Below are positions 1 through 64,000 of a stretch of 64,000 bases of DNA, one piece after another. Under the pieces are notes generated by a model. It worked only from the letters and a program-made list of their open reading frames with translations, was not told where the DNA came from and did no database searches. Source of the DNA: Mucilaginibacter gracilis. Its GTDB lineage: Bacteria > Bacteroidota > Bacteroidia > Sphingobacteriales > Sphingobacteriaceae. The stretch covers positions 496,001-560,000 of the forward strand of contig NZ_RBKU01000001.1 in assembly GCF_003633615.1 (NCBI RefSeq). The letters run 5' to 3'. A program made the translations under genes and the position numbers. Numbering within the stretch: the stretch's first letter is position 1; each line of letters begins with the position of its first letter.

Positions 1-549
1 ATGCATTTGTACGGTAGGGGCCGTTGTTTCTGCAAAAGCTTTAAGGTCGGCATCTTTACCGTCTTTAGCTTCATCTTGCAATAAGCTCAATGTTTTTTTA
101 TGGCCGTCAACCATAGCATCAACGTAAGCCTTGTCAAAATCGGTACCGCTAAGTTTGCTTAACTTATCCATCTTTTTTTGATGGGTAGAGTCAACAGCAG
201 CAGGCAGGGTAATGTTTTTTGTTCTGGCAATAGCCATCAATTGGTCGTTAGCCTTACCGTGGTCGGTAACCATCATGGTAGCAAAATCTTTAATAGCCGG
301 GTTTGCAGTTTTAGTAAGTGCAAGTTTACCCAACGCAACCTCGGCCATACCGCCGGTGGCAGCCGCAGTAGCAAATTTAGCATCATCATTAGTTACAGCA
401 ATACCGCCGGTATTCATGGCGTTAGTTGTAGTGTCTTTAGTTTTGTTAACACTATCGGCCGTTTCTTTTGCATCTTTAGGATGGCTGTTGCAGGCCTGTA
501 ATGTGTACATAGCCCCCGCAATCATTAATAAATAACTTAATTTTTTCAT
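1..549 (-). CDS. DUF4142 lipoprotein, 3' end off window
   Basis: The frame is open from an ATG at 549 down to base 1 (183 codons, no stop), so the C-terminus lies outside the window. The N-terminus is a lipoprotein signal: MKK, a hydrophobic stretch, then a lipobox-like LQAC with Cys at residue 20. After a Thr/Asp-rich linker comes an alpha-helical region with TATAAATGGMAEV and VTDHGKAND, which matches the DUF4142 family (ferritin-like four-helix bundle of unknown role, common in Bacteroidota and often stress-induced). Likely anchored in the envelope. The family call is from sequence pattern; no function is claimed. Confidence 0.82.
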   Translation of the reverse strand, partial: MKKLSYLLMIAGAMYTLQACNSHPKDAKETADSVNKTKDTTTNAMNTGGIAVTNDDAKFATAAATGGMAEVALGKLALTKTANPAIKDFATMMVTDHGKANDQLMAIARTKNITLPAAVDSTHQKKMDKLSKLSGTDFDKAYVDAMVDGHKKTLSLLQDEAKDGKDADLKAFAETTAPTVQMH

Positions 550-897
550 GGTTGTTGTTTTAATTTATAGTTAACAAAATCAACACAACTAAGTTTTTAA
601 TTAATTTTATTAATTAATATTTGTATTTTAACGCTTCCTAAATGCTTTGTAACCCTATGCGGTTTATAAACTAAAATTGTTTACCTTTGTAGCAACGGAA
701 CACCAATATGCTTCTTTTATTACCCATCCGCTAACCAGCTTTTTTTGGATCAGGATCTTTTTTTTCTCTTTGCTCATACCGTTACGCACAGAAAACTTAA
801 ATATAATCTATCCTAATTTAACGTACCCGCGTTTGCAAGCTTAGCACAAAAGGTATTATTGTACAGAAGTTCATTTTTAAAATTAAAATACAGAACT
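550..897. other. Intergenic leader region
   Basis: AT-rich stretch between the divergent DUF4142 gene and the small gene at 898. No ORF of note. A TACCTTTG box (682-689, + strand) fits the Bacteroidota TAnnTTTG -7 consensus and would give a leader of about 200 nt for the small gene. No convincing -33 TTTG was found at the right distance, so this is tentative. Confidence 0.4.
682..689 (+). promoter_or_regulatory. Possible -7 promoter box (TACCTTTG)
   Basis: Matches the Bacteroidota primary-sigma -7 motif TAnnTTTG. It lies about 210 nt upstream of the small gene at 898, implying a long untranslated leader if used. The -33 element is not clear. Confidence 0.3.
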
Positions 898-1083
898 ATG
901 GCTAAATCTCAGGCAACCTTCATGAAGAAGCAACTCGAAAAGAACAGGCAAAAAAAGAAAGAGGAAAAAGAAATGCGCAAGCAAGAACGCGCACAAAACT
1001 CTACAGGCGGTGGCCTGGATAATATGATGGCCTATGTTAACGAGTTTGGCGAAATTACCTCAACCCCACCCGAAAACAAATAA
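898..1083 (+). CDS. Small Lys/Glu-rich conserved protein (61 aa)
   Basis: A 61-residue soluble protein. The first two thirds are strongly charged (runs of K, E, R, Q around QKKKEEKEMRK), likely one long helix. A Gly-rich hinge (STGGGLD) follows, then MMAYVNEFGEITSTPP. This pattern (MAKSQ start, basic helix, GG, 'AYV.E.G.I..TPP') recurs in small Bacteroidota proteins that I recall often sitting next to cold-shock-domain genes; none is adjacent here. An upstream in-frame start at 859 is possible, but MAKSQ at 898 matches the family. Function unknown; nucleic-acid contact is only a guess from the charge. Confidence 0.7.
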   Translation: MAKSQATFMKKQLEKNRQKKKEEKEMRKQERAQNSTGGGLDNMMAYVNEFGEITSTPPENK

Positions 1084-1278
1084 TCCTTAAAAAACACACA
1101 AATAAAGCCGCGCAAATTTAGTTTTGAGTGGTTTTATTTGTCTTTATTTTAAAACTTATATACCCAGGTATTAAGTTTAACTTTTAAATTGCCAGCCCCA
1201 CCCGGGCTTAGATTATCACGGCAGACTTCTCATTGGATTACTTCGCTCCAGCATATTTTGGGTTTGTAATAACCCCAC

Positions 1279-1306
1279 AAAAAAAAGGTAAACATTACTG
1301 CTTACC
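1279..1306 (-). terminator. Intrinsic terminator of the desaturase gene
   Basis: On the minus strand an 8-bp stem (GGTAAGCA / TGTTTACC, one G-T pair) with a 4-nt loop is followed by eight Ts. It lies 33 nt past the desaturase stop codon. Confidence 0.72.
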
Positions 1307-1338
1307 TCTCTCTTATAAATATCTCAAAAACAGTATTG

Positions 1339-2070
1339 CTATACCGCCTTACGAAGCTTAATTAAGCGCACCCAATGCATTAACTTCATGATAGGGTAAA
1401 CAGGATCAATCTCAAACCATTTTTTGGCAAAATTTGCGCTGTTGGGGTGTTTGTGATGATTGTTTTGGAACAATTCGCCAAGCATCAAAAAATCAAACGG
1501 TGTGCTGTTTTTAGATTTATCGTTGTTATCAAAATTGGCATAACCATATTTATGGCCGCACCAGTTAACAATAGCACCATGTATTGGCCCCATTAAATAA
1601 TGTATAGGCAATAACAGGTACATCCACCAGGCGGTTGCAAACTCAACATAATACCAGGTGTACAAAACACCAAATACAATGCGCGAAGCAATGGTTGATC
1701 CTATCCTGTCAATAAGTGGCCACTCTGGTATGTTGCCTGCAAAGCGGGCCTCGGGTTCTTTTAATCTCTTTAAGTGATCGCCGTAGGTTAATACGGTTGC
1801 CCACATCATCCGGAAAACGTCCTTAAAAAAATGTGGAGAATGCGGGTCTCTCTCCGTATCGCTGTAAGCGTGGTGCTCGCGGTGCATTAAGGCATAGGCG
1901 CGCGGGTTTAAAAAAGACGAACCCAAACACAAATAATCTAACAGATAAATAAAGCGCTCAAAAAATTTGCTCGTGGTAAACATGCGGTGCGATGCATACC
2001 TGTGCAAAAAAAACGTCTGGAAAAATAAGGATAGAAACCAGTGAGCAAGAAAAAAGATTAAAATATACAT
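1339..2070 (-). CDS. Acyl-CoA/acyl-lipid desaturase (fatty acid desaturase)
   Basis: Membrane di-iron desaturase of 243 aa, the stearoyl-CoA delta-9 type. The three histidine clusters that bind the iron pair are visible: HRYASH at 23-28, HREHH at 63-67 and NNHHKHP at about 203-209, plus a lone His in NWCGHKYG (about 173). Hydrophobic segments at 1-22, 35-55 and 130-165 fit an integral inner-membrane enzyme. It would introduce a cis double bond into saturated acyl chains, adjusting membrane fluidity. Monocistronic, with its own terminator. The exact position of the double bond cannot be read from sequence. Confidence 0.9.
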   Translation of the reverse strand: MYILIFFLAHWFLSLFFQTFFLHRYASHRMFTTSKFFERFIYLLDYLCLGSSFLNPRAYALMHREHHAYSDTERDPHSPHFFKDVFRMMWATVLTYGDHLKRLKEPEARFAGNIPEWPLIDRIGSTIASRIVFGVLYTWYYVEFATAWWMYLLLPIHYLMGPIHGAIVNWCGHKYGYANFDNNDKSKNSTPFDFLMLGELFQNNHHKHPNSANFAKKWFEIDPVYPIMKLMHWVRLIKLRKAV

Positions 2071-2105
2071 TGGTTTTATAACGTGTTAGTATGGTATTTA
2101 TTTTG

Positions 2106-2113
2106 CAAAAGTA
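2106..2113 (-). promoter_or_regulatory. Likely -7 promoter box of the desaturase gene
   Basis: On the minus strand TACTTTTG matches TAnnTTTG, 36 nt upstream of the desaturase ATG at 2070. The -33 region is only T-rich. Confidence 0.45.
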
Positions 2114-2352
2114 GTAAATAAGCTTAAAAAAACACCTATCATCTGCTAATCTTTTATACACCGTTTTGTGTATTGCCTATTACACATGCATACGTTTAAA
2201 TGAAGTATTTGGTTTTCAATATTCTCATTTTTTCTCAGGTATTTATTTTCAGTAATATGATGTTTTTGTAAAACCGGCGTCAATTTTACGCCGTATATCA
2301 ATTTAACTAAATAGAAATTATTGTAATACCAATTTAACAAAATCAACTATCT

Positions 2353-3084
2353 ATGGAAAACTTAACAAAAAACGATGAACTCATCATCGGAGATGAAGGT
2401 ACATTGAACGCAAAGATGCAAAGGAGGTCTTTTTTGCGGTATGCCGGCGCAGGGGCTGCTGCCATGAGCGTTTTGGCGGCTTGTAAAAACAACAACGACG
2501 TAACACCTTCAGGTAACGCTTCTATTGATGTAGGCAGCGGCGATGTAGGTATTTTAAATTATGCCTACGCTTTAGAACAACTGGAAGCAGCGTTTTATAT
2601 ACAGGCTGTAAAGGGCAGTGGTTTTGCATCACTATCTGTACAGGAACAAGCTTATATAACAGACATCCGCGACCACGAAGTTGCTCACCGCGAATTTTTT
2701 AAGGCCGCTTTAACCGCAGCTGCACCAACCAACATTATACCAGCCCTTACTCCCGATTTTAGCAAGGTTGATTTTACAACCCGCGCAGGTATTTTGGCCC
2801 AGGCAAAAGCGTTTGAAGATACAGGCGTTTCGGCTTATAACGGTGCCGGTTATTTAATTGTTAACCCGGTCTATTTGGTGCTTGCAGGCAAAATAGTTTC
2901 GGTTGAGGCCCGCCATGCGGCAACCATACGCGACTTGTTAAGCTATGGTAGTTTCTCCGACTCTACAGTTGTTTCAACATCTACCGGTTTAGAAACTTCG
3001 CGCACGCCAGGCCAGGTGCTTGTTATAGCCAATGCTTATTTGGCAGCCGGTTCAAAAATTTCAGCAAACAGTTTACCTATTTAA
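2353..3084 (+). CDS. Exported ferritin-like domain protein 1
   Basis: 243 aa. A twin-arginine-like signal begins at about residue 24 (RRSFLRYAGAGAAA) and ends in a lipobox-like LAAC, suggesting Tat export and possible lipidation. The body matches the Ferritin_2 family (desiccation-related/ferritin-like): paired helices with NYAYALEQLEAAFY, DIRDHEVAHREFF, and later AFEDTGVSAYNGA and SVEARHAATIRDLL. The Glu/His spacing (E..E, then DHE..H, then E..H) is what a di-metal four-helix bundle would need. Metal binding is inferred from the family. It lies 12 bp before a paralogue, so the pair is probably co-transcribed. Confidence 0.85.
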   Translation: MENLTKNDELIIGDEGTLNAKMQRRSFLRYAGAGAAAMSVLAACKNNNDVTPSGNASIDVGSGDVGILNYAYALEQLEAAFYIQAVKGSGFASLSVQEQAYITDIRDHEVAHREFFKAALTAAAPTNIIPALTPDFSKVDFTTRAGILAQAKAFEDTGVSAYNGAGYLIVNPVYLVLAGKIVSVEARHAATIRDLLSYGSFSDSTVVSTSTGLETSRTPGQVLVIANAYLAAGSKISANSLPI

Positions 3085-3096
3085 TCATATCACGCC

Positions 3097-3975
3097 ATGA
3101 ATATTTTCAGTATAATAGAAGAATTAGAAAAAGTTGATCCTGAATTGAACGACAGGTTTAGCCCACGCCGTGCGGCTATAAAAAATATAACCAGTTTTGG
3201 CTCAAAGGTAGCCGTTGCTGCATTACCATTTGCATTTGCCACCTTATTTAAACGCGCTTACGGACAAGCTGTTGGCGACATTGGTAACGTTAACGGAGTA
3301 TTAAATTTTGCTTTAAAGTTAGAATACCTTGAAGCTGCATTTTATACCCAGGGTGTTGCAACAACCAATTTAATTGCTGCTGCCGATTTAGCTTCGATAA
3401 CCGTAATCCGCGATCACGAAAAGGCTCACGTAGCTTTATTGCAAGGTGCTTTAGGTGCCGCAGCGGTACCACAATCTGGCCAGGGCGTTAATGGTGTTTA
3501 CGATTTTACAACATCGTTCCCAACCGTGTTTACCAATTACGATACATTTTTGGCCGTTGCAAACGCGCTCGAAGATACGGGTGTAAGGGCTTACAAAGGC
3601 CAGGCTCCAAATTTAATTGGTAACCCGGTATTAACTACAGCATTAAACATTCACTCGGTTGAGGCTCGCCATGCGGCACACATTCGCCAAATACGCCAAA
3701 AACGTGGTGGTGCTGCGGCAACACTTAAACCCTGGATATCTGGCAGTGCAAGCGTGAGCAACGATACAGGCATTGGTGCCGCTGTTGATGGCAACTATGG
3801 TGCTGGCGTTAGCGGTTATCCTGCCGAAAACAACACAACACAAGGCGGTGTTAACATTACTACTTTGGCAGCTGTTAGCGGTACAACATCAATAACTGCT
3901 GCTATAGAAGCTTTTGATGAACCACTAGATTACGTTAGCGTTTTTAACCTTGTAAAGGGCTTTGGGGTTAAATAA
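3097..3975 (+). CDS. Exported ferritin-like domain protein 2
   Basis: 292 aa, paralogous to the preceding gene: NFALKLEYLEAAFYTQG, VIRDHEKAHVALL, ANALEDTGVRAYKG and SVEARHAAHIRQIR align one for one with its helices. The N-terminus has RRAAIKNITSFGSK followed by a hydrophobic stretch, a degenerate Tat-like signal without a lipobox Cys. The C-terminal 70 residues are a Gly/Thr/Ala-rich tail absent from the first copy. Likely periplasmic, forming an operon with the first copy. Desiccation or oxidative-stress roles are proposed for the family; nothing here proves substrate. Confidence 0.85.
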   Translation: MNIFSIIEELEKVDPELNDRFSPRRAAIKNITSFGSKVAVAALPFAFATLFKRAYGQAVGDIGNVNGVLNFALKLEYLEAAFYTQGVATTNLIAAADLASITVIRDHEKAHVALLQGALGAAAVPQSGQGVNGVYDFTTSFPTVFTNYDTFLAVANALEDTGVRAYKGQAPNLIGNPVLTTALNIHSVEARHAAHIRQIRQKRGGAAATLKPWISGSASVSNDTGIGAAVDGNYGAGVSGYPAENNTTQGGVNITTLAAVSGTTSITAAIEAFDEPLDYVSVFNLVKGFGVK

Positions 3976-3998
3976 CCTTTGTTAATCTAAATTGTGAG

Positions 3999-4027
3999 AA
4001 AGGCTGCCACCAAAAATGGCAGCCTTT
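3999..4027. terminator. Bidirectional terminator between ferritin-like gene and ettA
   Basis: Perfect 11-bp stem AAAGGCTGCCA / TGGCAGCCTTT with a 7-nt loop, flanked by A-rich and T-rich sequence. It sits between two converging genes and can serve both. Confidence 0.85.
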
Positions 4028-4040
4028 ATTTATTTGCTTT

Positions 4041-5723
4041 TTACCCAGCCAGTTTTTTATACCTAATGCGTTTAGGTGCAATATCGCCAAGGCGTTTTTT
4101 ACGGTTTTCCTCATAATCGCTGTAGTTGCCTTCAAAAAAGTAAACCTGCGAATCGCCTTCAAAGGCCAGTATATGGGTACAAATCCTATCTAAAAACCAA
4201 CGGTCGTGACTTATCACTACGGCGCAGCCTGCAAAGTTTTCCAGGGCTTCTTCTAAGGCGCGTAAAGTATTTACGTCAATATCGTTAGTGGGCTCATCAA
4301 GCAGCAACACGTTCGAGCCCTTTTTGAGCGTAATAGCCAAATGCACACGGTTACGCTCGCCGCCCGATAGTACGTTTACCTTTTTTTGCTGATCGGCACC
4401 GTTAAAGTTAAATTTAGAAACATATGCCCGCGAGTTAAGCGGACGGTTACCCAGCAATATGGTTTCGTTACCATCGGTAATGTTTTCCCAAACAGATTTA
4501 TTGGCGTCCAAATCGTCGTGCATCTGGTCGACGTAACCTAATGCAACCGTTTCGCCAACGCGGAAAGTTCCGGCATCGGGCTTTTCCTGCCCGGTAATTA
4601 AACGGAACAGCGTGGTTTTACCCGCGCCGTTTGGCCCAATAATACCTACAATACCGGCCGGCGGTAACGAAAAACTCAGGTTATCAAACAACAATTTATC
4701 GCCATAGGCCTTGGTTACGTTGGTCGCTTCAATAACTATATTACCAAGGCGCGGGCCGGGCGGTATAAATAGTTCCAGCTTATCTTCGCGTTCCTTCCCA
4801 TCCTCCGATGCCAGCTTATCATAGTTTGATAAACGCGCCTTTGATTTTGCATGCCGCGCCTTAGGTGCCATACGCACCCATTCCAGTTCCCGTTCCAAAG
4901 TTTTTTGGCGTTTGCTCTCCGTTTTTTCTTCCTGGGCCAAACGTTTGGATTTTTGATCTAACCACGACGAGTAATTACCTTTCCAAGGTATGCCCTCGCC
5001 CCTGTCAAGCTCCAGTATCCATCCGGCAACGTTATCTAAAAAGTACCTATCGTGCGTAACCGCTATAACGGTGCCTTTATACTGTTTTAAATGTTGCTCC
5101 AACCAATCTATCGATTCGGCATCAAGGTGGTTGGTAGGCTCGTCCAGCAACAAAACATCCGGTTCTTTCAACAACAGTCGGCACAAAGCAACCCGCCTGC
5201 GCTCGCCACCCGATAATACCGATATCAAAGCATCCGGATCGGGGCAGCGCAATGCATCCATAGCGCGTTCCAACTTGGTATCCAGTTCCCAGGCGTTGGT
5301 GGCATCAATAATATCCTGCAATTCGCCCTGGCGGTTTAACAACTTATCCATGGCATCGGCATCCTCGTAGTATTCGGGTAAGCCAAATTTTTCGTTAATG
5401 TCTTCGTATTCTTTTAAAACCGCTGTAGTTTCTGATACGCCTTCTTCAACCACTTCGCGAACGGTTTTGTTAGGGTCAAGCTCAGGTTCCTGGGCAAGGT
5501 AACCTACGGTATATCCCGGCGAAAACACAACTTCGCCCTGGTACGATTTATCTAAACCGGCAATGATTTTCAGTACCGACGATTTACCCGAACCGTTTAA
5601 ACCAATAACGCCAATTTTGGCCCCATAAAAAAAAGAGAGGTAAATATTTTTTAAAACCTGTTTTTGCGGCGGATAAACTTTATTTATTCCAGCCATTGAA
5701 AAAATGATCTTTTCGTCTGCCAT
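4041..5723 (-). CDS. ettA: ABC-F protein EttA (energy-dependent translational throttle)
   Basis: 560 aa, the usual EttA length. Two ABC ATPase domains without membrane segments: Walker A GLNGSGKS at 41-48 and GPNGAGKT at 363-370, signatures LSGGERRR (170-177) and LSGGERNR, Walker B ending LLLDEPTNHLD and LLLDEPTNDID. Between the signature halves of domain 1 is the 'arm' insertion (about 90-145) that contacts L1 and the P-tRNA, and a charged linker at about 255-315 (P-site tRNA interaction motif). EttA binds the ribosomal E site and gates the first elongation step according to ATP/ADP. Single gene with a shared terminator downstream. Confidence 0.95.
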   Translation of the reverse strand: MADEKIIFSMAGINKVYPPQKQVLKNIYLSFFYGAKIGVIGLNGSGKSSVLKIIAGLDKSYQGEVVFSPGYTVGYLAQEPELDPNKTVREVVEEGVSETTAVLKEYEDINEKFGLPEYYEDADAMDKLLNRQGELQDIIDATNAWELDTKLERAMDALRCPDPDALISVLSGGERRRVALCRLLLKEPDVLLLDEPTNHLDAESIDWLEQHLKQYKGTVIAVTHDRYFLDNVAGWILELDRGEGIPWKGNYSSWLDQKSKRLAQEEKTESKRQKTLERELEWVRMAPKARHAKSKARLSNYDKLASEDGKEREDKLELFIPPGPRLGNIVIEATNVTKAYGDKLLFDNLSFSLPPAGIVGIIGPNGAGKTTLFRLITGQEKPDAGTFRVGETVALGYVDQMHDDLDANKSVWENITDGNETILLGNRPLNSRAYVSKFNFNGADQQKKVNVLSGGERNRVHLAITLKKGSNVLLLDEPTNDIDVNTLRALEEALENFAGCAVVISHDRWFLDRICTHILAFEGDSQVYFFEGNYSDYEENRKKRLGDIAPKRIRYKKLAG

Positions 5724-5845
5724 AGTAGTATTTAAGAGAGAGACGAATATCGGGAAATATGTGAGAGTTACCGATTGATATTTAAAATTAGTGAACCAAC
5801 AGGATAGCCTTACGGGAGCATTTATACATCCAGAAAATAAACTCC

Positions 5846-5890
5846 TTTTACGGTATGATAAGCCTTTTTAATCGGGTGTTTTTACGGTAT
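5846..5890. repeat. 11-bp direct repeat (TTTTACGGTAT x2)
   Basis: TTTTACGGTAT occurs at 5846-5856 and 5880-5890 in the 271-bp divergent interval between ettA and the 5995 operon. A 34-bp spacing is about three helical turns, so it could be a paired regulator site, but chance is possible in AT-rich DNA. Confidence 0.3.
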
Positions 5891-5994
5891 TAAACAGGTT
5901 GAAATACGTTGATTTTGCAATTGTTTATCAACAATTTAGTAAAACGTAAAAAGTCACAATTAATTATTATTTTCACACTTAAACCCTAAACATC

Positions 5995-6951
5995 ATGAAA
6001 AACTTATTATTTGGATTATCGGTGTTATTATTTGCCGCATCGTGCGGACAAAACAAAGGTAGTACGGCATTCCCCGGCGCAACAGCGGCGGAGGCAAAAA
6101 TGAGACCTATGCTGCCACCAGCCTCCGTTAAAGCTTTAAGCTTAAATAATATTGACAAGGCAACTGCCTTGAAAATGATCGATCATTTTGCAAGATATAG
6201 TGCCCACGACAATAAGCCCTCCATAGTATCTTACTGGATTAGCTGGGACATGTTAAACGCTATGGTTACTATGCTTGATAAAGAACTGGCCGCCCAAACA
6301 TCAACCAGTAAACCCGGACCTATTGATGGCGTACGTATTTATTTTGCAGCCGATCCCAGCGTAACAACGTTTCCGTTAAAACCTACTATTATATTGGTTT
6401 CCACTAAGGATAGCGGCGATTTTAGCCCGCAAGAAAGGTTGCACCACGATTATTACGAACATGCGGCTAACGATGCCTTGTTTAGTTTAAACAGTATTGT
6501 ACAGCCTGGTGTGGCTGCAGCACCAGGTGCAAAATTATATGCGGTAAGCGGCGAACGTGATGATGTTAATTGTGTGCCCCTACCCCATAATATAACCCGA
6601 GATAAAGCTGAAAAAATGGTTATGGGTTTTAAAAACCATGCTATAAATACAGTAAGCGAGTGGTTTGATTTAAACATGTTTGAGGTATTAGCTAAAGACC
6701 CTCACCACTACGGCCTGCGTATTTATTATGCCACCCACCCAAATACCGATACCGGCATTGAAGGGCGCGATGCCTTTGTTATCACAACTACATTGTATGA
6801 TGCTGCGGCAAGGGCAAATGTAGACGTTTTTGATTGCTCGGTAATAAGTAATGTTAGAAAAAGCTATAATAAAAATAAAAAGGCACGGAGTCCGCTTTTC
6901 CCGCCTCCCGGAGACGACAATGGCGAACTATGCCCTTATAACTGTAATTAA
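5995..6951 (+). CDS. Hypothetical lipoprotein
   Basis: 318 aa with an N-terminal lipoprotein signal: MKN, a hydrophobic core, then lipobox AASC at 14-17 followed by Gly (typical of outer-membrane-routed lipoproteins). The rest is soluble, rich in short motifs such as HDYYEHA and HHYGLRIYYATHP, and ends in a basic, Pro-rich tail with two Cys (ELCPYNCN). I do not recognise a family. Two similar segments, 'G.RIYFAADPS' and 'GLRIYYATHPN', suggest an internal duplication. It starts an operon with a membrane protein and a two-component pair (gap 8 bp), so it may be an envelope sensor or output of that system. Confidence 0.72.
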   Translation: MKNLLFGLSVLLFAASCGQNKGSTAFPGATAAEAKMRPMLPPASVKALSLNNIDKATALKMIDHFARYSAHDNKPSIVSYWISWDMLNAMVTMLDKELAAQTSTSKPGPIDGVRIYFAADPSVTTFPLKPTIILVSTKDSGDFSPQERLHHDYYEHAANDALFSLNSIVQPGVAAAPGAKLYAVSGERDDVNCVPLPHNITRDKAEKMVMGFKNHAINTVSEWFDLNMFEVLAKDPHHYGLRIYYATHPNTDTGIEGRDAFVITTTLYDAAARANVDVFDCSVISNVRKSYNKNKKARSPLFPPPGDDNGELCPYNCN

Positions 6952-6959
6952 CCACCATC

Positions 6960-7622
6960 ATGTTTCAATATCTTACAGCAAATACCGTTGTTGAGCTTAT
7001 CTGCTTTATAGCCGCACTGCTTTGCCTGGCTACCGATAAAAGCTATGTTTGGCGCGCCATGATATTATATTTATTGACAACATGCATTACCGAATTGATG
7101 GGTATATATATATCGGGCCCTCATAAGCTAATAAGTAACCATTGGCTCTACAATATTTTTTTGCTGTGCGAAGGTGGCTTCACACATTTAATGTTTGCTC
7201 ACTTAATTGGCAAATACACCAATAGCAAGCCGGTAATTTTTACCGGGCTTGCTATATTTATTGGCATATATATTTATGAACTAACAAATAATTACAACCA
7301 CCATTTATACATCTATAACATACAAACCTTTACCGTTATGTCGGTACTGTTTGTGCTGTATTCGTTGTACTATTATTACCTCCAGCTAAAGGACGATAGT
7401 TATGTGGTGCTCAAATATTCGCCCGAGTTTTGGTGGGTGGCCGGCACCTTGTTTTTTTATTTTACCAACACGGCCTGCAACATATTTTTCAACCAGTTAA
7501 AAACCATAACCCTGTGGAATGGGTATCACCTAACACACTACATTTTTAGGTTGCTTAATATTATACTCTATAGCTGTTGGAGTTACTCATTTATTTGCCG
7601 AAAATGGATATCAAAGTATTAG
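6960..7622 (+). CDS. Polytopic membrane protein of unknown function
   Basis: 220 aa, mostly hydrophobic, with about seven predicted transmembrane stretches (roughly 8-25, 33-52, 64-84, 92-107, 120-141, 152-170, 185-212) separated by short polar loops, and a basic end (CRKWISKY). No enzymatic motif. The next gene, a histidine kinase with little sensory domain, overlaps its 3' end by 19 bp, so the two are probably translationally coupled. The membrane protein could provide the sensing part for that kinase. That role is inferred from context only. Confidence 0.68.
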   Translation: MFQYLTANTVVELICFIAALLCLATDKSYVWRAMILYLLTTCITELMGIYISGPHKLISNHWLYNIFLLCEGGFTHLMFAHLIGKYTNSKPVIFTGLAIFIGIYIYELTNNYNHHLYIYNIQTFTVMSVLFVLYSLYYYYLQLKDDSYVVLKYSPEFWWVAGTLFFYFTNTACNIFFNQLKTITLWNGYHLTHYIFRLLNIILYSCWSYSFICRKWISKY

Positions 7623-8380
7623 TACTCGTCACCACGCTTATATTCTTGATAGCACCTGCCTTTATCATACTGTTTGTTTTTGTTTATAACCAGCGCAAAA
7701 AAAGCCATATTGAAGAGAAGGCATTAATGCGGGTTACATTTGAGGCCGAGTTAACCAAAACCCAACTCGAGGTTCAGGAACAAACCATGCAAACCATAGG
7801 AGCCGATTTGCACGATAATATAGGCCAATTGTTAAGCCTAACTTCGCTTACGCTGAATTCGATAGAATTGGATAATGTAGAGCGGTCAAGGCAAAAAATT
7901 GATGCGGCTATTGATTTAACCATGCGGTCGATAAAAGAGATGAGGTTATTGGGCAAGCTACTACAGGGCGACCAGCTCATCGTAATCGGCCTGTCCGAAG
8001 CAATCAAACACGAAATTAACTGGCTCGAGCGATCGGGTAAATACATAATAGACTACGTGTTGGAAGGTGATTTGCCTGCGGTTAATAATTCCGACAAGGA
8101 CCTTATCCTTTTCCGCATTTTGCAGGAAGTTTTAAATAACATTATCAAGCACGCCGAGGCAACTCAAATTAACCTGAAAATGGAATACGCAGATAACCTG
8201 CTGCGCCTGCAAATTGACGATAACGGCGTGGGTTTTAACGCCGCCATTTTACCTGTAAATAAGCTTGGCATGGGCCTGCAAAACATGAATAAGCGGGCAG
8301 CCATAGTAAACGGGCAGGTACAGGTAAACTCGCAGCCCAATAAAGGTACATGCATCATCATTTCTATTCCGTATCCTTAA
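7604..8380 (+). CDS. Sensor histidine kinase, HisKA_3 (NarX/LiaS type)
   Basis: 258 aa from the ATG at 7604; an upstream TTG at 7577 would lie further inside the preceding gene and is less likely. One N-terminal membrane helix (about 4-28) and a short coiled linker, then the HisKA_3 dimerisation domain with the phospho-accepting His in GADLHDNIGQLLS (His70). The HATPase_c domain shows an N-box EVLNNIIKHAEA, G1 DDNGVGFN and G2 GMGLQNMNKRA. There is no periplasmic domain, so the signal probably comes through a partner. The NarL-type regulator 7 bp downstream is the likely phosphate acceptor. Confidence 0.9.
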   Translation: MDIKVLVLVTTLIFLIAPAFIILFVFVYNQRKKSHIEEKALMRVTFEAELTKTQLEVQEQTMQTIGADLHDNIGQLLSLTSLTLNSIELDNVERSRQKIDAAIDLTMRSIKEMRLLGKLLQGDQLIVIGLSEAIKHEINWLERSGKYIIDYVLEGDLPAVNNSDKDLILFRILQEVLNNIIKHAEATQINLKMEYADNLLRLQIDDNGVGFNAAILPVNKLGMGLQNMNKRAAIVNGQVQVNSQPNKGTCIIISIPYP

Positions 8381-8387
8381 CTAACTC

Positions 8388-9029
8388 ATGGAAACCGAAC
8401 AAATAAATATAGCAATTGTAGACGACCATACCCTTTTCAGAAACGGTATAGCCGCCTTAATGAGCGAATTTAACGAACTGAGGGTTGTTTTCGATGCCGA
8501 AAACGGCAAGCAACTACAACAAATGCTGCTAAACCACCCCCAGCCGCAAGTAATATTGATGGATATAAACATGCCCGTGATGGATGGTTACGAAACCACC
8601 AAATGGCTCAAAGCAAAATATCCGCAAATAAAGGTACTTGCCCTTAGCATGTTTGAAGATGATAAGGCCGTTATACAAATGATAAAATGCGGTGCCGGTG
8701 GCTATGTACTTAAAGAATCAAAACCGCGCGAACTTTTGGAAGCTATTAAATCCATCTATAACAAGGGTAGCTACCTTAACGAAATGGTTTCGGGCAAACT
8801 CATCCGCTCCATTACCGATGTGGAAACGTTGCCACATATCTCAAAAAAAGAGGAAGAATTTTTACGCCTGTCGTGCTCGGAGTTAACCTATAAAGAAATT
8901 GCCGAAGTAATGTTTGTAAGCCCGCGCACGGTTGATAATTACCGCGAGTCGCTTTTTCAAAAGCTCAACATTAAATCGCGCACGGGCCTGGTTTTATATG
9001 CCATCCAAAACGAAATATTTAAATTTTAA
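8388..9029 (+). CDS. NarL/FixJ-family response regulator
   Basis: 213 aa. Receiver domain at 1-125 with acidic pair DD (12-13), phospho-acceptor Asp59 in VILMDINMP and conserved Lys in YVLKES. The C-terminal LuxR-type helix-turn-helix (about 145-210) contains LSCSELTYKEIAEVMFVSPRTVDNY in pieces typical of the family. Last gene of the 5995-9029 operon and partner of the HisKA_3 kinase. Target genes are unknown; self-regulation of the operon is plausible but no repeated operator was seen. Confidence 0.92.
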   Translation: METEQINIAIVDDHTLFRNGIAALMSEFNELRVVFDAENGKQLQQMLLNHPQPQVILMDINMPVMDGYETTKWLKAKYPQIKVLALSMFEDDKAVIQMIKCGAGGYVLKESKPRELLEAIKSIYNKGSYLNEMVSGKLIRSITDVETLPHISKKEEEFLRLSCSELTYKEIAEVMFVSPRTVDNYRESLFQKLNIKSRTGLVLYAIQNEIFKF

Positions 9030-9418
9030 GCCGGGGCGCCTTAAAAGAGAATTGAAGTAAAAGTAAAACTCGGTGCAATTTGGCTTGTTATTAAAATTGT
9101 TCTGTCTAATTGTCATAGTGTGACTTAATTTCCTGTTTCACGGGTAATTTTTTTAACGGAGTGTTAAAAAACGTTTAATTAATGTTACAGGTGGTGCTTG
9201 CTTTAACCAAAATGGCTGTTTATATTTACGGTGCAGCCCCGCTTTGTTTTACATAAAAGCTTAATTTATTAATAATTGCATGTTATATCATTGTAATGTC
9301 TGTTTTAATAACAAAAATAAGCTTGGCAGCGTTGTTGATATTGTTAAAGAAAATTACGTGCTAATAATAGAAACTATTTTATAGATTAGGACGTTCAAAC
9401 ATTTGAAAGGTATATTAT
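9030..9418. other. Leader/promoter region of clpC
   Basis: 389 bp without a credible ORF. It should contain the clpC promoter, probably with a long leader. I see AT-rich stretches but no CtsR-like heptanucleotide repeats and no CIRCE element, the usual clpC controls in Firmicutes. The preceding operon has no strong terminator hairpin here. Confidence 0.4.
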
Positions 9419-11959
9419 ATGGAAGCTAAATTTTCGCCCCGTGTTAAAGACGTGATCTCGTACAGCAGAGAGGAAGCCCTTCGCCTTGGGCATGATTATA
9501 TAGGTACGGAGCACCTTTTATTAGGGCTCATCCGCGATGGCGACGGGGTTGCTATTAAACTGCTTAAAAGTTTAGCTGTTGATACCGCCCGTTTGCGCCG
9601 CGCTATAGAAGACGCTGTAAAGGGAACATCAGGCACTAACGTTAATATTGGTAGCATCCCGCTAACCAAACAAGCCGAAAAGGTATTGAAAATAACCTAT
9701 CTGGAAGCTAAAATATTTAAAAGCGACGTTATTGGCACCGAGCATTTATTGTTATCAATACTGCGCGATGAAGATAACATTGCATCGCAAATTTTAATGC
9801 AGTTTAACGTGAACTATGAGGTATTTAAAGGCGAAGTTGACTCGCATAAAAACGATGTAACGGACGAAATGCCCGGATCACCAACCGGAGGCGACGATGA
9901 TTTCCGCGAGGAAGAATCGTTCAGCCAGCCTAAAAAAGTATCCGATATCAAATCAAAAACACCGGTTCTTGATAATTTTGGCCGCGATTTAACCAAGGCT
10001 GCCGAAGATGGCAAGCTTGACCCAATTGTTGGCCGCGAAAAAGAAATTGAAAGAGTATCGCAAATACTATCGCGCCGTAAAAAAAACAATCCTATATTAA
10101 TAGGTGAGCCGGGTGTTGGTAAAAGTGCAATTGCCGAAGGTTTGGCATTACGCATTGTACAACGCAAGGTATCGCGCGTGTTGTTTAACAAACGCGTTGT
10201 TACGCTTGATTTAGCTTCGCTTGTTGCCGGTACAAAATACCGCGGCCAGTTTGAAGAGCGTATGAAAGCAGTAATGAACGAACTTGAAAAATCGCCGGAT
10301 GTTATTTTGTTTATCGACGAGATACATACTATAGTTGGCGCAGGTGGTGCTTCTGGTTCTTTAGATGCATCAAACATGTTTAAACCTGCCCTGGCCCGTG
10401 GCGAGATACAATGCATTGGCGCAACTACTTTAGATGAGTACCGCCAGTACATTGAAAAAGATGGCGCGTTAGACCGTCGTTTCCAAAAGGTTATGGTTGA
10501 ACCTGCTACTCCCGATGAAACTATCGAAATTTTAACCCGCATTAAGGATAAGTACGAAGAGCACCATGGTGTTACATACACGCCCGAAGCTATTAATGCC
10601 TGCGTTGCCTTAACAGCACGTTACATAACCGACAGGTTTTTACCTGATAAGGCTATTGATGCCTTAGACGAATCGGGTTCGCGCGTTCACTTAACCAATA
10701 TACACGTACCACAAAATATATTGGATGTTGAAGCTAAGATAGAGCAGATAAAAATTGAGAAGAACAAAGTAGTACGCAGCCAGAAATACGAAGAAGCAGC
10801 TAAACTGAGGGATACCGAAAAACATTTATTGGAAGAACTTGAACAAGCTAAAGCAGTTTGGGAAGCCGAAACCAAATCAAAACGTTATACCGTTACCGAA
10901 GATAATGTTGCCGAGGTAGTATCAATGATGACAGGCATACCTGTACAACGTGTTGGCCAGGCCGATAGCCAAAAACTGCTTAACATGGCCGAAAAGGTTG
11001 CCGATAAAATTATTGGACAAGATGAAGCCATTAAAAAATTAGCCAAGGCTATACAACGTACCCGTGCAGGTTTAAAAGACCCTAAAAAACCAATTGGCTC
11101 GTTTATATTTTTAGGCCCAACCGGTGTTGGTAAAACCGAGCTTGCCAAAGAGCTTGCCCGTTTTATGTTTGATACCGAAGATGCGCTGATACAGATTGAC
11201 ATGAGCGAATACATGGAGAAATTTGCCGTATCACGTTTAGTAGGTGCGCCTCCGGGCTACGTAGGTTACGAAGAAGGCGGACAGCTAACCGAAAAAGTTA
11301 GGCGCAAACCATACTCGGTAGTGTTATTGGATGAAATTGAAAAAGCTCACCCGGATGTATTTAACATTTTGTTACAGGTGTTAGATGAAGGCCAGCTTAC
11401 AGATTCGTTAGGCCGCAAGGTTGATTTTAGGAACACCATTATCATCATGACATCGAACATTGGCGCACGCCAGTTGAAAGATTTTGGCCAAGGCGTTGGC
11501 TTTAGCACCGCAGCCAAAGTTAATCAGGCCGATTCGCACTCACGTGGTGTTATCGAAAGCGCTTTAAAACGTGCCTTTGCTCCCGAATTTTTAAACCGTA
11601 TTGATGATGTTATTGTGTTTAACTCGTTAGGTAAAGATGAGATATTCAAAATCATCGATATTGAGTTAGCCTCATTATTTGGCAGGGTACATGCTTTAGG
11701 TTACAAAATTGAATTAACCGAAAACGCCAAAGAGTTTATTGCCGAGAAAGGTTTCGACTCGCAATTTGGTGCCAGGCCATTAAAACGAGCCATCCAAAAA
11801 TATCTGGAAGACCCAATTGCCGAAGAGATATTAAAAGGCGAGTTGGTTGAAGGTGATGTAATGGAAGTTGACCACGATAAAGAATCGGGCGAGGTAAAGG
11901 TTATTGGCAAACACTCCGGTGGCGAAAGAAAGCAAGAAGAAGAAGAAAAAAAGGATTAA
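9419..11959 (+). CDS. clpC: ATP-dependent Clp protease ATP-binding subunit ClpC
   Basis: 846 aa Hsp100 unfoldase. Order of parts: two Clp_N repeats (about 1-75 and 78-145), an acidic linker, AAA domain 1 with Walker A GEPGVGKS (about 229-236), a UVR-type coiled middle region with KYEEAAKLRDTEKHL (about 455-475) that marks ClpC rather than ClpA/ClpB, and AAA domain 2 with GPTGVGKT (about 566-573). A GVGF loop after the second Walker B fits the ClpP-docking loop. It feeds substrates to ClpP; clpP is not in this window. The C-terminus ends in a charged K/E tail. Strong terminator follows. Confidence 0.96.
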   Translation: MEAKFSPRVKDVISYSREEALRLGHDYIGTEHLLLGLIRDGDGVAIKLLKSLAVDTARLRRAIEDAVKGTSGTNVNIGSIPLTKQAEKVLKITYLEAKIFKSDVIGTEHLLLSILRDEDNIASQILMQFNVNYEVFKGEVDSHKNDVTDEMPGSPTGGDDDFREEESFSQPKKVSDIKSKTPVLDNFGRDLTKAAEDGKLDPIVGREKEIERVSQILSRRKKNNPILIGEPGVGKSAIAEGLALRIVQRKVSRVLFNKRVVTLDLASLVAGTKYRGQFEERMKAVMNELEKSPDVILFIDEIHTIVGAGGASGSLDASNMFKPALARGEIQCIGATTLDEYRQYIEKDGALDRRFQKVMVEPATPDETIEILTRIKDKYEEHHGVTYTPEAINACVALTARYITDRFLPDKAIDALDESGSRVHLTNIHVPQNILDVEAKIEQIKIEKNKVVRSQKYEEAAKLRDTEKHLLEELEQAKAVWEAETKSKRYTVTEDNVAEVVSMMTGIPVQRVGQADSQKLLNMAEKVADKIIGQDEAIKKLAKAIQRTRAGLKDPKKPIGSFIFLGPTGVGKTELAKELARFMFDTEDALIQIDMSEYMEKFAVSRLVGAPPGYVGYEEGGQLTEKVRRKPYSVVLLDEIEKAHPDVFNILLQVLDEGQLTDSLGRKVDFRNTIIIMTSNIGARQLKDFGQGVGFSTAAKVNQADSHSRGVIESALKRAFAPEFLNRIDDVIVFNSLGKDEIFKIIDIELASLFGRVHALGYKIELTENAKEFIAEKGFDSQFGARPLKRAIQKYLEDPIAEEILKGELVEGDVMEVDHDKESGEVKVIGKHSGGERKQEEEEKKD

Positions 11960-11986
11960 TTGAGCAGTAATTTTGCTTACCAAGCA

Positions 11987-12020
11987 TATACAAAAAGCCC
12001 CTGTTGGGGCTTTTTGTATA
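11987..12020. terminator. Terminator of clpC
   Basis: Perfect 15-bp stem (TATACAAAAAGCCCC / GGGGCTTTTTGTATA), TGTT loop, with a U-rich 3' arm; 28 nt after the clpC stop. Confidence 0.92.
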
Positions 12021-12578
12021 TAACAACTTTGATAATAACTTGATGCCCTATTGATTTCGGAATATCAATAAATTTCGCCTTAGCCCTCCGTTGTTCAATA
12101 CGCAAATTTTGTTGCAAAATGGTATTTTCCCCAAATTACCAACACCTGTGCAATCCCTTTATCATATTCTTTCAAAGTTACGGCTTTAGCAGATTTCAAC
12201 TATAAACTAGGCCTACCCATCCCAAGGGTTCATCAGCATAGCCACGGCCAGCTGGGTAGCTTAACCGCGGAATAATAAAAGCCTTAGAGCGGGGAATAGC
12301 AATATAATAACGGTTTGGCCAGCGCCGTATGGTGTTCATAGTTATTAGACCTAACAATAGCCCGTCAAATAAACAGATTGCATGGGTGTTCCCAAAAGTC
12401 GTCCGTTTCAACCGTAACGCTATCAAACCATTCATCTATCTCATCCGAAAATTCCATTAATTCTCTACTCATGGCAAACTGTTTAATAATAGCAAAACTA
12501 CCATAATATACACAAAGAAATGTGAGCAGGCTCACCTTGATCACTGTCCTTTATCATTTTCCCTCGTCAGTATAAATA
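12021..12578. other. Gene-poor interval with possible gene remnant
   Basis: No intact gene. On the minus strand a short frame from ATG 12472 encodes 35 residues (begins MSRELMEFSDEIDEW) and stops at 12365. An overlapping frame stays open 12435-12196 with protein-like text (IPRSKAFIIPRLSYPAGRGY). Together they could be a frameshifted remnant of one gene. A 6-bp inverted repeat GTGAGC-AG-GCTCAC lies at 12522-12535, close upstream of the next gene's promoter. Confidence 0.3.
12196..12472 (-). pseudogene. Possible decayed small gene (frameshifted)
   Basis: Two overlapping minus-strand frames: residues 1-35 from ATG 12472 in one frame, and an open stretch of 79 codons (12435-12196) in another ending RGYADEPLGWVGLVYS. 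The first has normal acidic composition (EFSDEIDEWFDSVTVETDD). I do not recognise a family, and both could be chance. Listed because the interval otherwise holds nothing. Confidence 0.2.
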
Positions 12579-12586
12579 TAGCTTTG
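12579..12586 (+). promoter_or_regulatory. -7 promoter box of the aldehyde dehydrogenase gene
   Basis: TAGCTTTG matches TAnnTTTG, 24 nt before the ATG at 12611. It overlaps a possible upstream TTG start at 12584, which is why the ATG at 12611 is preferred. Confidence 0.55.
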
Positions 12587-12610
12587 TATAACATTAAAAA
12601 TCAAATTAAA

Positions 12611-14014
12611 ATGGAAACAGTAGCTAAGGTATCGCCTATTAAAACCATAAACCCATTTAATAATGAGTTGGTTAAATCTTTCGATGTGATGACCGAAGAA
12701 CAGATTGATTCAAAGATTGCTCTTGCTGATGAGGCGTTCCAAAAATGGAAAAATACCCCAAAAACGGAACGGGCGCAGCTTTTATACCGTGTCGCGCATA
12801 TCATGCGTGTAAAATCAGTTCAACTGGCAAATTTGGCCACGCTGGAAATGGGGAAATTAGTGAAAGAAAGCCGGGCAGAAGTGGAACTATGTGCTGCCAT
12901 ATTTGACTATTACGCTGAGCACGGCGAACGGTTTCTGGCCGATCAGCCCCTTGAAACTCCTCAAGGCTCCGCATTTCTGAGTTACGAGCCAATCGGTGTG
13001 TTGCTCAGTATACAACCCTGGAATTTTCCTTTTTACCAAATCACCCGTTCGGCAGCGCCACACCTGATGGCCGGTAATACCATGCTGTTGAAACACGCAT
13101 CAAATGTGCCCCAATGCGCACAGATTATGGAAGATATTTTTACAGAAGCCGGTTTTCCTAAAGGTGTTTACCAGAACTTGTTTATACCGGGCAGTAAAAT
13201 AGATAGTTTGATAGCCGATAAGCGGATTAAAGCCGTAACATTTACCGGCAGCGAACCTGCTGGCTCGTCTATTGCCGCGGCTGCCGGTAAATATATCAAA
13301 AAATCCACTTTAGAACTGGGCGGTAGCGATGCATTTGTGGTGCTGGATGATGCTGATGTAGAAAAAGCTGCCGAGGCCGCTGTACGCGGCCGGATGTGGA
13401 ATGCCGGCCAGGTATGTGTGTCGCCTAAGAGAGTAATAGTTGAAGAGGCAGTGGCAGACCTATTTCTGGAAAAAGTCAAAACTAAGTTTGCCGCGTTAAA
13501 AGTAGGAAATCCGACGGATGAACAAACTGACCTCGCTCCATTAAGCAGTGAAAAAGCAGTGGAGGATGTAATTAAACAAGTTCAAAAAGCTGTTGAACAG
13601 GGAGCAAAAGTAATAACCGGCGGACATCGTATCGATCGCCCGGGCGCTTTTATGGAGCCTACCATCCTGACCGACATACAGCCAGGAACCGACGCATATC
13701 AGGAAGAAATTTTTGGCCCGGTTTTCATGTTTTACAGGGTAAAGAACGAGCAGGCCGCCATTAACCTGGCAAATGCAACCGACTTTGGCCTTGGAGGCAG
13801 CGTATTCAGCTCCAATAATGAAAGGGCAGTGCAGGTGGCCAGAAAGATAGAAACAGGTATGGTTTACATCAACCACGTAACCGGGATAGCCCCTGAATTG
13901 CCTTTTGGCGGCACCAAACATTCTGGTTATGGCAGGGAACAATCTCCTGCAGCCATCTACGAATTTGTTAATGCTAAATTGATTAGGGTAACCACACCCG
14001 ATAGTGCTTACTAA
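12611..14014 (+). CDS. NAD(P)-dependent aldehyde dehydrogenase (succinate-semialdehyde type)
   Basis: 467 aa, the ALDH superfamily. Visible landmarks: PWNFP (136-140), FTGS (211-214), general base Glu235 in LELGG, nucleophile Cys269 in GQVCVSPKR, and the C-terminal PELPFGGTKHSGYGRE. Oxidises an aldehyde to its acid with NAD(P)+. The short N-terminus and motif wording resemble the GabD/YneI succinate-semialdehyde group common in Bacteroidota, but the substrate is not certain. It is followed by its own terminator and then an alcohol dehydrogenase, so the pair could take an alcohol to an acid while the transhydrogenase downstream balances NADH/NADPH. Confidence 0.88.
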   Translation: METVAKVSPIKTINPFNNELVKSFDVMTEEQIDSKIALADEAFQKWKNTPKTERAQLLYRVAHIMRVKSVQLANLATLEMGKLVKESRAEVELCAAIFDYYAEHGERFLADQPLETPQGSAFLSYEPIGVLLSIQPWNFPFYQITRSAAPHLMAGNTMLLKHASNVPQCAQIMEDIFTEAGFPKGVYQNLFIPGSKIDSLIADKRIKAVTFTGSEPAGSSIAAAAGKYIKKSTLELGGSDAFVVLDDADVEKAAEAAVRGRMWNAGQVCVSPKRVIVEEAVADLFLEKVKTKFAALKVGNPTDEQTDLAPLSSEKAVEDVIKQVQKAVEQGAKVITGGHRIDRPGAFMEPTILTDIQPGTDAYQEEIFGPVFMFYRVKNEQAAINLANATDFGLGGSVFSSNNERAVQVARKIETGMVYINHVTGIAPELPFGGTKHSGYGREQSPAAIYEFVNAKLIRVTTPDSAY

Positions 14015-14016
14015 TT

Positions 14017-14057
14017 AAAAGCATGAATGGCCGCTGCTTGCGGCCATTCATGCTTTT
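14017..14057. terminator. Terminator after the aldehyde dehydrogenase gene
   Basis: Perfect 18-bp stem AAAAGCATGAATGGCCGC / GCGGCCATTCATGCTTTT with a 5-nt loop; 3 nt past the stop codon. Confidence 0.9.
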
Positions 14058-14137
14058 AGGGCTATTGCCCTATTTTATTAGCCTTTAACCCAAAAAAATA
14101 AAACCAATTTTCTATAACCATTACTTATAAAAAAATT

Positions 14138-15172
14138 ATGATTCCTAAAAAAATGAAAGCAGCCGTCATCCATGCGTTTGGAGAGCCTTTGCATATCGAA
14201 GAAGTGAATGTGAGAGAACCGGGTGAAAACGAAATCCTGGTGAAAGTTATTGCCTGTGGCGTATGCCATACTGATTTGCATGCCTGCCAGGGAGATTGGC
14301 CCGCCAAACCTAAAATGCCGCTAGTTCCGGGCCATGAGGCAATTGGATACGTGGTAGCGCTTGGTCATGGTGTTAACAAAATGAAGGAGGGTGATATTGT
14401 TGGTGTACCCTGGCTTTACAGTGCCTGTGGTTGTTGCGACTATTGTTATACAGGCTGGGAAACTTTATGCGAAAGTCAACAGAACGGCGGCTATAGCGTA
14501 GATGGCGGATTTGCCGAATACGTGGTGGCTGATGCCAGGTATGTTGCGCGCTTTCCATCCAATATAAATTTCACAGAAATGGCACCTATCATTTGTGCCG
14601 GTGTTACCGTTTACAAAGGATTAAAGCAAACAGACGTTAAACCCGGTGAATGGGTAGCTATTTCTGGTATCGGTGGTTTAGGGCACCTGGCGGTGCAATA
14701 TGCCAAAGCAATGGGAATGCATGTTGCAGCGATAGACATCTCTGACGATAAACTAAAACTGGCAAAAGGTTTAGGCGCGGATATTACCGTAAATGCCAAA
14801 GAAAACGATCCGGGTACATTCCTTAAAAAAGAAACTGGTGGCATGCACGGCACACTGGTAACCGCACCCTCTCGGATTGCCTTTAGCCAGGGATTAAGCA
14901 CGCTGCGGCGCAAGGGAGTGCTATCACTAAACGGACTGCCCGCAGGCACGTTCGACCTGTCTATTTTTGACACTGTCATCAACGGCTCTACGATCCGCGG
15001 TTCCATTGTTGGAACACGGAAGGATATGGAAGAAGCCATTGCCTTTGCCGTTGAAGGAAAAGTAAAAGCAACCGTCAAATCCGCCAGGTTGGAAGATATC
15101 AATACGGTATTTGATGATATGAAAAAAGGAGATATCAGCGGCCGGATAGTACTGGAAATAGCCAAACCATAA
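14138..15172 (+). CDS. Zinc-dependent alcohol dehydrogenase (AdhP-like)
   Basis: 344 aa medium-chain dehydrogenase. Catalytic zinc ligands fit Cys43 (GVCHTD), His66 (PGHE) and Cys in MAPIICAG (about 153). The structural-zinc quartet is Cys97, 100, 103 and 111. The Rossmann motif GIGGLGHLAVQYAK is at about 175-190. Family: propanol-preferring/ethanol-active class, interconverting primary alcohols and aldehydes with NAD(H). A second Met (MKAAV, 15 nt later) is an alternative start. Followed 34 bp later by the transhydrogenase genes, so possibly the first gene of that operon. Confidence 0.92.
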   Translation: MIPKKMKAAVIHAFGEPLHIEEVNVREPGENEILVKVIACGVCHTDLHACQGDWPAKPKMPLVPGHEAIGYVVALGHGVNKMKEGDIVGVPWLYSACGCCDYCYTGWETLCESQQNGGYSVDGGFAEYVVADARYVARFPSNINFTEMAPIICAGVTVYKGLKQTDVKPGEWVAISGIGGLGHLAVQYAKAMGMHVAAIDISDDKLKLAKGLGADITVNAKENDPGTFLKKETGGMHGTLVTAPSRIAFSQGLSTLRRKGVLSLNGLPAGTFDLSIFDTVINGSTIRGSIVGTRKDMEEAIAFAVEGKVKATVKSARLEDINTVFDDMKKGDISGRIVLEIAKP

Positions 15173-15206
15173 CCCGAGCTGCTAAGGCTAATTTAATTAT
15201 CTACTT

Positions 15207-16328
15207 ATGATAACAATAGGTATACTGAGAGAGCCGTCTTTGGAGGCCCGGGTTTCTATGCTTTCGGCCGAAGTTGCGGCGCTGGTTAAAAGCGGCTGTA
15301 TTGTATGGGTAGAAAGTGGTGCGGGATTAAAATCATTTTGTTCTGACACTGAATATGCATCAAGCGGTGCTATTATTAAGTCAAGGTCTGAGGTGTTAGC
15401 AACTGCCCACATTATTTTGAGCATCAACGGCAATGATATCCCGGCGCTTTTAAAAGGCAAAGTGCTTATTGGTATTTACCAGCCTTTAGCAAATGTACAA
15501 CTCATTGAAGCCTGGAAGCAACAAAACCTAACGGTTTTCAGCCTGGATATGCTTCCCCGCATCACCCGGGCGCAAAGTATGGATGTATTAAGTTCTCAGG
15601 CCAATATAGCCGGTTATAAAGCAGTATTACTTGCGGCATCAATATTCCCTCATTACTTACCCATGATGATGACCGCAGCGGGGAGTGTACCACCGGCTAA
15701 GGTAATGATTATTGGGGCGGGTGTTGCAGGGCTCCAGGCCATAGCCACGGCAAGGCGTTTAGGCGCGGTTGTTGAAGTTTTTGATACCCGCCCCGAGGTA
15801 AAGGAAGAGGTGATGAGCCTGGGTGGCCGGTTTATTGAAGTTGAAGGAGCAGCGGATGCTTCTAAAGCAGGTGGCTACGCGGTAGAACAAAACGCGGAGT
15901 TTCAGCAAAGGCAGAAAGCAAGTATTGCAGAGCATATTAAAAAAACAGATATTTTAATCACCACCGCATTGATACGTGGCAAAAAAGCTCCGGTATTGGT
16001 AACCAGGGAAATGGTAGCTGCAATGAAGCCAGGCTCTGTTATCATCGACCTGGCTTCGGCCACGGGGGGCAATACCGAAGTTACTGTGGATAACGCAACT
16101 ATTCAATGCGGAACTGTAACCGTGATAGGGAATAGCAACCTTGCCGCTACACTTCCCGCAGATGCCAGCAAACTCTATGGTAAAAACGTTGCCAGCTTCC
16201 TGGGCCTGCTAATCAATGAAAAGGGTGTTTTAGATGTTAACTCGCAGGATGAAATCATCAGAGCAGCCTGCGTAAGTTCAGTTAGTAAAACAAATTCCCC
16301 GTCAACCTTGAGCCCCATTTCATCATGA
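15207..16328 (+). CDS. pntA: NAD(P) transhydrogenase subunit alpha, part 1 (NAD-binding dI)
   Basis: 373 aa, the soluble NAD(H)-binding domain. N-terminal AlaDh/PNT_N segment with ILREP and the lobe RITRAQSMDVLSSQANIAGYKAV; Rossmann motif GAGVAGLQAIATARRLGA at about 168-185 with the ensuing acidic VEVFD. In this organism the alpha chain is split: the membrane part is the next ORF, which overlaps by 4 bp (ATGA). The complex couples hydride transfer from NADH to NADP+ to proton entry across the inner membrane, supplying NADPH. Confidence 0.94.
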   Translation: MITIGILREPSLEARVSMLSAEVAALVKSGCIVWVESGAGLKSFCSDTEYASSGAIIKSRSEVLATAHIILSINGNDIPALLKGKVLIGIYQPLANVQLIEAWKQQNLTVFSLDMLPRITRAQSMDVLSSQANIAGYKAVLLAASIFPHYLPMMMTAAGSVPPAKVMIIGAGVAGLQAIATARRLGAVVEVFDTRPEVKEEVMSLGGRFIEVEGAADASKAGGYAVEQNAEFQQRQKASIAEHIKKTDILITTALIRGKKAPVLVTREMVAAMKPGSVIIDLASATGGNTEVTVDNATIQCGTVTVIGNSNLAATLPADASKLYGKNVASFLGLLINEKGVLDVNSQDEIIRAACVSSVSKTNSPSTLSPISS

Positions 16329-16663
16329 GCACCTTACTTAATTTTATTCACGACAACCTTGACATGTTTTATATTGTCATTTTGTCGATTTTCCTGGGTA
16401 TCGAAGTCATCTCGCAGGTTCCATCAGTATTGCACACCCCACTAATGAGCGGTGCAAACGCCATTCACGGGGTAATCATTATCGGTGCTATTATCGCCAT
16501 CGGCGAGACAGCACCTGATAATTACCCTGCGCTCATAATAGGCTTTTTGGCTGTTGTAGTAGGTACACTTAACGTTGTAGGGGGCTTTGTGGTTACCGAC
16601 AGGATGCTGGAAATGTTTAAAAAGCGAAAACCAACAACCACAAAAACCAGCCACAATGTATAA
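16325..16663 (+). CDS. NAD(P) transhydrogenase subunit alpha, part 2 (membrane)
   Basis: 112 aa with three to four hydrophobic helices (about 13-33, 45-63, 68-90). Contains SQVPSVLHTPLMSGANAIHG, the signature of the PntA C-terminal proton-channel domain (PNTB_4TM). Start codon overlaps the stop of the upstream subunit (ATGA), and its end overlaps the start of pntB by 8 bp, showing tight translational coupling of the three subunits. Ends with a Lys/Thr-rich cytoplasmic tail. Confidence 0.93.
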   Translation: MSTLLNFIHDNLDMFYIVILSIFLGIEVISQVPSVLHTPLMSGANAIHGVIIIGAIIAIGETAPDNYPALIIGFLAVVVGTLNVVGGFVVTDRMLEMFKKRKPTTTKTSHNV

Positions 16664-18056
16664 CCTGGAAGCAAGTATATTATCAGTTTGTTACCTCACC
16701 GGTTCGGTAGCATTTATTACCGGGCTTAAAATGCTGGCCCATCCCGATACGGCCCGTAGGGGTAACCAGGTTGCTGCAGGCGGTATGCTAATTGCCATCA
16801 TCGCCACCCTGGTTCTTTACCGCTCGGGCGGAACACATTTACATAATTATGTATGGATAGCCGCCGCATTGGCCATCGGGGCCGTCATCGGTACAACGGC
16901 GGCACGCAAAGTACAAATGACCGCTATGCCCGAACTGGTTAGTATTTTCAATGGCATGGGTGGTTTATGCGCAGCACTCATCTCCGTCATTGAATTTGAG
17001 CACATGGCACAGGCATCTCCGGTATTGCACTCGCTTATCATTATTGCCGGCCTCGTTATCGGATCGGTGTCATTTTCGGGGAGCATGGTAGCCTATGGCA
17101 AGCTTAGCGGTAAGGTAAAGGATCATACATTTCGAGGGCAGCACAGCTTTAACCTCATCGTACTAGCACTGGTTCTGTTCGGAATTGTTTACCTGCTTTG
17201 CAGGAATCCGGGAATGCCGGGCTCTTTTGTGTTTTACACTTTACTTGCATTATCGGTTAGTTACGGTGTGTTTTTTGTACTCCCCATTGGTGGGGCGGAT
17301 ATGCCGGTTGTAATTTCACTACTCAATGCATGCACGGGTGTTGCAACCGCCTGCGGCGGGTTTCTTTATCAAAATCCGGTTATGCTAACCGGCGGTATCC
17401 TGGTGGGCTCTGCCGGCATGATCCTGACTATTATTATGTGCAAGGCGATGAATCGCTCCTTGACTAATGTATTGGTAGGATCATTTGGTGGAGAAACCAG
17501 CAATGCGCTTCCGGGAACAGAAGAGGCACATAAACAGATCAGTATAAGCGATGCTGCAACCGCCATGGCTTATGCCAAAAAAATTATGATTGTGCCAGGT
17601 TATGGCCTGGCTGTTGCCCAGGCCCAGAATACTTGTCATGAGCTAGAAAAATTATTAATAGAAAAAGGTGTGGAAGTAAAATATGCCATCCACCCGGTTG
17701 CAGGCCGGATGCCCGGGCACATGAATGTATTGCTGGCTGAGGCTAACGTGTCTTATGACCTGTTACTGGACATGGATCAGTCAAACGGGGAGTTTTCAAC
17801 TACCGATGTCGCCTTGATTCTGGGGGCCAACGATGTGGTTAATCCCGCTGCAGAGAACGACCCGAAAAGCCCTATTTTTGGGATGAAGATACTGGATGTA
17901 GGACTTTCAAAAATGGTTGTTGTTAATAAAAGGACCATGAAACCCGGGTATGCCGGAATTCAGAATCAACTATTCTCACAGCCCAATACAAATATGCTAT
18001 TCGGCGATGCAAAAGATGTTCTGCAAAAACTGATTACCGAAATCAAAGGAATGTAA
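16656..18056 (+). CDS. pntB: NAD(P) transhydrogenase subunit beta
   Basis: 466 aa from the ATG at 16656; the same frame is open further upstream, inside the previous gene, but that text is not PntB-like. N-terminal eight or so membrane helices, then the NADP(H)-binding dIII domain from about residue 295, with GYGLAVAQAQ, PVAGRMPGHMNVLLAEA, LGANDVVNPAA and MKPGYAGIQN, all standard PntB motifs. Completes the proton-translocating transhydrogenase. Followed 57 bp later by a Na+/H+ antiporter. Confidence 0.95.
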   Translation: MYNLEASILSVCYLTGSVAFITGLKMLAHPDTARRGNQVAAGGMLIAIIATLVLYRSGGTHLHNYVWIAAALAIGAVIGTTAARKVQMTAMPELVSIFNGMGGLCAALISVIEFEHMAQASPVLHSLIIIAGLVIGSVSFSGSMVAYGKLSGKVKDHTFRGQHSFNLIVLALVLFGIVYLLCRNPGMPGSFVFYTLLALSVSYGVFFVLPIGGADMPVVISLLNACTGVATACGGFLYQNPVMLTGGILVGSAGMILTIIMCKAMNRSLTNVLVGSFGGETSNALPGTEEAHKQISISDAATAMAYAKKIMIVPGYGLAVAQAQNTCHELEKLLIEKGVEVKYAIHPVAGRMPGHMNVLLAEANVSYDLLLDMDQSNGEFSTTDVALILGANDVVNPAAENDPKSPIFGMKILDVGLSKMVVVNKRTMKPGYAGIQNQLFSQPNTNMLFGDAKDVLQKLITEIKGM

Positions 18057-18113
18057 GCGACCGAAAACTCAAGGGGACAGATAAAGCTGTCGGCATTTTG
18101 ATATTTAAAACCC

Positions 18114-19715
18114 ATGATAGATCTATCCCCATTTATTTTTATGGTGGCCATGCTGATTGGCCTGTCTTTACTGGCAGGTAAGATCAGGAACATACCCTAC
18201 CCTATTTTATTGGTTTTAGCGGGTGTATTGGTGGGCTTCATCCCCGGTCTTCCTGTGGTTAGGCTTGACCCGGCAGTTGTTTTACTGATCTTTATGCCGC
18301 CCTTATTGTTCCGCTCTTCCTGGAACACTTCGTGGTTAGACTTTAAATCAGCTATCCGGCCCATTTCCAGGCTGGCTATAGGGCTGGTCATCTGCACTAC
18401 GATGACTATCGCTGTGGTAGCCCACTACTTGATTCCGGGTTTTGGCTGGGGCGCAGCTTTTATACTTGGCGCAGTAGTTTCTCCGCCGGATGCTGTTTCC
18501 GCCGTCAGTTTAATCAGAGGGCTGGGCCTTGATAAACGGATAGTTACAATCATTGAGGGTGAAAGCCTTGTTAACGATGCTTCGGCTTTGGTAATTTACC
18601 GATCAGCGGTGGCAGCCGTGGTGAGTGGAAGCTTCATTTTTTGGAAAGCCGGATTACAGTTTTTAGCCGTTACAGTTGGCGGTATAGTGGTTGGCGGGCT
18701 GCTGGGCTACGGCTGCTGTTTGATACTCAAAAAGGCAAGAAGCAATCCTATGGCGCAAAATTGCCTTGCCCTGTTAACCCCTTTTATTTGTTACCTGGTT
18801 GCCGAGCGCTTCAATATGTCTGGCGTCCTTGCCGTGGTTGTTTCTGGTCTGGTTATATCCTGGCAGTCGCCCAGGGTATTTTCTTACCAGGGGCGCACAC
18901 AATCTAATGTGGTATGGAATATGATCACGTTTTTGCTTAATGGTGTAATCTTCCTACTCATAGGGCTGGAATTATCAGATGTTATAACTAACCTCCAGGG
19001 CTTTAAACTTTCAAGCTTACTGTTTCACGGGCTGGTCATCAGTATGGCGGCTATAGGAATCCGATTTTTATTTATCATGCCGGCAAGCATCTTTCCCCGT
19101 TTGCGGGGCAAAAAACAGGAACAGGTATTTACTTGGAAAAACACGCTCGTGTTGTCCTGGACGGGTATGAGAGGGGTGGTTTCTATTGCAACTGCTTTGG
19201 CACTACCCCTGGTAACAACCTCGGGAACAGCATTTCCACACCGGAATGTGATTTTGGTTTTGACGTTTATCATTATGGTGATTACCCTGGTTGGGCAAGG
19301 CCTAACCTTACCGCTATTGATCAAATGGCTTAACTTTATTCCCACTAACGACCAAGAAGATGAAGAGTTAGAATTAAGGTTGCTCGTTATTGATCAAGAT
19401 ATTGCTTTTATCAATAGTCGTATTTCTGGCATCGAAACTGACGTACAAATTGTGGATCAGGTTAGACGCTTATATGAATTACGCTTCAATTGGCTGAAAG
19501 GTAATTATCTCAAAGAAAACAAAGCGCTTGAAGCAGCAATATCAACAGGCACGGTGCTGGAGCGGGTGATAAAAGCACAACTATCTGTTATTGAATTTAA
19601 CCGGGAGCTGCTTGTTAAATTTTATCGGGATGGCGAATATAATGCGGACGTTATTCGTAAGCTGGAAAGAGAAATGGACCTGGATGAATCCAGGCTCCGC
19701 TCGCAATTGGAATGA
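18114..19715 (+). CDS. Na+/H+ antiporter, CPA1 family
   Basis: 533 aa. About 12 membrane helices over residues 1-410, with the ion-binding motifs VSPPDAVSAV (about 121-130) and EGESLVNDASALVIYR (about 146-161; the ND pair marks electroneutral CPA1 exchangers). A charged cytoplasmic tail of about 120 residues follows (ELELRLLVIDQDIAF...), likely helical and regulatory. Exchanges Na+ (or K+) for H+ at the inner membrane. Location after pntAB suggests shared use of the proton gradient, an inference. Confidence 0.9.
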   Translation: MIDLSPFIFMVAMLIGLSLLAGKIRNIPYPILLVLAGVLVGFIPGLPVVRLDPAVVLLIFMPPLLFRSSWNTSWLDFKSAIRPISRLAIGLVICTTMTIAVVAHYLIPGFGWGAAFILGAVVSPPDAVSAVSLIRGLGLDKRIVTIIEGESLVNDASALVIYRSAVAAVVSGSFIFWKAGLQFLAVTVGGIVVGGLLGYGCCLILKKARSNPMAQNCLALLTPFICYLVAERFNMSGVLAVVVSGLVISWQSPRVFSYQGRTQSNVVWNMITFLLNGVIFLLIGLELSDVITNLQGFKLSSLLFHGLVISMAAIGIRFLFIMPASIFPRLRGKKQEQVFTWKNTLVLSWTGMRGVVSIATALALPLVTTSGTAFPHRNVILVLTFIIMVITLVGQGLTLPLLIKWLNFIPTNDQEDEELELRLLVIDQDIAFINSRISGIETDVQIVDQVRRLYELRFNWLKGNYLKENKALEAAISTGTVLERVIKAQLSVIEFNRELLVKFYRDGEYNADVIRKLEREMDLDESRLRSQLE

Positions 19716-19859
19716 TACCATAATTATTGGCCATCACGCTGTTTATACAAAGATGAGCTACTTTGGTTAGCAGGGTTTATCTAAATCTGCGCTTAATTTA
19801 GCTAAATGCGTAAAAAACATGTTATTTCTCAATGTTTTATCTATTAACGATTTTTAAAC

Positions 19860-19920
19860 TGTATTTTACTATCAAATAAAATTGTATTTTACTAACAAAC
19901 AATTTTGTACTTTTGTATCA
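19860..19920 (+). repeat. Tandem 23-bp promoter repeats upstream of the AAA ATPase
   Basis: Two near-identical 23-bp units start with TGTATTTTACTA(T/A)CAAA (19860-19882 and 19883-19905). A partial third unit from 19906 (TGTACTTTTGTATCA) matches 12 of the first 15 bases and contains the -7 box. The phasing is constant at 23 bp. Such head-to-tail spacing just upstream of a start suggests cooperative binding of a regulator. Confidence 0.6.
19908..19915 (+). promoter_or_regulatory. -7 promoter box of the AAA ATPase gene
   Basis: TACTTTTG fits TAnnTTTG, with a TTG at 19883-19885 about 22 bp upstream as a -33 candidate. Transcription would start close to 19922, which makes the ATG at 19932 the start rather than the ORF opening at 19905. 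Confidence 0.55.
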
Positions 19921-19931
19921 CACAATTCACC

Positions 19932-21143
19932 ATGATACTTCAATCTGCTCTTAACCAAGTTATTGAAACACAAAAAGCAAACCTATCTCAAAAAGATGCA
20001 GGCCTAAAAAGGGATGCGCTGGCAACTCTACCAAACCTGTCGGCATTTGCATTGATTGTTTCGGGAATAAGAAGATGCGGGAAAAGCACATTGCTCTTCC
20101 AGTTACTCAAAGAAAGATATCCTGATGCGCTTTATCTTAATTTTGAAGATCCTCGGCTTTATGAATTTGGCCCTACCGACTTTGCCAGGCTGGATGAATC
20201 CATAAAGGCCAGTGGAAGCAATGTGCTTTTTTTTGACGAGATACAAATTATACCGGAGTGGGAAAGATATGCCAGGCAAAAGCTGGATGAAGATTACAAA
20301 TTAGTGATAACCGGTTCTAACGCTTCTTTATTAAGCAGAGAGTTAGGTACCAGATTAACTGGGCGGCATATCACAAAAGAACTTTTTCCTTTTTCTTATC
20401 ATGAATTCTGCACCTTTAAAGAATTATCTTATGATAAATCTTCTTTGTTGAGCTATTTAGAATTGGGTGGCTTCCCAGAATATTTAAAGCAAGGAATACC
20501 TGAAATATTAAACCAATTATTCGAGGACATACTGATCAGGGACATCGCAGTGAGATACAGCATAAGGGATGTTACAACATTGAAGCGGCTGGCGTTCTAT
20601 CTACTGTCTAATGTTTCAAAATTAATCACCGGTAACAGGCTTAAAACGCTTTTTGAAATAGGGTCAACCAGTACGGTAATGGAATATCTATCCCACCTGG
20701 AATATTCGTATTTATTACAATTTGTACCAAAATTTAGCTACTCTTTAAGAAAGCAAATCGCTAATCCCAGGAAAGTTTATGCCATAGATACGGGGCTGAT
20801 TAATGTTAATTCAGGCTCCTTCTCGGAAGATAACGGACGAAAGTTCGAGAATTTGATTTACTTGCACCTACGTCAAAAATATCGAGAGATCTATTATTTT
20901 GCCGAAAAAAATGAATGCGATTTCGTTATCATCAATAACAGCAAATTAGTGGAAGCCGTCCAAGTTTGTTTCGAATTAAACCCTGATAATATAAACCGTG
21001 AACTGGATGGTGTTGTTGAAGCACTTACCTTTTTCGCCGCTCACGAAGGCTTTATAGTTACGCTTGATCAAACCGATAGGTTAGAGAAAAATGGTAAAGT
21101 TGTGCATGTAGTCCCGGCCTACCATTACGTGTCGAAATTGTAA
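19932..21143 (+). CDS. AAA_14/DUF4143 family ATPase
   Basis: 403 aa from the ATG at 19932. N-terminal P-loop ATPase: Walker A GIRRCGKS (45-52), Walker B LFFDEIQ (99-105), sensor-like ITGSNA and the RLTGR arginine region. The C-terminal half is DUF4143, with an ECDFVI...KLVEAVQV segment resembling a degenerate PD-(D/E)XK nuclease core (D, E-V-Q). The family is very widespread in Bacteroidota and archaea, often in multiple copies near mobile regions; its role is unknown, with defence and toxin-like roles only suggested. Single gene with its own repeat-rich promoter. Confidence 0.85.
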   Translation: MILQSALNQVIETQKANLSQKDAGLKRDALATLPNLSAFALIVSGIRRCGKSTLLFQLLKERYPDALYLNFEDPRLYEFGPTDFARLDESIKASGSNVLFFDEIQIIPEWERYARQKLDEDYKLVITGSNASLLSRELGTRLTGRHITKELFPFSYHEFCTFKELSYDKSSLLSYLELGGFPEYLKQGIPEILNQLFEDILIRDIAVRYSIRDVTTLKRLAFYLLSNVSKLITGNRLKTLFEIGSTSTVMEYLSHLEYSYLLQFVPKFSYSLRKQIANPRKVYAIDTGLINVNSGSFSEDNGRKFENLIYLHLRQKYREIYYFAEKNECDFVIINNSKLVEAVQVCFELNPDNINRELDGVVEALTFFAAHEGFIVTLDQTDRLEKNGKVVHVVPAYHYVSKL

Positions 21144-21260
21144 ACTACTTGTTGAGTACAATAACACTTTTGCGCCTTTTATCTAATTATAAAACGATAT
21201 ACCATCTGGATAGAGCCGTTAACCGGGAATTAAAGGACAATATCACGTAATATTGAAGGA

Positions 21261-21422
21261 TTACCGGAGATTACTTTTTATTGGGCCAGACATAGCTTTG
21301 GGAATATTGCCAGAAATAAATGCCGAAAATGCCCACCCAACCCACAAAAGAACCAACGCTATTGCCGCAGCAATGGATTCCGTTAAGCTACACAAATATA
21401 TCAGGCTGACTGATCCAACCAT
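21261..21422 (-). CDS. Possible 53-aa single-pass membrane peptide
   Basis: A minus-strand frame opens at ATG 21422, inside the last codons of the LytTR regulator gene, and closes at 21261. It encodes one hydrophobic helix (ESIAAAIALVLLWVGWAFSAF) with a basic end (IKSNLR). The overlap with the upstream gene would suit coupled translation. No homologue recognised; may be chance. Confidence 0.22.
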   Translation of the reverse strand: MVGSVSLIYLCSLTESIAAAIALVLLWVGWAFSAFISGNIPKAMSGPIKSNLR

Positions 21423-22165
21423 TTTTTTAATTGTGCTGATTTTTCCCTACTGATCAGGATAGCCTCATCCAGGGCGGGTGTAAGTTCGATTTTTAACTGC
21501 CCGTTAAAAGATTGATGAATTTTATGGATAGCTTTTAAAGAAACAATGAATTGGCGGCTAACCCGAAAAAAAATCTCAGGGTCCATTTCCTTTTCCAGAA
21601 TTTCCAGTGTCTGATCGATCATCAACCGCTGTCCGTTATACATAATTAGAAAAGTGGCTTTATTTTCGGAAGTGAAATAAGCAATTTCACCGGCCATTAC
21701 CAGGATATACTTGTCCCGGTAGGCCACTAAGAAACGGTTGCGGTAGATGGCCTGCTTGGCCTGCATGCTTTTAACCAATTGTAGTATACTCTCATCCTTT
21801 CCGATACCTGCCATAGACTTCGCCTTACGAATACCTTTTGCCAGTTTATCGGCTTCCAAAGGCTTCAGCAGGTAATCTATACCGTTTACTTCAAAGGCCT
21901 TTAATGCATATTCATCGTAAGCTGTAATAAAAATCACCGGTGAGGTAATTTGTACATGATTAAATATCTCAAAGCTCAGCCCGTCCGTTAGCCGGATATC
22001 CATGAAAATGATATCCGGCTGCTCATTCGCTTTCAACCATTGGATACTGTCATGAACCGTTTGAAGATTTGCTATTACCGTAATGTCACGGTCTAAAACA
22101 TGAAGCATTTTCTTGAGCCTCTGTATGTTAGGCAACTCGTCTTCTATGATTAAAACATTTAACAT
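21401..22165 (-). CDS. LytTR-family response regulator
   Basis: 254 aa. Receiver domain 1-120 with phospho-acceptor Asp56 in IIFMDIRL and Lys in YLLKPLEA. LytTR DNA-binding domain from about 150: RFLVAYRDKYILV, the conserved FFRVSRQFIVSL turn and a terminal EKSAQLKKWL. Last gene of the efflux operon and 11 bp after its LytS-type kinase, so it most likely regulates this operon. LytTR proteins bind pairs of short direct repeats; none could be assigned with confidence upstream of 29958. Confidence 0.92.
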   Translation of the reverse strand: MLNVLIIEDELPNIQRLKKMLHVLDRDITVIANLQTVHDSIQWLKANEQPDIIFMDIRLTDGLSFEIFNHVQITSPVIFITAYDEYALKAFEVNGIDYLLKPLEADKLAKGIRKAKSMAGIGKDESILQLVKSMQAKQAIYRNRFLVAYRDKYILVMAGEIAYFTSENKATFLIMYNGQRLMIDQTLEILEKEMDPEIFFRVSRQFIVSLKAIHKIHQSFNGQLKIELTPALDEAILISREKSAQLKKWLDQSA

Positions 22166-22176
22166 CAGATTTTTTT

Positions 22177-23223
22177 TTAATTATTCAAATTAATTAACGG
22201 GATTTCTACCCTGAAAAAAAAGTCGGTATCGGTTATAACAGGCGCCGGGCTATTCAACAATCGGTATCTTTCCCTAATATTTTTAAGGCCCATATTCGCA
22301 CCTGGTTCATTGACGGCTTTAGGTGTTTTATTATTCTCCACAACCAGCAATTTTCCATCAGGGAAGTAAATGTGAATATTCAACGGCGAGTCCGTACTAA
22401 AAACATTATGTTTAATGGCATTTTCTATCAGTAATTGTAAGGTTAAAGGAGGCACACAGTACTGGACGATATGCTCACTCTCCTCAATCTGTACACAAAT
22501 ACCGTCCCCATACCGAATTTGGTATAAAAATAAATAAGCTTTGATAAACTCCAGTTCTTCTTTTAAAGCGATGACATTCTGAGTTCTATTGGCTAACATA
22601 TACCGGTAAATAGACGACAATTTAGCGACGTAAGAAATGGCAACCTGTGGCTGATCCTCTATTAACGCGGTTACGATACTAAGGTTATTGAACAGGAAAT
22701 GCGGATCAAGTTGCAGCTTTAGTGCATCAAGCTGAGCCTGCGTTGTTAGCTGTTCCATCTCCAGCGTCTTCAGTCTGGCATCATTCCATTGGTAAAAAAA
22801 ATACTCGGCTGCAAAAACAGCGGTGATAAGCAACGAAAAAATGATACCTACAATAACCGTTTGTCTGAACATCAGTTCGTCATAACCAAAATAATTAGGG
22901 AACTTAATTTCAAAAAACAAAACCAGCACCATGTAAATAACAATGATATGTATCCAAAACTGTAGGCAAAACCTGCTTTTGATGCGTCCGTCCCATGGAT
23001 ACCATTTATTAAGAAAGGCGGTAAGCTGTATACCCGTTTCAAAAAGGGCACCAGCATAAGCAACGCTAAACATAAATTCGAGTATAAAATCACCAAACGC
23101 ATAATATCGCCAACTGTTAAAAACACGGGTGGCGGGGTTGATAAGTACCAGGATAAGATATAATACCACGCCGAAGCCCGGATAGCCATATATTCTATAT
23201 AACCTATAGCTGTGTTTGTGCAT
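22177..23223 (-). CDS. LytS/YehU-type sensor histidine kinase
   Basis: 348 aa. Four hydrophobic helices in the first 145 residues, a short coiled coil, then the His_kinase domain with the phospho-accepting His175 in LQLDPHFLFNNL, followed by an HATPase_c region with IENAIKHN (N-box) and GLKNIRERYRLL (G-box). It has no obvious periplasmic domain, so it probably senses membrane state. Partner of the LytTR regulator just downstream. Confidence 0.9.
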   Translation of the reverse strand: MHKHSYRLYRIYGYPGFGVVLYLILVLINPATRVFNSWRYYAFGDFILEFMFSVAYAGALFETGIQLTAFLNKWYPWDGRIKSRFCLQFWIHIIVIYMVLVLFFEIKFPNYFGYDELMFRQTVIVGIIFSLLITAVFAAEYFFYQWNDARLKTLEMEQLTTQAQLDALKLQLDPHFLFNNLSIVTALIEDQPQVAISYVAKLSSIYRYMLANRTQNVIALKEELEFIKAYLFLYQIRYGDGICVQIEESEHIVQYCVPPLTLQLLIENAIKHNVFSTDSPLNIHIYFPDGKLLVVENNKTPKAVNEPGANMGLKNIRERYRLLNSPAPVITDTDFFFRVEIPLINLNN

Positions 23224-23259
23224 ATGCTAAAATAGGGAGAACTATACAAAATATCATCA

Positions 23260-23634
23260 TCAATTCATCCTCGTCCAGGTTTCATTAAAGCTCAGGAAGC
23301 CCCATTTAACTTTAAGATTCAATTCTGTACCATTTTCGCTGATCGTGAAACGGCCATGATAGGTTTTGTTATCTTTCGGGTCAATCACAATACCTTCAAA
23401 AATTTTGGCGTTTACTGGCTTCAGGTCTTTAGCAATAATTTTGTTGTTATCTTTTTTGTCTTTTTCAGTTTCCGTATTGATCTGTTTTGCCATAAACACC
23501 CGCCCTTCCTGATAAAATTCGATAATATCTTTATCCGGGGTTTTCCATTTACCTGCTATGGCTACCTGTTGAGCCCGGGAAATTAAGCCGAAAAATACGG
23601 AGAAGAGAATAGTTATAAAAACCTGTTTGTGCAT
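23260..23634 (-). CDS. DUF2147 domain exported protein
   Basis: 124 aa with a cleavable signal (MHKQVFITILFSVFFGLISRAQ). The body matches DUF2147: GKWKTPDKDIIEFYQEG, then KPVNAKIFEGIVID, YHGRFT and a final LKVKWGFLSFNETWTR, a small lipocalin-like barrel fold. Role unknown. Between the beta-barrel gene and the kinase gene in the efflux operon. Confidence 0.82.
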   Translation of the reverse strand: MHKQVFITILFSVFFGLISRAQQVAIAGKWKTPDKDIIEFYQEGRVFMAKQINTETEKDKKDNNKIIAKDLKPVNAKIFEGIVIDPKDNKTYHGRFTISENGTELNLKVKWGFLSFNETWTRMN

Positions 23635-23655
23635 GATGATAAATTTAAGGATGAA

Positions 23656-24282
23656 TTATAAAGGTGCTTTGATACCGATCATGGTGCTGATACCGCTCAA
23701 ATGCGTACTTGATTTATTGGGAAGTTGGGGAATAGTTGATGCCTGGCCTTCCAGGTAAAATATAAATGATTTGGATACCTTGAAATTGATACCGCCGCCA
23801 GCGTTGATATACAGATAAGTACCCGAAAAGGTTGTGTAATTCACGGTAATAGACGCATTAACAAACGACGTAGAAGGAACATCAATAAAGGATGCCCCAG
23901 CACCTGCCAGAACAAATGGCTGCCACCGGCCAAAGCTGTGCTGGTAACCGATATTTAAGCCCAGGTTAGTACTGTTTGCTTTAGCGTTAATCAGCGAGTT
24001 GATGGTGCCGAAATCGTTTTGAGATTGAAAATCTACTGTAGTTTGACCGAATTGAAATTTGATGAAATAGTTTTGGTGATAGTTGAGCTGTAGGGCGGTC
24101 ATTGCATTGGAGCCAAGCAGCGTGTTAGTGTTTTTGACCTGGTCATATGGAATAAAAATGCCGACAGACCCTCCGAAATCCAGGTACAATTTTCGGGCTG
24201 TAGGATCATCATTGCTTTGTGCGCGCACAGTAGATACTAATGTGCCGACAAACATCAGCGTAATACAGAATTTAATTTTCAT
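23656..24282 (-). CDS. Outer-membrane beta-barrel protein
   Basis: 208 aa from the ATG at 24282 (MKIKFCITLMFVGTLVSTVRAQ signal). The frame is open further upstream, but that text overlaps the RND/TolC gene in another frame and has no signal. Alternating hydrophobic/polar strands and glycine-rich turns (LNIGYQHSFGRWQPFVLAGAG, INAGGGINFKV in pieces) fit an 8-strand OMP_b-brl family protein. Probably co-transcribed with the pump; its role in the system is unknown. Confidence 0.78.
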   Translation of the reverse strand: MKIKFCITLMFVGTLVSTVRAQSNDDPTARKLYLDFGGSVGIFIPYDQVKNTNTLLGSNAMTALQLNYHQNYFIKFQFGQTTVDFQSQNDFGTINSLINAKANSTNLGLNIGYQHSFGRWQPFVLAGAGASFIDVPSTSFVNASITVNYTTFSGTYLYINAGGGINFKVSKSFIFYLEGQASTIPQLPNKSSTHLSGISTMIGIKAPL

Positions 24283-24349
24283 AAAGGAGATTAATTGATG
24301 CGGTATTATTACCGCCGATTGGTGAAATACAAGCTGGCCTAAAAAGATT

Positions 24350-27300
24350 TTAAAATATGTGCCCCGTTGCTTTGTAATAACCGGCAACTGCGGTGAGGTA
24401 TTCGAAAACGCTTTGGGTATAATCGTTATCTGCCTGAACCAGCTGCAATTCTGCATCGGCAACATCGGTGTATTTGGCGAAGCCCTTTTGCCACCTTGCC
24501 TCAATAAAGGCCAATGCCTGTTGCCTGGCAAACCTGATGTTTTGCTGGCCTTTTACTTTTTCGGTATTTTCGGCGATAGCCAGGCGATTATTGCGAACTT
24601 GCAGATTCGCCTGGTTCTCCATTAAACTGCGCTCGGCAATTACCTGTTCCAGTGCAAATTTGCTTTGTTTCACCCTGGCATCCGTGCGAAACCCAGTGAA
24701 GACGGGTATACTCAATTGAATACCCACATAAAAACTGTTGGGTACATTATAACTGCTGAAATCAAAATTATCCGATTGTGCCTGTAGAGAATACTGGCTC
24801 ACAAAAGCCAGTGAGGGCAAATATTTTGACTGCTCATTTTTAACCTGCTGGCGCGCGATTTGTGTTTTCCAGTCGTTGACCCGAAAATCTGGTCTTTTGG
24901 TACTAATTAATGCCGTGTCATTCACTACATTGGTTAACTTACCTAACAGTTCCGTACCCACGGTATCTGTAAGCTCGATCTCTTTATCCAGCGATAGATT
25001 TAAAAGAGATTTTAGGTAGTTGCCGGATTGCGCTACAGCTGTTCCCGCTTTACCATTGTTGATCTTCATCAGCTCCACATTACTCCAGGCATTAAGGGTG
25101 TCGCTTTTATTGGCATAGCCTTTACCGAATAACAGGCGGCTGTCTTTGAGATTGCGCTTTGACCGGTTTAAGGCGGCATTAGTCAACACCAGGTTCTGTC
25201 GGGCAATTAAAATATTGAAATAAGCCTTCCTGATCTCGTCTGCCAGTTCCCAGCAACTGAGCTCCAGGTTTGCATTATTAAGCCCCTCGTTCAAATGCGC
25301 GGTCTTCACATTTCCGCTAACCTCTTCATTAAAAAGCGGCATACTTACGTTAATATCTCCTGTAAAAGCATTTTTGGACGAAGAAGTTATCGGCTGGAGG
25401 TGTTTATCGTCATAGGTGATTTGCGAAGCAGCATTAACACCAAATGTTGGGAGAAAGAAAACCGATGGTTTAATGTTTCGGGTATAGTCTGCCGTGATCC
25501 CCACCTGCGGATACTGATAAGACTGTGCTTCTTTTAAACTATACTTTGCTTTCCAGGTCTCGATCTCTGCCAGTTTAATCTGCTGGTTGGCACTTAAACC
25601 CGTAGTAACTGCCTGTTTTAAGGAAAGCGTAATTTTTTCTTGTGCATAGGCGGTACTGGCACTATTTAAGCCGATTATTAAGCCAATTATAACCGGTGCC
25701 ACTATCCCTGTTACTTTTTTTACAGATACCTTAGCCCACAAATTCCCCAAGCCTGTTTTCAGCCTAACCAGCGTATTATAAACCACAGGCACAACCACCA
25801 GCGTCAAGAACATACTGCTGCTCAGCCCGCCAATCAGTACCCAGGCCAGGCCGCTGCTGAATGCCGAGGAAGCACCATTTGCAAGTGCCAATGGCAACAT
25901 ACCAATCACCATAGCCAATGTAGTCATCAATATCGGGCGGAGCCTGGCTTTACCGGCTCCAATCAGCGCTTCGTTTACATTAGCGGTTGTGCCTGTATCA
26001 TCTTTTAGAATATCATTTGTTTTATCAACCAGCAAGATCCCGTTTTTTACTACCAGGCCCATCATCATGATTAGTCCGAATATGGAAAATACATTCATGG
26101 ACCTGGCGGTAAGCGCCAAAGCCAGCAGAGCACCTGAAATAGCCAGCGGAATAGAAAAAAGGATCACGAAAGGGAACAGCCAGTTATTGTAAAGGGTAAC
26201 CATGATCAGGTAGATCAGGATGAAGGATACCAGCAGGGCCATACCCAGGTTGGTAAAGGAATCATCCTGTAATTCCAGGTCACCTTCATATAATACTTTG
26301 ATACCTTTACCCACCTGGAGTTTATCAATCTCTTTTTTGAGATCTTCACCCACATCCCCCACCGGCCTGCCCGAAACCTGGGCCAATAAAGTGATACTGG
26401 GTTGCTTATTCCGACGCTCAAGGTCCGAAGGACCCGATTGCGGAACAACTTTTGCAAACTGGCTTAAATACACCAACTGGTTATCTGCATTGATAAAGGT
26501 AAGCTTCGTTAACTGGTCTGTTTTATTACGGTCATTAACATCCAGCTGTATCCGGGTATTCGTTTCCTTGTCCTTGTCGCGAAATTTCAGCTGATCATTG
26601 CCATAAACTGCCATACGTAACGCATCGCCTACCGTTTCCGTGTTTAAGCCCAATCTGGCCATTTTATCACGATCTGCAACCAGCTTCAGTTCCGGTTTAC
26701 CTAAATCGGAAGATAATCTCGGGCTAACCAGTCCGCTTACGCTGCGGATAGCATTTAGGATAGCTGATGCCGCGGAATTCACACTATCGCGGTTGGTTCC
26801 GGTGATCAGCAATTGTACCGGTGCCTCGTTTGCGCCAAACAGGCCTATAGGTGAAACCCTGCTTTTAACACCGGCAACCTCCATAGATAATGCCTTCAGG
26901 TGCCGGGATAATTGGGACAGGCTTTTCTTCCGTTCCGTTAACGGCACAAGGGTCACATTAATCGTTGCAACGTTCGAACTGTACTTTTCATTAAAGCCAT
27001 CGTTCTGGTATCCTATATTAGAAAACACTTTGGTTACCTCCGGAATCGCTTTCAGCTTATTTTCAATAATGCGGACTGTTGAATCAGTTTCGGCCAGTTT
27101 GGTGCCGGGCTGCAGATCGACGAACAGGGATAGTTCGCCCTTATCTGCCGCGGGGAGAAATTCTGTACCAACAATATTGGAGGTAAGCAGTAATAAGGAG
27201 CTGCCAAAAACACCCATGGCTATGATACCTATCACAATTTTATGGTTCAGCCCCCAATTAAGCAGCTTGCCATATCCCTCGGTAAGCTCATGCATTCTGG

Positions 27301-28828
27301 CTTCAAACCAAATACTTGCCCTGCCAAAAATTGTTTTCGTGCTTAAATGTTCCAGTTTGGCAAATCGCGAAGCGATCATCGGTGTAAGCGTAAAGGAAAC
27401 TACCAGGCTCGACAGCGTAGATACAACGATAACCAGCGAAAACTCCTTAATTAAGCTGCCAACAAGGCCAGGCACCAGCGCCATTGGTAAAAACACCACC
27501 ACATCAACCAGCGTGATGGATAAAGCTGCAAAGCCAATTTCATTACGCCCATCGAGCGCGGCATCCCGTTTGGCCTTTCCTTTTTCCAGGTGGTGGTAGA
27601 TATTCTCCAACACTACGATTGAGTCGTCCACCAATACGCCTATTACCAGGCTCATCGCCAATAAAGTCATCAGGTTAAGGGAATAATCCAGCGCATACAT
27701 CATAATGAAAGCACTAAAAAGAGATGCCGGTATGGAAACCAGAATGATGAGCGAGTTGCGGATACTGTGTAAAAAAACCAGCATCACGAGTGCAACCAGC
27801 AGGATGGCGATACCCAGGTCATCATATACCTGGTGTGCGGCCTCCAGCGTAAACTCCGAACTGTCTTGAGCTACATTGAATTTGATCTTTTTACCGGCGT
27901 ATTCCAGCTCGATCTTGTTTAGCTCTTCCCGGACTACTTTTGTCACCTCCGCGGCATTGGCTCCGGATTGTTTATTGATAAACAGTGCTATGGACGACTG
28001 GCCGTTAAGACGGCTGCTGATTTCTTCATCCTTATGGCCGATCTGTACCGTAGCAACATCTCTCACACTCAGACTGCTGCCATCGGGATAGTTTTTGATT
28101 TTTAAATTACCTACCTGGTTGGTATCTGTGAGTTTGCCGCCCAGTTTAACGCCAAACTGCGCGTCGTTATCTTTGATCGTTCCAACAGGGTAGTCTGCGT
28201 TTGCCTTGCGGATCGTTTCATAAAGATCGGTTACGGATATGCCGTTGCTTATCAGTTTATCCTGTTTAGCCAGTACTTTAATCTCTTCGGGTGTACCACC
28301 AAGAATTTTCACCTTGCCAACACCCTTAATCTGGGCCAGCCTCGGTTTAAGCTGGTTATTAACCAGGTCATACAATTCGGTTGGCGTAACGGAGGCGGTT
28401 ACCGCCAACTTTAAAACCGGAAGATCATTTACATTAAATTTTTCCAGCACTGGTGCCCTAACACCTTCGGGAAAGTCCGCGAGGGTGCCGTTTACCGAAT
28501 GCTGTACTTCCTGCATAGCCAGGTCAGGGTCTGCATCGGCCATAAACTCAATAGAAACCACAGACAGATTATCTGCCGATAGTGAATTAACCTTTTTGCT
28601 TTTACTCACACCGGAGACTGCATCTTCAATTTTTTTGGTGACACTGTTTTCCACATCCTCCGGCGACGCGCCGGGGTATGCCGTAATAACCGTAATGGTT
28701 GGCGTAGCCAGGTTGGGCAATAGTTCATATTTTAAGTTCTGGTAGCTGATGACGCTCAATCCACCCAGGATCAGAAAGAATACGATAAATAAGATCGGCC
28801 TTTTAATAGCCAGTCCGGTAATACTCAT
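24350..28828 (-). CDS. RND efflux permease fused to a TolC-like outer-membrane factor
   Basis: One uninterrupted 1492-aa frame. Residues 1 to about 1030 are a full HAE1/MdtB-type RND transporter: N-terminal helix, porter domains, the central membrane block with proton-relay DDSIVVLENI, and the second half ending near VVPVVYNTLVRLK. At about 1040-1062 a hydrophobic segment ends in STAYAQ, like a signal-peptidase I site. Residues about 1063-1492 are a complete TolC-family protein (LSLKQAVTTGLSANQQ start, two OEP repeats, SIPVFTGFRTDARV). Expected role: drug, detergent or metabolite efflux with the adaptor encoded upstream. Either the chain is cut by signal peptidase or it spans both membranes. 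Substrate unknown. Confidence 0.92.
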   Translation of the reverse strand: MSITGLAIKRPILFIVFFLILGGLSVISYQNLKYELLPNLATPTITVITAYPGASPEDVENSVTKKIEDAVSGVSKSKKVNSLSADNLSVVSIEFMADADPDLAMQEVQHSVNGTLADFPEGVRAPVLEKFNVNDLPVLKLAVTASVTPTELYDLVNNQLKPRLAQIKGVGKVKILGGTPEEIKVLAKQDKLISNGISVTDLYETIRKANADYPVGTIKDNDAQFGVKLGGKLTDTNQVGNLKIKNYPDGSSLSVRDVATVQIGHKDEEISSRLNGQSSIALFINKQSGANAAEVTKVVREELNKIELEYAGKKIKFNVAQDSSEFTLEAAHQVYDDLGIAILLVALVMLVFLHSIRNSLIILVSIPASLFSAFIMMYALDYSLNLMTLLAMSLVIGVLVDDSIVVLENIYHHLEKGKAKRDAALDGRNEIGFAALSITLVDVVVFLPMALVPGLVGSLIKEFSLVIVVSTLSSLVVSFTLTPMIASRFAKLEHLSTKTIFGRASIWFEARMHELTEGYGKLLNWGLNHKIVIGIIAMGVFGSSLLLLTSNIVGTEFLPAADKGELSLFVDLQPGTKLAETDSTVRIIENKLKAIPEVTKVFSNIGYQNDGFNEKYSSNVATINVTLVPLTERKKSLSQLSRHLKALSMEVAGVKSRVSPIGLFGANEAPVQLLITGTNRDSVNSAASAILNAIRSVSGLVSPRLSSDLGKPELKLVADRDKMARLGLNTETVGDALRMAVYGNDQLKFRDKDKETNTRIQLDVNDRNKTDQLTKLTFINADNQLVYLSQFAKVVPQSGPSDLERRNKQPSITLLAQVSGRPVGDVGEDLKKEIDKLQVGKGIKVLYEGDLELQDDSFTNLGMALLVSFILIYLIMVTLYNNWLFPFVILFSIPLAISGALLALALTARSMNVFSIFGLIMMMGLVVKNGILLVDKTNDILKDDTGTTANVNEALIGAGKARLRPILMTTLAMVIGMLPLALANGASSAFSSGLAWVLIGGLSSSMFLTLVVVPVVYNTLVRLKTGLGNLWAKVSVKKVTGIVAPVIIGLIIGLNSASTAYAQEKITLSLKQAVTTGLSANQQIKLAEIETWKAKYSLKEAQSYQYPQVGITADYTRNIKPSVFFLPTFGVNAASQITYDDKHLQPITSSSKNAFTGDINVSMPLFNEEVSGNVKTAHLNEGLNNANLELSCWELADEIRKAYFNILIARQNLVLTNAALNRSKRNLKDSRLLFGKGYANKSDTLNAWSNVELMKINNGKAGTAVAQSGNYLKSLLNLSLDKEIELTDTVGTELLGKLTNVVNDTALISTKRPDFRVNDWKTQIARQQVKNEQSKYLPSLAFVSQYSLQAQSDNFDFSSYNVPNSFYVGIQLSIPVFTGFRTDARVKQSKFALEQVIAERSLMENQANLQVRNNRLAIAENTEKVKGQQNIRFARQQALAFIEARWQKGFAKYTDVADAELQLVQADNDYTQSVFEYLTAVAGYYKATGHIF

Positions 28829-28866
28829 AAAAATAAATTTGGAGTGATGAAAATTGATAAAACAGC

Positions 28867-29958
28867 TTAATTATTAACCGTAAGCCATTGCAACTTTTTG
28901 CCGGGCTCCACATTAAGCAACCCGGCTGTCATTATGGTATCTCCGGCTTTTAGTCCGCCTGATACACTCAGGTAAGTATCGTATTCTTTTCCGGTAACAA
29001 TAGGCGTGAGCACCGGGTACTGTGAATGGTGAATAAGATAGACGGCTGATTGTTTATGATCGGTAATTAAGGCGCTCCTGGGTATTACTAATGTGTTTAC
29101 CCGCTCATCTTCACCAAAGGCCACCGAAACATTCATGCCAGCTAAGAGCCTGTTGAGCTTGTTATTAACAATCCTGATCTCCACCGGAAAGGTTTTGGCG
29201 GCTGAGGCCACGGGGATAATGGCCGATATTTTACCGGTAAACATTGTGCTCGGGTAGGCATCTGCCCGGATAGTTACCGCGCTGCCCTTTTTCAGCCGGG
29301 CAACTTCAGTTTCCTGTACAAAAACATTAACCAGCACATCATTCAAACAGGCAATTGCCCCCAGTGTGGTACCGGGCGTAACATATTCACCCTGGTTAAT
29401 CTTCTTATCGATAATCGTTCCGCTCTCCGGGGCCAGTATCAAGGTCTGGCCAACCTGCTTTTTACTAATATTGAGCTGAGAAGCGGCATTCTGCATTTGC
29501 AGCCTGGCGTTCTCCACCTCGGCTCCCGAAGCATTTCCTGAATCCTGAAGTTCCTTCAGTTTTACGTAATCACTTTTTGCCTTGTTATAGGTATCCTCAC
29601 TTATCTGATAGGATGAAAAGCGTGTTGATTTATCCACCTTAACTAAAATGGAGCTTTTAGCCACGGTATTCCCTTTTTCAATCGCCGAGTAAACAACTCT
29701 ACCATCAGTTTCCGCAGTTAGCGTAACAATTTTCCCCGCTTCCACAGCCCCCCTATAGGTAAAGCTGCCGGAGAAATTCATTGCTTTAACTAAAGTTGCC
29801 TGGGCTGCATAGCTAACCGGCTTTTGCTCCTGTTTGATCTCATTTTGAACAGCTTTTTGATTGCTTTTTAGTTTATACACTATAGCAACAATAACCAGGG
29901 CGGCTATGCCTGCGAAGATCATTTTTGGATAATATTGTTTTATTGATTTCTGGTACAT
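28867..29958 (-). CDS. RND efflux periplasmic adaptor subunit
   Basis: 363 aa membrane-fusion protein. One N-terminal membrane helix (about 13-26), then the barrel-sandwich/lipoyl halves GRVVYSAIEKGNTVAKSSILVKVD and LAPESGTIIDKKINQGEYVTPG, separated by an alpha-hairpin (about 115-165), and a C-terminal beta-barrel and membrane-proximal domain. First gene of the six-gene minus-strand operon; stop codon 38 bp before the pump start. Bridges pump and outer-membrane factor. Confidence 0.92.
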   Translation of the reverse strand: MYQKSIKQYYPKMIFAGIAALVIVAIVYKLKSNQKAVQNEIKQEQKPVSYAAQATLVKAMNFSGSFTYRGAVEAGKIVTLTAETDGRVVYSAIEKGNTVAKSSILVKVDKSTRFSSYQISEDTYNKAKSDYVKLKELQDSGNASGAEVENARLQMQNAASQLNISKKQVGQTLILAPESGTIIDKKINQGEYVTPGTTLGAIACLNDVLVNVFVQETEVARLKKGSAVTIRADAYPSTMFTGKISAIIPVASAAKTFPVEIRIVNNKLNRLLAGMNVSVAFGEDERVNTLVIPRSALITDHKQSAVYLIHHSQYPVLTPIVTGKEYDTYLSVSGGLKAGDTIMTAGLLNVEPGKKLQWLTVNN

Positions 29959-30318
29959 TTCGCAAAAATTTTAATGCAAAAATGTAGCAGGACCAAGGAT
30001 TATTTTATTTTAACTTACCGAGTTGAAGAAATTGGGCACCGAACTTAATTTAAATGCTACCCAACTCAAAAAAATTCAGGTTTGTTTAGTGACTTGTTTA
30101 ACAAATTAGATATTCCGGAAGCCGGGCTGTGGTTTTAACCCGCACTTCTATTGAAGTACGGGGGTTTGGGAAGAGGAAAATAGGCCACAAACATGCTATC
30201 CTTATTTGTGGTGAGGCTTTCGGCTTTACCTGCTCCAATGAATCTTCATGATTCAGTTTCTACAATTGGGTTGGAACTCCCTCGGCAGATATACCGATCA
30301 CTTCATCGCCTTGCACAA

Positions 30319-30358
30319 TTCTCACACAAGTTATAAAAGCTTCAAAATTGTGTGAGAA
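30319..30358. repeat. 11-bp inverted repeat beside the tRNA-like scar
   Basis: TTCTCACACAA (30319-30329) and TTGTGTGAGAA (30348-30358), 18-bp spacer containing an AAGCTT. It directly abuts the terminator-like hairpin. Could be an integrase arm site or a regulator operator. Confidence 0.5.
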
Positions 30359-30364
30359 ACAAAA

Positions 30365-30390
30365 AACCCACACTTGCCGAAGCGTGGGTT
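30365..30390. terminator. Terminator-like hairpin next to tRNA-like fragment
   Basis: AACCCACACTT / AAGCGTGGGTT, 11-bp stem with one A-C mismatch, GCCG loop, flanked by A-run and TTAAG. Read on the minus strand it follows the tRNA-like 3' end at 30416-30440, the order expected for a tRNA gene and its terminator. Confidence 0.6.
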
Positions 30391-30415
30391 AAGTTATTGA
30401 TTTTTAGGCACATAT

Positions 30416-30440
30416 ACCGGACAGGATTCGAACCACTTTG
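30416..30440 (-). other. tRNA 3'-end-like fragment (scar A)
   Basis: On the minus strand GTGGTTCGAATCCTGTCCGG contains a T-loop (TTCGAAT) and what would be the 3' half of a T-stem and acceptor. The 5' T-stem half does not pair and no tRNA body lies upstream, so this is not a gene. Together with the terminator it resembles the duplicated tRNA end left by a site-specific integrase. Confidence 0.45.
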
Positions 30441-30546
30441 TTGACTAAATGAAATTTTTGATCTTATTCGGTGAATAAATTAACAAATGATTTGGCTATT
30501 GGTTTAACCTACACTGATAAAATGAACATCAATCAAGCTTGGCATA

Positions 30547-32913
30547 TTACATATTTAAACGCCCTTTTACATCATCATGATCGCGCTCTTTATGGGTAGT
30601 TGGTTTCGAACCAAACTTGTACGATAAGCTTAACGTAACCTTCCTGCTATCGTAACGGCTGTAACCCGTCATACGTAAAACGCTTGCATTTGTATTCAAT
30701 GTATATCCGCTACCGTTAAAAATATCGTTAGCTCCCAGTTTTATATTCAATTTTTTGTTGATAAAGGCTTTGGATATACCTGCGTTTACCATAGATGTAT
30801 GACCGATTTGATATAACCCATAAACGGCTGATGAATTGTAAATACCAGTCAGCTCAGCCTTAAAGCCTTTTGGTAATGTGAAAGTATTCATCGAGTTTAA
30901 GTTATAACTAAACTGACCGCGGCTGTAATCACCACCACCAACGCTATTGCTGTAGTAAGAGCTATATAACCCAACCAGTGTATTATTACTGCTCCACCAG
31001 GTAGCAAGCTGAACGGGTAATACCAGGCTCAGGTTATAGTTTTTAGAATTGGCAAAGTTGGCTTTGGTTATGGTCCATACCTGTGTTTGCACATCCTGAA
31101 CAATAAAATCGGTAATGGCGTTTTTGGTGTACATATAGCCTAAAGTTACAGCTATGTTCCCGGCCGAACCGGTCAATTCAAAATTCTGGCTGTAGGCAGG
31201 TTTCAAATCCGGGTTACCTTTTTCCTGGGTGTAACGGTCAATCGGCGTAACAAAAGGGATCAGCGAAGTATAACCTGGGCGGTCAACCTTGGCAGCATAA
31301 GTAAAGGTAAGTTCTTTGTTACTGCTAAACTTTTCATCCAGCGTCAGGCTGGGGAACAAATCAAAGTATTGTTGCTGTATGCCTGAACTACTTAGGTTAG
31401 CATGAGTTTGCTCGGCGCGGATACCGGCTTGTATTTTCAACTTATTAATCTGTTTACTCAGGTCCAGGTAAGCTGCGGCAATATTTTCGTTGTAGTTGGT
31501 GGTACTTAAATTGGGGATATTGCTGAGCGAATTAACCTGCATACTGGTTGATAAGTTTGACGAGCCTGTGTACATATCCTTAACACCGGCCTCAAATACA
31601 GTATTGGTATCCAGCGGAAGCGTATAATCTGTTTGGAAGGTGGATACATTGAACAGCGTATTGGTGCGTGTGGTTGCTGAGCTATTTTGTGCCGGGTTGT
31701 TACCACTCAAATCCAGTAGCTGAGCGTTCATATCCTGGCGGCTCAGGCCCTTGTAATGTACCTGGTTAAAATCTACGTTCAATAACTGGCCCTTGCTGTT
31801 CAGCTTGTTTTGATAAGCCATATCGTACAGCGTAAAGTTGTAATTGCCGCCCGGTGTACTATTGGCTGTCAATACCGAATCAGCCTTGGTGCTACTAAAA
31901 TAGCTAGTAGCCGTAGCGCGGTTGTTAGATTGAATGTACGAACCTTCAACCGAAGCACTTAAGGTGCTGGTTTTGGTTACATCATAATCAATACCCAGTT
32001 TACCGGTTTCAACAACGCCATGCGTCCAAAGTTCGGTTGGGGTTTGCAGTTGCTCGGTAACGTTGCCCGTGGTTAAGGAGCGGTTAATTGCTTCATTCCT
32101 TCCGCCTTTAGCATCTCTCAAATTGGCAGTACCATACACGTTTACTTTGCCTCTGCGATAATTTAACGATACACCACCGCTGTATTTACCGTAATTACTG
32201 CGCCCCGCTGTTAAAGTGGCAACACCGTTAAGCCCTGTAGCTGTACCTTTTTTGGTGATGATGTTGATAATGCCACCCGATGCCGAAGCATCGTACTTAG
32301 CCGATGGATTGGTGCTCACCTCAATACGCGCTATGTTTTCTGCCGGGATGCTTTGCAGCAAATTGGCTATCGTTTCGCCGGGAATTATTTTACCGTCCAG
32401 CATGATCAATACATTGTCTTTCCCTTTAATGCGGATGTTGCCGTTTAGGCCTACGTTTACCAGAGGCGTCATGCCCAATAGTTCTATGCCGGTATTACCA
32501 ACGGCAACAATGCTGTTCTCTACGTTGAACACAGTTTTATCGGCACGGTGCTCAACTAAAGGCCTGGTTGCTTTTATAGTTACTTCGCCTAAGCTGGTGG
32601 TTTGCGGGGTGAGTGAGATATTGATGGTTTGATCGGTTGTGTTCAACTCAATAGCTACTACTTGTTTGCTGTAACCCATTTGTTTGGCCGATAATAAATA
32701 TTTGCCTGCTTTTATCTTTTCGAGACGAAAGCTGCCGTTATCACCGGCAAGGGTACCTTTTACCTGGCTCGAATCGGCTGCTCTTAGCAGGCTCACTGTG
32801 GAGTAGGCAAGAAGCTGGTGGGTTTTAGCATCGGTTATAATACCGCTTATATTTTGGGCGAATAGCAGAGAGCTTACTAATAATAATGCAAGGCTGACGA
32901 ATATTGATTTCAT
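30547..32913 (-). CDS. TonB-dependent-receptor-like outer-membrane protein (OMP_b-brl_3)
   Basis: 788 aa from the ATG at 32913, which gives the signal MKSIFVSLALLLVSSLLFAQ; a frame open to 33003 adds a non-signal stretch. N-terminal carboxypeptidase-regulatory-like beta-sandwich (about 22-105), a plug domain with IRIKGKDNVLIMLDG and ARIEVSTNPSAKYDASASGGIINI, then a barrel of alternating strands to the end. Such proteins lack a clear TonB box and often pair with LytTR systems in Bacteroidota. A LytS/LytTR pair diverges 224 bp away. Ligand unknown. Confidence 0.88.
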   Translation of the reverse strand: MKSIFVSLALLLVSSLLFAQNISGIITDAKTHQLLAYSTVSLLRAADSSQVKGTLAGDNGSFRLEKIKAGKYLLSAKQMGYSKQVVAIELNTTDQTINISLTPQTTSLGEVTIKATRPLVEHRADKTVFNVENSIVAVGNTGIELLGMTPLVNVGLNGNIRIKGKDNVLIMLDGKIIPGETIANLLQSIPAENIARIEVSTNPSAKYDASASGGIINIITKKGTATGLNGVATLTAGRSNYGKYSGGVSLNYRRGKVNVYGTANLRDAKGGRNEAINRSLTTGNVTEQLQTPTELWTHGVVETGKLGIDYDVTKTSTLSASVEGSYIQSNNRATATSYFSSTKADSVLTANSTPGGNYNFTLYDMAYQNKLNSKGQLLNVDFNQVHYKGLSRQDMNAQLLDLSGNNPAQNSSATTRTNTLFNVSTFQTDYTLPLDTNTVFEAGVKDMYTGSSNLSTSMQVNSLSNIPNLSTTNYNENIAAAYLDLSKQINKLKIQAGIRAEQTHANLSSSGIQQQYFDLFPSLTLDEKFSSNKELTFTYAAKVDRPGYTSLIPFVTPIDRYTQEKGNPDLKPAYSQNFELTGSAGNIAVTLGYMYTKNAITDFIVQDVQTQVWTITKANFANSKNYNLSLVLPVQLATWWSSNNTLVGLYSSYYSNSVGGGDYSRGQFSYNLNSMNTFTLPKGFKAELTGIYNSSAVYGLYQIGHTSMVNAGISKAFINKKLNIKLGANDIFNGSGYTLNTNASVLRMTGYSRYDSRKVTLSLSYKFGSKPTTHKERDHDDVKGRLNM

Positions 32914-33137
32914 GTTGTTTGGTTGATTATGCCTCAAAACAACAGGATACGCGTTACTATATAGAATGATATTGACCAATGCCATTGAACAGCGTACAAA
33001 CACCCAAATCCGGCTGATGATAGTATAAATTATTTGGCAATAGTAGTTTTATCAGCCAAAAACATAGTTTTGTCCGCGGCCGATAGCGTTTGGTCATTAA
33101 CAATCGCTTAAGCGCAGTAGTTAAAGCAAATTTGAAT

Positions 33138-34172
33138 ATGGAAAACAAAATAAACCGGCAACGCCTTTACCTGCATGCGTTATTTGTACTGCTCATTTTT
33201 ACCAACCAATCCATATTCTCGGCTATTTACGCTAAAAACTATCACTTCAGCTGGGCGAAAGATTTTCAGCCGATGTTGATATTGTTCTATTTGCTGGTAG
33301 TTTCTTATACCTATTTTATCGCTTTTGTAATATTAAACCTTAAGCCATTGTGGGTGCGGTTTGCCGGCATTATGGTTGCTTTCTTGTTATTCCCGCCACT
33401 GCGTTTCCTGGTCGACCAGCGGATCAGCGATTGGCTGTTTGGTGTTACCGACTATCCAAAAACCCAAACATTCGGTTTTATCTTTCACGATAATCTTTTC
33501 TTTTCGTTCATTGTGTTGCTTTTAGGCGTGTTCCTTAAATTTATGGACGACTGGTTCATTCACGATCGGATCAAAGCCACTTTAGAGAAACAAAACCTGC
33601 GCCTTGAGCTTGATTTCCTTAAATCGCAGGTAAACCCACATTTTCTGTTCAATACGCTCAATAATATTCAATCATTCATTGTACAGAATAATAAACCAAA
33701 ATCTATCGAGCTGATAGGTCGCCTGTCCGAATTTATGCGTTTCGCCTTATATGAGTGCGATGAAGAATACATTGACCTTGATAAAGAGATCGATATGCTA
33801 ACCGATTATGTGGAACTGGAGCGGGTACGTTGCGATGACCGGGTAAGTATCAGCTTTATAGCAACCGGTGATTTTGATGACCTGCAAATACCGCCTTTGT
33901 TATTGATGCCTTTTGTAGAGAATGCTTTTAAGCATGGAGCCGATAACCAGCTGGATAAAAGCTGGATAAATATAACCATTACACAAAACAACAATAAGTT
34001 ACAGTTAAACGTGAGCAATAATTTTGTGGCCGATAACAGCGCGGAGAAAGCCGGAGGCATAGGCTTACAAAACGTAACTAAAAGGCTAAGGCATTACTTC
34101 CCAGGCAGGTACAGTTTGCTGGCAGCGGCAAAAGGTAATATTTTTGAGGCCGACCTATCTATAACCTTATGA
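33138..34172 (+). CDS. LytS-type sensor histidine kinase
   Basis: 344 aa from the ATG at 33138; an earlier TTG at 33090 is possible but unlikely. Four membrane helices in residues 10-135, then the His_kinase domain with His168 in SQVNPHFLFNTLNNI, the N-box FVENAFKHGAD and G-box GIGLQNVTKRL. Stop overlaps the next start (ATGA), so it is translationally coupled to the LytTR regulator. Divergent from the outer-membrane receptor gene, its probable target. Confidence 0.92.
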   Translation: MENKINRQRLYLHALFVLLIFTNQSIFSAIYAKNYHFSWAKDFQPMLILFYLLVVSYTYFIAFVILNLKPLWVRFAGIMVAFLLFPPLRFLVDQRISDWLFGVTDYPKTQTFGFIFHDNLFFSFIVLLLGVFLKFMDDWFIHDRIKATLEKQNLRLELDFLKSQVNPHFLFNTLNNIQSFIVQNNKPKSIELIGRLSEFMRFALYECDEEYIDLDKEIDMLTDYVELERVRCDDRVSISFIATGDFDDLQIPPLLLMPFVENAFKHGADNQLDKSWINITITQNNNKLQLNVSNNFVADNSAEKAGGIGLQNVTKRLRHYFPGRYSLLAAAKGNIFEADLSITL

Positions 34173-34873
34173 GAGTGATCAATTGTATTATTGTGGATGA
34201 TGAGCCACAGGCCCGCAAACTAATGGAAACCTTTGTTTCGCAGTTGGGCGGCTGGAAGATACTACGCATTTGCAGCAACGCTATTGAAGCCTTTGAGGCG
34301 CTGCAATCCTTACCGGTTGATGTTATCTTTCTGGATATTAAAATGCCTACCATTACCGGGATAGACTTTCTAAAATCGCTGAAAAACCCGCCAATGGTGA
34401 TATTCACCACCGCCTATAATAAATATGCGATGGAAGGCTATGAGCTTAACGTGGTAGATTATTTGCTAAAGCCCATCTCCATGCACCGCCTGCTGCAAGC
34501 CGCGGAAAAAGTAAGTGACCGTTTAAAAGAAAAAACTGAAACTATCGCACCTGCTTCCGAAGCCAGCTACATGTTTATTAAGCATGATAATAAACTGGTG
34601 AAAGTAAACTTTGCCGATATTTTATATATTGAAGGTATGCAGAACTTTGTACGCATACACACCGAAGCCAAACCATACCTTATTACCCATACCATGAAAG
34701 CGATGGAAGAGATGCTGCCTCAAAGCATGTTTTTCAGGGTACATAAATCATACATCGTAAACCTTGATGCTATAACTACTGTTTTCGGTAACACCATTGA
34801 AATAGGTAAAACCGAAATAGCGATTGGCAGTAACTACAAGGCCAGTTTTATGGCAAAGATAGGAGGAAATTAA
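34169..34873 (+). CDS. LytTR-family response regulator
   Basis: 234 aa. Receiver domain with Asp56 in VIFLDIKMP and Lys in YLLKPIS; LytTR domain from about 130 with YMFIKHDNKLVKVNF, the FFRVHKSYIVNLDAI core and a final SNYKASFM. Coupled to the upstream kinase by a 4-bp overlap. Likely regulates the divergent receptor gene. Confidence 0.93.
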   Translation: MRVINCIIVDDEPQARKLMETFVSQLGGWKILRICSNAIEAFEALQSLPVDVIFLDIKMPTITGIDFLKSLKNPPMVIFTTAYNKYAMEGYELNVVDYLLKPISMHRLLQAAEKVSDRLKEKTETIAPASEASYMFIKHDNKLVKVNFADILYIEGMQNFVRIHTEAKPYLITHTMKAMEEMLPQSMFFRVHKSYIVNLDAITTVFGNTIEIGKTEIAIGSNYKASFMAKIGGN

Positions 34874-35095
34874 GTAGCACAGCAATACGCATATGTACCA
34901 GGGTTCTGAAACGTCTTCACCTATTGTACCCGAGAGTTCTAAGCCGCTTTGAAGCGACATGTCAATTACTTTTATGTTTTCTTAACTGGGCTTTGTCGCT
35001 AATTATTTAATTAGGCCCTCCTCATTCAAAATTATCAAGTATTTGTCAGCCTCGGGTAATTGTGCTTGTTTTTTTGAGTCACCCTATAATTTATT
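34874..35095. other. Intergenic region before the FadR-type gene
   Basis: About 220 bp with no gene. No strong terminator seen after the LytTR gene. It leads directly into the double operator at 35096-35140. Confidence 0.4.
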
Positions 35096-35140
35096 TACAC
35101 AAACATCTGATGTTTAAATAAAACATCGTATGTTTGTGTA
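35096..35140. promoter_or_regulatory. Double palindromic operator overlapping the promoter
   Basis: Two 15-bp dyads, AAACATCTGATGTTT (35101-35115) and AAACATCGTATGTTT (35121-35135), centres 20 bp apart. The whole 45 bp is also symmetric (TACACAAACAT / ATGTTTGTGTA). A -7 box TATGTTTG (35129-35136) lies inside the second dyad, 20 nt before the ATG at 35156. GntR/FadR proteins bind such short palindromes, so autorepression with release by a ligand is likely. Confidence 0.78.
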
Positions 35141-35155
35141 TTGAAATAGGTCACT

Positions 35156-35806
35156 ATGGAAAATCAAAAATTATCAGAAAAAGTTTCGGCGCGCATCAGG
35201 CAGGAAATTCTGGACGGCAGATATAAAGCCGGAGATAAAATACCTGCCGAACCCGAGTTGATGAAAACCTACGAAGTTGGTCGCTCCAGCATACGCGAAG
35301 CCATAAAAAGCCTCGCGATGGCTGGCATCCTGAAGGTGCAGCAAGGTTTGGGCACTTTTGTAAACGAACTCCAACCGGAGGAAAACATGACCCAACGCCT
35401 ACGCGTGGCTGATTTCGACGAAATTAATGTCGTGCGTAAACTGTTGGAGGAAGAGATTGTTAAACTGGCCGTAGAGAACCACACCGCAACCGAACTATCT
35501 GAAATAGAAAAACATCTTAACCTTCGTAAACAAGCTATTATTAATGAGGACCGGCAAGCCTGTACCAATGCAGACATCTCGTTTCACATGGCAATCGCTC
35601 ATGCTTCGCATAACAAGGTACTCGCCGAATTGTACCAAAATTTTTCTTATACCATACGGGCCTTTTTTACCAAACGCGAGGCTCAGGGTATTGGCCATTT
35701 TGCAATAAGCCATCACCTCCACGAAGATCTTTTCAGGGCCATTAAAGCAAGGAGAAAAAAACAGGCGCAGTACATTATACGGGAAATACTCGGCAATAAC
35801 TATTAA
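35156..35806 (+). CDS. FadR-subfamily GntR transcriptional regulator
   Basis: 216 aa. N-terminal winged helix (about 8-75) with RIRQEILDGRYKAGDKIPAEPEL and GRSSIREAIKSLAMAGIL split across the usual positions, then an FCD effector domain (about 85-210) whose metal-binding residues fit D/H in ADISFHMAIAHAS and the later H in SHHLHEDLF. Ligands of this family are usually small organic acids. It heads an operon with TauE/SafE and DUF1634 membrane proteins (gap 11 bp) and has a double operator at its own promoter. Confidence 0.92.
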   Translation: MENQKLSEKVSARIRQEILDGRYKAGDKIPAEPELMKTYEVGRSSIREAIKSLAMAGILKVQQGLGTFVNELQPEENMTQRLRVADFDEINVVRKLLEEEIVKLAVENHTATELSEIEKHLNLRKQAIINEDRQACTNADISFHMAIAHASHNKVLAELYQNFSYTIRAFFTKREAQGIGHFAISHHLHEDLFRAIKARRKKQAQYIIREILGNNY

Positions 35807-35817
35807 ATCAAAATACC

Positions 35818-36651
35818 ATGACTATTCTAACATTCACATTAATATTACTGGCCGGTGCTTATCTGGCCGGGCTGGTTGGCTCCTTAACTGGTTTGGGCGG
35901 GGGCGTAGTGGTTATCCCCTTGCTTACCCTGGTTTTTCATGTAGATATACGCTATGCCATTGGTGCGGCGCTGCTGGCTTCAATTGCCAATTCATCAGGC
36001 GCGGCCAGTGCCTACGTTAAGGAGGGCATAACCAATATACGCCTGGGCATGTTCCTGGAGATAGCCACCACTGTGGGGGCTGTTGGCGGGGCGGTAATTG
36101 CGGTTTATACGCCAACCAATACCATTGCTATTCTTTTCGGTGTCATCCTGCTTTTCTCAGCCGCCATGACTATCCGCAAAAAAAACGAGGAAGCTTTGGT
36201 AAACGGGAGCGCCCTGTCGTTTAAATTGAAACTAAATAACAGCTATCCAACCAAAGAAGGCAAAGTATCTTATCAGTTAAAAAATGTAGGTGCCGGGTTT
36301 TCTATTATGGCACTGGCCGGTGTAATGTCCGGGTTGCTGGGTATTGGTTCGGGTGCATTAAAAGTTCTGGCTATGGATTCCACCATGCATATCCCTTTCA
36401 AAGTAAGTACTACCACCAGTAATTTCATGATTGGTGTTACGGCTGCGGCAAGCGCAGTAGTTTACCTGCAACGCGGATACATGGATCCCGGTATAGCGTT
36501 CCCGGTGGTATTGGGCGTGCTGGGCGGCGCATTTACCGGCTCAAAACTGCTCTCCCGTTTAGATCCTAAGGTACTGAAATATATTTTTTGCCTGGCAATT
36601 TCATTTGTGGCGGCAGAGATGATTTATAATGGCTACAATCACCAGTTTTAA
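35818..36651 (+). CDS. TauE/SafE-family anion exporter
   Basis: 277 aa with about eight membrane helices in two repeats. The TauE repeats show as GSLTGLGGGVVVIPLLTL near the start and GLLGIGSGALKVLAMD after the middle loop (about 125-160). The family moves sulfite, sulfoacetate or other small organic anions across the inner membrane. Next to a FadR-type regulator and a DUF1634 protein, an arrangement often seen in bacteria. Substrate not readable. Confidence 0.9.
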   Translation: MTILTFTLILLAGAYLAGLVGSLTGLGGGVVVIPLLTLVFHVDIRYAIGAALLASIANSSGAASAYVKEGITNIRLGMFLEIATTVGAVGGAVIAVYTPTNTIAILFGVILLFSAAMTIRKKNEEALVNGSALSFKLKLNNSYPTKEGKVSYQLKNVGAGFSIMALAGVMSGLLGIGSGALKVLAMDSTMHIPFKVSTTTSNFMIGVTAAASAVVYLQRGYMDPGIAFPVVLGVLGGAFTGSKLLSRLDPKVLKYIFCLAISFVAAEMIYNGYNHQF

Positions 36652-36669
36652 TCAAATAATTTGATCGTG

Positions 36670-37071
36670 ATGAAAAATTTAATTTCAAAATTACGCTTCG
36701 CCGATAAAGACATCGAACAATTTATTGGTTTACAACTCCGTTATGGCGTTATCACGTCGAGCCTTGTGGTACTCATTGGCGGGTTGTTCTATTTAAGCCA
36801 GTCCGGACAATTGCCCTTGCCGTCTTATCATCAATTTATTGGAACCAAGGTTGGGTACACCAGCCTCGGGCAGATTCTTGTCGGTGTAAGGCATTTTCAG
36901 GCACCGGCTATCATTCAACTTGGCGTAGTAATTTTAATTGCCACGCCTATTTTAAGGATTGCATTTTCCTTGTTAGGTTTTGTACTGGAGAAAGACAAAA
37001 TGTATATCCTGATTACCACCATTGTATTAACGGTGATGCTTGCAAGTATTTTTGGAGGATTGAAAATTTAA
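36670..37071 (+). CDS. DUF1634 membrane protein
   Basis: 133 aa from the ATG at 36670 (a TTG at 36661 is possible). Three membrane helices (about 25-45, 80-100, 112-130) and a conserved centre GQILVGVRHFQAPAIIQLGVVILIATPILR, shown here in part: VGVRHFQAPAIIQLG. DUF1634 genes commonly follow TauE/SafE genes, suggesting an accessory subunit. Mechanism unknown. Confidence 0.85.
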   Translation: MKNLISKLRFADKDIEQFIGLQLRYGVITSSLVVLIGGLFYLSQSGQLPLPSYHQFIGTKVGYTSLGQILVGVRHFQAPAIIQLGVVILIATPILRIAFSLLGFVLEKDKMYILITTIVLTVMLASIFGGLKI

Positions 37072-37182
37072 ATCTCTAAAATAGAAGTTCACCCGATTGC
37101 TGGATCAATAAAAAGGTTTTGTAAATTATATCTATTGGTAAGCTCATGTAATATTTGTGCAAATCTTGTGCAAACAAAAAAA

Positions 37183-37200
37183 CCCACTCGCCAGAGTGGG
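37183..37200. terminator. Terminator-like hairpin (scar B)
   Basis: CCCACTC / GAGTGGG, 7-bp perfect stem, GCCA loop, preceded by an A-run that reads as a T-run on the minus strand. Same position relative to a tRNA-like fragment as the hairpin at 30365. Confidence 0.6.
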
Positions 37201-37216
37201 GTTAAATCATTGATTT

Positions 37217-37256
37217 TGAGGCTCCCCAGACTGGACATAATTCGAACCACTGGGTG
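37217..37256 (-). other. tRNA 3'-end-like fragment (scar B)
   Basis: On the minus strand AGTGGTTCGAAT followed by TATGTCCAGTCTGGGGAGCC has a T-loop and an acceptor-like end, but its stems do not pair and there is no tRNA body. It aligns with scar A through AGTGGTTCGAAT, TGTCC, GCCT and AAAATCAAT up to the terminator, so the two are related copies. Confidence 0.45.
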
Positions 37257-37464
37257 GAGCAATTGAAGATTTTAAATCAATTTTAATTGGTTTGGTATGG
37301 GCCATTCCTGCCAATCTCTTCTTCAAAAATCTATTAATGCTGAACTCGTAATAAATGCAAAGATAATCCGGCATTGTTTTTAAGCCACAATACACATCTC
37401 CATAACTAAACAACCTACATAAAAAACGATATTTTTGATGCGTGGCCAGACAATAGCTTAAACT

Positions 37465-38370
37465 ATGGAAATTTATATTAATCGAGAACATTTACTTAAG
37501 GAGATCGAGTATCCAAGTCGCTACCTTCCTGAAAATTTGCTCAAAACTTCGGCTGTTATCTTTGGTATTATTCTGCTATTCCTTTTGTTATTTAAGCCAT
37601 TTGGCGTGTCTGCGTCGGAACAAAGGATAAACTATTTCTTTATATGCGGTCTTCACGCTTTGTCACCAGCAATAATCATTTATACTTATTTTGGAATGCT
37701 TAATTATTTAAGAGAGAGGTCACAGGTTAAAAGCTGGACCTTATTTCAGGAATATGTGCAAATCGGAGTTGTCCTCCTTTTAACTGGCTTTGTCAGCTTT
37801 TTAATGCGCGACATTGTTTATAAGAACACATATAATTGGTCATGGTATTATTTATGGGAGGAAGTAAGGAACAGTTTGATAGCGGGTAGTCTTTTTTATT
37901 TTCTTTTCAGATTAACCGGTTTCTATTTTCAATCTAAAAAAGGATCTCCATTTGTGCTGCAATTTATTCCGCTGAATGTTGAACCGGCAAAAACCGTTAC
38001 CCCATCTTCACTCTTCATCAAAACACAAGTTAAACAGGAAGATTTTAGTTTGTGTTTATCCGATTTGCTTTTCGCTAAAGCAGACGGTAATTATATCGAA
38101 CTGACAAGTTATAGAGATACCCAAATTACTACTGAACTCAAAAGAATTTCACTTACACAGTTTGAATCGCAAATTTCTGATCACCCTTACTTCTTCCGCT
38201 GCCACCGGGCTTATTTAGTTAATATGCTCCGTATCGAAAATGTGTCGGGAAATTCCCAGGGTTATACGCTTGCTTTCAAATCTGCCGAAACAAAGGTGCC
38301 TGTGTCAAGGGCACAATTGGATAGTTTTAACCGCCTGTACACCCAGCTTCAGCAGTTGTACAGCGCGTAA
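37465..38370 (+). CDS. Membrane-anchored LytTR DNA-binding protein
   Basis: 301 aa. Four membrane helices (about 29-47, 56-78, 92-113, 130-152) and a C-terminal LytTR domain (about 190-300) with LFIKTQVKQEDF, DLLFAKADGNYIEL, the FFRCHRAYLVNM core and VPVSRAQLDSF. It has no receiver domain, so this is a one-component membrane-tethered regulator that may sense membrane or envelope state directly. Located just past scar B; next gene is an acyltransferase with its own promoter-like box. Confidence 0.88.
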   Translation: MEIYINREHLLKEIEYPSRYLPENLLKTSAVIFGIILLFLLLFKPFGVSASEQRINYFFICGLHALSPAIIIYTYFGMLNYLRERSQVKSWTLFQEYVQIGVVLLLTGFVSFLMRDIVYKNTYNWSWYYLWEEVRNSLIAGSLFYFLFRLTGFYFQSKKGSPFVLQFIPLNVEPAKTVTPSSLFIKTQVKQEDFSLCLSDLLFAKADGNYIELTSYRDTQITTELKRISLTQFESQISDHPYFFRCHRAYLVNMLRIENVSGNSQGYTLAFKSAETKVPVSRAQLDSFNRLYTQLQQLYSA

Positions 38371-38435
38371 GCTTGTTGTTCATCACAAAGGTTTGTTAGT
38401 GGTAACAAGCGGTTAGGATGGTGTTTTTGTTGTTG

Positions 38436-38443
38436 TAGGTTTG
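38436..38443 (+). promoter_or_regulatory. Possible -7 box of the acyltransferase gene
   Basis: TAGGTTTG fits TAnnTTTG, 46 nt upstream of the ATG at 38490. No clear -33. Confidence 0.4.
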
Positions 38444-38489
38444 CCCTCAGTAACGGGTTAATCTGTCAATCTTAAACAACAAATCTATC

Positions 38490-39635
38490 ATGCAATCAAC
38501 AACAGCATTGCCATCCGGCCAATCCAACAAGTTATTTTACATTGATAATATCAAAATACTTTTAACAGTGTTAGTGGTACTCCACCACCTGTTTATTGCC
38601 TATGGCGCTTCGGGCGGCTGGTATTATATGCAGAAAACAACACACATTGGTGCACTTGTTCCCATGACCATGTTTGTGAGTACAAACCAATCTTTTTTTA
38701 TGGGCTTTTTCTTTCTGCTGTCAGCCTATTTTACAGGCCCCTCGTATGACAGAAAGGGAGCCGGGCAATTCATTGCCGACCGTCTGCTGAGGCTGGGTAT
38801 ACCTTTGTTGTTCTATTCTTTCATCCTTTCACCCTTTATCAGTTATTTGGTTTATTATTTTGCCAAGGGGCATCACATTACCTACCTACAATATCTGTCC
38901 GGATATGACACATGGATAGATCCCGGTGTAATGTGGTTTGTGGCTGCCTTATTGATTTTTACTTTAATCTATGTGGCAGTGCGAAGCTTGGTCAAAATTA
39001 CATTTAAGAAGTCTTTGCAGATACCTGGCATTGGTGCCATACTGCTGTTTGCTGTTGTATTGGGCATAATAAGCTTTTTGGCAAGAATAATGTTTCCGGG
39101 TGGATGGGTGCTTAAACCATTAGGGTTTCAATTGGGGCATTTTCCACAATACATTGCGTTGTTTATTGTTGGGTTGCTGGCCTACCAAAATCAATGGTTT
39201 GACGGCTTGTCTGAACGGACGGGAAAGCACCTCAAATGGTCTGCATGGCTTTGTTTATTATTCTTTCCGGTGTTTTTCATTATCCGGGTCAAATTAAATA
39301 TGCCGGTAGCCTGGTACTCGGGCGGTTTTCATTGGCAGTCATTACTATATGCCGTTTGGGAACAATGGATAGGACTGTCTATCCTGACGGCATTATTGAG
39401 CAGCGGAAAACGGTCATGGAATACCTCATCGCCGTTATTCGGTAAATTATCCCGCTGTTCTTTCGCGGTTTATCTTTTTCACCCACTGGTCATAGTTGCG
39501 CTAACCCTTGCGGTAAGAAACTGGGCGGTTGATCCAACTATCAAGCTTCTGCTGGTTGCTCCTTTAGCTGTATTGGGCAGCTTTTTGCTGGGTACATTTA
39601 TTTTATTGATTCCGGGAGTGAAAAGGATTATTTAA
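38490..39635 (+). CDS. Acyltransferase family membrane protein (Acyl_transf_3)
   Basis: 381 aa with about ten membrane helices. Early motif YIDNIKILLTVLVVLHHLFIAYG contains the His pair expected for the catalytic site (LVVLHHLF), then DRLLRLGIPLLFYSFILSPF, typical of the OpgC/OafA-like acyltransferase-3 fold. It would transfer an acyl group (acetyl or succinyl) to a glycan or other envelope substrate. Substrate unknown. It may be controlled by the LytTR membrane protein upstream, an inference from adjacency. Confidence 0.85.
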   Translation: MQSTTALPSGQSNKLFYIDNIKILLTVLVVLHHLFIAYGASGGWYYMQKTTHIGALVPMTMFVSTNQSFFMGFFFLLSAYFTGPSYDRKGAGQFIADRLLRLGIPLLFYSFILSPFISYLVYYFAKGHHITYLQYLSGYDTWIDPGVMWFVAALLIFTLIYVAVRSLVKITFKKSLQIPGIGAILLFAVVLGIISFLARIMFPGGWVLKPLGFQLGHFPQYIALFIVGLLAYQNQWFDGLSERTGKHLKWSAWLCLLFFPVFFIIRVKLNMPVAWYSGGFHWQSLLYAVWEQWIGLSILTALLSSGKRSWNTSSPLFGKLSRCSFAVYLFHPLVIVALTLAVRNWAVDPTIKLLLVAPLAVLGSFLLGTFILLIPGVKRII

Positions 39636-39762
39636 CATCCAAATTTTCCAATTGAAGTTAAGCCAGCACAAATTGAAGTTATATGAAGTCGTTTGAATGT
39701 CCCAGACTTTACATTTTTAGAACAAATGCGCGTCTTGAATGATTTAAAGCCATCATGATCTT

Positions 39763-39803
39763 TCCTGAGGCTGGGCTCGAACCAGCGACCCTCTGATTAA
39801 CAG
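39763..39803 (-). other. tRNA-Asn 3' fragment (scar C)
   Basis: Read on the minus strand: CTGTTAA (an anticodon loop with GTT, Asn), TCAGA, GGGTC, a perfectly pairing T-arm GCTGG-TTCGAGC-CCAGC, then CTCAGGA as acceptor 3' strand. The sequence loses tRNA character exactly 5' of the anticodon loop: no 5' anticodon stem half, D-arm or acceptor. This is the extent expected for an integrase core site copied from a tRNA gene. Confidence 0.62.
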
Positions 39804-40011
39804 AGAAATGGTCGACCTCTATATCGGGTTAAGGATGAATAAGTTATGTCAATCCATTTTTGCGTTGTAAGGTATTCGAAACATCTCACACAGCAACAAT
39901 TCATACCTTTGCGGTATACCCAAATTTAAACATACTTTGCTGTACTTGAAAATCTTAATTAGATAATGATAATTTATACTCCCATATTTTCGCATAATAG
40001 GTTGCATCATT

Positions 40012-40032
40012 GCTGGTTCGAGCTCAGCCTCA
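40012..40032 (+). other. tRNA-Asn T-arm fragment, inverted copy (scar D)
   Basis: GCTGGTTCGAGCTCAGCCTCA matches the complement of 39766-39786 at 20 of 21 positions. T-stem still pairs with one G-U. Sequence upstream is not tRNA-like. Confidence 0.55.
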
Positions 40033-40088
40033 TAATCTTGAAAATCAGAAAGCTTTTAATACAGTTTAAGTCTGCTCAATAGTTATCG

Positions 40089-40445
40089 TCAGTTCTGAAA
40101 GTCTAACTCTTTCATTCCCCAATAATTTCCGCCCAGCCTATGCAAAATTTGTGTTAATTCCAGACTGTCGCGGTATTGGATATTAATAGTCATCATTAAA
40201 AGGGATTCACCATTTTTAAAAAGTTTAGCCTCTTTCATTACCTGTGGATTTAACGAATAATTTGATAATAAGGCGAGAATCTCAGCAACCTTGCTTTGAT
40301 CTGCAAGGATTGTTAAATCTCCGCTAATCAGGCTATGGTATTTTTGATCACTCAGTTTTGTTGTCGAACAGCCTGTACATACAGAAATCAGAATGAGAAG
40401 AAGGGCATAGCCCATTCTCCTAACCTTAAATGTCTTTTTTTTCAT
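40089..40445 (-). CDS. Small hypothetical lipoprotein
   Basis: 118 aa from the ATG at 40445; a TTG at 40469 would overlap the upstream stop. A basic start (MKKKTFKVRR), hydrophobic core and lipobox-like CTGC followed by Ser indicate a lipoprotein. The rest is helical, with no known domain (SGDLTILADQSKVAEIL, LHRLGGNYWGMKEL). Follows a TlpA gene by 13 bp and probably belongs to the SusCD operon. Confidence 0.65.
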   Translation of the reverse strand: MKKKTFKVRRMGYALLLILISVCTGCSTTKLSDQKYHSLISGDLTILADQSKVAEILALLSNYSLNPQVMKEAKLFKNGESLLMMTINIQYRDSLELTQILHRLGGNYWGMKELDFQN

Positions 40446-40458
40446 TGGTACCCTAATT

Positions 40459-41595
40459 TCAGTGACCAAAAATTTCCTGTAGCTTCTGACTAAGCTCTTT
40501 TCCGTCTAAATTTTTTCCAACGATTTTACCATCAGGTCCGATCAGAAAATTTTGTGGTATTGCCCTGATGCCATAAAGTTTTGCAGCTTCGTTTTTCCAG
40601 AATTTAAGATCTGATACCTGAGTCCATTCCAGACCATCGGCTTTAATCGCTGCAAGCCACTCGTCTTTTTTTCCAGCGCGGTCCAATGAAACGCCAAGAA
40701 CAGTGAAATTTTCTCCCTTGTAACGCTGGTAAGCTTTTACAACATTTGGGTTTTCAGCCCGGCACGGGCCACACCAGGAGGCCCAAAAATCAACTAATAC
40801 ATATTTGCCACGAAAGCTGGATAAACTCACCGGTTTATCATTAACATCATTTTGTGTAAAAAGCGGAGCCATTGCGCCAATAGATGTTATTTTGGCCATG
40901 TCTATCGTTTTCTCAAACGCTAACCCCGCCTCACTACGGCGAATATCTACAGACAGGCTGTTAAATAGTGGCAAGATTTTTTCAACATCGATGATCGGAC
41001 CTGCAACCTCAACAAGAGCCAAATAACTGATGTAAAAATCAGGATGTATCTTAATAAATTGGATTTGCAGAAGCTCCCTTTCTTCAGCTGTCTTTTTATA
41101 TAATTCACTCAAATTTTTACGAAAAGTGCTGTCCTTACGCTGTTCAGGCGTGGCAGCAATAGAACGTGTAACAAGCGACTCGAAGGTTTGCTTATTGGCA
41201 GATAAAAATGCTTTATAGATACTGTTTTGTTGGTTAATACGAGAACCACTAATTATTCCGTGTTTGATGGAATCACTTGCGGTTACATTGGTATTTCCGT
41301 TTTCAAGATAAAAAGCGAGTATATCCCTTTTATCTCCCAGTTTAGAACGCCCACCACCCGTATGATCCAGAGTAATACTAGCCTTGGAAATGCCGGACAG
41401 GTGGCCGCTAAACTCAAAAGTGCCGTTGCTGGAATTCGCTGAGTCAAGTACAGACTTTCCCTCGCTATCGTAATACAAATATGCTTTTAATGGCTTATTC
41501 AAGTCGCTAACCTGAGCCTTTAAGAAGAATTGCCCACTTTGAGCAAGTGTAATTAAAGGGAAAAACAAAATGGTTGCTAAAAATATTTTTTTCAT
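40459..41595 (-). CDS. TlpA-family thiol-disulfide oxidoreductase with DUF4369-like domain
   Basis: 378 aa from the ATG at 41595 (signal MKKIFLATILFFPLITLAQ). N-terminal DUF4369-like beta domain (about 25-120), a helical middle, then an AhpC/TlpA thioredoxin domain with the redox motif WCGPC near residue 270 (FWASWCGPCRAENP) and the cis-Pro region RAIPQNF. Periplasmic, likely membrane-associated; reduces or isomerises cysteines in exported proteins. Part of the SusC-SusD-TlpA arrangement common in Sphingobacteriaceae. Confidence 0.88.
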   Translation of the reverse strand: MKKIFLATILFFPLITLAQSGQFFLKAQVSDLNKPLKAYLYYDSEGKSVLDSANSSNGTFEFSGHLSGISKASITLDHTGGGRSKLGDKRDILAFYLENGNTNVTASDSIKHGIISGSRINQQNSIYKAFLSANKQTFESLVTRSIAATPEQRKDSTFRKNLSELYKKTAEERELLQIQFIKIHPDFYISYLALVEVAGPIIDVEKILPLFNSLSVDIRRSEAGLAFEKTIDMAKITSIGAMAPLFTQNDVNDKPVSLSSFRGKYVLVDFWASWCGPCRAENPNVVKAYQRYKGENFTVLGVSLDRAGKKDEWLAAIKADGLEWTQVSDLKFWKNEAAKLYGIRAIPQNFLIGPDGKIVGKNLDGKELSQKLQEIFGH

Positions 41596-41731
41596 GATGG
41601 GATGCATCGTTAAATGATTGTTGATGATTCTTTTAAAATCAGTATGAGTAAGTTATTGGATAAGCAACCGGCATAATAGTACGACCAGGGACTGGTATAG
41701 CTGCCCCGGTCATACTAAAAGAAACAGGTGC

Positions 41732-42164
41732 TTAATAACCTGGATTTTGAGTCAGATTACTATTGTTTTGTATTTCTGTTTTTGGAATAGGGTATAAAGC
41801 GGCATTAGCTGTCCATGTTGTTTTTAATGCTCCTAAAACAGCATTAGCGCGTCCTGTCCTTCTCAGGTCATTCCACCTGTGCCCATATTCACCAAACAAC
41901 TCTATCCGTCGTTCCTGCTCAATAGCCAACAAAATATCAGGTTGAAGTACCGCCGTAGTATTAAGCAGGCCGGCCCGGGTCCTGATCACGTTAATATCGG
42001 CAATAGCGCCGGCTAGATTACCCTGCTTTGCCCTGGCTTCAGCACGTATCAGGTATTGTTCGGCCAAACGCAGGTAGGTAACATACTCGCCTGTTGCGGT
42101 TGTATTTGTAAGCTTTTGTTTATATTTAGAAAAATAGTAATATGGCGTTCCCTGGTAAATTGTT
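41732..42164 (-). pseudogene. susD-like gene, 3' fragment
   Basis: The C-terminal 143 or so codons of a SusD/RagB lipoprotein: TIYQGTPYYYFSKYK, then YVTYLRLAEQYLIRAEARA, INVIRTRAGL, EQERRIELFGEYGHRWNDLRR in pieces, ending NSNLTQNPGY, all standard SusD C-terminal features. Its 5' side is cut at 42164 by an IS1182-family element. The remaining N-terminal half lies at 43900-44863. Confidence 0.9.
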
Positions 42165-43899
42165 GAGGCCGTCTCATAAGCAATTATGAGGCGGTTTTTT
42201 TATGGAATATATTTGGATTGTGCTATTAGGGGCTGAAGCTCTATTGTGCAGATATTTCGTTTCTGATCGATTCTAAGAGCGTTTTTTGGAAAAAGGGGGC
42301 GAAAAGCCTCAGGCTTTCCACTTTCTGAGGTTATGAGCGATGGATAACAGGCCTATTTCGACCTCGGTTTTGGACATGCCTTTCAGCAGAAAGCGCCTGA
42401 AGCCATGATTATGCTTCAGTTGGGCAAATACCGGTTCCACATCGGCAGGCCTTCGCTTTCGGTATTTGATGCCCTGTTCTGTATTTAATCTTTCCTTTGC
42501 TTCCTGCTTGTGTTTTCTCAGGGAATGGTTCACCTCAACGATCCGGTTGCCCTGCCCGCTATGGCATACGCCACGCATGGGGCAGTTATTACAATTCTTT
42601 GCCTGGTAACGGCTGATCAGCTGTACATGGCCCGATGTGGTTATTCTTTGACCATCACCGATATGTGCCATCCGCTGGCCCATCGGGCAGGTCAGGTAGT
42701 TTTCCCCTTCGTTGTAATGCAGGCTGTCATTACTGAACGCTTTGATGCCTTCCTTTTGTTCTTTGTCGAACGTATTGTACTTGATATAGGCTTCGATGCC
42801 TTTTTGCTGTAAGATGCCGTAGTTCTCGTCTGAACCGTAGCCGGCATCGGCCACAACTGCTTGGGGAAGTGTGTTGTATAGTGCTTCGTATTGGTCTATG
42901 TGAGATGGCAGGGTCTGATAATCGGTAGAGGTTTGATGCAGGCTGTAGTTAAGGATGAACTGATCTTGTGTGGATATTTGTAGGTTATATCCAGGTTTAA
43001 GCTGCCCGTTCAGCATGTGGTCTTCCTTCATCCGCATAAAAGTCGCATCCGGGTCGGTCTTTGAAAAGCTGTTACGGATACCTAACTGCTTTTCCTGCTG
43101 GTCATAACGTTCCAGGTTTGCAGGCCAGTTCTTTCTGGCATAGTTCAGCTTTTGTTTGACCTGCTTGCTTACTTCTTCCTTGTCGTTCAAAGCGGCATCG
43201 ATCTTAGCTATGGTTTCTTTTACTTTTTCAGGGTTGATCTCTTCAAAAGATATTGGCGTGGTATCTTTTAGTTCTTCTGCCGCAAGGCCTTGCGCGTACT
43301 TCCATAGTTCATCCAGCTGGCTTTTGATCTTCTCTTTACTGTTCTTGATGCTTTTGCCCCATACAAAGGTGTATTTGTTCGCCACCGATTCGATCTTGGT
43401 GCCATCGGTAAACACAGTCTCTTTAAGCGAAACGATACCCTGTTCTGCCAACAGCAGTACAATCTGAGAGAAGATCTGCTTTAAGATACCCGACAGCTTT
43501 TCGCTCCGGAAACGGTTTATGGTATTGTGATCGGGCTTCTTCATCCCCAACAGCCACATAAAGTGGACGTTCTGTGCCGCCTGGTCTTCCAGCTTTCTTG
43601 ATGAATAGGTATTGGTCAGGTAACCATACACCAGCAGTTTCAGCATCAGCCGCGGATGGAAGCTTGATGCCCCGCCGCCTTTATACTTGCGGTTGATCGG
43701 TTTAACGTCTATCAAGTCAACTACTTGTTTGACTATGCGTACCGGGTGGCCCTCAGGTACTAACTCCTCCAGTTTATACGGTAAAAATGTTAACTGGTCA
43801 GGGTCATATGGCTTAAAAACTACTTTCGCTCCCATGCCTTTAAGTTAACAAAAATCACTCTAAAATAACAAGAGGCTGCCTCACTTTTGAGACAGCCTC
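42165..43899 (-). mobile_element. IS1182-family insertion sequence inserted in susD
   Basis: 1735 bp. Ends carry imperfect inverted repeats: GAGGCCGTCTCATAAG at 42165 and, as complement, GAGGCTGTCTCAAAAG at 43899. Each end also folds into its own hairpin (42169-42192 region; 43872-43899). One transposase gene fills it. No target-site duplication is evident, and the two susD halves do not rejoin in frame, pointing to loss of roughly 20 bp at the junction. Confidence 0.85.
42309..43835 (-). CDS. IS1182-family transposase
   Basis: 508 aa, full length for the family. N-terminal DUF772/InsH-like region (FKPYDPDQLTFLPYKLEELVP..., seen as HPRLMLKLLVYGYLTN and DHNTINRFRSEKL), first catalytic Asp in TVFTDGTKIESVANKYTF, a second in AVVADAGYGSDENY, a Cys-rich zinc-like segment (CNNCPMRGVCH) and a C-terminal RRPADVEPVFAQLKHNHGFRRF with the final Glu. 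DDE transposase. No frame damage, so potentially active. Confidence 0.93.
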   Translation of the reverse strand: MGAKVVFKPYDPDQLTFLPYKLEELVPEGHPVRIVKQVVDLIDVKPINRKYKGGGASSFHPRLMLKLLVYGYLTNTYSSRKLEDQAAQNVHFMWLLGMKKPDHNTINRFRSEKLSGILKQIFSQIVLLLAEQGIVSLKETVFTDGTKIESVANKYTFVWGKSIKNSKEKIKSQLDELWKYAQGLAAEELKDTTPISFEEINPEKVKETIAKIDAALNDKEEVSKQVKQKLNYARKNWPANLERYDQQEKQLGIRNSFSKTDPDATFMRMKEDHMLNGQLKPGYNLQISTQDQFILNYSLHQTSTDYQTLPSHIDQYEALYNTLPQAVVADAGYGSDENYGILQQKGIEAYIKYNTFDKEQKEGIKAFSNDSLHYNEGENYLTCPMGQRMAHIGDGQRITTSGHVQLISRYQAKNCNNCPMRGVCHSGQGNRIVEVNHSLRKHKQEAKERLNTEQGIKYRKRRPADVEPVFAQLKHNHGFRRFLLKGMSKTEVEIGLLSIAHNLRKWKA

Positions 43900-44863
43900 A
43901 TCTGCGGTCGCCCGATTCAAATGCTTTAAACAGGCTACTGCTTAATTGATAATCCGGAATGGTTGTAATATCCAATGTAAAATACTGTCCCTCGGTAGTA
44001 TATCCCTGGCCCGCGGTGCCTGATGGAGAAGCATCGAATTGCAATATGGCCTCCGTATTATTTTTTACAAAGATACCGCCAAGGTTAGCAGTAGAAAGTA
44101 AGCTAAATGACGGGGCACTAATTACAAAAGTAGCGTTTGCTTCGGCATTTACCCAGTCGCTGTTATAAAGATAAACCCTTGCCAACAAGGCAGCTGCAGC
44201 ATATTTATTGGGCCGGGTGCGCTGACTTGACGAGTAGGAGTAATCTGCCAGTAAGGAGGCTTTGGCGTCGGTTAAATCACTAATAATTTGTTGGTATACC
44301 ACAGCTTTTGCACTGCGGGAAAGCGAATTGCTAATCGCCCGGTCGGGAGTTAGTGGCATCGGCACATCTCCCCATAAATTCACAAGGTAAAAATAGCAAA
44401 GCGCCCTCATAAATTTCGCTTCACCCAAGGCTTCAGTTTTCATAGCATCGCTAATGCCACCTGTACTGTTATTAATGCCGGCTATAATGGCATTGGCTTG
44501 ATAAACTGATGAATAGCAGCTGGTCCACATAGAGGATACGTAACCATCGTCTGCCTGAACTGTATTCTGGATAAAAGCATCAAGGCTGGAGCCGGAAGTA
44601 GTATATTGGGCTTCATCTGCTGAACAGCCTGTTAAAAATGACATGGAGAATTGTAAATCGTAAGATTTACTGATAGCGAAGGAATAGTACATACCTGCCA
44701 AAGCAGAATTTACCGTATTGTCGCTGGTGAAAACGGTAGCCGTAACCAATTGATTGCTGGGCGCACCAACATCAACGAATTTTTTGCATCCGCTGATTAA
44801 TACACACACTAACAAAACCAGTTGGCAGATAATTAGTTTATAGGTGATTTTTATAGTTTTCAT
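43900..44863 (-). pseudogene. susD-like gene, 5' fragment
   Basis: From the ATG at 44863: signal with lipobox ISGC (Cys about 26), then the TPR-rich SusD N-domain (ALAGMYYSFAIS, YQANAIIAGINNS, FMRALCYFYLVNLWGDVPM) and ends at FESGDRR, where the IS begins. In an intact gene this joins the KTxW...YYY segment; here the following codon is a stop created by the IS. The starch-binding-like lipoprotein would cap the SusC channel; the product is now truncated and probably non-functional. Confidence 0.9.
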
Positions 44864-44873
44864 ATCGGATATT

Positions 44874-47800
44874 TTAGAATGAGAAGTTAACACCTGCAAT
44901 AATTGTACGTAGTGGCGGGATATTACTTGCCGGGGTCTCCGGATCGTAACCCTTAAATTTGGTAAAAGTGAGCAGGTTTTGGCCTTGCAGGTAGAAGCGG
45001 GCCGAACTCATTTTTAAGCTATTAACCCAGCTATCTTTAAAAGTGTACGAAAACGCCACATTCTTTAACCTTAAATAAGCGCCATCGCTAAGTACGGCGT
45101 CAGACTGGATGTATTTAGTATAGCTGTTATAGGCTGTGCCATCCGTATTGATCCCGAAGGTGCGCGTGGCTATTTTTCCGTTTGTTTGCTTAAATAAATC
45201 GTACATATAACTGGACATGTTTACCGCGTTGTATCCCGGAGGGGCAGTTCCGGCATAATAATCTATACCGTATTGTATGCTGTGCCCGGTAAATTGCAAC
45301 ATGATGTCTAACTGGAAATTTTTATACCTGAAGGTATTGCTCATCCCGCCATAAAAATCCGGGTCGGTTTTACCAACGGCCACCTTATCGCCCAAGCCAT
45401 AAGCGGCCAGGCCGGTTTCGGAGGTGCGTGTAATATTGGTTGAACCACTATTGTTGGCATCTTCTATCGTTGGTAAATTAGTAGTGGGTGAAAGGCCTGT
45501 GTAATGATAAGCATAAATGGTGCTAAGCGACGACCCTACTACCAAAGAACTGGTATACAGCGTATTTTCTATACCAGGGAAGGATAATAACTTACTTTGT
45601 ACAAAGGAGATATTGAAATTAGTAACCCAGTTGAAATTTTTGCTTTTGAAATTCTGGGTAGTTAAAGTAAACTCAAAGCCTTTTTTCTCAATGATAGCGG
45701 GTAAATTGCCGTAATATGAGCTAAAACCTGTAACCGTACTTTGAGGGATGCTCACCAGTGAATTATTCACCCTGTTGCGGAACCAGGCACCTGTTAAAAG
45801 TATCCGATCTTTTAAAAACCCCAGGTCAAGTGCAAATTCCAGTTTTTTATTAACCTCCCATTGCAGGTCAGGGTTGGCAAGTGAGTTTGGCGCCAGGCCA
45901 GTTGTACCATTATAACCATACAATGTGGTTTTATAAGAATCCAAATAAAGGTAATTAGGGATCTGGTCGTTACCGGTAGAACCGTAACTTGCCCTTAGTT
46001 TTCCATAACTCAATGCCGGAAGCGCATTCTTAAAAATGTTCTCTTGCGTGAATATCCAGGCACCGCCAACAGAACCAAAGTTTCCAAAACGTTTATTAGC
46101 ACCAAACTTGGAAGAGCCATCCCGCCTGTAATTGACATTCAGGACGTATTTGTTTAACCAGTTATAGTTAGCACGTCCGAAAAAAGACTGATATTTATAT
46201 TCGGAATTAAAATTGTAAACATTAACGGAACCCGCACCGGCACCCGAAATTGAACCTAACAATGCATCAGAGCTGTAATTAGTGGCCACTACATAGATAG
46301 GTTGGTCGTATTGATTATCCTGAAAAGTCGCGCCCGAAAGTAAATTCAGTTCCCCGCGGCTTATCTTCAGCGTGTAATCTATCTGTGGTTCCACATTCCA
46401 TGTTTCCACATCATTTTGCTGGCGTTTGGCCGATGGAAGCGTACCTGATAAAGGATTGATACTTTGCGAGTAAGCAAGGTCCTGCGCATCGGAAACCAAT
46501 TTATTATAGGATGTATTCAATTTAATATTCAAGCCCTTTACCGGTGTGTACTTCAGCAGGATGCCGCCGATAAGATTGTTATTTTTAGCTGAATATTTTT
46601 GGTACATGTATTTCAGCGGGTTTTCATACTGTAGCGAAGAAGTATTGAGGTTAAACCAATATAAACCTGTGCCTGCGGCATTATATAATGGAAAATTAGG
46701 TGCCTGGCTGAAAGCTACAGCGCCTAGGTCTGTCGTAGTTGACTGCCTGGCCACGTTATTATTCTGGTCGAGCGCTAAAGTAGCAGTGATATTTGCTGTA
46801 AACTTCCGGTCTAACGAGTTGTGTTCAACTGCTAAATGCGCGCTCCCTCTGCTATATTTATAATCTCCGGGTATTACCGTTGTTTCGTTATGATAAGTAC
46901 CGCTCAAAAGGAAATTGGTTTGGCTGTTCCCTCCGGAAAACGTGGTGGAAGCATCTGTAGCATGGGCAGTTTTCCCCATTAATAATTTTTGAAAATCGGT
47001 AGATTTGGTGGTATCCCATACCATCAAATCGGGCGCGTTAGTAGTCGTTGGGGTAGCACCCGAATTGGCAAATGCTTTGCGCCTGACTTCCAGATATTGT
47101 GCAGGCGTCATGTCAGATACCTTGTGCAGGTTGGCCACATCCGATATGCCGTTACTGAAATTAACGCTCAGCTTTGTTTTACCTGATTTTCCTTTTTTCG
47201 TGGTAATTAAGATTACTCCGTTACCGCCCCGGCTACCGTAAATAGAAGTAGCATCGGCATCTTTCAATATTTCAATACTTTCAATATCACTTGGATTAAT
47301 AATATTTAAAGGGTTATTACCAAAAGAAGGTTTCAGGTAGCCTACAGTATTGCCACCCGCTGTATAAACAGGTTCTGAAAGAAAGGGAACACCATCAACA
47401 ATATATAAGGGGGCTATGCCTGTGGCAGGTATAGTGTTGCCATTGCCATCGGGAACAGATGGCAAAGATTTGGCTGCCCTGATCTGTACATTGATGGCTG
47501 CCCCGGGCGTACCGCTATTCTGGGTGATGAGCAGGCCGGGTACCTGACCTGATAAAGCCTGCAGTACATTGGTCACTGGTTGTTTAGCTATTTCTTCAGC
47601 AGTTACCTTTGCAATAGCACCGGTACTAATACGCTGACTGGTTTTTTGTCCGTAAGCCACTACCTGAACTTCATCGAGCTTGGAGGTGCTCAACTTCATC
47701 GTCACAATTATATTAGCTGTCTTTTTTTCTTTTACAACCAGTTCGTATTTTTCGTAACCAATATAATTAAATGTCAGCACATCATTCTCATTGATGTCAT

Positions 47801-48317
47801 TCAAATTGAATTCACCATTCAGGTTGGTTACCGTTCCTTTTCCGGTTCTTTTGTTGATAATGGTTACACCGGGTAGCGGGGTGTTTTCACCGATTACAAC
47901 ACCATTGATGTGCATCGGCAAGGCTAACATTTGGGATACTTTCTCTAACAGCGACAATTCCTTTTTAGAAACGATAACTGATTTGTTTTCGATTTTAAAT
48001 TCCAGCGCTTGTCCTTTAAATATCTGGTTCAAAGCATCATTCAGTTCAATATTCTCTACGTTTACACTAACAGGTGCGGAACCTTTGAGTGTTGACGCAG
48101 TGAAAAGAAAGTCGTATCCGGTTTGTGCTCTGATTTGATCAAATACATCTATTAAAGGTGAGTTTTTTGCCGTTAACGTGATCCGTTGTGCATAGGAGCT
48201 TGCGCTCACCTGTACAATAGCTGTTATTAAAATCAGAGTAACTAACTTCATGATCAACAGTAATTTATTTACACAGCATGGCCGCCGTGTAATATTCTTA
48301 GGGTAAAATTTGTACAT
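44874..48317 (-). CDS. SusC/RagA-family TonB-linked outer-membrane protein with STN domain
   Basis: 1147 aa. Long leader (MYKFYPKNITRR...) ending in a signal VSASSYAQ, as in other Sphingobacteriaceae SusC proteins. Then a Secretin/TonB STN domain (about 52-110, contacts FecR), carboxypeptidase-regulatory-like domain (about 138-220), a plug (AYGQKTSQRISTGAIAKV, NPSDIESIEILKDADATSIYGSRG in pieces) and a 22-strand barrel ending IIAGVNFSF. Imports a large ligand (glycan or peptide) with TonB energy. The STN domain means its transcription is controlled through FecR and the ECF sigma factor upstream. Confidence 0.93.
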   Translation of the reverse strand: MYKFYPKNITRRPCCVNKLLLIMKLVTLILITAIVQVSASSYAQRITLTAKNSPLIDVFDQIRAQTGYDFLFTASTLKGSAPVSVNVENIELNDALNQIFKGQALEFKIENKSVIVSKKELSLLEKVSQMLALPMHINGVVIGENTPLPGVTIINKRTGKGTVTNLNGEFNLNDINENDVLTFNYIGYEKYELVVKEKKTANIIVTMKLSTSKLDEVQVVAYGQKTSQRISTGAIAKVTAEEIAKQPVTNVLQALSGQVPGLLITQNSGTPGAAINVQIRAAKSLPSVPDGNGNTIPATGIAPLYIVDGVPFLSEPVYTAGGNTVGYLKPSFGNNPLNIINPSDIESIEILKDADATSIYGSRGGNGVILITTKKGKSGKTKLSVNFSNGISDVANLHKVSDMTPAQYLEVRRKAFANSGATPTTTNAPDLMVWDTTKSTDFQKLLMGKTAHATDASTTFSGGNSQTNFLLSGTYHNETTVIPGDYKYSRGSAHLAVEHNSLDRKFTANITATLALDQNNNVARQSTTTDLGAVAFSQAPNFPLYNAAGTGLYWFNLNTSSLQYENPLKYMYQKYSAKNNNLIGGILLKYTPVKGLNIKLNTSYNKLVSDAQDLAYSQSINPLSGTLPSAKRQQNDVETWNVEPQIDYTLKISRGELNLLSGATFQDNQYDQPIYVVATNYSSDALLGSISGAGAGSVNVYNFNSEYKYQSFFGRANYNWLNKYVLNVNYRRDGSSKFGANKRFGNFGSVGGAWIFTQENIFKNALPALSYGKLRASYGSTGNDQIPNYLYLDSYKTTLYGYNGTTGLAPNSLANPDLQWEVNKKLEFALDLGFLKDRILLTGAWFRNRVNNSLVSIPQSTVTGFSSYYGNLPAIIEKKGFEFTLTTQNFKSKNFNWVTNFNISFVQSKLLSFPGIENTLYTSSLVVGSSLSTIYAYHYTGLSPTTNLPTIEDANNSGSTNITRTSETGLAAYGLGDKVAVGKTDPDFYGGMSNTFRYKNFQLDIMLQFTGHSIQYGIDYYAGTAPPGYNAVNMSSYMYDLFKQTNGKIATRTFGINTDGTAYNSYTKYIQSDAVLSDGAYLRLKNVAFSYTFKDSWVNSLKMSSARFYLQGQNLLTFTKFKGYDPETPASNIPPLRTIIAGVNFSF

Positions 48318-48480
48318 TTGTTATGGCAGGGTTAATGCGTTGGGCCTATTCATTTTCCAGATGGTGCAGGCTCTTCGCGGTTGATTAATAATTTAATTGT
48401 AAAGTGATCCAGCTTTAGTCATTCCGGCTCCACCCGGGATGACTTTTATACTTGGATTGCTAAATGGAGTTAAGTATAAT

Positions 48481-49599
48481 TTATCCGGTTACAACAATCC
48501 TCCTTCCTTCAATTTTAAAGTGTACACCTTTAGTTTGCTGTAGCATTTCTAAAACTTCACTGATCGTTTTATACTTAGAAATTGTTCCATAATAACCTTC
48601 ATCAGAAACAGCCCCATCGTATTTAATATCTACATCGTACCAGCGCGATAGCTTATGCATAACACTCCTGATATTTTCGTTATTAAACCTGAAATAACCG
48701 TTTTTCCAGGATACAGCTTCTTCAATGTTTGCATGATCGAGTTTGGTAATCCCTCCTCGTTCATTCACCTGTGATTGTTCTCCAGGTTTCAATAATGCCA
48801 CCTTTCCAACGCTCGATATTCTTATACTGCCCGTTAATAGTGTTGTTTTGACTGTTGATTCATCAGGATATGCATTGATATTAAAATGCGTTCCCAACAC
48901 TTCTACGGTTTGCTTCCCCGTGATTACGAGGAATGGCTTGGCTGCGTCATGTGCTACTTCAAAATATACTTCTCCAGTAATCTCCACTTTCCGTTCACTC
49001 TCTTTAAATGCAGTAGGGTATTTTATAGATGAAGCGGCATTAAGCCAAACCTGTGTTCCGTCGGCTAAGGTGAGCCGGTATTCGCCGCCCACAGGAGTTG
49101 TCATGGTGTTGTAGAGCGGCACATCGGTACCTGGTTCCGTGTTAGTGTAAATCACTTCACCGGTCGCCGTTTTTTGCACCTCGGCAGAGCCCTGCATGGC
49201 TAATAGGCCATTTTTGGCATTATTGAGGACTAATTTCTTGCCGTTACCCAAAATCAACACCGCTTTGGTGCTTCCAGGCACAATTTCATGCTTGATACTT
49301 TGTGCAGTTTGTAATGGCCTCTGTCGTTTTTCGAAAAAATAAAATCCGGTGTAAAGAAATAACAAAACCGATGCGGCGATAGCAATACGAGGCCAAATTT
49401 TAGTTGTTTGACCTATCTTTTGTTGAGGAAGCTTATCCCAAATTTCTTGTTCCAGCTTATCGTAATCTGGTTCTGGAAGCTGATCTTCCCGAGCGGATAG
49501 TTCTTTTGTATACCAACTTTCGACAATGATTTTTTCTTCCGGTGTACAATTTCCCGATAGATATTTTGCAATTAGTGCTTTGGCTCTGTTGTGTTCCAT
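48481..49599 (-). CDS. FecR-family anti-sigma factor
   Basis: 372 aa. Cytoplasmic N-terminus (about 1-80, with YLSGNCTPEEKIIVESWY), one membrane helix (about 86-106), periplasmic FecR domain (about 120-270: YNTMTTPVGGEYRLTLADG, VWLNAASSIKYP, VTGEVYFEVAHD-like) and a DUF4974 C-terminal domain (FNNENIRSVMHKLSRWYDVDIKY). It holds the ECF sigma factor until SusC with its STN domain reports ligand. Its sigma partner, normally the preceding gene, is disrupted here. Confidence 0.93.
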   Translation of the reverse strand: MEHNRAKALIAKYLSGNCTPEEKIIVESWYTKELSAREDQLPEPDYDKLEQEIWDKLPQQKIGQTTKIWPRIAIAASVLLFLYTGFYFFEKRQRPLQTAQSIKHEIVPGSTKAVLILGNGKKLVLNNAKNGLLAMQGSAEVQKTATGEVIYTNTEPGTDVPLYNTMTTPVGGEYRLTLADGTQVWLNAASSIKYPTAFKESERKVEITGEVYFEVAHDAAKPFLVITGKQTVEVLGTHFNINAYPDESTVKTTLLTGSIRISSVGKVALLKPGEQSQVNERGGITKLDHANIEEAVSWKNGYFRFNNENIRSVMHKLSRWYDVDIKYDGAVSDEGYYGTISKYKTISEVLEMLQQTKGVHFKIEGRRIVVTG

Positions 49600-49712
49600 A
49601 AATGTCCTTATTTAAAAAGGCTCTATATGGATAAGACGGTTAAGTAAGGTACTTGTGTAATAGGTAAGTGAAAAAAAGACGAATAAATCTAAAAAAACCT
49701 TACAAAGGCTGT

Positions 49713-50257
49713 TTATAGATAAAATATAGAGATGGCAATAGAAATACTAACACCTAATTTAAATCGTAGCAACTTTAATGCGTTATTGATCTGTTTTTTT
49801 ACCGTATTATCGCTAATGTTCATTTTTTCAGCGATTTCTTTATAGGATAAATGAGATTTTCTGCTCAATTCAAAAACTTCTCTCATTCTTTCTGGTAAAA
49901 ATGAGATTTCCTTTTCAATTGAAGCAGCTAATTCTTTTTCTCGAATAATATTATCCGTTGTCAATTCTCCCTGGTCAATAAAGGATTCTAAAGAATTAAA
50001 ATAATCCCCTTTTATCTTATTGCGATCAATGACATCAAATATTTTGTAACGCAGTGATGAATAAAGGAATGCAGATAACGTGGTATTCACAAATAGTGTT
50101 GGACCCTTTAACCACAACATCGTGAAGATATCCTGAACTGCATCTTTAGCCTCTTCATCGTTCTGAAGTATTCTACGTGCATGTTTGAAAAGTAATGGCC
50201 AGTATCTTTTATAAATTACCTGATAAGCCGCGTATTCACCTTCTCTAAACAGAGCTA
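49713..50257 (-). pseudogene. ECF sigma factor gene, 3' fragment (codons 14-193)
   Basis: Reads in frame from ALFREGEYAAYQVIYKRYW (sigma-70 region 2 start) through DEEAKDAVQDIFTMLW, the linker, and region 4 (FLPERMREVFELSRK, SYKEIAEKMNISDNTVKKQI) to a stop at 49713; about 180 codons. The first 13 codons are missing and are found 4.2 kb away at 54453-54491, beyond a composite transposon. An internal ATG at 50120 would make a product lacking region 2. Confidence 0.92.
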
Positions 50258-50265
50258 GTGTTATG

Positions 50266-50892
50266 TTAATCGTGTAATGACGGATAAAGTCTTTTCAGTT
50301 TTATTCGCGCATCTTTATTTTCGAACTGCCAGTTAATTTTGCTGTTCTTATTATTTCTGTTGTGTTGCCATGCCGCTACCTCTTCATTGATCTTCAGCAT
50401 TGTTGAAATATGCCTGTTTAGGCATTGCCCATTCAATACATGCAATTCTATCTCGGCCATATTGAGCCAGCTTCCATGCTTGGGCGTATAAACAAACTCA
50501 AACCTATCCCATAGCCTTTTGGCTTCGGCTGGTTCAAATGTCTCGTAAAATGCAGAGGCCGAATGGGTTTTAAAATTGTCCATTACTAAAGTTATTTTTT
50601 TCGCTGTCGGGTACCATTCATCTGCTATTCTTTTTACGAATAAAGCCCAGTCCTTTTTGGTTTTAAACGCCGTAATTTCTACAAAGCGCTTGCCCCTCAA
50701 AGGCTCGTTGGCCATAAATATATTGACTACCCCATGCCTTATGTACTCGTAATCTACTCTTGCCTCCTGGCCAGGCTTCATGGCTTGAGAGGGCTGCCCT
50801 TCTTCTATCAATTGTTTTGGCGACTCATCCATACATACAACCGGAAATTCCTCATCATAAGGTTTTTTGTATACATCCAATACGCGTTCCAT
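50266..50892 (-). CDS. IS630 transposase, DDE domain (orfB), copy 1
   Basis: 208 aa from an internal ATG. Carries the catalytic triad: Asp in VVCMDESPKQL, Asp in LVMDNFKTHSA and Glu in PKHGSWLNMAEIELHVL. The frame is open upstream to the T7 run at 50963-50969 (A7 on the coding strand), where it can be joined to orfA by a -1 shift, giving a protein of about 377 aa, the usual IS630 size. Confidence 0.9.
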   Translation of the reverse strand: MERVLDVYKKPYDEEFPVVCMDESPKQLIEEGQPSQAMKPGQEARVDYEYIRHGVVNIFMANEPLRGKRFVEITAFKTKKDWALFVKRIADEWYPTAKKITLVMDNFKTHSASAFYETFEPAEAKRLWDRFEFVYTPKHGSWLNMAEIELHVLNGQCLNRHISTMLKINEEVAAWQHNRNNKNSKINWQFENKDARIKLKRLYPSLHD

Positions 50893-50939
50893 ATTGGCTA
50901 CAAATTCGCTGCTTTTTTCCGGTGGTATTACCCAGCCCT

Positions 50940-51398
50940 TTACTTTCCAAGGCTTAAGTTCGTTTTTTTAAGCACACTTCTTACTGTTACATGCGAAATA
51001 CTTTCTACATATTCCAACTCTACCATTTTATCGGCGAGTAGCCTTAATGACCATTTAGCAAACCCCTCAGGCGGCTCGCTGCAACACAAGGCAACCAGCT
51101 TCGCTTCTACATCGCCATCTGATTTTGTTTCATAAACACGGCTGGTGGGGCGACGATCTAAAACACCTTCAAAACCCTCTTCAATAAACTTTTTCTTCAC
51201 CCGGTCTATCGTTCGCATCCCTACTTTCAGGACTTTGCTGATCTGTTCATTTGTTATTTTCTCCGCATATTCCCCTTCATCACAATTCAATAGTATATAG
51301 GCTGTCCGGAATGTTTGAGAACTATGGGAGCCCTTGTTGATTATCGAGTATAACTCTCCAACCTCCTCTTTTGTAAGTTTTATCGTATAACGTACCAT
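50940..51398 (-). CDS. IS630 transposase, DNA-binding part (orfA), copy 1
   Basis: 152 aa with two helix-turn-helix regions (TNEQISKVLKVGMRTIDRVKKKF; later RLLADKMVELEYVESISHVTVRSVL, in parts) as in the Tc1/IS630 N-terminal paired-like domain. Ends SLGK just after the A7 run; the catalytic part continues in the -1 frame. Confidence 0.9.
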   Translation of the reverse strand: MVRYTIKLTKEEVGELYSIINKGSHSSQTFRTAYILLNCDEGEYAEKITNEQISKVLKVGMRTIDRVKKKFIEEGFEGVLDRRPTSRVYETKSDGDVEAKLVALCCSEPPEGFAKWSLRLLADKMVELEYVESISHVTVRSVLKKTNLSLGK

Positions 51399-51444
51399 CT
51401 GTAATTTGTTTTACAAATATACGCTTTTATACGTCATATTATAT

Positions 51445-52419
51445 TTAACTTAACACTAGTATAACAGTAATTACAAGCAATGTAAAGGCAATTGTTGCTA
51501 TAAAATAAAATATGGCTGACTGATACCAATATGGCTTTACTGATAAATAAAGTAACCCCATGCTTTCTGGCTGTATAACATAGCTAAATTGCAATTCATA
51601 ATCTGTATTTGCAGCTAGCTCTGGTAGCATTAAAAGTGTGGGGCCAATTTGCTGTAGCGTATCTCGTGTTTTTAGGTTTATTAAAAGGTATTTAACAGCA
51701 GAATCCCTAAATTCCGGTTTAGCATTAGTAGCAGCGACAAGCTTTCCACCGGGTGAAAAAAACAGTTTTTGTATACCACCGGTCTGTACCTGGCTTTCAT
51801 GTATTTGTTCCTTCAGCTGTTGATGATAAACTTTAATTTCTGGAATTACTTTAAGCCGTTTAATGTAATATCGACGAACCAGTGTATCGGTATTGTAATC
51901 ATAAAAATCTACAAAAAAGAAATCGTTAATTTTTAGCGAAATATAGCCTATATCAACCCCTTCTTTTAGAAGACGTTTATTGCTTTTTACTTGCTTTAAT
52001 ACTTTATTTAAGCTGTCAAATTGCAAAATGTACCCCTGTCCGTGTACCGAGGTTGTGGTATAGTATGATCTTTCATAAAGCTTATTGATTTGATAATGAT
52101 TAAGCATCAGATTATTATACTTTTCTTTATGTCCCGGCTCCGATATATTAATTGTGCCAAAAGGGACATTGGTGGTTCGTATAGCTATCCAATTACCTGC
52201 AATATAAATGGGTATTATTTTTTGTCTTATCTCATTCCTTATATCGCCAACAAGAGTTCTGCTGTTCATTTGTTTAAGCAATACGCCTTGCGCTTCAACG
52301 CGTATAGGGGCTTTACCGAAAATAGTAACATGCTGGGCAAGGCACCTGTTATAAGATGGATTAGCTATTAAAAGAAAAATTATAAATCTTTTTAAAACAA
52401 CGCTACTTATCCTTTTCAA
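51445..52419 (-). pseudogene. Truncated sensor protein (LytS-like kinase N-terminus) in transposon cargo
   Basis: About 324 aa from a TTG at 52419, chosen because it gives a compact signal (KRISSVVLKRFIIFLLIANPSYNRCLAQ in parts); ATG 52455 is an alternative, further inside the TlpA gene. A periplasmic beta-rich domain ends in ELQFSYVIQPESMGLLYLSV and KPYWYQSAIFYFIATIAFTLL, the pattern of Bacteroidota sensor kinases just before their cytoplasmic part. The frame then runs into the IS630 end (last codons VLS) where the gene is cut, so the kinase domain is missing. Assignment as a kinase is inference. Confidence 0.6.
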
Positions 52420-53251
52420 TTTGAGTTTTAATAATGGTTTCCAGTTTGTCGGCATTACTTGGTGCCGGGGCATCCAAATTAATTATTAATCCTGCTTTAT
52501 CTAACACTACAAACTTAGGTATGGCATTGGTAAAGTAATTGCTCGTTTTACCATCACCATCAAAAAGTTGCAACCATTTCGGTTTATCGTGCTGCAATGC
52601 TTGTTGCCACGCATCCTTTCTATCGCGTACGGCAATACTTATAATTTGTACACGGCTATCAGATTTGTATCTTTCATACAGTTTGTTTAAGTAAGGGGTC
52701 TCTTCACGACATGGCGCACATGAGCTAGCCCAAAAGTCGATTAAAACCACCTTGCCTTTAAAATCTGACAGCGTATGTTTAATTCCTTTATTATCAACAA
52801 GCGAAAATGCTTGTGCTGCATCTCCAATTTTGTATTTACCAAGCTCATACTCTTTCTTATTTATGAGAGTTATCAGTTCGTTTTGGTAAAGCGTGCTATT
52901 TATGTTGCCTAAATAAGGTAAAGTGTTTTTAGCAGCCACCTTAAATTCTTCATAAGTGTTAATTACCGCGTTTAAATTAAGATTGATAAACTTGTAAAAA
53001 ACATAATCCCTAACATCACCTTTAAAGGTCGTATTGATTTTTTTTAACAATGAGCCATATTTATCATAAGGAATACTATTCTTTACTTTGTTATCGTGTT
53101 TGAAACTGTAATAAAGGTACCAATATGAAAAGCCCATTAGATTTTTAAAGGCAGGGCAGGTCAAATTGCTGCTATTCGATAAGTCGTTTATTATCTTACT
53201 GTCAAAATTAGTTGCTATGTATTTATCTACCTCTATAGGGCTTTCAGTATC
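52403..53251 (-). pseudogene. TlpA-family thioredoxin gene, 5' truncated, in transposon cargo
   Basis: The frame is open from the IS630 inner end at 53251 to the stop at 52403. The thioredoxin part is complete: IDFWASSCAPCREETPYL with CAPC redox pair, and NAIPKFVVLDKAG with the cis-Pro. The usual signal peptide and the start of the N-terminal domain are absent because the transposon end cuts the gene (first residues DTESPIEVDKYIATNF). The first start inside is a TTG at 53164; without a signal the protein could not be exported. Confidence 0.78.
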
Positions 53252-53311
53252 TAGTGTTAAGTTAAATATAATATGACGTATAAAAGCGTATATTTGTAAA
53301 ACAAATTACAG

Positions 53312-53770
53312 ATGGTACGTTATACGATAAAACTTACAAAAGAGGAGGTTGGAGAGTTATACTCGATAATCAACAAGGGCTCCCATAGTTCTCAAACATT
53401 CCGGACAGCCTATATACTATTGAATTGTGATGAAGGGGAATATGCGGAGAAAATAACAAATGAACAGATCAGCAAAGTCCTGAAAGTAGGGATGCGAACG
53501 ATAGACCGGGTGAAGAAAAAGTTTATTGAAGAGGGTTTTGAAGGTGTTTTAGATCGTCGCCCCACCAGCCGTGTTTATGAAACAAAATCAGATGGCGATG
53601 TAGAAGCGAAGCTGGTTGCCTTGTGTTGCAGCGAGCCGCCTGAGGGGTTTGCTAAATGGTCATTAAGGCTACTCGCCGATAAAATGGTAGAGTTGGAATA
53701 TGTAGAAAGTATTTCGCATGTAACAGTAAGAAGTGTGCTTAAAAAAACGAACTTAAGCCTTGGAAAGTAA
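53312..53770 (+). CDS. IS630 transposase, DNA-binding part (orfA), copy 2
   Basis: 152 aa, identical to copy 1. Contains the tandem helix-turn-helix region and ends 23 nt after an A7 run (53741-53747), where a -1 shift would join it to the catalytic frame. Confidence 0.9.
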   Translation: MVRYTIKLTKEEVGELYSIINKGSHSSQTFRTAYILLNCDEGEYAEKITNEQISKVLKVGMRTIDRVKKKFIEEGFEGVLDRRPTSRVYETKSDGDVEAKLVALCCSEPPEGFAKWSLRLLADKMVELEYVESISHVTVRSVLKKTNLSLGK

Positions 53771-53817
53771 AGGGCTGGGTAATACCACCGGAAAAAAGCA
53801 GCGAATTTGTAGCCAAT

Positions 53818-54444
53818 ATGGAACGCGTATTGGATGTATACAAAAAACCTTATGATGAGGAATTTCCGGTTGTATGTATGGATGAGTCGCCAAAACAATT
53901 GATAGAAGAAGGGCAGCCCTCTCAAGCCATGAAGCCTGGCCAGGAGGCAAGAGTAGATTACGAGTACATAAGGCATGGGGTAGTCAATATATTTATGGCC
54001 AACGAGCCTTTGAGGGGCAAGCGCTTTGTAGAAATTACGGCGTTTAAAACCAAAAAGGACTGGGCTTTATTCGTAAAAAGAATAGCAGATGAATGGTACC
54101 CGACAGCGAAAAAAATAACTTTAGTAATGGACAATTTTAAAACCCATTCGGCCTCTGCATTTTACGAGACATTTGAACCAGCCGAAGCCAAAAGGCTATG
54201 GGATAGGTTTGAGTTTGTTTATACGCCCAAGCATGGAAGCTGGCTCAATATGGCCGAGATAGAATTGCATGTATTGAATGGGCAATGCCTAAACAGGCAT
54301 ATTTCAACAATGCTGAAGATCAATGAAGAGGTAGCGGCATGGCAACACAACAGAAATAATAAGAACAGCAAAATTAACTGGCAGTTCGAAAATAAAGATG
54401 CGCGAATAAAACTGAAAAGACTTTATCCGTCATTACACGATTAA
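53818..54444 (+). CDS. IS630 transposase, DDE domain (orfB), copy 2
   Basis: 208 aa, identical to copy 1, with DESPKQL, DNFKTHS and GSWLNMAE motifs. The -1 frame is open from 53746, so the fused product would be 145 codons of orfA plus 232 codons. Start at 53818 is only the first ATG. Confidence 0.9.
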   Translation: MERVLDVYKKPYDEEFPVVCMDESPKQLIEEGQPSQAMKPGQEARVDYEYIRHGVVNIFMANEPLRGKRFVEITAFKTKKDWALFVKRIADEWYPTAKKITLVMDNFKTHSASAFYETFEPAEAKRLWDRFEFVYTPKHGSWLNMAEIELHVLNGQCLNRHISTMLKINEEVAAWQHNRNNKNSKINWQFENKDARIKLKRLYPSLHD

Positions 54445-54452
54445 CATAACAC

Positions 54453-54491
54453 TAGAAGTTCTTGATCCTGAAGTTCACCAAACACGTCCAT
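54453..54491 (-). pseudogene. ECF sigma factor gene, 5' fragment (codons 1-13)
   Basis: From ATG 54491: MDVFGELQDQELL, ending at the TA where the composite transposon begins. Joined to ALFREGEYAAYQ at 50255 it gives a normal 193-aa ECF sigma factor; 'DQELLALFREG' is the classic start of Bacteroidota FecI-like sigma factors. Confidence 0.88.
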
Positions 54492-54931
54492 AACATAGCT
54501 AAACTACTAACGAATATAACTAAAAATTTACATTAAATTAAAGTTTGGTATTATGTAACTGGATATTCCGGAGCTATTGATCACCCCGTTCCGGAATAGC
54601 AAACAGTTGATTCCGTAACACTTTGATCATTTCAATTTGTTGATTACTAATTCAATTCTCCCAAAATGCCTACACAACCCGATACTCCAAAGCGCACGGA
54701 ATGGCATGGTCAAGCCTCCCGGATTATCCAGTTATGATAAATGAAACACCTCTTTATTGAATATAAGCGGAGATCTAAAGTTGCACCGACTAAGCGGTGC
54801 AACTATTTTGAGATCAAGTATCACAAACAACGGAACTTTATCTTTGCATCTTTAACTTGTGCACTTTATGAAACTGTATAATGACTTTTGAATCTTTGAT
54901 ATTTGAAAATATCTTACCTCTGCTATTTGGT
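54492..54931. other. Intergenic region upstream of the sigma gene
   Basis: 440 bp without a gene. It holds the sigma-locus promoter (close to 54500-54560, AT-rich, not assigned), a strong hairpin, and a plus-strand TATCTTTG box (54839-54846) with no gene after it. Confidence 0.45.
54779..54804. terminator. Hairpin terminator downstream of the efflux operon
   Basis: Perfect 10-bp stem AGTTGCACCG / CGGTGCAACT with a 6-nt loop; moderate T tracts both sides. Positioned 128 bp past the outer-membrane-factor stop. Confidence 0.65.
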
Positions 54932-56329
54932 TTATTTCCAACCGCCGCCAAGGCTTTGGTAAAGCGTTACTACCGAGGTTAACTGCTGCAATTTATCGCT
55001 GACACTGCTCAATTGAGCTGCGAGGTAACCTTGCTCTGACGTGAGTACATCCGTGTAAGTTACATAACCACCCTTTAATAATAAGCGGTTATAATCTACA
55101 GATCTTTTCCAGGCATCCAGTTGCAGGTTTCGTGTAGCCGTTTTGTTTTTTGAAGATTGATAACCGGACAGTGCATTTGAAACTTCCTGCCCCGCGTTTA
55201 AAACCGTTTGCTGAAAAGTATTTACATATTCATCATATTGTGCTTTTGCCACTTCTAATCGTTGCTTATTAAGCCCATGATTAAAAATGGGTTGCGTTAA
55301 ACCGCCTACAACACTGCCAAATACAGACCCTGTATTGAACAAGCTGCCGATAGTTGCCGATTGCCATCCACCTTGTGCCGTAATCGTAAGCGAAGGGTAG
55401 AAGTATGCTCTTGCCACATTGATCTGCTCGAAATAATAACGTACGTTATACTCAGCTTCCTGCACATCAGGCCGGTTGCTTAATAACTGCGCCGATACAC
55501 CGGTTGCTACCAAACTGTCCGCCTGCTGCACATCTAAGGAGTCGCGCTGTATAGCGCCGGCGTGTCTGCCTATTAAAACGCATATAGCGTTCTCGGTTTG
55601 CGTTATGTTGTTCTGCAAATCGGGTATGGTAACTTCTGCCGCGTAGCGGTTAGCTTCGCTTTGTGCTACGGAAGCTTCATTTACACGATTAGCCAGCTTC
55701 AGTGCCTTGTTGGTTTCCACATCAGTTTTATAGCTCTCAACAGTTTGACGGGTTATCGCCAGCTGCTTATCATAAGCCAGCAGGTTATAATAATCGGTAG
55801 CAATGTTGGCAATCATTTGTGTTTGTACCGATCGGCGATTGGCATAGCTTTGCAGCAGCAGGGCCAGGTTACCTTGCTTAGCGCTGCTTAACTTACCCCA
55901 AATATCAACTTCCCAACTGGCACTGCCCGATAGCTGGAACAAATTATTTGGTGTTATACCAAGTGAGCCACCCTGAGCATACGATGTCCGCTGTTTTGTA
56001 TATTGCGGCCCTGCGCTTAGCGTTGGATAAAACGCAGCCTTGCTTTGCGCCAGGTTTGCTTCTGCTTGTTTGATGCGGGTTATGGCAATTTTCAGGTCGT
56101 AATTATTACGGATTCCTTCTTCTATTAAAGCCTGTAAATGTTCATCCTTAAACATTTGTTTCCATGAAAGACTACCTATCCCGGTTGTATCGGAGGTGTT
56201 AACACCACGATACAGGCTATCGGTTTTTGCAGCCGGGCGTACGTAGGGCTGCCTTAGTTTGCATGATGGCAGTATGAGTGTAGCAGTTGCAGCTATCGCG
56301 GCAAGCTTGCTTAAATATTTTACGTTCAT
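54932..56329 (-). CDS. Outer-membrane efflux factor (NodT/OprM-type lipoprotein)
   Basis: 465 aa. Signal with lipobox LPSC (Cys23). Two OEP repeats: first with IRNNYDLKIAITRIKQAEANL and SGSASWEVDIWGKLSSAK, second with NRPDVQEAEYNVRYYFEQINVARAYFYP and LTQPIFNHGLNKQRLEVAKAQYDEY (given in parts). Forms the trimeric channel for the RND pump encoded just upstream. Last gene of the TetR-adaptor-pump operon. Confidence 0.93.
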   Translation of the reverse strand: MNVKYLSKLAAIAATATLILPSCKLRQPYVRPAAKTDSLYRGVNTSDTTGIGSLSWKQMFKDEHLQALIEEGIRNNYDLKIAITRIKQAEANLAQSKAAFYPTLSAGPQYTKQRTSYAQGGSLGITPNNLFQLSGSASWEVDIWGKLSSAKQGNLALLLQSYANRRSVQTQMIANIATDYYNLLAYDKQLAITRQTVESYKTDVETNKALKLANRVNEASVAQSEANRYAAEVTIPDLQNNITQTENAICVLIGRHAGAIQRDSLDVQQADSLVATGVSAQLLSNRPDVQEAEYNVRYYFEQINVARAYFYPSLTITAQGGWQSATIGSLFNTGSVFGSVVGGLTQPIFNHGLNKQRLEVAKAQYDEYVNTFQQTVLNAGQEVSNALSGYQSSKNKTATRNLQLDAWKRSVDYNRLLLKGGYVTYTDVLTSEQGYLAAQLSSVSDKLQQLTSVVTLYQSLGGGWK

Positions 56330-56363
56330 AAACTTTTTTGCTTATCGTTTATCAATACATTTT

Positions 56364-59300
56364 TTAGTGGGCAGATGCTGTTTCACTATTTGACTCTTTG
56401 GGATGACCACTTCCGCTAAATTTTTCCTGTAATGTTTGGAACAGGATATACAATATTGGAATAACAAATACGCCGAAAACAGTGCCAACCAGCATGCCGC
56501 CTACGGCGCCAGTACCAATCGATCTGTTACCTGCTGCCCCAACTCCCGAAGAGAACATGAGCGGCATCAGGCCGAAGATGAAAGCCAGCGAGGTCATTAA
56601 TATGGGGCGCAAACGGGCAGTGGCCGCTTCAACAGCCGCTTGTACAATGGGCATTCCCTTTTTGCGCCGTGCTACTGCATACTGTATAATCAGGATCGCA
56701 TTTTTAGCCAATAAGCCGATGAGCATGACCACTGATATTTGCATATAAATATTGTTATCGAGCCCCATTAACTTGGCAAACAAGTAAACGCCGGCCAAAC
56801 CCACAGGTAGCGAGCAGAGTACCGCAAGCGGTATGATATAACTTTCGTACAGCGCGCTCAGTAAAAAGAAAACGAATACGATACACAGCACATAAATGAA
56901 TATCGTTTTACTGCCCGAACTAACTTCTTCCCGTGATAAACCGGAATAATCAAAGGTGTAACCGGCAGGTAAAGTTTTTGCAGCAACCTCCTGTACAGCC
57001 TTCAATGCATCGCCGCTGCTGAAACCGGGCTTGGGCGAGCCTATCACCGATATGTTGTTGAATAAATTGAATCGTGATAAACTTTGCGGCCCGTTTATTG
57101 GCTTAAGGGTAACAAACTCTGATACTGGCGCCATAGTTCCCGCAGAATTTTTAACATAAATATTATCCAGGCTCAGCGCATTCTTACGGTATTGGTAATC
57201 AGCCTGCACCATCACACGGTATTGCTTACCAAACTGGTTAAAGGTGGATGCATATACGCCGCCATAGTAACCCTGCATCGTACTGGTGATATCGCTGATT
57301 AATACGCCCGCCTGTTTGGCCCTGGGCACATTAACGGACATGAGGAATTGTGGATAATTGGGATTAAATCCGGTGGCACCATATAAAATCTCCGGACGTT
57401 GGTTCAGCGCTCCTAAGAAACCGCCGGCAACTTTATAAAAATCGGCTATACTGCCGCCTGTTTTATCTTGTAATTCAATGGTAAAACCGCTTGAATTACC
57501 AAATCCTGGTACGGTTGGCGGGGCAAAAAACAATATCTTGGCGCCTTTAATAGCGGCAGTCATACCAAAAAGCTGCCCTATAACATCGTCAGCTTTTACA
57601 CCTTTCCTTTCATCCCATGTCTTTAGTTTAATGATACCAAGTGCAAAGTTGCTGCCTGCACCGTTAATGATACTTTGCCCGGTAACCATTCCCCTGTTTT
57701 CTATGCTGGGTATGCTTGCGGCAAGCTTATCAACCATCTCTGTTACTGCTATTGTTTTTTCGAGCGAAGTACCTGGTGGAAGGCTAATATCGGCAAATAT
57801 GGTACCCTGATCCTCGTTAGGAACAAATCCTCCGGGTGTGGTTTTCATGCAAAATACCAGCAAGGCGGTAAAACCAAGTACCATAACAGGTACAATCCAG
57901 CGTTTGCGGTTTAAAATTCCTATGGAATTTTGGTACTTATTTTTTAGGGTATCAAACGCGGTGTTAAAGCTGGTGTAAAACCGTTTTAAAAGACTTTTTT
58001 GGGTTGTTTCATGCTCATCATGTGGTTTCAGGAACAATGCGCACAGCGCAGGGCTGAGTGTTAAAGCATTAATGGCAGATATCACAATTGCTGATGCCAG
58101 TGTTAACCCAAACTGTTTGAAAAACACACCGGAGCTGCCGCTGATAAACGAAACCGGGATAAATACCGCAGCCATAACCAGGGTAATCGCTACAATAGTT
58201 CCACCTAACTCGCTCATAGAATCAATGGCTGCGTCATGTGCCGATTTGTATCCTTCATCAAGTTTGGCATGGACGGCCTCAACAACCACAATCGCATCAT
58301 CTACCACAATACCTATAGCCAGCACCAAAGCAAACAGGGTAAGCAGATTTATAGAAAAACCGAATAAGCTAAGGCAGGCAAATGTACCAACGATAGAAAC
58401 CAGTACAGAAATGCCCGGGATAAGTGTTGACCTGAAATCCTGAAGGAATATAAATACAACAATAAATACCAGTATGTAAGCCTCAACCAGGGTTTCTACA
58501 ACCTTGTCGATGGAAGCACTTAAGAAATCATTAGCATTATACAGCGAAACATAACTTACGCCTTTTGGAAAAGATGGTGCATCCTTATCAAGTGTGGCTA
58601 TGGCCTGCTTAATAATGGTTTGGGCATTTGATCCCGATACCTGGCTGACTGCAATAACCACGGAAGGTTCATTGTCCGTACTTAAGGTTGATGAGTAATT
58701 TAACGAACCCAGTTCAATGCGGGCAATATCACGCAGGCGTAATACCGAACCGTCGGCATTGGAGCGCATCACCATATTACCGAATTGAGTAGTATCAAGC
58801 AGTTTCCCGGTGTACTGAATACTGTATTGAAAAACCTGGTTACTATTTTCGCCAAACTTTCCTGGTGCTGCATCAATGTTCTGTTCGGCAAGTGCGTTGT
58901 TAACATCGGTTGGTGTTAGCCCATAGCTGGACATTACCTCGGGTTTAAGCCATATGCGCATGGCATAATCTTTACTGCCAAAAGCAGATGCGCTGCCAAC
59001 GCCGTCAATCCTTTTAATTTCGGGGATAATGTTGATGTTGGCATAGTTGTTCAAAAAGGTTTGATCGTATGCCGGGTTACTACTTTTTAGCGCGAAAAAC
59101 AGCAGGTTACTGCTTTGTTGTTTCTGTACGGTTACACCGGCCTTAGTTACTTCGGCCGGCAACACGCTGCTGGCAATAGATACTCTGTTTTGAACATTTA
59201 CGGCGTTAATATCGGGGTTGGTGCCTAATTTAAAATAGATGGTAATGGTGGCGCTGCCATCATTAGTTGCAGTTGAGGTCATGTAAGTCATTCCTTCAAC

Positions 59301-59513
59301 ACCATTAATCTGTTCTTCCAGCGGTACAATTACGTTACGTTGAATAACGCTGGCCCCTGCACCTGTATAAGTTGCAGTTACCTGTACGGTAGGAGGCGCT
59401 ATCTCGGGGTATTGTGATACCGGCAGACCGAGGTAGGCCAATACGCCAAGTATCACGAGCATGACTGATATTACAGTTGATAATACCGGTCTTTCGATGA
59501 ATATTTTAAGCAT
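56364..59513 (-). CDS. HAE1-family RND multidrug efflux permease (AcrB-like)
   Basis: 1049 aa, the AcrB length. N-terminal FIERPVLSTVISVMLVILG, two porter/docking regions, proton-relay Asp pair in GIVVDDAIVVVEAVH, FIPVSFISGSSGVFFKQFG and the C-terminal helices with MTSLAFIFGLMPLM and GMLVGTVFGVFVIPILY. Takes hydrophobic or amphiphilic drugs from the periplasm and outer leaflet. Complete with adaptor and channel in the same operon. Confidence 0.95.
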   Translation of the reverse strand: MLKIFIERPVLSTVISVMLVILGVLAYLGLPVSQYPEIAPPTVQVTATYTGAGASVIQRNVIVPLEEQINGVEGMTYMTSTATNDGSATITIYFKLGTNPDINAVNVQNRVSIASSVLPAEVTKAGVTVQKQQSSNLLFFALKSSNPAYDQTFLNNYANINIIPEIKRIDGVGSASAFGSKDYAMRIWLKPEVMSSYGLTPTDVNNALAEQNIDAAPGKFGENSNQVFQYSIQYTGKLLDTTQFGNMVMRSNADGSVLRLRDIARIELGSLNYSSTLSTDNEPSVVIAVSQVSGSNAQTIIKQAIATLDKDAPSFPKGVSYVSLYNANDFLSASIDKVVETLVEAYILVFIVVFIFLQDFRSTLIPGISVLVSIVGTFACLSLFGFSINLLTLFALVLAIGIVVDDAIVVVEAVHAKLDEGYKSAHDAAIDSMSELGGTIVAITLVMAAVFIPVSFISGSSGVFFKQFGLTLASAIVISAINALTLSPALCALFLKPHDEHETTQKSLLKRFYTSFNTAFDTLKNKYQNSIGILNRKRWIVPVMVLGFTALLVFCMKTTPGGFVPNEDQGTIFADISLPPGTSLEKTIAVTEMVDKLAASIPSIENRGMVTGQSIINGAGSNFALGIIKLKTWDERKGVKADDVIGQLFGMTAAIKGAKILFFAPPTVPGFGNSSGFTIELQDKTGGSIADFYKVAGGFLGALNQRPEILYGATGFNPNYPQFLMSVNVPRAKQAGVLISDITSTMQGYYGGVYASTFNQFGKQYRVMVQADYQYRKNALSLDNIYVKNSAGTMAPVSEFVTLKPINGPQSLSRFNLFNNISVIGSPKPGFSSGDALKAVQEVAAKTLPAGYTFDYSGLSREEVSSGSKTIFIYVLCIVFVFFLLSALYESYIIPLAVLCSLPVGLAGVYLFAKLMGLDNNIYMQISVVMLIGLLAKNAILIIQYAVARRKKGMPIVQAAVEAATARLRPILMTSLAFIFGLMPLMFSSGVGAAGNRSIGTGAVGGMLVGTVFGVFVIPILYILFQTLQEKFSGSGHPKESNSETASAH

Positions 59514-59552
59514 GATAATGTTCTTTGATTTTCAGATGGGCTGCTTACTTGA

Positions 59553-60779
59553 TTATTTGTGTTTTAAGCTGTTTGTAGTCGGGGTTTTGGCATCGGCATA
59601 CAAACTATCGGTGTTGGCCGGTATGGGTTTTATGGCTACGCCTGGTTTTAGGTTACCTACACCTTCTATCACTATTTTATCGCCACTTTTTAAACCGCTT
59701 TGAACCACATATAAATTACCGATTGGGTTCTCGGATAACTGTACACCTGTATTTACGGTACTATCCTTATCACTCAAGGTGTAAACAAATTTTTTGCCCT
59801 GCATATCATAAGTTGCATTTTGAGGTATAAGTGTAGCGCTATTTATATTAACCGGTATTTTTATGGTAGCACTGTTACCACTGCGGATCAAACCAAGGGT
59901 GTTAGGAAAGTCTGCCCGGAAACTTACCGAACCGGTTTCGGTGCTAACCAAACCGCTGGCAGTGACCAATCTTCCTTTTAGCGGATATTCCGTACCATCG
60001 GGTAGTACCAGCGAAACATCTGCAGTAGTGGCCAGTTTGTCCTTCAGTGTTTTGCCTTTGGTAACCCTTAAAAACTCAAGCAGCTGTTTTTCATTTAGCG
60101 AGAAATACACATAAATGTTATGTGTATTATAGACAGTGGTTAGCGGATTGGTTGAAGTGCTGGTAATCAGGGTTCCAACTTTATAAGGTATTTTACTGAT
60201 CACACCATCTGCAGGGCTGGTTAAATAAGTATAACCCAGGTTTACTTTTGCATTTAACAGGTCGGCTTTTGCCGATGCCAGTGATGCGCGTTTAGACTGT
60301 AAGGTATACTCGTCTGACTTTAATTCATATTCGCTGATTATATTTTGTTTAACCAGTGGTCTGACCTTTTCAACGTTCATTTCAGCCGTCAGCACATCTG
60401 CTTCTCCTATTTTAACGGATGCCTCGGCGGTTCGTAAAGCAGCGTCGTATTGGGGGTTTCTTAGTTTGAACAGTGGCTGCCCCTTATGTACCACGGCACC
60501 CTCATCAACAAATATCTGTTCTATAAAACCGTCAACTTTTGGGCGAATCTCTATATCCTGTTCTCCTTGTATCGTTGCCGGATAGGTATAATACATGGTA
60601 GCTGGCCCTGAATAAACCGTAGCTGTTTTATATGGCATGGGGCCGGCAGGCCCTTGCTGGCCTCCGGCAGGCGGCCCGCTATGACAAGCTGCCAGTAATA
60701 CAAGTAAAGATGGCAATAGCGTGAATGTCATCTTATGATTGATCGAAGGGGTCCATTTCATAAAGTGGTTATTTTTCAT
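59553..60779 (-). CDS. RND efflux periplasmic adaptor (AcrA-like)
   Basis: 408 aa lipoprotein (lipobox LAAC at about 29-32). Standard MFP order: barrel-sandwich half EIRPKVDGFIEQIFVDEGAVVHKGQPLF, alpha-hairpin (about 100-165), second half YLTSPADGVISKIPYKVGTLI, beta-barrel with YFSLNEKQLLEF and membrane-proximal domain. Ends with a Pro/Thr/Lys tail. Preceded by the TetR regulator with an operator-like TGTTTAACA between them. Confidence 0.93.
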   Translation of the reverse strand: MKNNHFMKWTPSINHKMTFTLLPSLLVLLAACHSGPPAGGQQGPAGPMPYKTATVYSGPATMYYTYPATIQGEQDIEIRPKVDGFIEQIFVDEGAVVHKGQPLFKLRNPQYDAALRTAEASVKIGEADVLTAEMNVEKVRPLVKQNIISEYELKSDEYTLQSKRASLASAKADLLNAKVNLGYTYLTSPADGVISKIPYKVGTLITSTSTNPLTTVYNTHNIYVYFSLNEKQLLEFLRVTKGKTLKDKLATTADVSLVLPDGTEYPLKGRLVTASGLVSTETGSVSFRADFPNTLGLIRSGNSATIKIPVNINSATLIPQNATYDMQGKKFVYTLSDKDSTVNTGVQLSENPIGNLYVVQSGLKSGDKIVIEGVGNLKPGVAIKPIPANTDSLYADAKTPTTNSLKHK

Positions 60780-60821
60780 TGTTTTATGTGCTATGAATAT
60801 TACAATTTAGTTTTATTATTT

Positions 60822-60830
60822 TGTTTAACA
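60822..60830. promoter_or_regulatory. Candidate TetR half-site (TGTTTAACA)
   Basis: Same 9-mer (complement TGTTAAACA) as the pair upstream of the TetR gene; 43 bp before the adaptor start. A second control point inside the operon is plausible. Confidence 0.4.
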
Positions 60831-60866
60831 TTTTTGTTTGTTCGCTTTTAAAAAAAATGCCTTTTT

Positions 60867-61469
60867 TCAGACATCCAAAAAAAACAATTGCAAAATTATT
60901 TTTTTTCGTTCGGTTAACATTTTACTGTAAGTTTCATCGTCAACATTTATAGCGCCCTGAACGATAGATCTCCCCAAAAAAGGGAAAGAACATAAAGAGA
61001 TCATGGTCATAACAAAGTGATTGGCGGTAATTGGTTTCATAAGACCTTTTGCCACTTCTTTTTGAATCTCGTTGTCCAGTTCCTTATGCATATCATCTTT
61101 ATTGATTTCAGTCATCGCAAGCTTCAAAGTGTTGTTTGAATTCCGCTCAGTGATCACAAATAATTCCAGGTAAGGGTGTTGTAGCGACTTTTCAAAAAAG
61201 AAATCAATAAATTCTCCGGTTTTTTCTCTTATGGGTAAATTCTGAACGGCTATTAAATGCATTTTGCTCCTCATCTCAGTAATAGCTTCGGTAAAAACCT
61301 TATCAAAAAGCAATTTACGACTGCGGTAATAATAATGTATAGAGGCGCGGTTTATGCCGGCAGCATCGGCAATATCCTGGGTGGTTGCATGTATGTTGCC
61401 ATCTACAAAAAATACTTTTTTTGCCGTATCCTTAATTAGTTGTTCTGTATCTGTAGCTAAAGTTTCCAT
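60867..61469 (-). CDS. TetR/AcrR-family transcriptional regulator
   Basis: 200 aa. N-terminal helix-turn-helix at about 22-60 (TTQDIADAAGINRASIHYYY, then RSRKLLFDKVF). The C-terminal ligand domain is helical and of normal length. Divergence is absent: it is the first gene of the adaptor-pump-channel operon and probably represses it. Repeats resembling an operator lie 64-84 bp upstream of its start and between it and the adaptor gene. Confidence 0.92.
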   Translation of the reverse strand: METLATDTEQLIKDTAKKVFFVDGNIHATTQDIADAAGINRASIHYYYRSRKLLFDKVFTEAITEMRSKMHLIAVQNLPIREKTGEFIDFFFEKSLQHPYLELFVITERNSNNTLKLAMTEINKDDMHKELDNEIQKEVAKGLMKPITANHFVMTMISLCSFPFLGRSIVQGAINVDDETYSKMLTERKKIILQLFFLDV

Positions 61470-61532
61470 TTTTCAATCTCTTAAACGCGCTTTTTGTTAT
61501 AGTTAAATACCTAACAATTACAATACAAATAT

Positions 61533-61553
61533 GTTAAACAATTTTGTTAAACA
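61533..61553. promoter_or_regulatory. Candidate TetR operator (GTTAAACA direct repeat)
   Basis: GTTAAACA-ATTTT-GTTAAACA, 13-bp period; with flanks each copy is nearly self-complementary (TGTTTAACA/TGTTAAACA). The same word recurs at 60822. On the minus strand a TATTTG follows directly, close to the expected -7 position. It overlaps the last codons of the small ORF at 61534. Confidence 0.52.
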
Positions 61554-61770
61554 CGAAATGTTTTGTCTTGATTTTGTAATATTTAATACGACGAAAGCCG
61601 TCGATTCCTGACGAAAATCGAAATTGGTTGTTGATATACAGGTTTTCAATTTTCAATTCCAGCTCCGCTATCAGGTTTTCGGGCAGATTGATATATTCTA
61701 TTTCGAATAAATCAATCGATTTTAAGTCTGTTTTCATGTTCAGGTAATTAGGTTTAATGCTATAATTCAT
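61534..61770 (-). CDS. Small hypothetical protein coupled to the TMEM175 gene
   Basis: 78 aa; ATG at 61770 overlaps the TGA of the channel gene (ATGA), so it would be translated by re-initiation. Internal Met 12 (MKTDLKSIDLFEIEYINLP) is an alternative start. Amphipathic helix LIAELELKIENLYI in the middle, basic end IKYYKIKTKHF. No membrane segment and no family recognised. Its stop lies inside the candidate TetR operator. Confidence 0.45.
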   Translation of the reverse strand: MNYSIKPNYLNMKTDLKSIDLFEIEYINLPENLIAELELKIENLYINNQFRFSSGIDGFRRIKYYKIKTKHFVFNKIV

Positions 61771-62381
61771 AGTAACCTTATCCGCGGAAAGATGAAGTAT
61801 AAAGTGATTGTTGTATAAATCAATATAGCTAACCAGCTATTCACCCAACTTAAGGCCGCACCAGCTAAATAAGCAGACGGCCCTAAAAAGCTGTGTAGAC
61901 GGGCGCTCTTTCTTAAAATGTCGATGTCAAATTCCACTTTTAGTAATTGGGTATGCTTTGTGAGATAATTACCCATACCCGAAAAAAATAAAGTAGGCAT
62001 CGCCATGCACAATCCGTAAAAGCATGTAGCTGAATTATTTCCTACATACTCGCCCATTAAATTAGTAGGGAATGGCAATAGTGAAATGAACATCAATAGC
62101 AGGTTATTTAACCAAAAAATAGTTGGATCAATCCTTTTCAGAATTTGTATGAAACGGTGATGATTCATCCAGATCACACACACCACTAAAAAACTATTGA
62201 TCCAGGCAATTAATTTAGGCAAAGTTGACAGGATGGCCATCCATACATTTGCATTCGTTGGATGATTTATATGGGGAAAATGCAGGTCGAACACCAACAA
62301 AGTTGCTACAACAGTAAAAACTCCGTCACTGAATGTTTCGACCCGGCCGATGTTTAGATCTTCAAAACTAGGCGCTTTCAT
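61767..62381 (-). CDS. TMEM175-family (DUF1211) potassium-channel-like protein
   Basis: 204 aa with six hydrophobic helices. The N-terminal signature RVETFSDGVFTVVATLLVF (Arg13, Phe17-Ser-Asp) is the TMEM175 pore-lining motif; bacterial members have one such six-helix unit and form tetrameric K+-permeable channels. Ends PRIRLL. Upstream is a double palindrome (62392-62426). Downstream ORF overlaps by 4 bp. Ion selectivity is from family knowledge. Confidence 0.88.
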   Translation of the reverse strand: MKAPSFEDLNIGRVETFSDGVFTVVATLLVFDLHFPHINHPTNANVWMAILSTLPKLIAWINSFLVVCVIWMNHHRFIQILKRIDPTIFWLNNLLLMFISLLPFPTNLMGEYVGNNSATCFYGLCMAMPTLFFSGMGNYLTKHTQLLKVEFDIDILRKSARLHSFLGPSAYLAGAALSWVNSWLAILIYTTITLYFIFPRIRLL

Positions 62382-62391
62382 AGTTGATGCA

Positions 62392-62426
62392 ATCTTTACC
62401 GGTAAAGATCCGCTTTACCGGTAAAG
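62392..62426. repeat. Two copies of a palindrome CTTTACCGGTAAAG
   Basis: ATCTTTACCGGTAAAGAT (62392-62409, 18 of 18 symmetric) and CTTTACCGGTAAAG (62413-62426), centres 19 bp apart, in the 56-bp gap between the RND pump stop and the channel gene start. Looks like a paired operator; could also fold as alternative hairpins in RNA. Confidence 0.7.
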
Positions 62427-62437
62427 ATTATGTTAAA

Positions 62438-64000
62438 TTAATGACTGCTGTTAGAAACAGTTGTTGGTTGCAATTTCTCCTGTTTTTCAGGGAGCCATAT
62501 CCCGATTTTTTCACGCAGACGGTCTACACTGTAATAAACCATTGGCACTACAAAAACCGTTAAACAAAGGCTGGATGACAGGCCGCCAATAATTACCCAT
62601 GCCAAACCATTTTTCCATTCACTGCCAGGAGCTGTCGATATAGCGATAGGTATCATCCCGATAACCATTGCTGCTGTCGTCATTAAGATGGGCCGGAGCC
62701 TCTCTTTTCCTGCCTCAATAAGTGCTTGCCATGTAGTATCTCCATGTTCTTTACGGTGATTGGCAAAGTCCACGATAAGTATCGCATTCTTAGCCACCAA
62801 GCCGAGCAGCATGATCATGCCTAAAATGGTAAAAATACTCATGGAAGATTTAGTTAATGCCAAGGCTAAAAACACGCCGATGAAAGCCACCGGGAGAGAG
62901 AATAGCACGACGAACGGATAAACAAAATTATCATATAATGCCACCATCACCAGGTACATCAATATAACCGCGGCTAATATAGCTATACCCATTGCACCGA
63001 ATGAATCGCCCTGCCGTTCCACATCACCACTCCAGCGAATGTCTATACCGGGCGGTAAAGGTTTCTCTACTAATGATTGTTTGATCTGATCGGCAATCAC
63101 GCCGGAAGTAATACCTAAAACATCGCTTTTTATAGTAACAGAAGTACGCCGGTCCTTTCTTTCCAAAACGCTTGGACCGCTCCCCTGCACTATATCGGCA
63201 AATTGTGATAGTTTAATTAATTTGCCGGAAGAACTGTTAAAGGTCATCGCTTTTACATCCTCCACGCTATGCTTATCAAAGTCGTCAAACTTCACTTTAA
63301 TATCATATTCGTTCGTACCCACCCGATATTTGGCATCATCATTACCGGCAAAGGCATTTTGTAGTACCGCGCCAACCATATTAATATTCAAGCCCAGTTG
63401 ACTCATCTTTTCACGATCAATATTTACCGCTACTTCCGGGTTGCCATCTTCCACACTTAATGCTACGTTAATAGCGCCAGGCATGGCTTTTATACGCTGT
63501 TTTAACTCATTGGCGGCTGCCATTAATTGGGAGGTATTTTCTCCATTCAATACCAGTTGTATCGGTTCGCCGCTATTAACCATACTGACCATTGTAGGGC
63601 TGATCTTTACACCTGCGAAATGCTGCGCAATATCAAGGGTTTTCTTCAGCATTATTTTTTCTGTAGGAAGCTTACGTTCTTGTTTATCAACCAGTGTTAC
63701 CGTCAATTCCGATTTATAATCAGAACCAACCCCAGCTACCAGTGACGATGTACTTGATCCGGCCACATTGCTTGCAACATCTACAACATCGGCTTGTTTA
63801 CGCAGATAGCTCTCTATGGCATTGCTGCGCAAATTATTTTGTTTTACTGTCGTATTCTTATCAAACTCTAATGCCAGCCTGAACTGGCCTTTATCGGTAG
63901 GAGCTATAAATTCACTACCTATAACGCCCAATTTCATGACCCAGACCACTACTGCAAACAGGCATATCACGATACCGCTCATCGCCAGTTTGTGGCTTAA
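62438..64000 (-). CDS. RND efflux permease, C-terminal half (5' end off window)
   Basis: The frame stays open to the right edge (upstream codons read LSHKLA before MSGIVI), so only the last 520 residues are present. Second-half RND features: FIAPTDKGQFRLALEFD, the porter region, ERQGDSFGAMGIAILAAVILMYLVMVALYDNF in parts, KNAILIVDFANHRKEHG and RLRPILMTTAAMVIGMIPIA. HAE1/CusA-like, a relative of the fused pump at 24350 (same wording around RPILMTT and SSSL.LTVFVVPMVYY) but without a TolC extension: it stops 23 residues after the last helix. Confidence 0.92.
   Translation of the reverse strand, partial: LSHKLAMSGIVICLFAVVVWVMKLGVIGSEFIAPTDKGQFRLALEFDKNTTVKQNNLRSNAIESYLRKQADVVDVASNVAGSSTSSLVAGVGSDYKSELTVTLVDKQERKLPTEKIMLKKTLDIAQHFAGVKISPTMVSMVNSGEPIQLVLNGENTSQLMAAANELKQRIKAMPGAINVALSVEDGNPEVAVNIDREKMSQLGLNINMVGAVLQNAFAGNDDAKYRVGTNEYDIKVKFDDFDKHSVEDVKAMTFNSSSGKLIKLSQFADIVQGSGPSVLERKDRRTSVTIKSDVLGITSGVIADQIKQSLVEKPLPPGIDIRWSGDVERQGDSFGAMGIAILAAVILMYLVMVALYDNFVYPFVVLFSLPVAFIGVFLALALTKSSMSIFTILGMIMLLGLVAKNAILIVDFANHRKEHGDTTWQALIEAGKERLRPILMTTAAMVIGMIPIAISTAPGSEWKNGLAWVIIGGLSSSLCLTVFVVPMVYYSVDRLREKIGIWLPEKQEKLQPTTVSNSSH

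Follow-up and report, generated by a model that had tools for sequence, protein, structure and literature searches.

A single-chain RND permease and TolC-type channel in Mucilaginibacter gracilis as a very likely polyprotein precursor of a tripartite efflux pump

The window, i.e. the whole 64,000-nucleotide stretch of DNA analysed here from the soil bacterium Mucilaginibacter gracilis, contains on its minus strand a six-gene cluster (21401-29958) that encodes a periplasmic adaptor, a fusion of an RND permease to an outer membrane factor (OMF), a small secreted protein, a DUF2147 protein, a LytS-type kinase and a LytTR regulator. The cluster and the parts of the fusion gene are the following:

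28867..29958, minus strand: periplasmic adaptor (RND_mfp), 363 aa, separated by 38 bases from the start of the fusion downstream and syntenic in orthologs
24350..28828, minus strand: RND::OMF fusion gene, 1492 aa (P0001), identified by ORF, Pfam, NCBIfam and orthologs
25769..28828, minus strand: RND permease half, residues 1-1020, HAE-1-like, identified by Pfam ACR_tran and alignment to PDB 8gjj
25643..25756, minus strand: predicted internal signal peptide, about residues 1025-1062, with a Lys-containing n-region, an h-region at 1039-1057 and the c-region STAYA
25643/25642, minus strand: predicted signal peptidase I (SPI) cut between the last base of A1062 (25643) and the first base of Q1063 (25642), placed by sequence comparison
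24353..25642, minus strand: predicted mature OMF (TolC/OprM/CusC fold), residues 1063-1492, with a predicted N-terminal (pyro)Gln, identified by Pfam, NCBIfam, AlphaFold2 and Foldseek
23656..24282, minus strand: small secreted protein, 208 aa, possibly a beta-barrel, a conserved downstream neighbour in orthologs, with no Pfam match
23260..23634, minus strand: DUF2147 protein, 124 aa, conserved neighbour
22177..23223, minus strand: LytS-type sensor histidine kinase (PF06580), adjoining the fusion even in distant families
21401..22165, minus strand: LytTR response regulator, partner of the kinase, conserved neighbour

The six-gene order is retained in the orthologs examined (L242, L243, L244, L251 and L252), and the kinase and regulator also adjoin distant fusions in L232, L234 and L250 and an unfused permease in L249; at L233 the stretch examined shows the kinase alone, and at L235 both genes are encoded on the opposite strand. 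Based on this synteny, we suggest that the LytS/LytTR two-component pair probably regulates the pump unit. The window contains two further RND permease genes, likewise on the minus strand, towards its right end (about 56436-59504 and 62489-64000).

The fusion gene is a single unbroken frame of 1492 codons that starts with ATG and runs from 28828 to 24350 in the ORF scan; a reading of the same stretch on the plus strand was rejected because it has stops throughout. The encoded chain comprises a complete HAE-1-like RND permease, a 13th hydrophobic segment ending STAYA/Q (the slash marks the predicted cut here and below) and a complete OMF with a TolC fold. ACR_tran (PF00873) covers residues 4-1018 (E 2e-248, 827 bits), the RND half aligns to the solved pump 8gjj with 389 bits, and the proton-relay Asp pair of TM4 and the Lys of TM10 are present, with VDD and VVKNG aligning to the 8gjj positions. 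The model for heavy-metal RND proteins of the CusA/CzcA type (TIGR00914) scores 411.6 bits against a cut-off of 701.45; the nearest NCBIfam models are those of multidrug permeases, yet the RND half stays under every NCBIfam permease cut-off. For the second half, the OEP match (PF02321) reaches residue 1489 (E 2.1e-42, 145 bits), the TolC models of NCBIfam span residues 1068-1491, and sequence matches to OprM, CusC, MtrE and TolC are weak but consistent. An AlphaFold2 model of this half (mean pLDDT 84.5) aligns in Foldseek over its full length with TolC (1ek9; E 5.8e-20, TM 0.78, 437 columns). The preliminary description of this locus as an RND pump and a TolC factor in one continuous 1492-aa chain is therefore borne out by the single ORF and by the Pfam and NCBIfam matches to both halves, with the strand, which that description did not give, being minus.

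Among 150 genomes searched within the genus, six more carry the fusion at 72-88% identity, each with a continuous frame, and a MAG belonging to a different collection contributes an additional ortholog. A sequencing or assembly error that merged two adjacent genes, which the preliminary description had kept in mind, has next to no probability: neighbouring RND and tolC genes in the same frame and split by a stop do exist, one pair (L236) even in this genome, but the frame is continuous in eight orthologs, each with a genome or bin of its own, as well as in about 100 fusions overall, and the occurrence of the same fusion in seven related genomes or bins rules such an error out.

Between the two halves, a positively charged linker leads into a hydrophobic stretch of 19 residues and then STAYA/Q. 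The junction reads RLKTGLGNLWAKVSVKK-VTGIVAPVIIGLIIGLNSA-STAYA/QEKITLSLKQAV, the putative cut falling between A1062 and Q1063, and the hydrophobic junction ending STAYAQ had thus been placed correctly at about residues 1040-1062. In Bacteroidota, most SPI substrates start with Gln once cleaved, and this residue is cyclised to pyroglutamate, the so-called Q-rule (PMC5837995). The P0001 junction has the sequence characteristics of such substrates, i.e. a positive n-region, a hydrophobic h-region, small residues at -3 and -1 and Gln at +1, and the same genome encodes S26 signal peptidase I genes and Glu_cyclase_2, a homologue of glutaminyl cyclase. Processing as a lipoprotein (SPII, as in OprM or CusC) was rejected, as a conserved lipobox Cys is lacking and +1 is Gln in all eight orthologs.

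In the alignment of the eight orthologs (P0001, the six genus genomes and the MAG), 64% of the columns are invariant in the RND half and 51% in the OMF half as opposed to a single one of the 39 columns that span the linker and h-region, and Ala at -3, Ala at -1 and Gln at +1 are invariant in 8/8 while the flanking residues vary. Given that the triplet is invariant beside a stretch with so few invariant columns, its conservation, as judged from this alignment, exceeds chance, and an invariant -3/-1/+1 triplet beside a variable stretch is the signature expected of an SPI site under selection. By contrast, when scored with a rigid position matrix derived from 19 free signal peptides, the P0001 junction comes 2nd of 1484 positions, behind the end of TM1, and the junction is first in 29 of 85 fusions only. 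This weak ranking is probably due to the varying length of the h-region; because of it, local sequence alone does not prove recognition.

Similar fusions exist in other Bacteroidota, as the preliminary description had stated, and they are common in the phylum. With the CzcA-type fusion of the same genome (L013) as query, full-length matches were obtained in about 69 of 198 sampled Bacteroidota genomes, and P0001 as query in a sample of 395 genomes identified the distant HAE-1-like fusions L134, L135, L136, L138, L139 and L220. The CzcA/CusA-type fusions belong to a different RND subfamily than the HAE-1-like P0001 but have an identical RND::TolC architecture and a [small]xA/Q junction; they are annotated as 'CusA/CzcA family heavy metal efflux RND transporter', e.g. 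on Hymenobacter and Pontibacter plasmids. In the open-licence literature, we found no paper on RND-TolC fusions or their processing and none discussing the junction of the CzcA/CusA-type fusions or its processing, and the accessible part of a Chem. Rev. survey of tripartite pumps makes no mention of such fusions.

In total, 102 fusions were reduced to 85 non-redundant sequences, 79 of which could be parsed by locating the extra hydrophobic segment by hydrophobicity alone and then scoring its C-terminal flank. In 75/79 of these, [small]x[AGS]/Q directly follows the extra segment, as compared to 16/837 for the other hydrophobic segments of the same pumps (Fisher p 1e-88, uncorrected for relatedness; the sequences share ancestry and are not independent events). 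Per-position counts at the junction were placed via the Gln in all but three sequences, so that their +1 figure is biased and the figure of 75/79 is the unbiased one. The four departures are YG/K (L129), AEA/C (L165), ALT/Q (L189) and AHA/D (L193), and by eye the six unparsed junctions read KAQ, QAQ, PAQ, QSQ, HAQ and QAQ. Of the free OMFs in the genus, all 25 scored with a similar rule have the site. Within the fused HAE-1-like clade, TM12 and the extra segment lie between about 21 and 117 residues apart, and the site is retained.

A different source of a separate channel would be an internal start codon in the linker, used for some or most of the synthesis of the OMF half. In L001, TTG/GTG codons lie in frame at -36, -33 and -20, counted from the cut, and Met followed by Lys, Arg or Asn occurs in 14/76 CzcA-type fusions as compared to 7% of random windows. 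However, any Met in the stretch is found in 34/76 of these fusions, about equal to the background of 41%, a start codon is conserved nowhere, L138 has none in the scanned stretch and several orthologs have TTG only. As the open frame is moreover maintained across the phylum, we consider this explanation very improbable.

The OMF half could also stay attached, with the chain uncut and the 13th segment, which is hydrophobic enough to span the membrane, serving as a permanent anchor, so that the OMF domain would remain tethered to the pump in the inner membrane. A permanent anchor would have no need for the conserved Ala-x-Ala/Gln. The geometry of the complex is likewise unfavourable: the periplasmic head of RND pumps measures about 70 A, and in the AlphaFold2 model the first helix of the mature OMF starts at mature residue 8, 7 residues past the cut. 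In solved OMFs, this helix (H1) is part of the equatorial belt, half-way up the periplasmic barrel of ~100 A (PMC8277102), and thus belongs mid-barrel above the RND head. A tether of 7 residues, about 25 A at most, would be too short to lead from the inner membrane past the head to the belt, and an uncut product could therefore not form the usual pump. We accordingly regard a permanent anchor as a highly unlikely arrangement.

The history of the fusions was addressed in separate trees for the two RND subfamilies in which they are present. In the tree of HAE-1-like RND halves, which was built quickly and has long branches, the 13 fused sequences group together with one unfused sequence (L137) inside, a pattern that would be explained by one gain and one loss or by two gains. 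L137/L249, the unfused RND within this clade, has retained the kinase/regulator pair, and the large ORFs in the surrounding 12 kb include no obvious tolC-like frame. The tree of the CzcA type (76 fused and 9 unfused sequences) requires five or more transitions between the fused and the unfused state. Four unfused groups (L222; L224/L225; L226/L227; L228) are nested among fused relatives and have an OMF-sized frame directly downstream, and from these positions in the tree it follows that splitting or joining, with the direction either way, has occurred repeatedly. Because the RND subfamilies differ and the CzcA-type OMF halves share 14-19% identity with that of P0001, the HAE-1-like and CzcA-type fusions appear to have arisen separately.

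The same genome contains two loci related to these events. At C1:1018000-1026500 (L236), the stop of an RND gene and the in-frame start of a downstream tolC are about 21 bases apart, and the signal peptide of this tolC is MKPFLFSIIFLFTLHAASA/Q; this near-fusion illustrates how little a fusion step would require. At C1:1297500-1304500 (L014/L239), a second copy of the CzcA-TolC type, 91% identical to L013 over residues 1-954, is interrupted by an in-frame TGA and is apparently a broken fusion gene.

Combining the junction data with the comparative data, we suggest that the fusion is very likely a polyprotein precursor of a tripartite efflux pump that is cut by SPI after AYA, although cleavage may be partial. 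The polyprotein reading put forward in the preliminary description is thus favoured by a cut site that is kept in the clade as well as in distant fusions and by the full TolC fold downstream of it. In this model, (i) the RND half would insert in the inner membrane and leave its C-terminus on the cytoplasmic side, as is typical of the family, (ii) the positively charged linker and the hydrophobic segment would act as an internal Sec signal peptide for export of the TolC half, (iii) SPI would cut after AYA and free the TolC half, the step for which the comparative support is strong, (iv) the freed N-terminal Gln would be cyclised by glutaminyl cyclase as in other secreted proteins of Bacteroidota, and (v) the OMF trimer in the outer membrane would meet the RND trimer via the separately encoded adaptor, again as known for the family. 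Both halves would come from one translation event, giving equal amounts of pump and channel, and this 1:1 synthesis may be the benefit that was selected. A covalent linkage between pump and channel is not needed, given that the nested CzcA relatives have separate adjacent genes.

The locus resembles AcrAB-TolC, MexAB-OprM, CmeABC and MdtABC in having a complete RND protein and a complete OMF with the adaptor gene directly upstream, but in those systems the pump and channel genes are separate, whereas here one chain contains an internal cut site. A precedent for the proposed processing is the FbcH cytochrome b/c1 precursor of Bradyrhizobium japonicum, in which a polytopic inner-membrane protein is followed by an internal signal peptide that releases the second subunit. 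P0001 is predicted from sequence to share this layout, with two subunits and an internal signal, and separate halves occur naturally in the nested unfused CzcA relatives. While the FbcH product stays at the inner membrane, the OMF of P0001 is predicted to reach the outer membrane, and its site follows the Q-rule of Bacteroidota. With the known Q-rule substrates (PMC5837995, PMC10653852) P0001 shares the AxA/Q site and the expected pyroglutamate, but the signal peptides of those substrates are N-terminal and the site in P0001 is internal, after a 12-TM protein.

Beyond this locus, we consider it likely that the fusions are phylum-wide polyproteins of Bacteroidota, in at least two RND subfamilies, from which SPI and glutaminyl cyclase yield a pump together with its own channel, thereby fixing their ratio and possibly their pairing. 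The occurrence of pyroglutamate at inner-membrane proteins was left untested in the Q-rule paper (PMC5837995), and the fusion provides a clean test case for whether SPI and glutaminyl cyclase process internal signals that follow polytopic membrane proteins. Should the cut occur, many entries of about 1450 aa that are annotated as 'CusA/CzcA family RND transporter' would represent two mature proteins, which would affect topology prediction, proteomics and structural work, and bacteria would have in such fusions a common and overlooked means of fixing the proportion in which two envelope components residing in different membranes are made.
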